From Mesaphorura yosii (lineage: Eukaryota; Arthropoda; Collembola; Poduromorpha; Tullbergiidae): a stretch of DNA of 64,000 nt. A program made the translations under genes and the position numbers. The notes under the pieces were generated by a model that had not been told where the DNA came from, made no database searches, and saw only the letters and a program-made list of their open reading frames with translations. This document shows positions 1 to 64,000 of the stretch, one piece after another; the first letter of the stretch is position 1; each line of letters begins with the position of its first letter. Location of the stretch: NCBI GenBank assembly GCA_009869945.1, contig WIXG01000065.1, positions 186,001 to 250,000 of the forward strand, given 5' to 3'.

Positions 1-1146
1 AAGAATTAATCAGCATGAAATTGTGTGAACGTGAAACCGAGCAGAGTACAATGCAAATGTATCATTCAACTTCCGCCCATTATAAAATGTTACTGCCATA
101 AAGCTATTGGAAACTTGAGCTGAATCTCAAATCCCATGAAAGGAAAGTTGGCAAAGTCAAAGCCACAACACAGCCGTAATGAAAACCAGATTTAAGAAAT
201 GTTCGCGATGTATTTAATGCAGAGCAACGAGTAGCCAGGCCAGAAAGCTGTGAACCAGATTCACTTTTACTATCACACGGCACGGCTCAAGTAATTACTT
301 AAGTACTTGCTATCATCGAAGAAATCAAATGAATTAAGGCGGACGAATGAAACCGGTATTAACCAATGTCAATGCCAAAGTCTTTATATATGGAAGTGCT
401 GACCTACAATTCCTGATAAACAGAGACGGTCGTCTATTGCGATTTCAATAGCACACAATTTGACACAGGAGCATTCTTATTGGAGCAGGCACCTACTAAT
501 TTCTATAGCATTTCATTCAGAATTATTAACTTGCTGTACGATCTCGTCTTCACCAAAAACGAACAGAAAAGCGGATTGAAATGCAGAGCACGAAGCACAT
601 TTCCGGGACGGACCCGGAAATGAAACTGCAGATTTCACTTTCCGTAATTTGACATTCGATCCAGTCATTTTAGATTAGAAATCTTCAGCTATATTCCTTC
701 AGTTGAGAATTCATTCGTACCTGCGTTGTGTCGTCTATCAAAGAGTTTTCGACCTGAAATTGGTGGTTTCGGTGATGGTGGCCTTTTCTGGTTCTGCCAA
801 AGTTGTCATAGTAATGTCACGTCGTGGGCCAGTGGAAGAAGAAGCTGTTTGCACAATTCAATGCTATGAAGTTGACAAGTTGAGATCATCGGAGTGGGTT
901 GGTAGTTCCTGAAGGCACTGCATTACATTGGGCATTGGGCGTCTGTGTGCTTAACGATATCATCAGCTGAACATCATCAGTTTAGTTGTCTGCTTTGAAT
1001 CGTCCTGCGCTTCCGCCAACTTGAGGTCATTCCTAAGTTGTAACGTCTTTGAGCTTGGTAAGTTAATGTATGGGATTTTTTAAAAGACGATAGTTAATTA
1101 TGAATTTCATTGTGTAGTGTTAAGCTAGAAACAGAATTCACGAAAA
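1..1146. other. Upstream non-coding region, probable 5' UTR
   Basis: No coding exon is recognisable here; the only ORF (703-912) is short and has no recognisable features. Near 1058-1064 there is a good splice donor (g|gtaagt) ahead of the first coding exon at 1147. The 3' part may therefore hold a non-coding first exon and a 5' UTR intron of the next gene. This is inferred from splice-like sequence only. Confidence 0.4.
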
Positions 1147-2501
1147 ATGGCAGAACAGCCACCATATCAGCCAGGTTTCCCGGAGCAAAAGTATTTCTTT
1201 GAAGATGAGCAGCCACAACCTGTCGTCGTACAGCCAGTAGCAGCTCCACCATCACCGCAATCAGTTTACGTGGGACCACCCGATCGAGACGAAGAGCGAA
1301 ATGTGAGTTATTTTACTGATTGATGATAAGAATGAATTAGTAATGCTCTTAGTCCAATTTCGGATTGTGCCTTGTTTTAGGTTATTGATGGAATCTGGAG
1401 TTGCGGTGCTGGATGCATCAAATACAGTGTTGACGATGTGTTGACGGAGCCAAAACGAAGGAGGAGATTTATCTCGTGGATTTTCGGATCGCTGATTGCT
1501 CAGTTTACTTTCATATGGGTCCTGGTATTCATAATGCAAAGGCCGAACTTGCTCGGGGACGATTTTGAGAAAGAGAAAAACAAAACTCTTCAAAAAATTT
1601 ACGAAAAGCAGCATAGCGCTGGAGATAAAGTAATGAATGAAACCGGTTCAGACTTGGAGCTGTGGCGAGCAATGCCTTTCTTTCCTCTGTAAGTATCATT
1701 GTCACATTTACACCACATTGAAACGTATTCTTATTAATGTCCTCCTTTCTTCAGCATTTTGTACTTTGCTATTATAATTGGTATATTTCGCTGTTGCAAT
1801 TGCGGAAGAAAACCACCCGTGAATTGGATTTTTGTGGTCTTGGCGGTAAGTGCAAGGCAGGGCAGGGCGTATATCACATCAGTCACATCAAAATGGCTTT
1901 ATCTGGATGGTCTCTTTCCATTTTTCTCCTCACAGTACCTTTGTCTTGTGGCCACTTGCATTCTGCTCATATTTACTGTTCCTTACCTTCATGTCATGAT
2001 AGCTGGAGGATTGGTTTCACTCTTCGCTACGTACGCCTGGTTGGCGTCATGCGTATGTGCACAGTGTAACACCATTCGGCAAATCAGTGTCCTTAATTTT
2101 CCCTACTAATTCGCAATTTCTTGTCAGATCGACCTCATGCAAAATGCTTGGAATGGTTATGTGTTTGCACTTATCTCATCCTTTGTGTGTGGCAGTATTT
2201 CAACCGGTTGGTACTATCTTGGTGGATTTGAATTCTTGGTGGGTGGACAGGACTTGGAAGAAGCAAAGCACTTGGCCACCGATATGGGCGCCGTTCCTGG
2301 TGTTGTGATTATGGCGTATTGTACTCTGATGCCACAGGTGAGTGTTGGAATGCTGCTCAATGCTGATTCTCTCCATCAGAAATTAATATTGCATCCCATA
2401 TTGTTTTGCAGTATTTCGTCCATGAACTCCGTCAAGTTTTGCGTGGTCGTCGCTTCGAAGTAAAAGAAGACGAAGCCTGTATCATCTCATGCATCATGTA
2501 A
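1147..2501 (+). CDS. Multipass membrane protein, Bax-inhibitor/lifeguard (TMBIM)-like
   Basis: Six exons: 1147-1302, 1381-1688, 1755-1845, 1936-2052, 2128-2337, 2412-2501. Together they give 323 residues with consistent phases. The N-terminus (about 1-50) is rich in Pro, Gln and Tyr (PPYQPGFPEQ) and cytosolic-looking, like the tails of lifeguard/GRINA proteins. A basic RRRR stretch precedes about six hydrophobic segments near residues 82-104, 150-168, 178-199, 202-224, 233-255 and 281-294. Spacing of a basic loop with a Pro-x-Asn ahead of helix 3 (CGRKPPVNW) resembles the TMBIM fold. That family sits in ER/Golgi/plasma membranes and modulates calcium leak and apoptosis. The family call rests on topology and weak motif resemblance; another four-to-seven-TM family is possible. 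The coding start is the first ATG in the exon and follows an AAAA context. The intron between exons 4 and 5 was placed at gtatgt (2053) because that alone keeps the frame. Confidence 0.5.
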
Positions 2502-5500
2502 TTCAATCGCTGGAGAAGAGTGACTAACCAAAATTGTGAGACGTCTCTAGTTAAAACGTAGCACAAGAATTCCTTTAAATACGAACAGGCAGGCCAGAGA
2601 TTCGTCAGATCTCTGGTTGATGAATTAAGTAAGATTGCTAATGTAATAAGAACTCAATGACAATACTCGGAAAAGATGATACGACATAACGGCATTGCTT
2701 TTAAGATTTAATATTCATCATCGCAAAGAATTTCTAACGAGAAAGTAGCTTTGATGTGGTACGACAAGCAGAGGTCTCTGCATTGCAGTGGATCGTCTTT
2801 GTGGAGGACCGTGCATTATATTTCAATGAATACAGCACATTTTCCATGATTATTACCTCAGTCCAATATCCAAGATCAAAAATGTGCCTAACTCACAACG
2901 CGACGCGACATGACAAGATGCCGACTGAAGCACAAGCAATGGAGCAGCGGACAAAGAGAGGAAGATGAAAGCAGATAGTGAAAGTGCTTTTTTGGGCGCA
3001 CTCCGGTAAAAGAGCGGAAATGAGACTTCATACTTTTCATTTCCTTTACTTTGCTATATTAGCTAGGTACCTTTGTTGTCACCATAGGCAGAGACAGGCT
3101 CGGCGTCCTTTTGAAACTTCTGGAACTCCAGTAGCTCCGATGGCCTGGCCTTTCCCGTGGTTTAGAGCATGGCAAGATCACGATTGAAGTTTTTAGCTTT
3201 GAATTCATACATTCCCATTTAGAACCGGGCCATTTCTTGAGCTTGGACATGGACTGTGTTTGGACGGACTCTGGTCCGGGTGTCCTTACTAATTTGGTTT
3301 TATTCAATTATGGTAAAGTTGGCACCCTTTCTTTCAGTGTCCGTAGACAGGACGGGAATTTTTCATTGTGACCCAGGCCTTTTGTACTTTTATGAAAATT
3401 GAATTTGCAACGTAAGCAAAGGGAGACGGAGACATGAAGACAAGTGAAAAATCTCCGTGCTAGAGTCTTCCAGAATAGTACAAGTTTCGCTCGGCACCAG
3501 AAAGCAGTCTTCACACATCCTAAACGTCAACAATTATGCATCTACTAGTCGTGAACCTAAAATCTTTTGTTCGGTAGGGTCTATTTTAGGATGAAAATAT
3601 TATTTATTTAACGGTGTCAATGCTTCATACTTGCTACTTGCAGAAATTAATGGGCTTACAGTAACAAAACCGTGAAGAAATTCGCCCCAACCGGGCAGAA
3701 TTCGGAAATTGAAAGGTGTAATAAGGCAATAAAGGCACCATTATATCCAAAGTGTGACTTGCTGCTGACAATAAACATAATTTTAGAAGCATCGCCTCAC
3801 TCATCATGGCTTCAACTCCTACGCGCCACGCCGCAGCAGAGCTCGAGGTGGACTCAAAAATTTGCACTCCATTTCCTAAATTATTACGGCATGAATCATA
3901 ACTTTAATGACTTTCCCTTCCTACTCTTAGGCAGCTCGCATTTTGCGAGAAGCACGGACACGAGCAGGAGCAGGAGCATGAAAGAGCTCAATTTCTACTG
4001 CGTCACGCATAGTACTAATACTGCAAGTGATAATAGAGTAATGTAATTTTTAATCATCATAAAAACTGTCATTTCAGTTTTCGCAATAGCAGCTTTGCTG
4101 GTCTACCGTCTAAAAGTTTGGCTATAACCATTGCGAATAGCGACTTGTGACGTGAATTCGCAAAAGCTGAAAAGCGAAAAGGCCATCGGGACTATTTTGC
4201 AAGAATTGTGCTCAATTCTCAAACGCACGAGTGACGTATGCTCGTGATCACTGGCGCTGAGGTTAATTTTATATCCAGGCACGTCCGCGGCATGGCGTTT
4301 TCTAGGCCTACTTCCACAATTCTGCCCTTGCTGACTTCAGAACAGAGAAGCCAGAAATCTAGAAAAGATAAGCCAAGTTTTTAAAAGATGTTGCTTTCCA
4401 GCAGCAGCAGCGCGAACTGCAAAGCAAGGAAGCACTACAATACTTGAGATTTATTTTGTCACTTTCTTCTGACGAAGAAACTTTTCGTAAGCCGGAGTTG
4501 AACTCATTCTTGTGTGTCTTGTCGCTGGTCCAAAGATGTTTTCTATTTTCTTGTGACATGATAAGGAGTCTGAACTCTGAAGGGCTGCGGGGCTTGTATT
4601 CAATTGTGAAATAGTGAAATGATACCGCTGCCGCGTTCTTATTACTATTACTTGTCCCGTGCCGTGCCACGGGCAGCTTCAGGGCCTAAGTTTTTAATCC
4701 TGAGCCTTGCCAGCTCAAATAAATTCGAAATTCAATTCTAAGCAAATAGCAAATAATACAAGAGCTCGGCTAAAAGTAGATGCTTTCTTGTGTTACAGGC
4801 ACAGAAATTTTCGTTCTGATATGTGCTTTACTTGCTCGAAAGCAAGAACTATTGTTTGAGATTTGAGAACGTTATGAAAGATTTATTTGTCTTGACCAGA
4901 TAAGTTGCAAGTCCAAATTCAACTCTGTGGCCAGTCGTAGTCGAAGGTTTTCAGTGAAACAGAGTTCATAGTTCCTAAGTCGAGCGGACTGTCGGCTATT
5001 TATTGACTCAAACTCACACGCTTAAATGATTTATCTCTCGTGCTGGGCATTAAAGCAACGTAAACCTTTACTGCAAAGTGCATGGCCTTCTGGAAGTCTG
5101 CAGTAGACTGAACCGGACTGGAATTACCAGGAAGTGAGCTCGCAGTGGCCATGCCACGTGCGCTGTGCTGTCCCGACGCTTTTGCTCTTACTGTTAATTT
5201 TCGGCGTGAATGAATGAAATGTACAGAGAAAAAGCTGAAGCTTGGACTTCGGCTTCATTCCCGGCTTTCGATCAGAAAGGAAAGTAGAAAGGGCAACTAG
5301 CGACTTGCAAATGGCTTCTGACTTTGCTGGAACATTTTCACTGCAAGTTTTCCACACATGCACTCAGCTCAGCTCGGATGGGGCCGCACTTCGCGCGCAC
5401 ATTGAGTGCAGGATGTGTTTGGAGTTTTATCGGATTAGATTCGAAAAGTCAACAGCTCTTAACTTTAATTCCTTACGCTAACACCAGGCAAAGTATTGTT

Positions 5501-8500
5501 GTAGGAATACTTTTGGCTCGGCTCCGCACATCAACACTTTCCCTTACATCTCCTCCGTACTTAATGGATTGCTTGCCGCCTGACAAGTTGAAGGTTTACA
5601 AGTTTATGCCACGGCACGGTGTTGAAAGCTTGCAGGTGAAAGTCAAACATAGTCACAAAGTAAAAGTGAAAGTATTCACACTCAGGATCCAGGAAGCTTA
5701 ATTCACTAATGCACGAGTGCCTCGAGTCATGCGAGGTATTAACAGTATCATGACTTTGCGAAGCTCGAAGACTCGTCAGCTGCTCAACGTTCAACGTTCT
5801 GTTTGTTTTCAGCCTTTGCATGTGTTTACATTTTACAATCTACTTTCAGACTCCTGCCAATGAATCTTGAATTTTGTCTGCCAACTTCACCCAGATTCAC
5901 CTTAGGCCAGGCCAGGTAAAGCGTGAGGCTCTTCATTATTCATTTAGTTTTGCCTTTCCCTCGCCTTACAAAAGCTAAAAACAGATGCACGTATCAGGTC
6001 ACAACGAATTAAGCCTAGCCGAGGTTTTAATTAAATCTGATGGCCGAGTCTCGACCTTAACGTCATTCATTTCAGGCTTGCCTTTGGATCCGTTGTGACG
6101 ATGTGTCGTTCTGTTGTTTTTGTGAATTTTCAGAAACGAGCATAACGTACACTGGATGCATAGCTTGGAAAATTTCAGCAGTCAGTCAGCAAGAAACTAT
6201 AGCTTGGCTTGCCAAGACTACAATTTTTCTGTCCTGTTCGAAATATTGAATTGGCACACGACAACGGAAATATAAACTCTGCCTTCCAGCCAGGAATGAG
6301 TCGAGCCGAGGCGAGACACTGTTGCGTAGCATCACAAGATGACAGCGTCAGCATGAGAAGCTGTCATGTCTAAATCTGGAAATCTGGAACTGATCCTCTC
6401 GCAAAGTATTGACGTTGAATCGCAGTCAGTCGCAGTCGCGGTCGTGCCATTGCTATGCTACGCTGTCCTCCGAGCTAGACGTTTATTAATTTCAATCTGC
6501 CTGCCCCAAAATTGAATTTATTATTAAAAATACGGTGGAACAACTACGTCATAGACGTGGACGTGGATTCATCTAATCAAATTGTCAAGCCTCCACACGT
6601 GGAGCTTATTTGCAAAATATGCAATCTCCCATGATCGGATTTATGAAGAATTGATTCAATTTGGGACGTGTTGTGCGTTGTATTTTGACAGGACAGACAT
6701 TGATTCGGTTTCTAATTCCATCTGTGAACTGTTGGTCTGGGTTCTTATCGTTAGGAATTCACTGGAAAGAATAGCAGGACTTAAGGACAAAAAGAACCTT
6801 CAAGCCGCTCGTGTCCGAGTGAAGACAGAAAAACTACCACGGATTTGTTAGCATTTCTAAATATTTCTTTCTTGCCAAGAGTTCTAAAGCCGTATGGAAA
6901 TTAGATTGCTAAGAAAAATCTGAAAAATTGTAACTCGTCCAAGGAATTTTCTTGTCAGCTTTCGCAACTCGCGTAATTCATCATCTTCTCTACCTTGCTG
7001 ACAACAATGCCCAAGAGACGCTTTATTCTAAAAGGAAAATACGGCAAATTAAAATTACAAATGAAGTTTTAAGAAATCAGCGTATCCCACTTTCCCTTTT
7101 CCACAGCATAAAATAAGTTGGGGCCTTTCCTATGACAGGAATTTATGCCCGCTGGATCTATCCATCTTTCTTCGAGCATCTCCAACTACGCAGAGCTCCA
7201 CGTTGACGGCTCAGGTAATAATGAATGGAAGAATCCCGACTGAAGTTCTGCTGACGCTCCGTTGCTAGTTGAAAAAACTTGTTTTCCAAATTAATACGAC
7301 ATTAGTTCGCTAGCATTAAAAGGCCCAGTAATATTATAATTAGAGCCTGAAGTACGTCAGCGTCAGCATTCACGAGTCGGAGTCGCTTTAGTCGCAAAGT
7401 AATGAAACAGCACCAGCAACATTAAATTTAGTGTCAACTCAATTCCATCTCATTCGATGCCTGGTTTAATTTCGATTTCATGTCCTGCAAAGTACGCAAT
7501 GTAATTAAGAAGAGTTTTATGCACTTTGCCTCTTCGCTTCGCGTATACTATCGTATATCGTGATGAGCCGTGCGAAACTCGCTCTCCCTTGAATGGAGGC
7601 ATAAAAGTAAAACTAATTTCGAAGATTAACAAATACACCAAAAACTAATAAACAGACTCCAGGCAATGAATACGACAAAGCACAAGTTGATTGTTAATAC
7701 AAAAGCGTAGTAAACTTAAAATAGCCCGAAACAAATTAGTATTTTGTCACGAACTGAAATAATTGAAAGTTTAAGGGCTCACGGAGCTACGTACAACACA
7801 AGATGGGCAATAAACTAGAACTAGAATGAAGCGAGATGATTGCCATCCATAAAAACGTGCCATCGTGTACTTGGTTTCAATTGCAACTCCAACTATATTT
7901 GATTCTGATTTTATGCGAGCGCGGCGCACGCTTTCTTTTATGCTCACGCGTTCAACTTTTTCACCCAACGTGGTAATGCTAAACTCCGTGCCGTGAAAGT
8001 AGCCGTCGCAAAATGGCCAATGGCCATGGCTTTGACAGCAACATCTGGATGTCGTCAGTGACTGTGACAGCTGAAGACGATTTCATAGAATCGTCGCCGT
8101 CGCCATACGTTCAGGATGTGAAAGACACTGGGTACTGAGTTGTCAACATGATGCCAAAAACACAGAAGCAAGCCTGTGCATAGTATCAAATGTAAAAGAT
8201 GTCAATCCTTAGGTTAGAAATAGACCAAGAGCGTAGTCATCTTACGCACACTGCAAGCAATGCAATACAACGACTGCATCTTTATTATTTTAATCTCGGT
8301 TTCTTGAAGTAGTGATCAGTACGGTTTAGAGAAATATAGTTCTATAATTCTGTAAGGTACGTACTTTTGTTTCTCGTTTGCTAAGATTGCTACCATTGAC
8401 ACACGGATGCTGACGTTGATACGGGCAGGACGCATACACGACTACATTCTACTTGTGAACGTAAATTAAGTACCAGCTAGAACGCGCATGTGTATGTGAT

Positions 8501-8823
8501 AATGATGAATTGTTCACAGCAGCACCTTCAGGTTAATTTCGATTCTCTAATGAAGTGTAGATTATACTCCTATTTACTATTCTAGTACACGTAATAACCG
8601 TATGTCAATCAAAATCACTCGATCGCGATCGTGATAACGAGAAGCCAATTTCATCAAAATTGAGTACATATTTCCTTACATAAAATCACAAAATGAAAGG
8701 CGTCTGCGACTCGAATAAAGAGCAAAATGAGATTTTTGATTGTATACAAAACGCTAACGAAATAAAATATAAAACATAAATAAACGCATTAAAAGAGTTT
8801 AGGATTCTAGCTCTGTAATTGTT
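2502..8823. other. Long intergenic region, no gene recognised
   Basis: About 6.3 kb with scattered short ORFs on both strands. None has protein-like composition, splice continuity or similarity that I recognise. The DNA is AT-rich, with short imperfect repeats such as cgcagtcagtcgcagtcgcg near 6421 and gacgtggacgtgga near 6555. It may contain enhancers or unrecognised non-coding RNA, but nothing specific can be supported. Confidence 0.5.
8620..8631. repeat. Perfect 12-bp palindrome cgatcgcgatcg
   Basis: A self-complementary 12-mer lies in the AT-rich stretch about 190 bases beyond the TMEM184 stop codon. Partial matching of the flanks (atcac...gtgat) extends the dyad imperfectly. Its role is unknown; it could be a factor-binding site or chance. 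Confidence 0.5.
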
Positions 8824-14282
<5,459 letters not shown>

Positions 14283-17200
14283 TTTATCGTTCTAAGACAC
14301 GATTAAAGCTTCGTGGTTGGTTGTTTGTTAAATGATGAGACCGAAGAAGTGAATTCTCCACAATTCCCTCCCCGTTGGTGCTGCTTTCTTCGAGATCAGA
14401 CGTTCAGATCCAATGATTCCTAATTTGGGAGAAAAAATACATTCATTAGAATTGAGATGACTGAGTAGTCCGTTTAGCGCCGATCTTATTCTTAATAATT
14501 GCATCCTCACAAGAAATTGTTTGTAGATATACAGTAAATTTGTTTCTTGTCTTACCAAATGGAACTTGGATCTGAACCAGGAGTCGCGTGGTCAATGCGT
14601 CTGGCTGGGAAGCAGATGTCAGTCTAATGTGTATAATGACTTGCAATTGAAGTGGAAGTTGATGGAGATGCAGAGCCAAGCTTTCCGAGGATGAATGAAG
14701 ATTATGGCTATTAAATATTCCACGTCTGTCCACCACAACCACACGAATCACGCACCTCCCACCACAAAACAATTAGGAATTATGACTTTAATCAAGAACC
14801 ACTGTTCCTCTCAGGGTAATCTCAAAAGTTAGTCTTGAAGTAATTTGGTTCGGCTATTGAATCTTGATCTCTTCGACTCCAGGGCAATGGGATCAGAAAG
14901 TCGACGAAATGTAACAAGCCCAGAGCCACCTGTCACCTGTGCCTCAGCTGCAGTTCAGCGTTCAGCAAGTCTTATCTGAGAGTCATTACGTCGATTTAGC
15001 CTAAGCTGCACTTTAATTGCTTAATAGCCCAGCCTCTAGTCGCTATTTCACGTGAACGAGAGTTACCCGTTGATTTGACATAAATGGGAACTCTCCACCA
15101 ACCAAACTGTTAATCTCCTCTATTCGCATATACATGTGTTAGGAATTTGATACGACTGTTATTCGTGAGTCCACATCTGCTTATCAGTACTGCCTGGCCT
15201 GCACAATGTCAGGTAGACAAGGCATTCGCATTCAGTCAAACCCATGACTCATTGTCACTTTTGTCACCTCCGTGAGTGTGACACATTCATAACAATTGGC
15301 ACAGCACAATTTGCAAAGGATAACTGTGTACGCTGCGCTATCGTTGAAGCTAATTAATTGCGTTGCAGTTGCTGGTCCAGGAAATGAGTTGCACAACTTT
15401 CCATCAACATACAAGCCATCCATTCAAATCACCAACTTTTTATCAACTGACGTCGATTTGGCAGCACTTTACAATTGTCATAAAAGGATTTTAAGTTCAC
15501 GTTCACGTTCACGTTCACAAGCTATGATGCAGATTTCGATTTGAGCTCGATGTTTACGACATCTAGAAAGGTGTCAACAATTAGTTAATTACCCTCAATA
15601 AAATTAGGATTGGCGTCAAAACCAAAATTCCACGACTTTTAGAATTATTGACAGCATCAGCAGTAAACCTTTCTTCTACTTTAAATTCCCAACACCTGTT
15701 GTGAAATACAAGACAATATGACGGAGATCTGCTTGTAAAGATTTGCAGACTCTGTGTTCTGTATCTGTATCAGGAGCACGGCTCAGGTTGGGCTAAGAAT
15801 TGGCAAGTTAAGTGGTTTGGTTTAATACCACTGCACACTGCTTTGCGCTACACTACAAAGCTGAAAGCTGTGACTGTAGAATGTGTACCGATTTCCGTAT
15901 GGACGTAAATTGTTTTGGTTTTAGATATAAAGTACAAGAAACAAGATTCGTATCGCATCGTGCGAAACTCGTCACCATTACCGTCACAACACTTCACAGA
16001 ATTCACAGAATGATAGCTCACAGCCACAGCGCAGGGTAAGCACGCACGGGTTCGAGTTCGAGCTCAGCTTCAGCTTTCAAGCTCATTATGAAGAATCATA
16101 ATCATAATACTGCGGTGGTATGGTGGAAAAGAAAAGGTCATTGTTATATATACTTGTTGCATGAAACGAAGGCAATTTTATGCTTGCGGTTACGGCGCGC
16201 GTACTGAGGTGCAAGAGCGAGGTCTGCACAAGATTCCGTCCCAGACGAAGACGTGATTTACTTGATATGAAATGCGAGTGGTCGCGGACGGACGTGAATG
16301 AGAGTTGCAGAACGACCATGGCATGGCAGAATCGCGATTCGCGAACCTCGAATTGCAAGTCTGCAAGTTGAGGCAGCATTTCAAAGCGTACAGGCTCAGG
16401 TTTAGACTCAGTCGAATCACGAATTTTAAAACACATTGTGAGAAATCATGATAGCAGAGAGTAGAAAATGAAGACAGCTTGAGTGAAATACCAGCCAAGC
16501 TTGCACTTGCCTTCGTCCTGGTGTCGGTCGTGCCCTTGTGCTTGATTTTAAAACAGATTTCGAATAATGGGAATTGCATATTGTATCAACAATCAGGTGA
16601 GATTCTGACACTGAGAATGCAAACAAAGTAAAAGCTGCTGCCCCTTTGCAATTCTTCTTGACGCATGGTAAACAAATCCACACAATTATGAGTGCTAAGA
16701 TCTTACATAAAATTCGAAGGCCGTATAATATTGCAATCTATTAACGACAATTCTGGGCATGCCACGTGGAATTGTATCAAGTCCAGCTTCCTGTCCCGAC
16801 TTCAATCTCTCATTCCAAATTGGACCAAATTCCAAAATGTTGAGGGCCGAGCCGCTGAAGTGAAATTTACCGTCAGACTGAAGGTTAAATATATCGTTCG
16901 GGCCGAACCTTCGCATTTTAGGACGTGTAGACCGACGGACTTGTGGACACAATTTCCTGATATGCTAGGCATATGTGCTAGTTGATGGCACATTCCACAG
17001 CTAAGCAAGTAAACTTTAATTGAGGTCTGTTGCCTTTACAGACACGACGTGAGGCTTGCTTTGCTTGTCGTATGTTATCACTTTGTGAGTTCATCTCACA
17101 AAACCTCAATAGCAATGGTGCGCAAATTCAAACCCACTGGTTCTGTTGAGTTCAAATCATTTTAGGATTTTCGAAAACACAGTTGAGCAGTTAGGTGTGT

Positions 17201-17317
17201 TTATTAATTCCCAGCCCAACTTGTGCTTTTATTGTCAGAGACCCTTAATTTCTGAATTCTTACAGAAGATTCGCGTTTCATGTATTTGTGCGCCAGTCTG
17301 TCTCAAACTAAGAAGTC
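14283..17317. other. Intergenic region between TMEM184 and syntaxin-8
   Basis: Divergent intergenic DNA that should hold the promoters of TMEM184 (-) and syntaxin-8 (+). Short ORFs are present on both strands but are neither protein-like nor spliceable. I searched the last 1.5 kb for exons encoding the missing N-terminal Habc bundle of syntaxin-8 and found none. Confidence 0.45.
15495..15518. repeat. (GTTCAC)4 microsatellite
   Basis: Four perfect head-to-tail copies of a 6-bp unit. It lies in intergenic DNA and is a possible polymorphic marker; no function is suggested. Confidence 0.9.
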
Positions 17318-17985
17318 ATGAATCTTGGTCGAGGGAGTGGAGACATGGGTACATCTGGCTGGGGACCGTCTTCTAGCTCGTATCAGTATGGTGAGCGTGA
17401 AGTGGAGGCGGAGGCCACACGTGGATACAGCGTACCACAGCTTCGTCAACAACAGCATCAAGCCATTGAAGGTACAAGTGCAAGTCTAAAAATCCTTACA
17501 TTCTCTTGGAGGCTGAATGGTTCGTTAATTTAGTCCTTGATTGTAATGCAGAACAAGACCGGGGGCTCGAAGCTCTCTCTCAAGTGATTTCCAGGCAGAA
17601 ACAGATAGCCACTGTGATTGGAGAAGAAGTTGAGTATCAAAACGGTGAGTCCCGTAACCGGTTGTCTGAGCGAGCTTTTCATGACATAATCCTAATAATC
17701 CATTGCTTATTCTTTCTTTGTTAGACCTTATCGATGACATCACAGACCATGTAGACCGAACGAGGGACAGGCTGGTCGGGGAAACCAGCAGAGTTAGAAC
17801 CATTGATCGCAAAGACAATACATGCGGTAAGTTGCCACTTCAAGACAAAATATTCGGATATTGAAGACACAAGCATTGTCGAATGCACTTAATGCCTACT
17901 GATTCTTGTTTGCTTGTTTTTAGGATACTGGATAGCCATTATTATACTTCTAATTATAATTGTCATCATCTCTGCTCTGCCATAG
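17318..17985 (+). CDS. STX8: Syntaxin-8-like Qc-SNARE, short form
   Basis: Four exons (17318-17471, 17552-17644, 17725-17826, 17924-17985) encode 136 residues. Residues 38-112 carry the syntaxin-8 core: QLRQQQ, then EEQDRGLEALSQVISRQKQ, then the SNARE heptads with the probable zero-layer glutamine at Q81 (EYQN). A tail anchor follows at about 117-134 (IAIIILLIIIVIIS). Syntaxin-8 supplies the Qc helix of the late-endosomal complex with syntaxin-7, Vti1b and VAMP8, driving homotypic late endosome and lysosome fusion. Family members are normally about 230 residues with an N-terminal Habc bundle. Here an in-frame TAA lies six bases before the ATG and only about 37 Gly/Ser-rich residues precede the conserved part, so the bundle is missing. 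Either an upstream exon escapes detection or this is a short form. A poly(A) signal follows at 18203. Confidence 0.85.
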
Positions 17986-18202
17986 CCATCGTGATGTGAT
18001 ATCGGTCCACTTTATACCTTTGTTGAAGAGAATCCAGAATTGTTAACCATACAGTCGTTAATACTAATTTGATTAATCGCAAAACCGTTTTTGTTCACTA
18101 AAAGTCAACTTGCTGTCGCCTTTACTAATTTTACTAGGTCAGGTTAGAACTTATTCCATACAGAAATTGTATTTATTGTGCCTAAACAAGCTATAAACTG
18201 TA

Positions 18203-18208
18203 AATAAA
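18203..18208 (+). promoter_or_regulatory. Poly(A) signal AATAAA, syntaxin-8
   Basis: A canonical hexamer 218 bases after the stop codon on the same strand. The rest of 17986-18401 is AT-rich 3' UTR or spacer to the convergent SLC17 gene. Confidence 0.6.
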
Positions 18209-18401
18209 ATTCATAACTCGTGTGTGTTTGACATTTGACTTATTGCTTTCACTTTCAGTCACCAAAAGTAAAACAAGAAAAGTAAAGAGGCTTCTAAAAT
18301 GTTGCAGTTCTCCAACACTAGTGCCTCGACTGGGAAAAATTACAGGAACTAAACCTGACAAGTATTATTTAGCTTCCAAACACCTCGTTCTGTGTTCAAG
18401 T

Positions 18402-20375
18402 TCATTTCTCACTGCTGCTTGTGCTAATTGTAATAGGCGTGTCTGACGTGTCAGAATTATCATCATATTTAACTTGATGCGGATGCGAGCCGTCTGACCG
18501 ATTCCATGGCTGTTCTGTGCTAGTTGCAAATAAATCATAAATCAGAGCTTCGACAAAGTAAACGCCCGCAGCAATTAAGAATACGAGCTTCCAGTTCTCC
18601 AGGGACGGGTCCTCATTGATAATCAGGCCAGCCACCCAAGGAGCAAGAAACCCGCAGAGGTTACTCGCGGTATTCGTGATTCCCATCAGAATACCAGCAT
18701 GATTTCGGGCGATATCACAATGATTCACGACGTAGCCGCCTTAAAAAAAAGCACCAACATTGGAACATTGAGAAATCTTCCAGCTCGGCATTTCTTCAGT
18801 TTATAATCGTACCATAAACAGCGCCATTGATTCCGACGGCTGCGGTGAGCAAAGTCACCGTCAATACACGATCGCAACCTGAATAAGCTGCGGCGACCAT
18901 GAAAATGGCTGATCCCCAATGGGCTGGAATTAAACAAGATTGTCACTCTAAGACTGGTATCAATCCAAGCAGCTTGCTTAGTTCTTACCGACAGTTTGAC
19001 ACAGCTTCCGGACAACAACGACTCTAAATATCTGCCGTTGTATCAAAAAGTCCGCAAACTTTGTGATGACCATCGATAAAATCCACATTAGAAGATACGG
19101 CAAAGCTGACATCCAAGAATTCTGAAAACTCAGAGGATCAAATTTTCAGCTCCTGAACTTGACTTCTAGCATGGTTTTTGATTTTGTAATTGGCGTGAAG
19201 GAGAGCTCGGCTCGGCTTTCGCGTGGCGTGGTTTCTCACCCGTTTAAGGTCGAAATGGAGAACAGACTTCATGTACGTCGGCAATTCGGTTAACAGCGTG
19301 TACAGCCCCCAAGTGTGGCCCGTATGTCCGACAATAATGGCCCAGACTGGGACCGAAGTGAATATTTTCAGCCATGGCGTCGGGACCTGCACCTTCAATT
19401 GCTGGTTACCGATCCCGATGGACTTTTCAATGTACAGCAGCTCCTCCTTCGTAATGCGCGGATGCTCGTTTGGGCGGTCATACATGAGAAAACACCACAG
19501 CAAGAACCAAATCACGCTGAACCCTCCAATCGTATAGAAAACAGACTCCCAACCTCCGAATATGTTGGAATGTATCAAGGCTCCAGAAACGATCATTGTT
19601 GCGGCCGTGCCAAACTGAGATCCAGCGTACGACAGCGACCCGAGGCTGCTTCGCTCTTGCGGTGGAGCCCAGTTGCTCAGAATGACGTGCATGGCTGGAG
19701 TCGTCAGTCCCTTACGAACGCGAACCGAGAAAAGAATATTGAATTCCTAGCGCATACTCTGCGTACTTAAACATGTCAAAAAATGGCTTTAAGTACCAAC
19801 AGTAAACTTACTTCTCCAAGACCTTGAACCACACGCACAAAGATAAGTGCGTATTTACTCGTCCTTGCCGCGATTGGCGTGAGCAGTGCAAAGATTGCAG
19901 TGACCAAAATGCCCAGGCCCAACGGCCACTTTCCGCCGTACCGCTGCGACAGAATACCGCCAGGCAATTGGGTGAGGACGTAGCCATAAAAGAAACTGCC
20001 AAGTATAATTCCCTGCTCTGCTTCGTTCCAATTGAATTCGCCCTGCGACTCGCTGACCGATCCGGCGATGTTGGCCAAGTATTCTTCCCGCAGAGCTGGA
20101 CAAGTCTCGACTTGAGCAACATTGCTGATATTCGAGGTCAAAGACAAATTGTCTGCAACTGCAAGACGTCTGTGCCCATGACCTCTTGTCGAATTCACCA
20201 TCGCCACGATCGCCAACGACAAGTTGAATCTCATCGCGTATGAGACGGCAAACCCCCAAAATGAGAGAAAAACGATTGTGTGCCGCACTCCCCATCCAGA
20301 TGGCTTCAGTTGACTTCTGAATCCATCACCGTCTTCGGGTGACTCGGTGATCTGAATTATCGGCGTCAGCTTCAT
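18402..20375 (-). CDS. SLC17 family anion transporter (sialin-like), copy 1
   Basis: Five exons (20375-19812, 19710-19240, 19121-18989, 18923-18813, 18739-18402) give 538 residues. Twelve-helix MFS architecture is evident. Family motifs are GWGVRHTIVFLSFWGFAVSY with YAMRFNLSLAIVAMVN at helix 1, EAEQGIILGSFFYGYVLTQLPGG, the MFS loop RYGGKWPLGLGI, then GWESVFYTIGG and WGLYTLLTELPTYM. These place it with SLC17 (sialin/vesicular glutamate/phosphate transporters), which move organic anions across lysosomal, synaptic-vesicle or plasma membranes. The large loop between helices 1 and 2 (about residues 62-112) contains N-glycosylation sequons (NSTR, NLSL). The substrate cannot be read from sequence. 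It lies upstream of a second SLC17 gene on the same strand; splice sites after DLKR (phase 0) and after RKLCQTV (phase 1) are shared with it. Confidence 0.9.
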
Positions 20376-20865
20376 CTTGACTGTATGACTGCTACAAAAG
20401 ATTTAAGATCGTTGACTCCTGCTCGATGCAAATGTAATGCGATGGCGGGCCGTCTGAGTTTCGTGCCTTGAATTACAATTACCTAAATGATGATTGATGA
20501 AGAATCGTGAGTTTATTTGCAAACTGGACGACTCGGCATCGGCACACACAAACGGTTACGATTCATGAAAGGGTACCCGTGGACTCTGTGTTTACACTTT
20601 GATTGGCGTGTGCAAAATATTTGTATATCGTTAGCAAACGTGTATCAATCATATTAAAGACGGTATTTGGCATAAATGAGCTTAGCCATTACAAACACAC
20701 ACTTTGTCTCGAGATGCTCAAGAGTGCAAAAATCGATCAAGAATCTTGAAATTCTGCCATTGCACTCTTCGGCAAATTTAGTAAGAAAATGCCTTCAACA
20801 CGAACGTCAGTTGATTTCTTCTAGAATTCTTCTCCTACAAAATGTATTCTGTAGGTCACGTCGTG

Positions 20866-20871
20866 TTTATT
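20866..20871 (-). promoter_or_regulatory. Poly(A) signal for small ORF at 20938-21252
   Basis: Forward tttatt, i.e. AATAAA on the minus strand, 67 bases beyond the stop of the small single-exon ORF. It is weak but independent support that the ORF is expressed. Confidence 0.4.
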
Positions 20872-20937
20872 TGTTGTAATAAATTGTGTATGGCTGGAAT
20901 CATGCTCGCAAACTCACTGACGGCCTCAGCAGCTGTT

Positions 20938-21252
20938 TTATGATAGATAATTATCGTTGACAGTGCGGTGAAGGTCTTGAAAAAGTAACTTCCACGAAGC
21001 TCGGTCCTTTTCTTTTCTGTTGACCTTTGCAAGTGAAAGGAATCCTGTGTCTTGTACTTTGACACTGGCAGATTGTACCAGGTCCGCGTCCGGTTTACCA
21101 TCGTACTCCAATCTAAACTCGTTGCATGTTCTGACGCACTGATATGTTCGATACGAGAATTTCTCACGTATGAGGTGAGAATTCGTCAATTCGCGAAGTC
21201 GAGAAATGGTTGCTGTGCGTGGAACTTCTATGTGTTCTTCCTCGGTGGACAT
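20938..21252 (-). CDS. Small single-exon hypothetical protein, 104 aa
   Basis: An uninterrupted ATG-to-TAA ORF between the two SLC17 genes. Its composition is protein-like: mixed charged and hydrophobic residues, no low complexity. It starts MSTEEEHIEVPRTATISRLR and ends near WKLLFQDLHRTVNDNYLS. No signal peptide, membrane helix or motif is recognisable. Two cysteines lie close together (QCVRTC). A minus-strand AATAAA follows the stop by 67 bases. I do not recognise the family. It could be a genuine small conserved gene, the last exon of a longer gene, or a chance ORF. Composition and the poly(A) signal make me favour a real gene. Confidence 0.42.
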   Translation of the reverse strand: MSTEEEHIEVPRTATISRLRELTNSHLIREKFSYRTYQCVRTCNEFRLEYDGKPDADLVQSASVKVQDTGFLSLAKVNRKEKDRASWKLLFQDLHRTVNDNYLS

Positions 21253-22481
21253 GCAATCACAACTCAGAAATGTTTACTTCGGATATCAGAAAGGCAATGA
21301 ACCATTGTCCATTTTCTGTTCAGCCGTCCAAGAATAAAGCGAGATTTTCTGTGCGCATCGAAGTATCGGTGTACGATAGAATTTAAAAATAGACCTCATG
21401 ATTAGGAGCCCCTCTGAACTAAATCTCTGTTGTCTTTAGTATAACATTGGACTCATTATCTTCACAGCACAATGCTATTAGAAATGATAAGAAATTTTGA
21501 AACAACAATGTACGGCGTGTCCAGATTACGAGGTGTAGTATGCAATCGTCCCTGCAGAAAGTCAATACGCATACCGCTGAAGCACTCGCGTGGACGAGGA
21601 GCGGTCAAGGCAAGGCCTTGGAGAATGTCGATGGGTTATGAAAAGTTATGATCGACAACTTCAAGAATAGTTTATTAAGACACTTGCCATGCTCAAATGA
21701 ATTCGTTTTAAAATATGAACGATACGGATGATACGACATAAATTTAAGTTAACATTTTTGTTAAAAGCGAAATACTTGTACATCGTTTTATGCGGGAAAA
21801 CCGTTTTAGCCGGTTCCGCTCTTGGTCCAAAGATACCGAGAATACCGACAGAGTTGGAAGTAAAGACATCTGACATGCAAGGGTATGACTAGATTTGTTG
21901 TCCGAAAAATACTTAAAACATCTTAAATATCTTATTGGCAACATTATTGTCACTGTCGTTGGCGTTGACGGTTCAGTTGAATGTCTCCATAATCTTGAAA
22001 TGCTTGGCGTGTTGTAGGCCCAGTGTTAATCCGAAGCATGGGTGTCGATCAGTCCTCCCGACTTCTTTCTCGGGCGCTTCGTTCGCACTGAAGGTAACAA
22101 CGGGTCGTGGTCACCTGAACTGCTGGCCCTGCAGGAAAGACGAAACAAATGCTATATTTTGGCAATGATTCAAGCACATGTGTGCTTGAGATTGGAGAGC
22201 AGGGCACATGCCTAATTTCATGCAATTATTTTTACTACTCACAATCCAAATTCATGCTTACAGTCCTCATGCTCATGCAATATGCATCTTTCGGAAGACC
22301 AGCTTTTATTTAAGGTTCTTTCATAACCCTTCGTTTTAATGCCGAATTCAGGCCGTCTCTTTCCTGAAGGGCCTCGTTAAGATCTTAAATGGCCTAGAGA
22401 TTCTACTCCTACTCCGTACTACACACGCGAATCGCCGACCACAGCCACAAGGCACCAGTCTTTAATAAATAGAAAAGCGCA
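21253..22481. other. Spacer between small ORF and SLC17 copy 2
   Basis: No coding sequence is recognised. The 3' UTR of SLC17 copy 2 occupies the upper end, up to the minus-strand poly(A) signal at 22305-22310. Confidence 0.4.
22305..22310 (-). promoter_or_regulatory. Poly(A) signal AATAAA, SLC17 copy 2
   Basis: Forward tttatt, about 170 bases beyond the stop codon on the minus strand. Confidence 0.45.
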
Positions 22482-24688
22482 TTACTCATCATCCCGGTAA
22501 CTTTGTTTCATGTCTCGATTCCATGGCTGTTCTTCACCGGACGCAAATACTATGTAGAACAAATTGTCCACAACAAATATGGAAGCCGAGATGATAAATA
22601 TGAGCCTCCAATCGTTCAACGTCCCCTGTAAATTGAAAATTCAGATATTTTCATAGAGAAAACTCGAAAGGGACAAATCACATGCAACTAATTTACCCCA
22701 TCGTTTATGATGACTCCAGCCACATAAGGCGCCTATAAAGATGAAGATAACATGGTCACCTGGTCGATGCAATCAATTTTGAACTCGCTCAGAGTAACTA
22801 AGGACTTACCGCAATGCCGCAAAGGTTAGCAAACCCATTTGTTATTCCCATTAGCACAGCTGCATGGTTGGGTGCGATGTCCAAATGATTAACTTGGTAT
22901 CCAGCGTACATGCACCCATTGATACCGATGGAGATGGTCAGCAAGGACACAGTCAAAATGGTGTCGCATCCGCTGTACCCAGCGCCAACCAAAGCGATAG
23001 CCGGAATCCAGTGTCCTATTGTAGTAAGCACAAAAGAATTAAAGTAGTCCAAGAAGGACACCACTAATGTGACGGAACATCGTGGAATTAGTCGTACCAA
23101 CTGTATTGAACAATTTTCTGACAGTGGTCGTGGATGCGATATCATTTTCTCGTAAGAAATCCGCGAAGAAACTAGCGATGACAGAGACAAGCCACATCAC
23201 AAAGTACGGCAGGCCTGACAACCATCCGTTCTGTGAAATTGCACGCGTGATATACAACCGTAAGCTAGAGATATATCATACAGGCGAAAGCGTCGGCCAC
23301 CTTACCTGCTTGATATCAAAATGGAGGACATTCTTCAAGTACGTTGGAAGCTCCGTGAGTAGTGTGTACAAGCCCCAGCCTTGGCCCGTCTGTGTTACAA
23401 GAATGGCGAGCACGGGCATGGAAGTGAGTATCTTCCTCCATGGAGTTGGGACCTTGTGCTGTAATCAGAAAAGAGACATAATTTTAAATTAAATTCTAGA
23501 CAGTCACTTTTAAGCCGGGCAAAAGGCGTGCCGCCTAATTACCTTGGAAGACTGTTCACCAATGGAATGCTGAATGTAGGATAATTCTCGTGCTGTAATC
23601 CGCGGATGCGAGGCTGGCGTATCAGAGATGAACATCATCCAAAATAGGAACCAGACAATGCCCGCGATCCCCATGACGTAGAACACGGACGGCCAGCCGC
23701 CCATTAAGCCCGAGCTGATTAAGAACCCACACAGTGGCATTGCTATCACAGTTCCGATCTGGGCACCTGGCAAAAGGATTGAGTTCGCATGTTGATAACA
23801 CTATAACGATTGTATGGACCTACTGGAAAAACCTGACTAACCTGCGTACACGAATGCCCCGAGTTTGCTTCTTTCCAACGGCGGAAGCCATTTCGCAAGC
23901 AAAGCGTGCATGGCCGGATTCGTCACTCCTTCTCCAAACCCTTGAATGACTCTTACGATGATGAGCACGACTTTACCAGATCTTGCTGCCCATGGCGTAA
24001 GCAAAGAAAACAGGGCGGTGATCAGCATGCCGATCCCGAACGGCCACTTGCCGCCAATTCGTTCGCTCAGCATTCCGCCCGGGACTTGTGTGGCAACATA
24101 GCCCCAAAAGAAGCTCCCAAGAATTATACCCTGATCTGCTCCATTCCAATCAAATTCACCGCCCCCGCTGGAGTTGGATGACGACTGACCCCAGTCGTTG
24201 TGTATCAGATTCGGGCACACATTGAGTGAATGCCCTTGACTAGAGGACCCATTGCTCGAGACCATTTCGACGATGGCGATGGACAGGTTCACGCGCATCG
24301 CGTAAGAGGCAACAAAACCCCAGAATCCGAGCATGGCCATCGTGTGTCTTGCTCCCCATCCATCTAACATTAAAGATTTAATTATAAGCATGCAATTAGC
24401 ATTGAAATTATATTAGTCAATTTAACAGCAGAGTCAAGGTGCATAGAAATTCTTGTAACCTGGTTTGGCTGGCAATGATGTGGAGACGGACGACGGACTC
24501 ATGCTTCGACTGCTGCTGCTGAGCCCCGTGCCGCTGCTGTCGCCGTATTCGTCAACTGCTGCATTTATCGCGTACGTCGAATACTGACTAGTTGTGATCT
24601 CATCCAAGTTATCTTGGCTTGATCCTGCGCTCGCGCCTGCACCTGGTACCGGAACTTCGAGCGCGTTGCCTTTTCTTCTCAAAGGCAT
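22482..24688 (-). CDS. SLC17 family anion transporter (sialin-like), copy 2
   Basis: Eight exons (24688-24460, 24363-23842, 23766-23543, 23458-23306, 23230-23098, 23015-22810, 22732-22697, 22625-22482) give 548 residues. A Ser-rich cytosolic tail of 76 residues precedes the SLC17 core. The core shows GWGARHTMAMLGFWGF, YAMRVNLSIAIVEMV, ADQGIILGSFFWGYVATQVPGG, the MFS loop ERIGGKWPFGIG and WGLYTLLTELPTYLKNVL, then NHLDIAPNHAAVLMGITNG and a terminal FASGEEQPWNRD. The EEQPWN-type ending (TEQPWN in copy 1) is common to both genes. The role is organic-anion transport by an MFS fold, with substrate undetermined. The first donor is gttaca, a weak site chosen because it alone keeps the frame. It has more introns than copy 1 and shares only two intron positions with it, so the pair is old rather than a recent duplication. 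Confidence 0.9.
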
Positions 24689-27600
24689 CTTGGCTTTAGC
24701 TTTGGCTTTGGTTTGATTCGATGAACGTAAGTGAATTTCTGACTTTCAGCTGGACGATGATGTTGGAATTTGCATGTGTAATACTAGAAATGTCCAATAA
24801 TCTCCTTCGACTTTGTCTTCGTCTAGCCTACGTGTGCGTCTAAAGTCCATTAATTCTTATCACAGTCATTCATTCTTTTCTTGTCTTTTCAGTGTCCAGC
24901 TTAATTGAGGTTTTCGTGTAATGCAAATGGAATGTGGTGCAGACTTCCAGTGACAGGAGAAGTTGACTGGCATGACATGCACGCGATAAAAAGCGATGCA
25001 ACGTCCATAAGAAAGTGCAGGGTGAGTTTGAGGAATTTCGGAATGTCGTACGAAAGACAATTTATAGTGATGATGTTGCTCTCAGCTAATCTTTGTTTTG
25101 AGTTCTTCAATACTGAAGGGATGAATCACCAAAATCATTCAATTTATACCCTCATTTTCATCTTGCCAGTAGTTTGGGTGCTTTGCTGCACAGATCTTTG
25201 ACCCTGCTGCGCATCGGCGCGGTGCAGCGCTGTGCTGTAATTAGCGTACTGCGTTTTCTTCAGGGCTCTGTGAAAGAGGAAAAGTCACATCTTAGAATAA
25301 GAGCAATGATATAATCTTCAAAAACAATGGGATTATGGGAACCATGTACGCTCCAGCTGCAAATCTGAAGCTTAATCGAAGTTTAATGAATCATTAGTCA
25401 AATCGCGCTTGTTAATTACCCGTCCAACACTTATGAGTACAAATATCTCAACCGACTGAACGCATCATTTCGGTTGCATCTGTGTTCAGTACACAGCGTT
25501 TCACGTTTCTCATGCCACTGCCGTGCGCAACGTGACGATGCTCGGGTCTAATCAGTCAAAGATTAATGTGAGGGTAAACAAAAGCATCAAATCCCTTGCG
25601 TGCTTGAATGGTCTGAATTTTGAGAATCTAACCCTAAAATTACAAATTGCGTAGTTACGAAAATCATGGTGGACTGTTTTGTTCAGACCTTTCAGGCGAT
25701 TCATACGCAATCAATGATCAGTGCCTACGTTCTTCTATGAGTACCCACGTTCTCCTTTCAAAAATAGCGAGACATGCACCTGCTATTTGCAGCCTATTTT
25801 CTATTCCTTTTCTGGAGACTTCAATTGTCGTTCAGCTTCTACTCATTCGTAGTGCTCATTTAACAAATTAGCATTGTACCAAGAATCCTGCGAATTGTCC
25901 AATTTCATCAAATGACACAATCAATGGATAAGTCAGACAATTCATAGCCGTCGTTTATCGATTTTGCATTGATCACCGTTAATCTATTATTCATAAACCA
26001 TTTTCATAACAGCCGGCCAGCCAGCCAACTCGACTCGGCTCGCTGATGAACAGGCACGTCCTCGCATAACAGACATCACAGTTTCGTTCCATACGCGTGC
26101 CAGTCTGTTCATACGTTCTTCATTTATATTTCATTTCATTTTCATAGCACACGTCAGGTCAGACGAGTCAAGTGAGTCAGGTCGTTTTCCCTTCCTTCAT
26201 GGCCGGCCGGACGAGAGTTTTGTTCTAGATCCTGAATTTTTTGCAATTTGCACTCAGCGCTCGACATGATACGAAAATCAGCAAAAATTTGGTACAAGGT
26301 TTAAGAATTTTCAGTGTGCGTGGGTTTGGATTGTGCGTCGCCTCTCTTTATTGGAAGTGAATGGTAAACCGGTGGTGGCGTGGTGCTTTGTTGATGGACT
26401 TACGAATTGCGATCAAGTTCTTGACACACAAGAATATTACAGCTACTGCGTCGGCAGGTGAGTAATGTGGTTTTCCTTTACTTACTTTTGGGTTTAATGT
26501 CGTACTTGTGCTTTGCTGTAATTTATGTCAATGTCATTTCGCACATTGAAGTTTATAGCATTGTTTTGTGGTGCAATGCAACAATAGCAGGACAGGAGGC
26601 TTGGCAAGGCAAGCAAGTCGTCCTACAGCAAGCAACGTGCTTCTCAAGAACGTGGGATCGGCGGAGGAGTGACTGGGACTTCTTCCTTGCATTGTTTACA
26701 TTCATTATCATTTGCGATTGTATAACAAACGCGTGATGTGATGCCTTTGAAGAAGCCTTTGATGCATGGTGCCTGTCTGCTTGTCCTGTTCTGGTGTGTG
26801 TCCAACTCTTAGTAGTTTTTTGTATGTTTTTCACATTCTTATTTTTAAACCCATGCTTTCAGGAATTTCGAGGGTAAAAACGTTCTGACGGCAGTGGGAG
26901 CGAGAACTGGGATTGCCCGTGCTGTGCCATTATCTTGTGAATGTGAACAGTGAACGTGACGTGACGAACGTGATCTGGAACAGTTTACGGGATCGATCCA
27001 GGAAGCCGACCTGCGAAATTCCAGCATTTAATTCTGTTCCAGCAGCGATTGGAGGCCAGCATTCTACGTTCTAACATTCTAAGCTCAGACTCAACGCTCC
27101 AAGGTAATATTTTTATATTTCAAGCAACATGCATATGAGCGAAGGCGGGGACGAGACCGAGACAAGAAAATGCTACCCTGATACGCAATTTCTCGCGAAT
27201 AGTAGCGAGTGATGGTGATAAGGACAAGTGCCGATGAGTGCTTGTCTTTATTCTGGAGTCTGGAGCGCACGTTGTTGATGTGCATTTAGCCATTGAGCGT
27301 CAAACTGAGACGCAGTAACAATTTATCTCTGAAGCACTGAACTAATTTAGCTAATGATAGCCAGGAATATTACAAAAGTAGTGTAACAAAGTGTAGCTGT
27401 GAGCCGCCCACGCTGTAGTAGTTCCGTGATTTTAGTGTCTGAAATCTGAAGTATGAGCAATGAGCTCATCGTCATCATTTTTGCAAAGTGTAAAGGTTAA
27501 GTTTGGGTTCAACTCTCGGCGACCCGACGATAATTGAAGACTCATCAAAACATCATTCATATGCAGGCGTAACGAACACGAAAAATGCCAGCTCAATTTC

Positions 27601-28804
27601 CGCCATTGCTATTGCGTTTTGGCTGTAAGTGCCTGGTCACGAGTCACGGGTTTGATAAGAGAAGGAATTGCGGAAATGTAAATAAAATCTGGTGTCTGGA
27701 GATTCTGGAGCAGGACCTCATTCTCGTTTTCGAAAGAATTCCATGCTAATCCAACTCCTCCCTCCTCCGTTTCATATGCAATAGCCTCAGTCAGTCTGCA
27801 ATTGCAATTGAGTGACTAATCATCAGTCAGTTTATCGAGCGTGTTGCGAGTGACATAATTTAACCCTTGCTCCAGAGTTCCAAAAGTCAATTAAACCCAT
27901 CAGTTTTCTATTGCAGATGAGTCATGAAGCGACTGATCTTACTTTCAGTGTCGTTCTTTTAACTTGCCAGATTCCAGAAGTCACAGCAACGGCGACAAAT
28001 CCTGACTCCACGAATTGACCATTGCACTGGAGAGTAACGGCAACACGCGACTGGGACACGTCATGGAATCGGAATCGTCTTGACAAGTGCCAAATATCGA
28101 AATCATCACACCATAAACCATGAACATCACACGTTATTCATAGCCGTAGCCCACCCAAGCACCTGACTATCTCCATTCGCACTTATATAATCTTAAACGT
28201 CGAACCTTGAATGTAAAATTCAACCTTTCTAATCAAGTTTTTTTCAAGTTGAGCGTATTACACAATCCACAAAAACCATCGCATCACATCAACGAGACGG
28301 CCCATCGACCGGCACGGCACCAGCAACGTGCGTGCCTCATCGTATGGGCATGCTGACTGCTGACTACTGGCAAACAAGCACTGATTGACTACAACCACCA
28401 CGGCAAATGCTCTATGCTACAACCACTGCAGCAGCTACGGATCACATAATCATCTGTTTCTGTGCAGGCGCATTATAAATACAAAGACAAATTTTATGTT
28501 GTACACATCAGTCTTGGACTGTCTCTACCAAAACACAGTACGAGTCGTCATTTTCTTCAAGTGGACGTGGATTTGGTAAGAAGAAAATTCGAGACCCCAA
28601 AAAGAGAATGCAATCCAAGTGTAATTAATTACAATTTATGCAGAATTGCACAAGTACCAACGACCAGTTTGTAGTAGTAGTATTTTTATTTTTAATGTCA
28701 GTTGCAACACCTTCTGCCCAAGTTTAGTAGAGCACCAAGAGTCAAGGCTAAATCAGGCTAATACTGTGATCTATGAACGATTTCTCTGCAGTCTGACAAA
28801 TATC
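24689..28804. other. Intergenic region upstream of the lipase gene
   Basis: No coding exon is recognised. Isolated splice-like sites occur, for example cag|gtgagt near 26458, gtaagt near 27627 and ctctgcag near 28791. These could join non-coding first exons to the lipase coding exon at 28805. The upper end also contains the promoter of SLC17 copy 2. Confidence 0.4.
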
Positions 28805-30282
28805 ATGGACCTTTCCACCACGTCGTGGGCAAACATCGCCAAGTCGGCTGGAGACGTCGTGTCACATGTTCTGGTGCAACCAGGTAAGATAGCATCTCAC
28901 GCTGTCCGATCTTGACCTCATTTGTGAGATATTACAACATTTGCAATTTATGTACAGGCATTTTAGCGGCACAGGCTGTGGTTAACAGCGAAGGCTGTCC
29001 AGAGAAAGAGAAGGTCATTGCTAAGAATGGTCAACTCTTCAAGCAGGCCGTGAAGCAAGTCATCACCGTCGCCGCTCTCCTGCCCAAAACCTGGAATGCA
29101 CCGCCTGGAACACTCCACCGGCTCCTTGAAGAAGCTGAGACTCCTTGGACGCTCGATGAAATCAAACCACACCTGCGCGTCTTTCATCGCAGCAAAAAGA
29201 CATCGCTCACCATCGGGCATGATTTAAGCTCAGACCTGGTCATCAACCTGTTAGTCAACTTTGGACTCCTGGAAGCGTCCAAGATCACCATCATCACCCA
29301 TGGGTTCATGAACACTGCCAGATTCGCGTGGTTACCAGCAATGAAAGATGCCATATTCCAGGCAGATGAGACCGACGACATTGTGATTCTCATGGACTGG
29401 GGCCAGGGCGCTTTCATCGGGGTTCATGCGTACGACAATGCAGCGCAAAATATCGCAACAGTGGCAAAGTGGATGGCCAGCCACATTCAACTCATAAAGG
29501 AGGTCAAAGAAAACATTTACATTCACACCATTGGCCATAGTTTGGGCGCGCACTTGTTTGGCGTTGCGGGAAGAATCGCGAAGATAAACGAAATCGAGCC
29601 CTGCATCGACCGAATCACTGGGCTGGACCCTGCGGGCCCTGGATTCGAAAACTACTATGATCTGGGGTTTGATGGCAAGCATCAATCTCTGCGACTCACA
29701 GCCGCCTCCGCTAAATTCGTAGACTGCATTCACACCGACGGATACTCACACGCGCTGCATGGTCAAGCAATCATCAGCCCAACTAACCATTATGGTACTT
29801 TCATTCCTCTGGGTGATATCGGTAAGTTACTCAAAGTTAAGTTAACGTAAAAGCCCACTTGGCAGTTGCCAATATGCACAATTCAACTCTCAAACGAACT
29901 TTGTTCTGTCACAGACTTTTATCCCAACTGGGGTCACTCACAGCCTGGCTGCAGCATGTACAATATCATTGGAAGTCATTTGCGAGCGATTGACCTCTTC
30001 ACATGGAGTATTACGAATCCTGGGAAGCTAGTTACCAATAAGAAGCTTGTGGAAACACCCGAGTACATGGAACCTGCCAAGACGTGGTCTCCGACCGCAG
30101 AGCCTGTCGAAATGGGCTACTACTGCAAGCCAAATGGGGCGGGTGGCAATTATTACGTGCAAACAAACGACGATGAGCCTTGGATCACTGACACGAAGAC
30201 TAATATTGCGACCGTGCTATTGGCATTGACACCACCACCGTTGGAAACTCAAGCAGTCCCAGAGGAGGTTCAGACTCAATAG
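28805..30282 (+). CDS. Lipase of the pancreatic-lipase superfamily, short lid
   Basis: Three exons (28805-28883, 28958-29821, 29915-30282) encode 436 residues. The alpha/beta-hydrolase core is complete. The nucleophile elbow GHSLG carries Ser221, the acid is Asp250 in TGLDPAGPGF, and the catalytic His336 is in GSHLRA after the DFYPNWGHSQPGC strand. ITHGF supplies the oxyanion loop. The enzyme should hydrolyse ester bonds of acylglycerols or phospholipids. Between PGC and SHLRA there are only six residues, so the usual lid of about 20 residues is absent, as in phospholipase-A1-like members. No clear signal peptide is visible at this ATG. An acceptor-like ctctgcag just upstream suggests a separate 5' exon that might carry one, and the frame is open upstream to an ATG at 28646. 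The C-terminal PLAT domain of vertebrate pancreatic lipase is missing, as usual for invertebrate members. Confidence 0.85.
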
Positions 30283-30582
30283 CGCACAAGGCAAGGCGTG
30301 AAGAAGGAAAACGTGTGGCCTGCGTGGCATGATAAAGCGATTCCTAAAACGAAATCTAATCCAGTCCAACGTTAGCTAGTAATTGATTTAATCATGACAT
30401 GACAGTAACTCATGTACGCTCAACACATTCAGTACACATTTGTGCACATAAATTAAGTACAAAGCTATTTTGCACGACAATGATATTTCTCCTGACTGAT
30501 GAAGATGCACGCTCGCTCAACCCAGTAATGTATTTATAATTTATTTAAATAGTTTGGAATTGTACGCTTTACGTAAAAGACG

Positions 30583-30588
30583 AATAAA
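30583..30588 (+). promoter_or_regulatory. Poly(A) signal AATAAA, lipase
   Basis: A canonical hexamer 300 bases after the lipase stop. The remainder, up to about 32030, is spacer without recognised genes. Confidence 0.5.
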
Positions 30589-32053
30589 TATAACTTTGGT
30601 TTTAGCTAAAGAGCCATCCTACGTGAGTAGCGTCAGCCATTATACACCTATTTGCGCAGAGATTTTATTCGGTGCATTTCAACTATACTTTAAACGGCAT
30701 TCGTACGAAGAACGACTAGAAAGTAGGTACCGAGCGTAATTCTTCGACTCACCTAGTGGTCCTTCTCTGGAGAATCGAGATTTTCGAGATCAGTTGGGCC
30801 GGACCTGGATCAAGGTTGTTCTGAGGCTCAAACAATCACATGTTTATTAAACAATCATACGTCCTGCCACTTTTGTTTAGCAAAGTAATTCAATCACCGT
30901 ATCTATGTCACTTGTCTCGGGCAGCTTATTTCATGCACCAATGCACAGTGCCTGTGATTATGAAACTGTGATATGCAAATAAAAAATGCACACACGACAA
31001 TGACAAGTGAATTGCCTAATCAGCACTCGGTGCGCGACTGATGCGACAATGCAACTGAACACACAGAACACGAAATGACCTTGCGTTAATTGAATTATGA
31101 AAGTATGAGGCGTTAAATAGTTAAACTGGAACTGAAGAACTGGAATTAACTTGAAGATATTGAAGGACTGCGAGTTGAATGCTAGTGCCAGGCTGCCAGC
31201 TGTTCGGGTGTCTTGTCTTACTGATGATGTACCAGAGAGACTTCACGCACTGTCGCTGCTCTCTACAGATTCATTTTGCATTTATTTGCAAAGTGTATGT
31301 GTAGTTTAAATCGCAGATCTGCCCACTGAATGTGAATCCACCACATTATTTCCTGCATTGCAATATTAACTTTTCGTAACTCACGTATTCGAGTCTCGTT
31401 ATATATCGCAAAAACCAGAAACACATGCACAATGCACATGGTCGTCTGGTCTCATCATCGCATCGCTTCGCTTATCGCTTCTCGAAATAGTTGAGAGATC
31501 CAAAGGGAGTATTGCTATTTGCCAACTCCATTCAACGTCAACGCGACTTGCTTGAATTTGGATCACCATCACGCATTTCAAAATCAAAGAGCTGGCTGAG
31601 TATTTCGCACATTTGCGTACATGCACCACGTCCTTCGGCACGCAGTGTAGGGAAGAACCACTGTGCAATTTGTAAACATTCTGCACATACACATACTTTT
31701 TGGGACTTCATACATAAACAGTGTACGTGCAAGCAAAATAGATAAAATAGTGAATCCATGAATGTGCTTCGTGGCCAGTTACTTATTCAGGTGATCAAGG
31801 CATGCCATAAAAATCCAGGCTGATTGAACTGAGTCATTTGTCTGACAACGCCTTTGGAACGTGCACTCTAGATTGGAAAGCGTCACATCACGTCTTAGAT
31901 TAGAGACAAGACGAGATCACAAGAATTTCGGAGTTGTCAAGTTGTAAGTTTCGGCAATTTCGGCTCTGTTGTCGAGTTTCTATTTCTGATCAGGATTCCC
32001 GGTCATATACTATAAGTGTTTCTATTTTGTTCAGAGTCTGTAAGCGATCAAAT
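30589..32053. other. Spacer between lipase and SAAL1
   Basis: No gene is seen. An acceptor-like tttgttcag ends near 32034, 19 bases before the SAAL1 ATG, suggesting a spliced 5' UTR for SAAL1 within this stretch. Confidence 0.4.
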
Positions 32054-34721
32054 ATGAAAACCTTTCGTGGCCCTATTGACGGTTTCAACAACAACCACGA
32101 TGATGACATTGTCTCCGACTCCGATTCTGAAGAAGGCAACTTTGGGCAAGAAATCTTTGGCTTGGATTCGGACCATTCGGATATAGACGACGACATCCCC
32201 GTGGGTTTGGTTGCCCCCGTTCCAGGAGACTCTGAGGACGAAAGCGAGGCTGAGGAGGATGAGGTAGAACTTGAACAAGGAGATATTCCAACAGACGACG
32301 AGGACGATGAAGAAGATAGTGACGATGAAGGTGATGACGAATCACTACCGGACCCAGAGATGGAACAGGAACATGTTCACGATGCAAGTTGCTCCGGTTC
32401 TTCTCCAGTTCTAGCACCGTCCCCAGGACCAGAAGTTGAAGTTGAAAGTGATTTGACAAGTTCGCCAGTCGTTGATCTTCACCGCGTGTACGGCGAACTT
32501 GATATTGAACGAAGACTGCAAGCAGAGGCTCAGGAACCGCACGAAGTTCCAGGAACTCCAGGTATTTGCTGGGATTTTGACCTGAAGCCTGTTAGGCCGT
32601 CAAACTGTGTGCATCTGGAGCCCTAATAATTTGTAAATTCGATACCACAGGGTCGAGAGCCAACAATAGGAGCAATGATCTACACCACAATGGCGATGGC
32701 GGCAGTAGCAGCGAGCTCTCTGAGTTATCTGACCCTGAGGAATTACTGAATGTGCTGCAGGTCAACGGCATGCAAACGCCTGTCACTCCTAGGACTTTAA
32801 ATAGCAGCGAAGCAGTCGAATCTCCAAGAGTTCTGGAAAGCGCTGACGTAACCGAAGACGAGGGAGATGCAGAGGGCGGATCGAGCACAGTGTACTCAAA
32901 TCCGATGATAACAGCAGAAGATGAAGCCGATTCGGAAAGAAATGGTCACACAGTCAACCAAGATGCAGGAGACGACGATGAGAAACTAATGCAACTTCGA
33001 GGGGATTGTATTGGCTCAACTACTTATTCAGAGCGACATGTCCTGAAGATTCTCATCAAGTGGATGAAGCGGGTTGAAGAAATGCGGGGAGAAAACCAAA
33101 ATCAAGACGAGAAACCTGAGTTGGAAACCGAATTTGACAATGAACTCTCATTTCTTTGGGACATGAGCTCTGAGAAAGACGTGGCGATATACCTAAGAGA
33201 AAAAGACATTTTCACTTTGTTAAAAGAATCACTGACGCTTGGGGAATGCGACAGATTAGTGGTAAGTTAAGAGAAATATGTGTGCTTGAACACGAAGTAA
33301 ACAAAAAATTGGTCTCGTGCCGGTTTTCTTGACTGTATTTAGGAAATTGCAATGGGCATCTTAGTCAATCTGCTCTCCGTCCCAGAGATTCTGCAAACCT
33401 TCCCCGAAGTAGAAAGCAAATTGCAATTTCTTCCAGCAGTTCTGTCAGAGCTGATCTTGTGTCGCAGAATTCCTCGCCTAGTGCAAAGTTTGGCTTTCCT
33501 CCGACGCCTGGTATGGTACATGACCACTGCTGAAGTGGTTGAAGCGTGGATGGGTCCGCTGACTGATGTGGAATTCATCCAAGCAGTGAACTTCTTGCTC
33601 AAAAGCTGTCGCAATATTGGTATTCTCAGTGAACTGGTCACGATTCTATTTATGTTGTTGGAAATCATTCGTGCTAGTCATAAGCTACTGGCAAAAGTTA
33701 ATTTGGAGTCTTCAAAGGACGAAGTCAATGATAATGAAGAAGACGGATCCTCATCTTCCTCCGATGACGATGAAGGCGACGGTGGTGAAAGCAAGACCTC
33801 AAACGCTGACTCCGACAAAGAAAGCCGTTTGAAGAAAAATGTTGGCAAGCACAACAAGCGCATCATCTTCGAGTTTTGCAAACATGGCTTGGTCATTTCA
33901 CTGTGTGAAAGCCTGCAGGAACTGCTAAAGTATCCAGTGATCGATTCGGGGCTTTGGCCAAATACTGCTGGTCGAGGAGACACAAATGAAGATGGTCTGC
34001 AGGTGATACCACCGAATGCGATTCAAGAATCGATTTGCTTAGCCCTGAACACCTTCGAGTTCATCCACAAAATCAAATCCTGCCGTGAATTTTTATGTAA
34101 GTACCAAATTGACCAGATGGCTCGAGCCAATTCACAATTGATCGATTCCCCTTGATGATGTGTCTAATCTTGTTTCTAGATGAAGATGCTGGGATAATCA
34201 TCAACATCTACATCGAATTCTACCACCGATTCCACTTATACACGCAACATGTATCCAACGCTTTAGCTTATGACCATTTTGCTGAAGGACTCAAACTGGT
34301 TGGCTATTACCAGTCAAAGCTTCCAACGCTTGTTTCGAAAGCAGTGATTTTGAAACCGTTGAATGCGGCGAGAAAGTTTAAGCAGCAACAAGATATTCTA
34401 AAGCGAGAAAAGCAGAGTGAGGAACCTGTATTGTATTCTGAGTCAACTGATACTGCGGCCCTTGTAACTGATGATTTCAGCACATTGATGACTATCTCTG
34501 TTCACGAGTTCTTGGCTGAGCTGAGCGAAAAGTTTCAGCTGGAGCACATTCATCAGATTATACATGAAGAGAAAAACGAGAAGCTGTCCAAGTTCTTGGA
34601 GTTTGTGGAAACTACTGTTCAAAATATTCAGAAAAAATGCTTGCAGACAGGAAATACTGGATCGGATTTACTCGGCGATGTTGGGGAAAGTTGCAAGCCT
34701 GTCTCGGAGAAAATAGCTTAA
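32054..34721 (+). CDS. SAAL1: SAAL1-like armadillo-type protein
   Basis: Four exons (32054-32561, 32651-33261, 33343-34096, 34180-34721) give 804 residues. The first 320 or so are intrinsically disordered and very acidic, with runs of Asp/Glu and Ser (DSDSEEG, TDDEDDEEDSDDEGDDES). The conserved part begins around residue 360 at LETEFDNELSFLWDMSSEKD and continues through REKDIFTLLKESL, EIAMGILVNLLSVPEILQTF and REFLYEDAGI, a helical-repeat fold diagnostic of SAAL1. The vertebrate protein is nuclear, about 470 residues, and is linked to cell proliferation and synoviocyte growth; its mechanism is poorly known. The extra length here is the acidic N-terminus plus an acidic Ser-rich insert (SSSSSDDDEGDGG). 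The ATG at 32054 was chosen because it lies just after a splice acceptor; the frame is open upstream. Confidence 0.85.
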
Positions 34722-35085
34722 GATAAGAGAAGATAAGAACGAACCTTGAAGAATAATTTCTCGCTGTAATACTGCCGTAGAAGATTTAAAAGACTGCCAC
34801 AAGACACCGATACAATCATACAAAAACAAAATGCCCATTTTGCATTCAGAATTGTTCATTCTATTATTTATTCTATAGCTCGCACTGTTCTGTAGCTCAT
34901 TAGTTAATGCTGTTTAGGAGTTGCACGTTTTTGAGTGTAGACATTTTTTAGAATATCTAGAAGATTGAGGGGTTAAAATGTGTTTTGTCGTTTTGTGATG
35001 CGCTAAGGATGTACTGACTGTACTGCTATTATTACTGGTTATTACTTGCAAGTAAGCGTTGACAGATTTTCCTAATAAGATTCGT

Positions 35086-35091
35086 AATAAA
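35086..35091 (+). promoter_or_regulatory. Poly(A) signal AATAAA, SAAL1
   Basis: A canonical hexamer 365 bases after the SAAL1 stop. 34722-35331 otherwise holds 3' UTR and the promoter of RRS1. Confidence 0.5.
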
Positions 35092-35331
35092 ATTCCTGTT
35101 GGTTTAATTGTTCGTAATGTTTCACTTTCTTCTCTTCAGCAGTGTACCAGTAGAGAACGAACGCAAGAGACTCGGTTCGTAGTTTCAAGGAAAGAGGTCA
35201 AATGCACGCCGCTTGAATGAAAAAGTTTTACACGTGCTAGAGGAATCTGCATACTTCGAATGAAGCGAATGAAGTCAGGTTGTCGTTTGACTACTAAATA
35301 GATAAAAATCATTATATTAGAGGCATTAAAA

Positions 35332-36848
35332 ATGGAGCTTACTGCTAGCGGAAAGTCAAAGACCGGAACTGCTGACGACGCTGCACCTTCGAAGTCGAGT
35401 AAAAGTAAATCGAAGAAAACAAGTTCGAGTGCAACACCTGGAATATTTGACGATGCCACCACTACACCCAAGATTAATCCAATTCCTGTAATCGAGAAGC
35501 CATTGGAAGTGGGAATAGATCTGGGAAATCTAATGCTGTCGGACCCAAATGAAGTGTCGTCGTTGAGTTTCAGGTAAGTTGAGGATTTTGGTGAATTCGT
35601 GTATTTTGACACAATACTTTAGGTTTCATGACATTTAATTTGATTGCAGAGCAAATTCCAATAAGTATATGAAGAAAATCACGCAAGAGAACGTGCAACT
35701 TCTTTTCAATAAAATTTGGACCTTGCCCTTCGAAAGAGTAGATGATGTCGTTATTGCGAAATTACCGAAACCGAATTGCGTGCTACCTCGAGAAAAGCCT
35801 GTTCCCAAACCCAAACCCATGACCAAGTGGCAGCAATACGCAAAAGAGAAAGGGTTCACTAAAAGAAAGAAGACGAGACTTGTCTGGGACGAAATTGTTA
35901 ATGTAAGTTCTGACAAATGACAGCGTTCTTTACTTCATTTATGGTACCTATGTTAATTCGGCTGTGCTCTAATAATAGGCGTATGTTCCGAGATTTGGTT
36001 ATCAACGTGCTGCTGCACAACATGAAAAAGATTGGGTTCTTGAAGTTCCTGGCAATGCCGACCCATTTGAAGATCAATTTGAAAAGAAATCAGAGGCCAA
36101 AACAGAAAGAGTAGCCAAAAATGAACTCCAAAGGCTGAGGAACATCGCTCGCTCCAGAAAAGTTGACGTTCCAAGCACGGGCTTAATAGAAAAGGCGAAG
36201 CCATCAAAGACCCAGGTAACTACATGAGCACGTCAGACGTCCAGGACCTCGACTCGAGGCTGATGATTTCGGCCTCTTCCTTTGCACGAACACATGCATT
36301 CAAAATGATCCGTTCTTTGGCGTTTAGTTTCAGGAAGCAATGCACGTAGCTAAGAAAGCTACGGCTTCTGTTGGAAAGTTTCAACAAAAACTTCCTAAAG
36401 AAAAGCCCTTAAAGAAAACAGGAGAGAAGCGTCATTTTGACCCACTTGTCCGAAGTTCTGGCGTTGAGAAATCGACAAACTTGCAAGTTTTAGATCAAGT
36501 TTTGAACAAGAAGCCGAAACTTCAATTGGAAAAGGTGTACTCGAAAGTTGTACAACAGGAAGTGGGGTCTGATGAGTAAGTGAAAAGTTAAAACCGATGC
36601 GTTCATTGATCATGCTTAAGCCACACTAACATTGCTTCCCGGAAAACAGTTCCCCGAAAGAAAGAAGAGGAAAGAAGAGTAGTGGTGGTGGGAAGGGTAA
36701 GGGTAAGAAAGGCAAGGACAAAGGGGATTTTAGTGCTGGAACTGGAAAGAAAAACTCACGGATCAAAAAAGGATCAGCTCGCTCCGGGAGCTTTAAGAAG
36801 GGGCGGGCCTCACCAAGATCAAAACCGAAGAGAAAATCGCATAAATAA
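35332..36848 (+). CDS. RRS1: Ribosome biogenesis regulatory protein RRS1
   Basis: Five exons (35332-35573, 35650-35902, 35979-36215, 36334-36575, 36650-36848) give 390 residues. Hallmarks are DLGNLMLSDPNEV, then RVDDVVIAKLPKPNCVLPRE-KP, WQQYAKEKGFTKRKKTRLVWDE, and AYVPRFGYQRAAAQHEKDWVLEVP. The C-terminus is a Lys/Gly/Ser-rich basic tail typical of nucleolar proteins. RRS1 works with RPF2 to recruit 5S RNP (RPL5, RPL11, 5S rRNA) to pre-60S particles in the nucleolus, and is essential. Length is close to the usual 350-370 residues. The gene sits 610 bases after SAAL1 on the same strand, with its own promoter presumably in that gap. Its 3' end faces the minus-strand scramblase-like gene across 220 bases. 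Confidence 0.95.
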
Positions 36849-36973
36849 TATTCGCAGATGCTTTGTTTTTGGAAACGTGTATAATTTTTTATCCGATTAC
36901 GCGATTTCTAGACATTCTTCCGCTGAACTTGTTAGGATAAATTGTAATGTGTATACAGAAATAAGTTTTTCAA

Positions 36974-36979
36974 AATAAA
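36974..36979 (+). promoter_or_regulatory. Poly(A) signal AATAAA, RRS1
   Basis: The hexamer lies 126 bases after the RRS1 stop and only 90 bases short of the stop codon of the convergent minus-strand gene. Confidence 0.6.
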
Positions 36980-37068
36980 ATACAACTTTACTGACCAATT
37001 TCAGAATAAGATCCATTTAATTGTGACCCAGAGTCAAGGTCAAAACTCCAAAACGGTTAAGCTTGCTC

Positions 37069-38024
37069 TTACCCTGCTGCTAAGTTCACGTTAAATTTGG
37101 CCAAAAGCAAGATCACGAGAATAAAAAATAGTGGTACGCCAATCAAAGTGCCGACAAGGACGTATCTGCTTCCCATTTCTCCGATGTTTCCGAAGCACGG
37201 GGCAAAGTACAGTTCAAACTAGAAACCAAGTAGCACATTTAGTAAGAAAACATTTCGATCTTTCTTCAACAATTCGTCATTTAACTCACCACGAGCATTG
37301 CAGCTGCCAAAATCAAAGCCTTCACATTCACGCTCAGAGTCGGGTCCATCAAAATCTCAATTTTATCTCCGCATTTGATGCTGCCAATTTTGTGCTGATC
37401 GGGCTCGTGGTTTTGGTTCATGATGGCGTACTCGTTCAAGAAGCACGAATTGCAGAATGACAAGCAGTGCTTGCCACAAAAACCTGTTGGTATCAACTTA
37501 AATGACACGTCCATGCTTGTAGGTGTGATTCCAAACGAGCGATCACACCCACAGGCGTCTTCTTCTACGCTTCCCAACGCCGTGTCATCGCATTCTACGT
37601 GAGATTCCTGCAGAATGCAGGGGCGCATGAATTTTATTTCCGGGCGCGTACGGAATAAAGTGTGACTTACAAACTGGTCCCGAAATGATCTGAATACAAT
37701 TTTCCCGCTTGGATCCATGAAGTTAATCATCGAGTCCAATTTTCTGACACTATTTTCAGGCCAAAAAGTCGCCTTTACGTGGTCCAGGACGAAGAGCACG
37801 TCTTTAGAATCGCCACCGAGCAGATTTCCGTAATGACTCCCTACGTGATAATCCAAGTAGAATTTTCCGTAGGTTTCCAAGGTTGCCAGCTTTTGCAGGA
37901 CTGGACGAGGAAGTATTGACAGGCGTCCATGTCCAGACGCTGGCACAGGCTGCATTTGGATTGCAACTGCGTCCAGCTTTTGTTTTGGTTTCGTGTCTTG
38001 TGTCGTTTTCTTTTGGGGTTCCAT
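37069..38024 (-). CDS. Divergent phospholipid-scramblase-like protein, copy A
   Basis: Three exons (38024-37671, 37607-37290, 37218-37069) give 273 residues. The order of elements follows the scramblase family: strand GKFYLDYHVGSHYGNLLGG, then SMINFMDPSGKIVFRSFRDQF, a Cys-rich segment (GFCGKHCLSFCNSCF), IGSIKCGDKIEI, and the hydrophobic helix VNVKALILAAAMLVV. Family members are membrane-bound proteins proposed to move phospholipids between leaflets in a calcium-dependent way. The usual acidic calcium loop before the helix is not recognisable (ILMDPTLS). A second hydrophobic helix (about residues 244-264) follows the FELYFAPCFGNIGEMGSRY block, which canonical scramblases lack. The 63-base first intron has no stop and keeps frame. 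The nearest relative is the adjacent upstream gene on the same strand, with identical exon structure. The family call is moderate because overall identity is low. Confidence 0.58.
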
Positions 38025-38358
38025 TGTGGATATGTACAGAGCTTGCGGAACTGACGTGACCACAAATTCAGCTACCACTTTGATCAACTCAAAGAACTCT
38101 GACTCTGACCATGACCTTCGACATCGGCGCAGGCCTCTGGAACTAAAATAAATGACCCCGTATCATAATTTGATGCTCATTACAACTCACGACGGGCTCC
38201 GCTCTTACTCACAAAGACATGAAAGGGCAATCTGAAAACATGAACACTCTTATGTGCGGCTTGTGCTTGTAATGAGCGGTGGTGATGAGATTGAGTTCAG
38301 CCTCATCATTCATCAGATATGCAAAGGTACAATAATTGAAGTAAAGTTAATTAAAGCT

Positions 38359-38364
38359 TTTATT
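38359..38364 (-). promoter_or_regulatory. Poly(A) signal, scramblase-like copy B
   Basis: Forward tttatt (AATAAA on the minus strand) lies 278 bases beyond the copy-B stop, within the 617-base gap that also carries the copy-A promoter. Confidence 0.45.
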
Positions 38365-38641
38365 CAATGCCGTATTCCAAATTGGATTGTAATATCAAGT
38401 CGCTTTTGTTTGTACAATTTCAGTAACACGTTTCCCAAATTCCCAGTTCCAGCACAAATAAAACTTAATCCTATTTTGCAATGACGGGTTCAACTTGTAC
38501 TGTGAGTATTGTTCCACGAAGGCAGGCAAGCAATGGAAATGAATGACGTAGCTTTGGTAATTCAATTAGCAAGGGTTAAAAGGCAACTGCTGCGTCTGGG
38601 CGCAGCGCAGTACGGTTTCGCACGAGACGGCCGACCGCCAA

Positions 38642-39571
38642 TCATCCTTCCTCTTCCTCTATCAGCAGTTTGAAGATGATTATTCCAATCATGACGAGGG
38701 TGGGCATGAAAATCAGCGTGCAGGCAAAAATGTACCGGCTTCCCATTTCTCCGACGTTTCCAAAGCACGGGGCAAAGTACAACTCAAACTGGGAACGAAA
38801 GTCAGGTTCAGGTTAATTTGTCGCGTCGCACGGACCGATTGAACTGGCGCAACTAGGCTTACGATAACAACAGCTGTCGCCAGAAGCAAGGCTTTCGCCT
38901 CCACGCCGAGAGTCTGATCGATCTCGATCTCAATCTTCTCTCCACATTTGATGGTTCCGATCTTCTCGTCGGTGCGCTGGTTGTAAATCATGTACTCCCT
39001 CAAGAAACACGAGTTGACGCATGAACAGCAGCATCCGGCGCAGAGACCGACTGGATCCAAGTTGAACACCAACTCGGAGCTCGCCGTTGAGACTACAAAC
39101 GAGCGTCCGCAACCACAACATTCTCCAGACACGCTTCCCAGTGCGATGTCACCGGTTTCAATGCGACTTTCCTGAATTGTGCAATCAATTACTTGAGGAC
39201 AAGTAAACGAATTGTACGAGTTCACTTACAAACTGGTTTCGTTGAGATTTAAACATGATCTTTCCATCCACATCCAGGAAGTTCACGACAGAGTCCGTAA
39301 TCCGGTACCTGTTTGATGGCGAAAACATGCCCCTCGTTTGGTTGCGATCAAGTTTGAAGAGCACGTCGCCAGTTTCAGCGCCAAACAGTTGCGCGTAACA
39401 GTTTGCAGGTGCATTTTTGTAATCCAGATAGAATTTGCCGTAATTCTGCAAAATCGCGATCCTGTGCAAGCCTTCTCCAGGCGGCGGTGCAGCTGCGGTG
39501 TTCTCAGTTTGGCTTTGCAGCAAAGGTTGCATTTGCACTGCAACGTCGGCGGGTTTCGAAGGTTCAGTCAT
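38642..39571 (-). CDS. Divergent phospholipid-scramblase-like protein, copy B
   Basis: Three exons (39571-39230, 39171-38863, 38788-38642) give 265 residues. Introns fall at exactly the same places and phases as in copy A: after NQF and before ESR, then before FELYFAP. Shared features are YGKFYLDYK, VVNFLDVDGKIMFKSQRNQF, LGSV..(E/G)..CGC.RSF, the Cys-rich run VGLCAGCCCSCVNSCFL, IGTIKCGEKIEI and VEAKALLLATAVVI. The last exon repeats FELYFAPCFGNVGEMGSRY, followed by a second hydrophobic helix and an acidic end (LLIEEEEG). The Cys cluster would be a plausible palmitoylation site. The likely role is as for copy A: membrane-associated, lipid-scrambling or lipid-binding, unproven. The two genes are a tandem duplication. 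Confidence 0.58.
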
Positions 39572-41666
39572 CGTCTCGCCTGGGACAATGCAATGAGATC
39601 TGGATCTTGTTTGCGTCGGAGATCAGGAAGAGGGAGAAGATGCTGGTGAGCGTGTTAATTGCCAAATACCGTTTAGCACAATTTGTCTATTTGACGTTGC
39701 TTGAGCACGTGCTAATTAAACGCATGACTTTATTTACTCCCTGCCGTGCGTGTAACCCGATAGCGATCAACCAAAACCCAAGCCAAGAACGAGAACGACG
39801 ACCCAACCTTCCGTCCTCGTTTCGCTTCGCGTGAGCGTGCTCCTGACCTTGAAGACTGAACGTGAGCTGTTTCGGAATCGGAATCCACTGCTGCATGGCA
39901 GGCATGGCCCTGTTCACTACTCATTGGCAACAGGGATTAGTCACTGATCTCTGTTGCTACCATGCCCGAAGATGCACTTGGGCTTTATGCGTGTGATGCG
40001 ATGTTATTTTTACTTCAGGGTGTGTTTATGGCTTGGTCTGTGAGTAAAAAACTTAAAAAATCTTGCCCTCATGCTGTTCATAAAGTGGATCAGTGTTTTG
40101 ATTATACGTTTGTAGGTGAGAAAGAAGTGTTCCCATCATATGCCCGATGAACTAAAGGAAACATGGTTTATTACGTAATTCCCAGTCAGGTCTGTGCACT
40201 CGTACACGTACACGTGTGGTAAAATTCTGGAGCAACGTGATACGAGTAATTCAACAATGAAAGACGACACATTCAGCAATTAATGCATTAATTCCACCGG
40301 AGGAAGAAGCTCTTAATCTTAACTGTCGGACATGCGACCTTGAAGCCCTGGCCGTATTGTTGCATAATATTCGCCAAGGGTAAAGAGGGGTGCAGGTGCA
40401 GGTCAAACGGTCCAAGCATTGCTGCGTTTTGCAATTTTGCACAGCAGATGCACAATAAAATTTCCATGATTCATGAATCATTAGATTAGACTAGACTTTT
40501 CTTGGTGCATTCATAAAGAAATGCCCATTGTTATGATTGGTCTTCAGCTGCTGAATCAATGCTTGACAATTATGATTGTGACAGGTGACAGCAACCTGAA
40601 ACTCTCACGCAACCACGCAATGCAGGCATGAATAATCACGCAGGCACAGAGATTAAAGTGCAATGAAAACACACGAATCATTTGTTCCATGCGACTTGAG
40701 TTGCTTCAACGCAATTAATTAGCGAATGTATGTTATTTACTTCTTTACTGATCACATCGTTCATGCATTAGCGTTTATGTCGGATATGGCTGTTGTGTTG
40801 TGGTTCAGGTCGAGTTAAAGTTCAATCATATTCAATCAAATACAGCCCACTGCTTGATGGCATTGCTGAAGAATCATCCTGGAAGTATGCCAGTTAACGG
40901 TCGATGCATGGTCGATGCTGCTGTGCAAAGTTTTGCAATTTGTTGTGTATCACCTGTCAGCTGTCAGTTTGCAAATCCCAGTACATGTGAAGTTAAGATT
41001 TCTGTGTGATCACTTGCTGTTGCTATTTTGTTATCGATAAAACAGAAGCTTGCAGGAGTTCGCCAGTTCAACTACTCTCCGAACACTTCTGGTCAAGACC
41101 TGAAATCAAGTCTATACCAGCTATTTAGGTGCAATTTCGGCAGTTTGGTGTATTTGGTTGCATTCTTGAAGTATGCAGAATTGCAGCAGAAACGCGCTTG
41201 AGCTCAGGTTTCACTTTGTCCAACTTTGAACGCGGAAGCTTGACGTTCATTCAAAATCGAAGGGAGGGCGGAGATGATTCGTCATCAACAATCAAGGTCG
41301 TAGTGGGTTTAGGATCTCTTCTGACTCATGCCACACTAAATCAAAATATTACCTAGAATGGCCAATAATTAGGTGACCACACCTCTAATCAACTCTACAG
41401 CTTTCTCCACGTCGAGTCGCCGACAGTTCGTGATCTATTCAGGTAAAACCTCTCAGCTTGCCTTGTTTCCATTAACTCTTTTATGGAGTAGACATCAAAT
41501 CAAAAGCCACTCAGCACAGGTCACGTGTTGATTTACTTGCAGTATGTTCAGTAGTGTTTAAGATTATCCAATAAATTCAGCTCATCCAATTTAAAAGTTA
41601 ACTGCCTTAGATTTAATCAACCTCATATTGCGATTTCATTCTCTCCTTTGATGTTTCAGATCGAAA
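39572..41666. other. Intergenic region between scramblase pair and iPLA2
   Basis: Divergent promoters for copy B (-) and the phospholipase (+) must lie here. No exon, RNA gene or repeat of note is recognised. Confidence 0.45.
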
Positions 41667-44600
41667 ATGGCGAGCAACTTTAGTTTCGGTGGCCTTGCGG
41701 GGCGGGTTGCAAGGTCCTTACTCGAGTCAGCAGTGAATGCCACAGCGAACGCGACGAGTACAACTGCAGGGTTAACCAGAACCACATCCATTGACTTCCT
41801 CAGAGTTTCTACCCCTCCTCCTGTGATAGATGAGAATGCAGTCGTCACTGAAATTACTAACATGACGGCCGTCGATGATGTAATTACGACTATTGCGAAT
41901 CATTCCATTGTCTCACGAATGCTAAATTGACGCATACGCATATGCATCTATGCTTTTCAGATAGCGCATTATCCAGTGAGATTCCGCGAAAGCACGTTGA
42001 TTCTGTATGGACCTGTCGACACTGCAGGGCCAAGATCTTTGAAGTACAACATAGTTTTGCATCACCCAATTACCACGGAAAAGATGTTCAGTCTCTTCCG
42101 GGCAAACGATGAAGAGAAAGCAGTGGAAGCATTTATTTTGTACAAAGAAGCCATTCCTCCGTTGATCAATGTCGATCCGATGGTAGACCCTTGACATATT
42201 GTGGTCTTTTGTGGTTAAGAATGATAAATTGTCTGAAACTCGTTTGGAACTTTACAGTTATGTGATAAGAATACTTTGGAGAAAATCTGCCAAAAGCTCA
42301 GGGAAAAGAAAAGTTGGAATGCTATGCATGTGGCTGCTTTCTTTGACTATTTCAAATGTATCCGTGATCCTGGGCTCCACAAGTTAGTCGTGCTAAGATT
42401 GTTGGGCTGACCGAGTTGAGCATATATTGGGCATAATGAATGTTTTATTTTGTAGATTCATCAACATACAAGAAGCAATCGATTTGAAATCTCCCCTCCA
42501 CATTGCGATTAGTCAAAAGAATCTGGCTTCCGTTACTGAGCTACTAAATTTAGGGGCTTCGTTGGATCTTAGAGATCTCAAAGGAAACTCTGTGATTCAT
42601 TTAGCAGCTGCGGAATCCACGCCACAAATTCTAAATGTAATCTACCCTGAAACAGCAAGCTTCAAATTATACAAGAATTGTTTTTCTCTTTCTTTTATAG
42701 TCAGTGCTGGGTAAATTGCCTGAGAGTTTGACACCGCTGATTAACGAGGAGAATCATGATGGATTCACACCCATACATTTAGCTTGCAAAAACAGTAACC
42801 CCGATGTGATTAAGGTAAATTGCATGGAGTGCTTGGTGGCGATGTGGCTGTGATATATAGCTACGACTTGCTGATTTGTTGCCTAACAATTTGCGTAGTT
42901 GGTCATGCTATGCCTTTTGTCTCACACACTAGGCCATACCGATTAACAACGCCCAAATGATTTGCAAATTGGTGATTTGTTGCTGATGGCTGAGTTTTAA
43001 TAGCTTCATTTTGCGTTTTTTTTATTTGCATCCTGCTTTGCCTAGAATCTTCATAGTCGTGGAACTGACCTTAGTATTCCCTCTCGTGAGGAAGGATACG
43101 CTATTCATATTGCCGTTGTAGCTAAATCAGTTTCTGTAATTCAGGAATTATGCAAGCTAGACCCTGATCAAATCTTGAAAAAGGTAATCCATAATTTTAT
43201 TTTGTTTATTAACCATGAATATTTGGCAGGGTTTTAATTTCTTTCTATTTCTCACCTTGTGCAGCATCCTCAGGATGGCTCAAGTGCGCTGCACTGGGCA
43301 GACAGCGCTGAATTAGTGACTCAGCTGCTGGAATTAGGGTGTGATCCGAATATTGTGAACAATGAAGGTGTCTCGCCTCTTCATTTAGCAGTAAGTTTCG
43401 TTTGCAATTTGTAGGTGGATGTGCATTCAAAGCTAATCATGCTAATGTATATATTCTGTATTCAGACAAAACGAACTTGTTTAAAGAGTGCTCTCTCGCT
43501 GCTCTGTCACAAGGCATTCCCGGATATGAAGGACATGATTGGTGAAACTCCATTGCATTGGGCGGCTAAACTTTGTTCTAAGCCTCTCATCCAGGTAAGT
43601 AATTATGATATTATGGAAGAGAGTTGATTTTTTTAATCTTCGAGGAAAACTTAGGTACAAATTTGGTACAGGTGCTGCTAGTCTTTGGAGCTGACGTTAA
43701 CCTAGTCAATAACCTTGGAGAATCCGCTCGTCATTTAATCAGCACCTCGGAGAGATCAGACAAAAGTGGGATTCTCTTCCTTGTTCATGCCGTCGGAGCC
43801 AGAAGGTAAAGAGTGTGGCTCAAATTCTCAAATGCCATGCAATCTGTGTTCATGACAAAGCGGACTACGCATTAACAGGTGTACGGATGGAACGCGTTGC
43901 GCAGACGGATGCTCCCCGGGTGGAGTATCGAATGGATTCCCACCTGAAAATTATAAAGACGATTGGGAACCATGTACATTGCATCAGACACTTCAAGCAT
44001 GGTCTATACGTAAAGAAGTGACTGAACGGGTGAGAAGGGAATCAGGCAACATGAGTCAAGACGAAAACATGGACGTCAATGGAGAACACTCGACACTTGG
44101 GTCGACACGAAAGTTAAAACGACAAGTGTCACCTGGATCTCAGCTAGGCGGAAGATTACTTTGTCTAGATGGTGGCGGCATTCGTGGGCTTGTTCTCACG
44201 CAAATGCTCTTCGTATTAGAACAAGTACGCAAAGAGATACCAATCATTTCATGCGTTTCATCTTTGAAACATTCTTTTGAAATGCTGTTTCCAGGAATTC
44301 GGAATGCCACCAATCGAACTGTTCGATTTTGTAGCAGGTTCATAGACGATTTGGATTGTGGGCAGGGTACTACAAGTTTCGAAATAATTCTGGATCAATC
44401 TCTATATTCATTTTTCAGGCACGTCAACGGGCGGAATTCTAGCGTTGGGTTTAGCATGTGGGAAATCTGTTTTCAGTCTCATGTGCCTGTATCTTCGTCT
44501 GAAGGACCAAGTTTTCAGTGGTTCTCGGCCATACAAGTCCGAAGTGATGGATGCATTCCTGAAGAGAGAGTTTGGCGAAGAAAGTACAATGAATAGCATT

Positions 44601-45723
44601 CGTCGTCCACGGTAAGTGCAATGTAAATGATGGAAGCATGATATGCGAGTTTTGACAGTTCTGAGTGAGTTGAACCGATTGCAACATCAATCAGGGTAAT
44701 GGTCACGACTGCGTTGGTCGATCGTCGTCCTGCTGATTTGTACCTTTTCCGAAATTATTACTCCCCAAAAGCGGTAATTGACGGGCCTGGCCAGGACGCA
44801 CTGCGCCCTGAAAACGTTCGAATTTGGGAAGCCGCAAAGCGAACAGGTTCGATTGAACAACTAGTACTCACCCTAATGTGAAAATCTTAATCTCAATTTC
44901 ACAATATTTTTGTCAAACAGGCGCAGCTCCTTCGTATTTTAGACTCGATGGAGGTGGATGGGTGGATGGTAATGAATGACATCGCCTACTGCCAAGCGGT
45001 TATAGTTAGCGCAGCTAATCTAACGGCCTTCCTCTTCCTCTACACAGGCGGTTTGATAGCAAACAATCCGACGCTCGACGCAATGACGGAGCTTATTCAA
45101 CTCAGCTCTGCTTTAAGAAGCATGGACAGCACTTATGACAGTAGCAGGCCCACCCCATCAGTTGTTGTTTCGCTTGGCACCGGAATTCAGCCGTCTGAAA
45201 ACGTGAATACAAGTCATTTCGATATTAGCATGCCAGCTGGTATTTTCGACGTAGTTACAAAAGTTCCTAAAGTCAAAGCGCTGATTAACCTTCTCATTGA
45301 CCAAGTAAGTACAGAACTGCCGAAGCGTTGAGAATTTACTGCTGCTTAACTTTTGCGCTTTACATTTTTACATTCCCAGGCCACGCAGACCGAAGGACAA
45401 GTGGTGAGAGTCTGATTTTATTCGGATATGAAATAGAAATCATTCCGTACACTCGGAACTTACATTTGTTCTGTTATCTGTATTTCAAGGTCGAAAGAGC
45501 AAGAGCGTGGTGTTCTTCGCTCGGAGTGCCATTCTTCAGGTTTTCCCCACAACTGACGAAATTCGTTGAGCTTGACGAAACTAACGACGAGATCCTCGTG
45601 AATTTAATGTGGGAAGCGAGAGCCCACATGGTGACTCACAGGCACGAAATAATCCAACTGAAGCGTACGCTGTTGGAATGCGCCAGCCCAGTTCCAGTCA
45701 ACTGTGATTACGACGAGAATTAA
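41667..45723 (+). CDS. PLA2G6: Group VI calcium-independent phospholipase A2 (iPLA2)
   Basis: Seventeen exons: 41667-41909, 41961-42182, 42258-42382, 42456-42636, 42701-42814, 43046-43183, 43265-43390, 43466-43594, 43672-43805, 43879-44224, 44295-44337, 44419-44611, 44695-44846, 44921-44968, 45048-45304, 45380-45403, 45490-45723. They give 902 residues. About seven ankyrin repeats span residues 200-480 (KSPLHIA, GFTPIHLACK, SSALHWA, GVSPLHLA, GETPLHWAAK). A patatin domain follows: glycine loop DGGGIRG from Asp568, nucleophile GTSTG with Ser603, and the dyad Asp731 in VDGGLIANNPT. C-terminal blocks RPADLYLFRNY and VERARAWC match group VI enzymes. It hydrolyses sn-2 acyl chains of phospholipids in membrane remodelling and mitochondrial upkeep, and assembles through the ankyrin part. 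The first intron uses gtctca, a weak donor, so the first 81 residues are least certain. Exon 1 contains an Ala/Thr-rich stretch with NATANAT. It is convergent with RRN3. Confidence 0.93.
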
Positions 45724-46031
45724 CCGAATTAAGTTATATGACAGTGTGCTAAGTACCAGTGCAAGTTACCCGGGGTTGGCAGGTAATAAATTATTATTAC
45801 CGAGGCTTATGGCTGTTTTAGAATTAATGATGTGCTGCTATCTTAATTGGCTTAAAATCCTGAAAAAAATGTTCATCAAGAAACAAAATTGTTTAGCGAC
45901 GATGGTCTTGTGGGACAAGAACAAATCGAAATGAATGAAATCGTAGATCTTATTCTGTAACACGAAGTTAATACTTTTATGCTTGCTCTAATTTTATTTT
46001 GCCATTTTTGTTTCCGGCTGAGAGCAGTAAC

Positions 46032-46037
46032 AATAAA
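46032..46037 (+). promoter_or_regulatory. Poly(A) signal AATAAA, iPLA2
   Basis: The hexamer lies 309 bases after the iPLA2 stop and only about 35 bases before the end of the convergent RRN3 coding sequence. Confidence 0.55.
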
Positions 46038-46066
46038 TGACATGCAGCTAGTCGTGCTATGAACTT

Positions 46067-46072
46067 TTTATT
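46067..46072 (-). promoter_or_regulatory. Poly(A) signal AATAAA overlapping the RRN3 stop
   Basis: On the minus strand the sequence reads ATATGAATAAAAAG: the last A of the TGA stop is the first base of AATAAA. If used, the RRN3 3' UTR would be only 20-40 bases. Confidence 0.5.
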
Positions 46073-48714
46073 CATATATCCATGAACTCATCATATTCTT
46101 CTTTGACATCCGTTTTAAACTTAAAGGGATTTCTTCCATTGCAATAGAAATGCGTACTTCGGAAGCTGTGTTTATCCGTGAAACTCGTGCCGAGTTCCAT
46201 TTCAATAGAGTCTTCATTGTCTGCTGGATGCGAGCCTCCTTGTTCGCTTGACCATGATTCTGTCTTCTCAATCTTTAAATCTTCGTAATATTCTTCATAT
46301 ATTCTATAAATAGGGTCAATCCATGATATCGACCTGCACAAGATGATAAGAAATTTAGTTTCTAGAAGAGTATACAGAAAATGCATGAGAAGCTTTCAAA
46401 TCTTGCACATACCTTCTTAAATAAAACTCATCAAACGGGAAAAATAGCTGTAATAACTCTACAAGTGGCGCCGTGCTTGAAGTTGGATCATTTGTTAAAT
46501 TCATCGAATCCGTTGATATTAATGGTATTGTGACAGTCTGATTCCTTTCCAGTACCGTGTGGCAGTACGAAATCTGATGTTGATGCGCGGCTTTGACGAA
46601 CGCCACTGCGACATCATCGTTACAGACTTTTAATGGGTTTAGATCTGATGTGACCAGTCGGCCTAAATTCAGAGTTCTTGTAAACGCCGTGCCTGGAATA
46701 GAAATTAACAAGGGTCAGAAATAACACAATTTTCAGCATAGTAAATACTTTCCACAACCACTTACATTTCCTACTTCCAATTAAATCTTTGTTTCTAAAC
46801 GCGAATACGTAGAAAATTGTTTGGCAAAAAGCATAAAACACTCCATGGGCTTCGATGTTTACATTTGACCAATCACAAACTGACACTTTCTTGTCAATGT
46901 ACTCATTTGACCAATCCGCAAGTCTTGTTAGCCATCGCTTCATGGTTCTGTTGATGAAAACGAGTAACGAGATGAGTTTTGTAGAGAGAGAAAGGAAAGG
47001 ATTTGCAAGTATGAATTGATTGCTCACTTGACGGTAATGACAGACGATCTTGATAAAATTCCCGAAATATAAGCTGCGGATTGAATACGAATTCCTTGCG
47101 ACGTATTGAGAGAAATGGCTTTTCTCCACAAAAATTCTAACATGCTTGTAGCAAATTTTGGTCTCAAACTGATGAGATAAAAGTAGAGGTACTGGACATT
47201 GACCACTCCAAAAGTCGGCAGTATTTCTGACTCGAATACAGATAGCATCGAATTGAAGAAAGACAACTGCTCTTCTTCTCTGTCGTGAGGATCTTCCATT
47301 TCTTCAGGAACTTTGGTGGACATCACCGTACTCAGGTGTTCGAAAACAAGATTGAGGCAAATGTCTACAGTTTGAATTAAGGGACTCTCCATGAACGGGC
47401 TTTCTACGTCATCCATGTCCATTGGATTATACGTTTTTCGACCACCTTTCTCGTTCTTAACTTCAAAGCTGTTCTCGAAGTATGTTCTGTAGCACTCTTC
47501 AATATCGTCCCTTGGAATGTGCACATCAATCCTAGTTAACCTGTCAGGGAAGGAAATTGTTAAGATATTAAATATTAATAGTTAACGGCGGCCCTACCAA
47601 CTATACGAATTCCTTCAAACTTACTTATGAATAATGAGATGTAAGATTTGCAACTGACATTCCGGGGCATAATTCAGGACTTCCAATAAATTCTTCACGT
47701 AGCAATAGTGGACGTGTGGGCTTTTCGTCATGTACGGGTACATGCTAGAGAATACTTTAACACCGGTCTCTTTTCTCCTATAAATTCAAAATGTTTTTGA
47801 TAATAATCTGAGCTCTTCGAAATACACAACTTCAGTGCAGTTACTTACATTGGAAATGCTTCGAATATTTTCCGCAGATTCCGGTGAGCAACTTGGAATA
47901 TATTTTCTTCTGCTAAAGGCACTTCATCTGGTCGCCGGGTAGTGACTTGATTAGTACTTGTTGGTAAGAATTTCATAACTAGGGATTGAATCGCGATGCC
48001 ACCGAATGAAGGCCGTGCTATCAAAGTTTCCGCCAGAAAATCCTCCATTGCCTTAACTATTTTCTTGGATCGAGTGGGCCAGTTTCCGTTCTAGAATGAT
48101 ATCATTTGGAATTATGATACGTGATCTTAAGCCTACTTCGGCTTCGGAAATCTATACATACCAGAATCTGTTGTATTAAAGGGCTCATCTTCTCATCAAG
48201 ATTCTCTAAATCCTTATCTTTGATTTGGTTAATTAGCTTCAGTAACGTTTCGTCCTGTGATCACGAAACAGATGTAATGAATAGTGCGAATGTAAAAGAT
48301 GACAACGCAACTTGAACTTGAACTTACGTTGATTTTATCCCAATCATCCAGACAATTTAGAAGCCTTTTCAGCTGCCGCTGCTGCACGAGCACGTTTTGA
48401 TTAGTGGAGTTAAGGAGATCATCCAGGACAGGCATCAAGTTATTGAGTGAATCAGCAGGCGTAACATCTGATTCCGACTTTGCGAAAGATGCTCTCCCAT
48501 TACTGGAACCAGGACGTTGTTGTGATGGTGGTTGAACCCTTGCAGCTGACTCAGTCTTAGATTTGGCTTTAGACTGTGGGTCACTCGGGGTTTCGGTTGC
48601 ATTGGAACGGCGATGCTTCGAAGATGGTAAGACCGATCCATTTCCCGAACTTTTGCAGCCAGTGCCATTTATTGGAATGGGACACGATGCTTTCTTCCTA
48701 CTGCCTGACAGCAT
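46072..48714 (-). CDS. RRN3: RNA polymerase I initiation factor RRN3 (TIF-IA)
   Basis: Eight exons (48714-48328, 48254-48162, 48090-47849, 47777-47625, 47540-47028, 46947-46766, 46692-46413, 46333-46072) give 703 residues. A basic, Ser/Pro-rich N-terminal tail of about 100 residues precedes the HEAT-repeat body. Recognisable blocks include LIHLIIHKLTRIDVHIPRDDIEE-type sequence, QLSFFNSMLSVFESEILPTFGVVNVQYLYFYL, FLWRKAISLNTSQGIRIQSAAYISGILSRS, VFYAFCQTIFYVFAFR, then LNPLKVCNDDVAVAFVKAA and LLQLFFPFDEFYL. RRN3 binds Pol I (A43) and core factor/SL1 to start rRNA transcription, and in animals it is the growth-signalling switch regulated by phosphorylation. The acidic Ser-rich loop near residue 290 and the acidic terminus are plausible regulatory sites. 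Length is slightly above the usual 650. Confidence 0.93.
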
Positions 48715-49618
48715 TTCTTATGTATGTTATCATTAATGCTTTCACGCGGCAATGTGTTTGCCCAACTTTAAGACGGCTAAAACATTAAAATTGTTTAAAT
48801 CAAGAGATCCACTGCCCAGATTAGAACTCAGGTTGAAAACACAATAGAATACAGGGGGTAATTGGAAATTCCAGCTCCAGACTCCGAACTGGCGGGGATT
48901 AGATCCTAAAACTGCTGACAGACGTTCTTGATTATTTTGACTGATCAGTCCGTCGTACGTAGTTTCAACGTTGCAAAAAGAAATCTGGTATTTCAGCCTG
49001 GGAAAACGTGCTCCTTGGAGCTGACAATACACGTGAGAGGCTGTTCTTTGTGTTGGCTCTCAGATGGCAATGAATGTTTGCCATTTATTTGTGGACTTCG
49101 AAGACTCGCAACATCGCGAGGAATTTAATGCTCTTCTCACTTCACCCCCTATGAATGCCTTAACTCGTGGGTTGGTAGCCCTGAGATCTCGTAATCTCAC
49201 CTCTATGAACAGTATGAAGTTAGTTACGAATTAGTTTGTATTGCTTGTCAATTGTCAATCGTCCGCTCTAACCAAATGAAGCTGGACTGGAGACTGTTGA
49301 GAGTATTAAAAGATTTGATTTATGTACTGAGTACTGACTTCTTTTCTCTGACGCTACTATCATTTATGCTAATTTTTAATCGGTTGGCTGCAATGAGACT
49401 CTCGTGTCCATTTTCCATGAAGCAGCCTTCCGGAGCAATTAGTTGTCTCATACCTCTCGGCCTTCGCCATTGACCAGCTTATCTTGTTCGTCTGCTGAAT
49501 TGAATTTTCACAGCTAAATGGTGATTGTAGTGCTGCTCGTCTACTGACGTTTGTGCGAGAATTTGCAGGCGGGTCTGGAAAACAAACCCGAACCCAATCG
49601 ACCTGGAATCAAGACAAG
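48715..49618. other. Divergent spacer between RRN3 and headless SMC6
   Basis: No coding exon is seen. An acceptor-like atttgcag ends at 49568, 51 bases before the next ATG, suggesting a spliced 5' UTR for the plus-strand gene. Confidence 0.4.
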
Positions 49619-51418
49619 ATGTTCTGGGGTGAGGAACAACTTGGTAGCAATGATAGCAATGAAAGCGGAGAATCGGAATGGGAGGTGGACGAAAATGGAA
49701 ATTACATCAAGAAGATTCCTCCTATTGACCAACGCCAGGCCGATGCCAAGCCAAAGCTAACGGATGAAGATGATCAAGACACACATTCAGCTTCAGTTGT
49801 CCCCAAATTAACTCAACCGTATATGTACTCGAAGCTCGTTGACAGCTTCCATAAAATGAATGCGGCGATCGCCGAACTGGAAATCGAGTGGACAGGATTG
49901 AATAACAAGATCGGTAAGCTGCAAAGACTGCCACGGCTTGACAGCACGGCAGTCTTTGCAAAACGCTCAAGTTTCTTCATTTTCGTGTTTCTTAAATACA
50001 AAGCTAAAATGTGGCAAATCTTGCATTTAGATTCCAAGGCGAAGCAAATGGCACAACTCGTCTCACTACGCTCGAATAGCATTAATATTTTTGGCGATGA
50101 AATGGTAGCGCTGATGAGTATGATTGATAACAACAGGAACCGATTCATCAAACGTCCGAAAGGCCCACTTGGAGCCTGCATTTCTGTGCGGGTACGCAAT
50201 AAGAGGCATTTAATGGCCATTCAACAGGTATACATTCGTTCAGTTATGTTTTTTCGTGGTTTATATAACAGTCCGCGAGCTGGGTCCCATTGATTGAGCA
50301 CATTCTGTATCCGTACCTGTTCATTTTTATTGTCGATAACCGCTACGACCACAACGTGCTGGTCAAAATGATTGACGAGGTGTACGACAGTCTCCCGGCA
50401 TCTTTTCCTGCATCGCCGTTTGATGCAATGCGAAAGCCCGATGTATGGATCACTCAATTCAGGATGAAGGTAGTTTGCTCAATAAAGATTGCATTCAATA
50501 AGTCATGTCGAATATTATACAGCTTCATTAACTTTAGAAACGCAACATCTTCGATGCTCGAGTTCCGATTGGGCTTGGTTACACAACACTGCTGGACATG
50601 CTAGAATTCCGCCACGGAGATCCCGACATATTTAACACCTTGCATGATTTCATTAGGATTGAAAAGATTGTCCTCTTCAATAATGAACACGACGCGTTCC
50701 TTCGTATGGCTAATTCATTCAGGTGAGTGACGAGTGATGTAATTAAATCGCACTCGCTTCGCAAAATTGTCTCCATGAAACCACTAAAATAAATTGTCAG
50801 GCTTCCGCGCAACTGCCAAATCGGGTACACGAAGAACTTCATGAAAGTCATTCCCTATCCGCATTTCCGAACGATTTCTCTGTACAACCCCGCCACGACT
50901 TTTCTGAACGCTGTGTGGCCCGCCCGTAGTCGTGTCCGTGGCGGTGGTGGCCCTCGCAGTTTCGAATCTGCCGTCGCCAGCTCAGATGTAGCGCGAAGCA
51001 GACTCAAAATCTGCCAAATGGGGGTAAAACAGCTGTCATCCCTCATGCAACTGCAATTCCAGCCTGCGGGGCTACGTCCGTCAGTTTCGTCAGCACCACC
51101 GCCAAACCTGATCAAGTTGGCATCGAATGAAGAATTTGATCTCATGAAGGCGTCGCAGTTTTACTTGCTCCCTTCGCTTGGACCTACAATCGAGTAAGTT
51201 TTACAAGCGAACATTAAAAAGAGAAGACTCCGTAGCCCCTATTAATTAATCTGTATTATGCGTTTAGGGCATTCCAGGATGAAATCAACAACCTTGTCAT
51301 CGAGCGCAAGATACACGTAATAATCATGAAAATGAAAAGGGAGACACGACTGAATGTTTTATCACAGATCGAGTTGGTCAAGGAGCAGCTGGAAATAAAT
51401 GAAAGCTCAGAATTTTAG
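49619..51418 (+). CDS. Headless SMC6 paralogue: stand-alone SMC hinge protein
   Basis: Six exons (49619-49913, 50031-50227, 50272-50469, 50538-50722, 50801-51193, 51268-51418) give 472 residues. The N-terminal 60 are acidic and disordered (NESGESEWEVDENG). A short coiled-coil stub runs about 70-120, followed by an SMC6-type hinge (FIKRPKGPLGACISV, LIEHILYPYLFIFIVDN, VPIGLGYTTLLDML, RIEKIVLFNN, LPRNCQIGYTKNFMKVIP). A second stub (AFQDEINNLVIERK...) ends the protein. There is no Walker A, signature or Walker B sequence, so no ATPase head. Exon for exon it matches SMC6 exons 6 (end) to 11 of the next gene, with the same five intron phases (1, 0, 0, 2, 2). The hinge exon carries an extra 85 or so Ser/Pro/Gly-rich residues. 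By analogy with hinge-only proteins such as plant DMS3 it could bind an SMC hinge, but this is inference. The first intron (117 bases) lacks a stop; it was removed by homology. A poly(A) signal is at 51594. Confidence 0.82.
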
Positions 51419-51593
51419 TGCTTTTAGACTTTTAAGCAACTTAGATTATTAGTTTTATTTTAGCAATCTTTCAAAGTGAATGAATTTTTTTAAAATGTGA
51501 ACTGAATTTTATAGCAAATTGCGTGCATGAGTTTGTCTTAAGCTCGGAATGCCTTACATTTTAGAGCTTGAATCTAAATTAGATAAATTCCTG

Positions 51594-51599
51594 AATAAA
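51594..51599 (+). promoter_or_regulatory. Poly(A) signal AATAAA, headless SMC6 gene
   Basis: The hexamer 176 bases after the stop supports an independent transcript rather than an alternative 5' part of SMC6. 51600-52250 is otherwise spacer, with an acceptor-like cttacgcag ending at 52241. Confidence 0.55.
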
Positions 51600-52250
51600 A
51601 TATGTTTTGCATGAGAAGCAGTAGAAAATTAATTTCCAAAATTAATTCAATTTCACGTAATTCGCATTCATGAGTTACGATGCGCCGAGTCAGTTCGTTT
51701 TCATTTACCACTGGAGACAAAGACAAACGAAAGAAAAATGCATACAACTGACAACTGGACTGCGAGGGAAAGTTATCTCAAAAGTGAACCGACACTTCAT
51801 TCATGTGCAACGTTGTCTTCGTGGTGGAGGCAGGAATGGACACGTCAGTCGGCTGTGTTTATCATTTTATCCGTGTTTATCCAGTCCATTTCTGTTTTAT
51901 AATTCTGATGTGTTAGAAATGGATTGACGTAAGCTTTTAAAGGTCAGTTAGTTCAGGATTTAAGTTTAGACTAGGTTCTTAGTTAAGCTAAGGTGCAACA
52001 AAGGCAACAATGTAATGTTCGAACTAGAACTTCAAGCTCAGGAAACAATTATTACCGTCCCCCTCCCACAATACTCCAAAAGGTGAAAGCTATCGCGAAT
52101 TTTCTGCGGTTTCTCCACAGTGGTCTTTGTTTAAGATATATCACCTGGTAATTATTCGGTAAGTGTAAGATCATGAAAGCCATAAGCCTCACCTTGTTCG
52201 GTCCTGCGTGTTTACATTATACCCAATGCCGATCTTACGCAGGAGTCAAA

Positions 52251-55200
52251 ATGTCAGAATCACCGAAGAGAAGCAGTGATAGCGAGAATATTTCAAGCAG
52301 TCCTAAGAGGGCTAAAGTCATGGCCCAGTCTCAGCCTCTGTCGCATAGGAAGGCGCTCAGTGGGATTCCGTGCCCTTCGACTCGAGTTTCGTCATCTCAA
52401 GGGTCAAGACCTCGCAGGACTACTACCACTCCTGCTGATGACATCGCTAAGACAAACGAAGTGGCTGAGCTGTTACGAAGTGCGATGAGAAAGACGCACA
52501 ATGCTCAACCCGAACCAGATTTAGGCCAACAAATTGAGGTTAGTTACACTAACAGACAGTGTCAGTCAGGCCACTGTCGCTGTGCGCACTGCTCACTCCT
52601 GTTACAGCCATGCTAACTCAACCTGTGCCTTTGTTCTGTCTACTTTAGGCTAACATTGTGGAACAAACCTCTGGCATAATTAAGACTCTTCGACTTTACA
52701 ACTTCATGTGCCATAAGGCGTATAAGTGCGACTTTCATCCCAACCTAAACTTAATTACTGGTGAAAATGGATCTGGCAAGAGTGCTGTCTTATCTGGTAT
52801 TCTGGTGGGCTTGGGAGCTAAAGCTCTCACAACTGCTCGCACGAAATCTATAAAAGGTACGATTTTTCTTCGTACAGTCTGGTACAGTATGCAAACTCTT
52901 TCGTTAGTATCGTCAGTCAGTCTAATTCTAATTGCTTTGTCCAATTTTCTAGATCTTGTCAAAACTGGAGAGAACTTTGCCAAAATTGAAATTGAACTCA
53001 TGAATCGTGGATTGCTGGATTCTGACAAATACAGCGAGGTGATCACGATTGAGAGATTAATAGACAGCAGAGGTCCCTCCTCATACAAAATTCGCAGCTT
53101 CGGAAAATGGCGACCTTTACGAAAAGCCGAGCTTGACTATATTCTAATGACCTTGGGGATTCAGCTGGAGAATCCGGTTGCAATTTTAAATCAGGAGACT
53201 GCAAGAAGCTTTCTTCGCTCTAAAGATCCTAAGGACAAGTGAGCAATTTGAGTCTATCTCCTTTCTGTTGAGTTGACTCTTCTTTGTGGCTGAACTTACA
53301 TAACTTACATTTAGAGGGATTTTCTGCTTTCACTTTTTGTTAGATACAAGCTGTTTTATGAAGGAACTCTCTTGAAGTCATGCGATGATCTTTTAAGAGA
53401 CAGCAAGTCGAATATTGAGGCGTCAAGGGAGAACTTCGAGAAAACTAGGGAGGTATGTTCAGGCACTCATCCGTATGTGTCGCACAAATAATTGGAGAGA
53501 ATATGATATATGTGTCACAGGTAATTAACGCCCAGAATGCTGAAATCAAAAGGCTGCAGAACCTGATGCGAAAAATAGCCGAAGTTGACGAAATGAAGAA
53601 GCATGTGAAGACTTTGGAAGTCGAGGGTGCTTGGGCCAGAGTGAATGTTTCAGAGCAGGCAATCGACTCATGCAAGAAGAAGGTGGAGGAGAAGGACCAA
53701 AAGATAAAAAAGTTGGAAGAGGGACAGGAAAAATTGCTGCAGCAGCAACAAGTGCTTATTGATGAAGCATCGTAAGTATTCTAGTAATTTTTAGTACTTC
53801 CTATCAGAGATAAGAATAATATCATTGCCAAATCCGGAAAGGAAGTGCACCGGACATTGGTTTGGATCATTGAATCTCTAACGCTAATAATTCTTTTTCT
53901 TCCTTCAGGCCGACTAGCCGCCAAAAAGAAGAGTTGAATAAAGAATTGAAACTTAAGCAATCTGAATATGAAAACGTTCGTCGCGAATGGCAGACACTTC
54001 ATAAAGCTCTGGCTGAGCACAGAACAACGCTTCGACTTGGAAAGCCTCAAGAGGAAAAACTGAGAAATGGTGTTCAAAAAATCGAAAGCAACGTTGAGAA
54101 ACTGAAAAAGATTTCACAGGAAGCAGAAGAAGCATGCAGGCGTGAAGTCACTGAAAAGAAGGAACAAATGGAGATGGAGAGAGCAAGACTTGCTTCAGAA
54201 GTAAATACACTGAAAGCTGATGGGCAGCAATTCAGAAATGGGGCGGATGTCTGCAGAACAGAATTGGTGAATCTTGAAAGAAAGATGTATGAACTCAGCC
54301 AACAATTAAGTAAGTCCTTTTTTAATGGATATGGGTAAACCATATCCATTAGTCGGTATTCTAATACTCCCATGCACAAAATCTCTGTTCTATTGTTAGA
54401 GCGTTTAAACGATGAACTAAAGGACCTGAACCAAAATAGGGTGAACAAGTACGCAGTATTTGGCCCACAAATGGAAACTTTGATTGCGAAAATTAAAGCA
54501 AATCAAAACAGATTTCGCAAACAACCACGCGGCCCTTTCGGTGCTTGCTTCACGGTGAAAGTTAGTAAAGTTTGAACTTTGTTTCTTGACTTCCTTCCCG
54601 TACATTTTTTGGGTTTCTGTCACTTGAATATAATTTTTGATTTTCTCTCCAACTAAGGATAAAAAATGGGCAGCTGTTATCGAACATGTTATCGGTGGAG
54701 CTTTACATACTTTCATCGTTGATAACTCTGAGGATTCGACGTTGCTCAACACACTAATTAAACAAGTTCATGGAACAAGAGACTCGATGGGAGGTACTGG
54801 AGGAAGAGATTCGATGGGAGGTGCAGGAGGCAGACGGCCAAATGTGTTTCTCATGGAATTTGGCACCCAGGTATGTTCAAATTCCTCTTATACGAATTGC
54901 AAATGAAAGAAATTTGCTTATCTTCTCTGGCTGCTCTGGTTCTCCTGTAATAGGCGTACGACATTTCAAGAGGACGGGCAACAATGAGAAGTCACCCGTC
55001 GATTTTGGATATGCTCAACGTAGAAAATGACGACTACGTTATCAAGAATGCTCTCTGTGATATGGTCAAAGCTGAAAGAATTTTGCTATTTGAAAATAAG
55101 GTTGACGCCTTGGAAGTTTTGAAAGACTCACATGCTCCAGGGTATGCATGCTTGTGCTTCATTTTGGAATTGGTGAAATGAAGTAGCAACCTAACGCATA

Positions 55201-57588
55201 AGAGTAATAAAATTCTTGATTTAACTTCAAAGGTTTCCTCGAACCTGCATAGCTGGGTTTTCCTTAGATTTCTACAAAATTTCACCAGATCCTGGCTTCA
55301 GAGCAGACGTTCGACGTCCGACGCAGGCTAAGTACTTGAGGATGGATACTGGAGATAAATCGATGTAAGTACCCAGTTGTGATTGTGACAGCATATGACA
55401 ATAAGGAAAGCTAAGTAAGGCAAAATGTAAGTATATGTAACCCCAATCCAACTAATTTTGGTTGTGTTCAGATCATTGAAAGACGAAATCATGGCTCTGG
55501 AAAACCAATGCAAGCAGCTTCGCCCTTTGATAGACACTAAACGCAAAGAAGAAGCTGAACTTCGAGCTGAGTTTTCAAGACGGGACGAAAAGCGTGCGAA
55601 CTTGCAAAGAAAATGCCACCAACTCGGCATGGAAATTCAGTCTTTAGTTGCGAAAACGAGTACGCGCACAACTGATGTAAACAGTTATGTAAGTATTGAT
55701 TATATACCAGTATTAATCGTATAATTGGTAACGAAGTAAGAAACCGAAACCACCCTTTATTCGTTTGTTTGCCTGCAGATCGAGGAATTGAATGATATGC
55801 AAAATGAACTCAGAGTTGTAGTGGAGGCCAATGAAGCGGCGAAAGAGTTCATAAACGAAAATAAAATTAAACTGGAAGAACTAACTGCTAAAAAAGGAGA
55901 AGCTGAAAACGAGGTTCAAGTGGTTCAAGAAAAAATTTCTAATTTTGAAGGAAGTAAAGACCTTCTGAAAGGAAGAATTGAGAAATTAAACACGGTAATC
56001 AATTGAGTCCGAGCAATACTTTCAAAATTCAAAAGTGTGCTTTTCTAAATGAATGTTCTGCTAAACTCTTCTACAGTCACTTCAGAAATTCGTCAGTTTA
56101 GTTAGACAAGCTAAGGCTGATAAGGAAGTACTTGAGAGGGATGTACAAGAAGCCGAGCAAGAATCACAAACTCGCGTTGCAGCTGCCGAAGCTCTTGGGG
56201 AGAAAGTTGAAACTAATCGGTAAGTGACGCCGATATGAAAGTTCACACTGGGCGTTGTTTACGCCGCCGTGACCTGTGGAAATCTTATGATGAACAAATG
56301 ACAATCCAACGTTGAGGCTAAAATGATAGCATCTTGATAGTAGAACTGAAGAATTGTTTCTTGGTTTAATGTCGGTGTCCAAGTGTGAATCCAAATGTGA
56401 AGTGTTTCATTCTTAATGCCCGGTTTAACTTCCCATGACAGAAATCCTAACGAAATCAAATCGGAGTTGGCGACATGTCAAGCGAAGATTACCGAAGCGG
56501 AGAAACATCTTGGGGACAAGAGGAGGATTGCGACGGAGCTCAAAGAAACGAAGAATAAGTACGAATCCTTCCAAGCGGACTTCAGAGTCTGGTACAGTTT
56601 GTATTTGGTGAGTCAACAGTGAATCCATCTTACTGTCTTTACTTTTTTGTGGCATTGCTAATCAAAGCCTTGTCGTGCACTCTTGCAGACTCTTCTTGGA
56701 ACCATCAGATCTCAAGACAAGCTGTTCCAAAGGTCGGTGACAACCATCACAACTTCACTTCAGACATTCTTCAAAGGATTGATTGGCTACAGAGGTTATC
56801 AGGTAACTGAGTGACTGATTCTAACTTCCAATAATTTCAAGTCTATTATTGGCTTTACCAGTTGGTTTAGCATTTGATTTAAGTACTTAAATCCCTTACC
56901 CTGCGTTTGTTTAACATGATCTCTATCTCCTACAGGGTACCTTAACCATTGATAACGCCAGAAAGGAACTATTCTATTTCGTTTGCCCTGACGGAGAGGC
57001 AAGTTCTCGTATCGCAAAAGTCATGAGTACAAATGACACGAAAGTTATCAAGTACGTTTTCAGACTTGCTAAAATGAAAAAAATGGTTCTTATTCTAATT
57101 CTTGACTTAAAACGAATAGAAATTTCTTGGCGGAGTACGGTATGGGCCTTTCTGGAGGCGAGTGCTCATTTTCGACCATATGCTTCATCGTTTCAATGTG
57201 GCAAGCAATGCAGTGTCCGTTCTTCATGCTGGACGAGTTCGACGTATTTATGGACGCGTTCAACAGGAAAGCGAGTCAAAACGCCTTGATATCTCATGCA
57301 AAACGATATTCTGGTCGTCAATTCTTTCTCCTTTCTCCGTTGGAGCTCACTGAAATGCCGGATAAGGACTCTGCAAAAATTTTCAAGTAAGATTTACTCT
57401 AAATATAAAAATTTGTTCCCCAAAACATCTAGTTGCGATTAACACTTGCTTCCAACAGGCTGTACCCACCGAACAGGACCGATCAAAATGGTTCCAGACG
57501 AGTGGATGAAGAACAAGAAAGCTCAGATGGCGTAGCTTCCACTCCAGAACCTCCGGCTGCTCCTCTGAAACGCCGAAAACGAGTTTAA
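52251..57588 (+). CDS. SMC6: SMC6, structural maintenance of chromosomes protein 6
   Basis: Eighteen exons: 52251-52538, 52649-52856, 52953-53238, 53344-53452, 53521-53771, 53909-54309, 54400-54560, 54658-54870, 54954-55141, 55233-55364, 55472-55688, 55779-55994, 56077-56219, 56442-56607, 56689-56802, 56936-57051, 57120-57386, 57459-57588. They give 1201 residues. A basic Ser-rich tail of about 100 residues precedes the N-head, with Walker A GENGSGKS at 134-141. Coiled coil, hinge (about 515-745) and the returning coiled coil follow. The C-head has signature LSGGECS at 1080-1086 and Walker B MLDEFDVFMD with Asp1108/Glu1109. SMC6 pairs with SMC5 and the NSE proteins to compact DNA and resolve recombination intermediates. 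The signature Cys1085 replaces an arginine that, to my knowledge, is nearly invariant. The hinge has a two-copy RDSMGG repeat. The ATG at 52251 follows a splice acceptor; the frame is open upstream to 52173. Confidence 0.95.
54324..54350. repeat. Perfect 11-bp inverted repeat in SMC6 intron 6
   Basis: AATGGATATGG and CCATATCCATT are separated by five bases (gtaaa), beginning 14 bases downstream of the intron's 5' splice site. In the pre-mRNA this would form a stable hairpin close to the donor and could influence splicing. Confidence 0.85.
54778..54831 (+). repeat. Two-copy 27-base tandem repeat in the SMC6 hinge
   Basis: Two in-frame 27-base units encode RDSMGGTGG and RDSMGGAGG, followed by R. 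They differ at three third-codon positions and one first-codon position. The units insert a flexible Gly-rich segment between hinge strands. Confidence 0.9.
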
Positions 57589-58009
57589 CCGTGCAGCATT
57601 CCGTTGACTACTCAGATCTTTCCACCTTTCTCAAACTTTAACTTGCCTTAATCTTATGATTCTCATTCATTCTTCTTAACTGTAAATAATTCCGGGTCTT
57701 ATCTTATATAATGTGGTAACTGAAACGTGGATCTAATAATATTAATTTTGTGAATTTCGTCACTTGTGATATGAAGTAATATGCATTTTATATGCTGGCA
57801 AAAGGTACCTGTGACTATGGAAGTTCTTATCACCTTCATGCGTTATCTTTAATCAAATCCATCATCGTGTCCATCCTCAACCTGTGTAAGGCATGGAAGC
57901 TCGCTGACAAAATTGAGAGTCTAGCCCGAGTGAAAATTTTGAAAAGTGTGTCTAAATTCTAGCATCGTCATTCGCTGGCCGCCTTCCTTTGCCTTGCCAC
58001 ACGCGGCAA
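57589..58009. other. SMC6 3' flank and spacer
   Basis: AT-rich sequence after the SMC6 stop with no recognised gene. A possible splice acceptor (aaattctag) ends at 57962. Confidence 0.35.
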
Positions 58010-58451
58010 TGCCACCTAAACGTGGAACAGTTGTCATGAGTTCCACCGCGTACGAATCTCATCCACGCCCGACCCATACATTGATCCCGAGTATTTCGCA
58101 CAAGTCCAAGCCAATCGGACTAAGGCAAAGCTCAAGGCAGAAGAGGGCACTAAAACTAGTTGGTTAGTGCGATGTGAAGTCAAAATCGCGCTGCTTTTCC
58201 GAGCCGATCTGAATAATTTTTCGTACAGTTTATCCAGGTACTTTCGAAAGGTACGTTGCTGTTGTTTTTGTAAGAAGAGAACGAATCATCTCGGTGGGGA
58301 TCAACATCTCGGACCGGCTCCTGAAGCTCAAGTCAGTGGCAGCGTGCATTCTGTGAAGGTCAAAATCAAGTCTACCAGTCCAAGCCTGGATCTGAGTAGA
58401 GATCGCCAAGGTACGAGTCGGCCCCCACCACCTCCTCCTCTCACGATGTGA
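58010..58451 (+). CDS. Doubtful small spliced gene, frame uncertain
   Basis: Two overlapping frames look partly coding. Frame one opens with ATG at 58010 (MPPKRGTVVMSSTAYESH). Frame two contains a more protein-like stretch, YIDPEYFAQVQANRTKAKLK (about 58077-58136), with no usable ATG nearby. Both can use a donor at about 58162 (gttagt) and an acceptor ending near 58237 (tttatccag). Frame two then continues through a Cys-rich segment (RCCCFCKK) to a Pro-rich end (PPPPPPLTM) and stops at 58451. No family is recognised. It may be a lineage-specific small gene or fortuitous ORFs; exon ends and even frame should be treated as provisional. Confidence 0.22.
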
Positions 58452-59208
58452 GAAGAAGGTTACGTACTTGTACTACTTTGAATGGCGAAAGGCAATTAAT
58501 TTGATTATAAACATTTGATACGTCTTCATTTGAATGTCTTATGTTTATCAAAGAAAATAGAAATCAAAATTTAGACAGGGCACAGCAATAACTTGTAGAT
58601 GATGGATGATGGCGCTGTTTAGTTTCGACAATTCCACGTTCTATCGCATTCCTTTACATAATCGCTGGCAATGCACAAATAGTTCTTGTTCGTAGACATT
58701 TTTAGCGTCAGCAGTATTCTTTCGCCGTGCTTGAGTGCCGGTTTTTGGTCTAAAATCCAAGATTTTGGTTTTTGGTTTATTAAATTAGATTTCTTAAAGA
58801 ATTTCCTCTCGAATCAGCCATCAGCGTCTCCATCATCTTTGTTCGTCCCGCCTGGCCTGAAACCTCAAACGATGTCGCACCAGCTTTAATTACATTCTCT
58901 CTTGCAAATGTAAGCGGGCCGGTTGAAGGAGATTCAAATCGTTCTCAATGCGCAAAACCGCAAAAACGTACCGGTTTAATTTAACATTCGCAATCAGTTT
59001 AGTTAGCCAGCTACCGGAGGTCAGCATCGGCCAGGTCAAGTGCTGTTAGAACAGATAATCCACCTTTCCTGTGATTTCAATTCCATGTGAGACGTGAAGT
59101 CATTGGAAGTTTCAGAATACAACTTCTGCAGACAGTTGACAGTTGGAATCGTGAAAAACGTGATAGAAGAATCTGAACTTCCCAAATCGCACAGTGAGTG
59201 GCACAGGC
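58452..59208. other. Spacer upstream of SART3
   Basis: No coding sequence is recognised. The sequence ends in a probable SART3 5' UTR; gtgagtggcacag just before the ATG resembles a micro-intron or chance splice-like sequence. Confidence 0.35.
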
Positions 59209-62200
59209 ATGACTGATATGGAAGCATCTGATCCAATGCAAGACGAGAACGACTTGGACTCGACATCCTCATCTAGTGAAGGTGATACCACCGATTCGGA
59301 GGGTGAGGACAATGCTGGCCAAAGTCCCAAGGAGAATGATGAAGATATGGAGGAGGAAACGGAGAATGATGAAGAACTGCTTGCACAATTAAGTGATATC
59401 AACTATAAGGTAAGGAACGATGAAGAATATCTTATCGATTGCCATTATTTCGTCCGTGACACCCATGTATTTGTGATTCTTTTTCAGTTGAGTGGCGAGC
59501 CATTTTCTTATGATCTCTACGTGGAAAAGATTAAGTTACTGAACAGACTGGGTGATACCGAAGCTCTCCGTGAAACGCGAGAGAAACTCAGTCAATTATA
59601 CCCATTGAACGAGAAATTATGGCTCGATTGGATTCACGACGAGATGAATTTGATGTCAGGCTCAGAAGACCGTGCAAAAATTACTGAGTTATTCGAACGG
59701 GCTGTTAAAGACTATTTATGTAAGTTGCGAAGAATGTCATTTATTGCAAGTAATCCCTCGCTCATTTTGCGGGTTTCTTTCTTCACAGCAATCGACATTT
59801 GGTTGGAATATGTCCAATTTCAACTTGGTGACATTTCCCAAGAAAACGGAATCGAGAGTTGCCGGCAACTGTTCGAACGTGCACTGAGCAGCGGAGGTCT
59901 TCATGTTCCAATGGGAGCGGTTCTTTGGGATATGTACCGTGAATTTGAGGGAGCCGTGCTTGGGATGACTGACCCATCGAAGCTGGAAGAGCAGGAACAA
60001 CGTTACATTTCGCTATGCAAGCGACAACTCGCTGTACCGCTATTTGGTCTAGAAAATACGTACAAACAGCTCAAGTCAAAAGTAGAGATTGACGACCCCA
60101 CCGAAGCCAACTACAAAGCGGCAATGGAAAAACTGAAATCTATAAGCGAATGGGAAGACAAACTTGTAAGCTTTTACCTGTCAAAGCCTACTTAAAATGC
60201 ATACATTCAGTTTGCATTTTGGCTTTTATGCTTAGGTGGATGAAAACATTGAAAGTAAAGTTGATATATACAAGAAGTACTTGGAAGCAGAAAAGGAAGC
60301 GAAAACAAATCCGGCCCGCAGGATTTGTAAGTTAAAGCCTGGCTGCTGAGTTAGAATTCGAAATCACATACTCATTTTCATTGCTGTGTTTGTAGGTTTG
60401 TATGAAAGAGCTCTGGCCGACAACCCACTTGACAGCTCATTGTGGTTAGACTTTTACGAGTACACACTGGGAATCAACTTGGAAGACATGAGTCTTGATG
60501 TGATTACCCGAGCCTCCAGAAACTGCCCCTGGATCATTAATATTTGGACAAACTATTTGTGTCACATGGAGCAACATGGCACAAGTCAAGAAGAAGTTAA
60601 AGGTTTACACTGTAAAAGGTAAAGAAAATTCTTAACATTACTATCTATTGCTTATTGCATTATTTTAGAAACATTTGAAAAAGCCATTTTGTACTGCGCA
60701 ACTGGAGAACAAGCAGGAACACTTTGGCTAAGATACGTTGAAATCTTGAAAAGGCGCATTGACTTTGGCAATCCAAAGGAGGCAGATGTTCAGCTCTTCG
60801 ACAAAACTATTCAGGCTGCTGATCAACATCTTCGCCAACGTAAGTTTTACAAATATGACCTGGTACATTCTTCGGGAAACATGGGTGTCCAATACACGCT
60901 CTCCTGCTTTGCAGTTCTCGAAGAGCCGAACGATATTATTTGTCAGCTACTTCTCTTTCACGCCCGCACCAAAACAACTTTATCAAAATCCATGGAGGGC
61001 TCGAAGGACATTTGGTCTGATATCTTTAAGAGAGGTTATGGGTCACAGTTCAAGGTGTGGTTGTACGCACTCGACTTGGACAAGCAATTCAAGGCTGAGC
61101 CCAAGGATCTGCGAAAAAGATTTGAGAAAGGTCTTGCAAGCGTGAAAGATCATCCTGAGTTGGTCATGGATCTTTGGATGAACTACGAAAGAGATTGTGG
61201 AGACGTGAAATCTATGCGATATTTCGAGGCAAAAATCGCGAAATGGGTTAAGAAAGCCGAGGAAGAATATCAAAATCAATCCAAATCGAATACGAGTATC
61301 GCATTTACGTCGAACAAGCGAAGGGAAGGCTTGGGGTTCAAGGTAAAGAGCTGACAAGCATTATTTATTTGCCTCAACCAGTTGGATTTTTCTCCGATAT
61401 TAACAACGGTTTCTCATTTTTCAACAGAGGCAGAGGTTTAACCAGCAAGATCAAGTTCCTGAGAAGCGTGGTAAATTTGATGCAAATGCCAAGCAAAGAA
61501 AGCCCCTGCAGAACATGTCAATTGACGAGCCAGACAAGCCTAAGTCAGAGTTTAAAGTCCCTCTTCCTCCAAACATACCAATGAAAGAAAAAACTGGAGA
61601 GAAAGACAAGGGTTTATCAATCAGTAAGAAGAAAGCTCCAACAGAAGAATACATACCCGAGGAATGGAAATGGGATCCAAAGAATAATGAAAGGGCCGTC
61701 TTCGTTAGCAATTTGGACAAGGACACAGATGATGTGAAGCTGCGTGAATTCTTCTCTGAGTTGGGAGGAATTGAGAAAATACTGATAGCGCGAAACTTCA
61801 GAGGAGATTCTAAAAAATTCGGATACGTATGTTTCATCACGAAGGTAGCGTGAACTGACTAGCATAACTACAACTCCGGTTTGAACTATGTTCTGATTTA
61901 ATTTGCCTGGTTAAATTTTTAGGATGATGCACAAAAGGCTCTGGCCAAGGATCGACAACCTTTGGGCGGACGACCTGTGTTTGTATCCAAATGCGATCCA
62001 GACAAGTCTAGCCGCACCGCCCAAGCTCCAATCAAATTCAGAACCGGATTGGAGAAGGACAAACTTTTTGTCAAAGGTGAGTTTAGTGAATGATTTAAAA
62101 AGTGTCTGGACATTGCATTGGGCTTCAGCAATCACACATTACGCGCATGCAATATCATTTTCAATTTTCAGGTATTCCTATCACAACTAAGCCCGATGAA

Positions 62201-62621
62201 CTTAGACAACTTTTTGAGAAGTACGCGAAGGTGAAAGAATGCAGACTGGTAACCTATCGTAATGGGGAATCCAAAGGCCTAGCATATGTCGACTTCTTTG
62301 ACGACGAAAACGCACGACTGGCACTAAGCAAGACTGATGGGCTAGAGTTTCAAGGAAGTACGCTGAGCGTTGCGTTCAGCAATCCGCCAAAGAGGCCAAC
62401 AAAGGACGAATTTGCAGGGTAAGTTTCTCGTGAGTTCTACCGCTGTTTAAATCTTCAAGTCAGTTGTTCACAAATGCTTTTTATTAAATAGGCCTTCAGT
62501 TCGCCGTGCGCCCACGATGTTTGTGCCGAGATCCCTGCAGATTGCTTCCAAGTCAGACACAAAACCAGAATCGGCTACTCCAATGAGCAACCAAGATTTT
62601 CGTAATTTATTGAAGAAATAA
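59209..62621 (+). CDS. SART3: SART3, U4/U6 snRNP recycling factor
   Basis: Eleven exons (59209-59409, 59488-59719, 59789-60165, 60236-60326, 60396-60602, 60669-60839, 60915-61342, 61428-61844, 61923-62076, 62172-62418, 62492-62621) give 884 residues. An acidic N-terminal tail (about 1-65) precedes HAT repeats to about residue 540 (WLDWIHDEMNL, IWLEYVQFQLG, LWLDFYEYTLG, LWLRYVEILKRR, VWLYALDLDKQF, LWMNYERDCGD). A basic linker follows, then two RRMs. RRM1 is near 658-732 (AVFVSNLDKDT, KKFGYVCF) and RRM2 near 755-830 (LFVKGIPITT, GLAYVDFF). The conserved end NQDFRNLLKK matches the family's C-terminal LSm-binding tail. SART3 (Prp24-like) reanneals U4 and U6 snRNAs and brings the deubiquitinase USP15 to the spliceosome; it is nuclear and concentrates in Cajal bodies. 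Length is slightly below the human 963. A poly(A) signal is at 62867. Confidence 0.95.
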
Positions 62622-62866
62622 ACGACTGTCGTTAGCGTGGGTTCGCTTTGTTTGTTGTTTTCCGTTCTTCTTACTCTCCGTCTTCACATCAAATGAAAAA
62701 ATATTTTTATTTTGGCATTTCAAACCTTTCAACCTAAAGTTAAATGACACCATTCATAGTTTGTATCAGAGGAACGAGTGTAGAATCGACTTGCACTTGT
62801 AATTCCTATTTTTCTTGCTTACAAACTTATAATAATAGTCTTTGTTAAGAAATAAGTTAGTTAATA

Positions 62867-62872
62867 ATAAAA
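62867..62872 (+). promoter_or_regulatory. Poly(A) signal AATAAA, SART3
   Basis: The hexamer lies 246 bases after the SART3 stop. Confidence 0.55.
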
Positions 62873-64000
62873 TAATCATTACAAAGTAATGAGAACGAAA
62901 GTACATCTTGTCTCGAAATGGTTTACCCATCTGGCCACGTAAAACGAACAGATAATGGTTTTAAAAGGCTTTCTTTGATGGTAATAATATTTACGTATTA
63001 GATGTGATAGAAGAAAATTTCGATTAATTCTGATGGCGTAAATATAACCAGGCGTCCTTCGCAACACATTTATGTATGTGCCTTCAGTCACATCTTTACG
63101 TCTGTTTCACTATGTTTTTCTGATGGAAGCAACTTTGTAGTGAACAGTTACCCCACAAAATGGTCCCTTGAAACTGAGTACAACAAGGGGTCAGCTCCTA
63201 AATTTCAAAATCACCTTGCCTCTTCCGCTGCCACCTCACACTGCACTTAAGCCTTACGCTTTCAATTTCGGGGGACTCACGTTGAGGAGTCAGATCTTAC
63301 ACATTTATTACGGTGTGATCACATATTTTCAAGTGCGAATTGTTTCCTTCCGCTGCCATTAATGAATTGACCGGAGCAATTTGGAAGCCAGGGATTTGCA
63401 ACTCGTACATAATCTTATCAATTATTGACTGTTTAGCTAATGTTGAATTGTTGCGTTCACTCTTAAAGAAAACCATGCTCGCTAATCTACTGCATCGAGA
63501 AAAGTGGAAGCAGCATTTATTTGCCTAGAAAAGACAAACGATGACAGACAAACACACACTTGCACTCATTGGAATTACGCATTGTTTTCTACTCAACTGA
63601 CACCATAAATAGCAGAACCAATTACCGTGAACAAAATTAGCTTTCAGCTTCGTGTCATGCATAATGATGAGTTTGTCAAACAAGCAAGCAAAGGCAATGC
63701 TTATGCGAGGCGACATGACATGACAAGGCGAAGGGCAGGGTGAGACGTGGACTGCAGACGTTTTCAGTAAGCACTGCATGCAGAAACTTCATCTTCAAAT
63801 TCCCTATTGTCCCAATTTGATCGCCCATCAATTCCAATTAGCTCCTATCTTCTTCAGCGCAGATACAGCAGCAGTAGCGAGTAGCGTAGCTTTCGTTAAC
63901 ATTGCATGGAGGAAACACATCATTCCTCAATCGAAATGAAAATGACTTTTTGTGTCACAACAATACAACAAAGCATTCAATAGTATTGTTATGCGGGTCT
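62873..64000. other. Terminal stretch, no gene recognised
   Basis: Short ORFs only, none protein-like. It may belong to the promoter or an intron of a gene beyond the window. Confidence 0.4.

Follow-up and report, generated by a model that had tools for sequence, protein, structure and literature searches.

A hinge-only SMC6 paralogue beside a full-length SMC6 gene in the collembolan Mesaphorura yosii

Partial SMC proteins are already known, among them DMS3, SMCHD1 and SMCL-1. DMS3 belongs to plant RNA-directed DNA methylation, where its partners are RDM1 and DRD1, and SMCHD1, a vertebrate protein, carries a GHKL ATPase. At about 420 aa, DMS3 comprises an unresolved N-terminal tail and a hinge with two helices of about 50 residues, lacks an ATPase, and forms a homodimer (PMC6718625; this and the other papers are cited for the passages drawn on here). 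SMCL-1 of Caenorhabditis, a truncated SMC protein, has been suggested to regulate its parent complexes negatively (PMC5373644). The crustacean Daphnia pulex has two SMC3, two SMC6 and two SMC1 genes, the SMC6 pair lying 165 kb apart, and also nine short SMC1 fragments (SMC1C-K) that are not generally transcribed, some with imperfect EST matches (PMC2680839). The passages of that survey used here mention no hinge-only SMC6 (PMC2680839), nor did we meet one in the literature searched, which was screened by titles and the beginnings of abstracts and mostly excluded subscription journals.

Here we describe a gene of the collembolan Mesaphorura yosii that encodes an SMC6 hinge without an ATPase head, found in a window of 64,000 nucleotides (WIXG01000065.1; C65:186001-250000) whose positions are used below. 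By comparing the gene with the full-length SMC6 gene that adjoins it (SMC6B), with a second full-length SMC6 elsewhere in the genome (SMC6A), and with SMC6 hinges of other species, we hypothesize that it is a tandem-derived, headless SMC6 gene kept by selection, whose product would be an accessory or competitor hinge module, likely acting on the single SMC5 found; to this reading as a whole we assign a probability of roughly 0.45.

The gene, its neighbour and its parentage

The features discussed are as follows.

49619-51418, + strand: hinge-only SMC6 gene, 6 exons
49619..49913, + strand: exon 1, acidic tail (about residues 1-65, net charge -10) and beginning of the N-terminal coil; ends in phase 1, as does SMC6B exon 6
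50031..50191, + strand: exon 2, end of the coil, hub Phe and GPLGAC motif; 161 nt, as in SMC6B exon 7; phase 0 at the end
50272..50469, + strand: exon 3, hinge strands with IEH and FIVDN, start of the linker; ends in phase 0; boundary unlike that of the first model
50538..50722, + strand: exon 4, the linker plus the beginning of subdomain II (IEKIVLF); phase 2 at the end
50801..51193, + strand: exon 5, remainder of subdomain II and about 88 extra residues at the putative Loop C; ends in phase 2
51268..51418, + strand: exon 6, C-terminal coil with the DEI motif, then the stop codon
51594..51599, + strand: poly(A) signal AATAAA, 176 nt past the stop
52251..57588, + strand: SMC6B, full-length SMC6 adjoining the hinge-only gene, 18 exons, 1201 aa
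53909..55688, + strand: SMC6B exons 6-11, hinge part to which the hinge-only gene corresponds
L026, G000:C61:226500-236400: SMC6A, second full-length SMC6, hinge exons modelled

In the best model the coding sequence of the hinge-only gene is 1383 nt including the stop and specifies 460 aa with all codons open; all five introns have GT-AG ends. A preliminary description of the locus had given a protein of 472 residues with an intact frame; the frame stands, and the length is corrected to 460, because the 80-nt intron 50192-50271 falls in exactly the alignment column of an SMC6B intron (the other four introns measure 68-117 nt). The 472-aa model, which retains 36 nt of this intron (50192-50227) and leaves an intron of 44 nt, fits less well and is rejected on that ground. 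The gene was also said to have a start, a stop and a poly(A) signal of its own, and it does: reading on from an in-frame stop at 49496, one first meets an ATG at 49619, the stop codon lies in exon 6, and AATAAA begins at 51594. By eye, an acceptor-like site is visible near 49569, 50 nt 5' of the start codon, with the frame open from the site to the ATG; the gene may have an additional 5' exon joined through it, whose phase, again by eye, would differ from that of SMC6B intron 5. By eye, the neighbouring genes look like an ankyrin-repeat iPLA2 (41660-45723, +), a PP2A B56 subunit (46070-48713, -) and SART3 (59210-62621, +).

On the strand that it shares with SMC6B, the unit ends 832 nt 5' of that gene's start codon, as would be expected if its exons were alternative parts of the SMC6B transcript and the separate gene an artefact of annotation. 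This we consider scarcely credible, for SMC6B has a complete in-frame hinge of its own, its exons 1-5 lie downstream of the hinge-only unit, and the unit has a separate stop codon and poly(A) signal.

The preliminary description regarded the protein as a hinge-only SMC6 paralogue, which homology, intron phases and the intact frame uphold. In blastp it matches residues 520-725 of SMC6B (34% identity over 207 aa, E=3e-36), and in a phmmer search of PDB its first matches, both named SMC6, are 5mg8_B (S. pombe Smc6, E=1e-9) and 9lwi_A (E=6e-9). Up to E=1 there are seven PDB matches, six to SMC6 and one to NNF1 (E=0.16); DMS3 is not among the seven, in a library that may lack DMS3 chains. An SMC6-class hinge sequence is therefore present, the best matches all being SMC6 hinges. 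The intron phases, 1, 0, 0, 2 and 2, agree with those of SMC6B at five of five introns. Introns 1-4 occupy columns identical to those of SMC6B in a MAFFT alignment that was given no intron information; intron 5 agrees by phase and by the DEI motif, its column being displaced (454 vs 398) by an insertion. Exon 5 measures 393 nt vs 132 nt in SMC6B exon 10. The earlier claim that five introns coincide thus holds for all phases and for four of the five columns, and the claim that each exon aligns by motif holds except for about the first 65 residues of the protein and a stretch of about 88 residues in exon 5 (boundaries by eye), which have no clear SMC6 counterpart.

The hinge exons of SMC6A carry the same five phases. 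The intron set therefore predates the split between SMC6A and SMC6B, and marks descent from SMC6 but not which SMC6 was the parent; the coincidence of introns as proof of descent from SMC6B is accordingly ruled out. Over the hinge core the hinge-only protein is identical to SMC6B at 65/190 positions (34%), to SMC6A at 53/181 (29%), to human SMC6 at 46/176 and to yeast SMC6 at 35/146, and SMC6A and SMC6B, identical to each other at 65/181, are slightly more alike than are the hinge-only gene and SMC6B. In five-taxon trees of the core the best likelihood places the hinge-only gene outside SMC6A and SMC6B, which pair at a support of 34, and all three placements survive the AU test (p 0.38 as sister to SMC6B, 0.47 as sister to SMC6A, 0.58 outside both); a longer alignment, also of five taxa, puts it with SMC6B at a bootstrap of 47. 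The trees do not decide, and it is adjacency and best pairwise identity that favour SMC6B as the probable parent. The tandem birth from SMC6B that had been proposed is thus backed by position and by the 34% identity, but not by the three unrejected placements or by phases common to SMC6A. Most likely, an SMC6 gene was copied in tandem and the copy lost the exons for both head halves.

The hinge, the missing head and SMC5

Viewed by eye, the protein consists of the tail (residues 1-65, net charge -10), a coil (about 66-117), the hinge core (about 118-304, net charge +4), the insertion (about 305-392, net charge +6), and a last strand and coil (393-460), so that the hinge is flanked by coil stubs of about 52 residues on the N-terminal and 49 on the C-terminal side. 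The head, a split ATPase of the ABC type (Walker A, signature and Walker B), is absent: a Pfam search finds no ATPase family in the 460 aa, no GHKL ATPase domain among them, and in the 919- and 832-nt flanks of the gene a tblastn search with SMC6B (E<=10) shows no remnant of a head, its single match there being to 12 hinge residues (E=1.6). What had been described as an SMC6 hinge with two short coiled-coil stubs and no head is indeed headless by these searches. Pfam also fails to detect SMC_hinge in the protein, its sole match being a phage family below the cut-off (E=0.15), and family-based annotation could therefore overlook the gene.

A genome search with the protein at E<=10 (the tool scores only the best candidates) returned, among the matches listed, the exons of the gene itself at 6 places, two hinge exons of SMC6B and a weak match to SMC6A, and no second hinge-only copy; the evidence for a single copy is strong, though incomplete in that only best candidates are scored. 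In the same 93.0-Mb genome a 25-nt stretch of TTAGG telomere repeats is matched 40 times, often in overlap, and never in the reversed control, as would fit an arthropod.

Translated exons, read by eye except for SMC6B, give at least one locus each for SMC1 (contig C592), SMC2 (C325), SMC3 (C44), SMC4 (C143), SMC5 (C8), an SMC3-like gene (C42), SMC6A (C61), SMC6B (C65) and Rad50 (C12), these counts being minimum numbers because only best candidates are scored in the family searches. A 157-aa piece of the SMC6B head has strong matches on C65 and C61 only, indicating two SMC6 head loci, and a piece of the SMC5 head has one strong locus. By eye, SMC6A has a hinge, Walker A GDNGSGKS, the canonical signature in LSGGERSF, and Walker B; SMC6B has Walker A GENGSGKS, signature LSGGEC and Walker B FFMLDEFD, and in Pfam its SMC_N is recognised while its SMC_hinge match falls below the cut-off. 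The ABC signature is usually LSGGER; in SMC6B Cys stands for the usual Arg (57120-57386), Walker A and B appearing normal by eye. The divergent SMC3-like gene (L031, G000:C42:292000-301900), besides the canonical SMC3 on C44, recalls by eye the Daphnia SMC3B. NSE4_C, the kleisin of SMC5/6, has matches above the curated cut-off on C176, C414 and C457 (L042, L043, L044), and MAGE (Nse3) has a single match, below the cut-off.

Three Smc6 hub residues, F528, G551 and P552 (S. pombe numbering), are kept in the hinge-only protein and in five aligned SMC6 sequences, and the comparison is confined to these three, the S. pombe alignment ending before interface glycines 683 and 694 and before the fourth hub residue, R706 (PMC5290277). 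In S. pombe, G551R disrupts hinge dimerization (PMC5290277). Of 16 S. pombe positions checked for numbering, 15 carry the letter given in the paper; S. pombe position 587 is Q in the numbering used here and R in the paper (PMC5290277). The pocket in SMC6 that takes the SMC5 latch tyrosine is a hydrophobic-polar-hydrophobic motif (PMC5290277), which the hinge-only protein appears to lack in an alignment that is gapped nearby, having Arg in place of the aromatic. At the latch-receiving position, S. pombe 611, all five SMC6 sequences including that of S. pombe have F or Y; the Arg of the hinge-only protein there, and the Lys at its D609 position, argue against an unchanged SMC5 contact, on an alignment that a shift of one residue, possible with the gaps so near, would alter. 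The I641 position, elsewhere variable (I, V, C, A), is His; E647 and K648 are kept; and the residue at the end of Loop B is, by eye, His in the hinge-only protein, Gly in SMC6B and Glu in SMC6A. The SMC5 of this genome has a latch-like TSYYS, which by eye we take as the S-x-Y latch, and, going by the loop positions in PMC5290277, the insertion of the hinge-only protein probably lies in subdomain II at Loop C, the site of the latch in SMC5. The hinge fold, then, looks intact, and one SMC5 contact appears changed.

These residues bear on what the protein might do. In the reading that we prefer, a protein would be made, would fold as a hinge, and would act by hinge contact as an accessory or competitor: a headless hinge would contact the one SMC5 found, which SMC6A and SMC6B must share, and this contact could limit or tune ring assembly, a role that we propose by analogy with SMCL-1 (PMC5373644). 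It is possible that the protein caps SMC5 in this way; because the latch-receiving site appears changed, we leave the choice of partner wide.

The changed latch-receiving site, fitting a change of partner, would suit a scaffold of the DMS3 kind, the explanation that we rank second and think unlikely, in which the hinge pairs with itself, the stubs, tail and Loop C recruit chromatin or repair factors, and there is no part in the SMC5/6 ring. The anatomy measured by eye (460 aa, with a tail of about 65 residues, a coil of about 52, the hinge and a coil of about 49) is close to that of DMS3; yet the closest sequences are SMC6, which supplies six of the seven PDB matches, and none is DMS3. The positive charge of the insertion (+6) and core (+4) would fit an accessory module for single-stranded DNA, a hinge and stubs binding DNA where repair takes place, with no SMC partner, and monomeric hinge fragments of Smc5 and Smc6 do bind DNA (PMC4434891). 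However, the Smc6 hinge fragment that was shortest proved insoluble (PMC4434891), and ssDNA binding in S. pombe needs the latch arginines of SMC5, which the SMC6 hinge does not supply (PMC5290277), and we judge such a module very improbable.

Coding signal and selection

The preliminary description took the gene to be selected rather than decaying, and three results speak for past selection: the open frame, the pattern of codon-position identity and the behaviour of neutral simulations. No pseudogene marks (stops, frameshifts or broken splice sites) were found in the 460 codons and five introns. Against SMC6B, over 190 codons, identities at the three codon positions are 0.447, 0.600 and 0.326, the second position being the best kept. 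The corresponding pN is 0.459 and pS is 0.825, which is saturated and beyond correction, so a dN/dS value for this pair is unusable; the two full-length genes, SMC6B and SMC6A, give similar figures (pS 0.763, pN 0.458). When the 212-codon core of SMC6B was evolved neutrally (1000 runs per divergence), 108/1000 runs were free of stops at 0.1 substitutions per site, 5/1000 at 0.3 and 0/1000 at 0.5, where mean amino acid identity was 0.37; with an assumed indel rate, 2/1000 were free of both stops and frameshifts at 0.1. Since no neutral core stayed open at a similar divergence, selection has most likely acted on the gene through most of its existence, a test of absent stops being compatible with a recent loss of function.

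Judged by codon usage, the true frame comes out ahead in the whole protein and in all five of its parts, with z values inflated by stops in the shuffles and with SMC6B part of the training set. The insertion is the weakest part (0.02 bits per codon, z 2.15), scoring below 13/13 pieces of SMC6B (0.04 to 0.56) and above 11/11 noncoding pieces (-0.69 to -0.14).

That the gene died recently, or is a fragment that was never expressed and kept its frame by chance, is improbable. Such a fragment would have its precedent in the SMC1 fragments of D. pulex, which are not generally transcribed (PMC2680839), and the saturation of dS precludes a rate specific to the branch. Yet even at 0.1 substitutions per site neutral sequence stays open in only 108 of 1000 runs, and in 2 of 1000 once frameshifts are counted; the splice sites are GT-AG at all five introns; and no other fragments occur among the matches listed at E<=10, best candidates being scored.

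Comparison with known partial SMC proteins

The hinge-only protein resembles DMS3 in placing a hinge within a short, ATPase-free protein of similar length with short flanking helices, which here are putative (PMC6718625). DMS3 homodimerizes and binds RDM1; the hinge-only protein, unlike DMS3, is closest by sequence to SMC6, and its gene adjoins an SMC6 gene. With SMCHD1 it shares being an animal protein that has an SMC hinge without an SMC head; unlike SMCHD1, it has no GHKL ATPase family that the Pfam search could find. Like SMCL-1, it is a truncated SMC duplicate from a lineage that has an additional SMC copy; otherwise it is the mirror image of that protein, SMCL-1 being an ATPase domain without hinge and coil, and the protein described here a hinge without a head (PMC5373644). 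The genome as a whole recalls that of D. pulex in having two SMC6 (SMC6A and SMC6B) and two SMC3 genes, with one SMC1 seen here vs two (PMC2680839). Both have partial SMC copies; those of Daphnia derive from SMC1, not SMC6, are dispersed, and are not generally transcribed (PMC2680839).

A bolder proposal, which we put forward tentatively and with the odds against it, is that the gene is an animal counterpart of DMS3 that arose independently from SMC6, its enlarged Loop C having become a new docking arm or latch, and that the product acts as a dedicated regulator or scaffold beside two full-length SMC6 proteins. If expressed, the gene would be a natural separation-of-function SMC6, a hinge without the motor, which could regulate the SMC5/6 chromosome-repair machine and through which the solo role of the SMC5/6 hinge (partner choice, ssDNA contact and ring gating) could be asked about directly. 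Its expression would also suggest that headless hinge proteins have evolved repeatedly: as DMS3 in plants, as SMCHD1 in vertebrates, and from SMC6 in the lineage described here.
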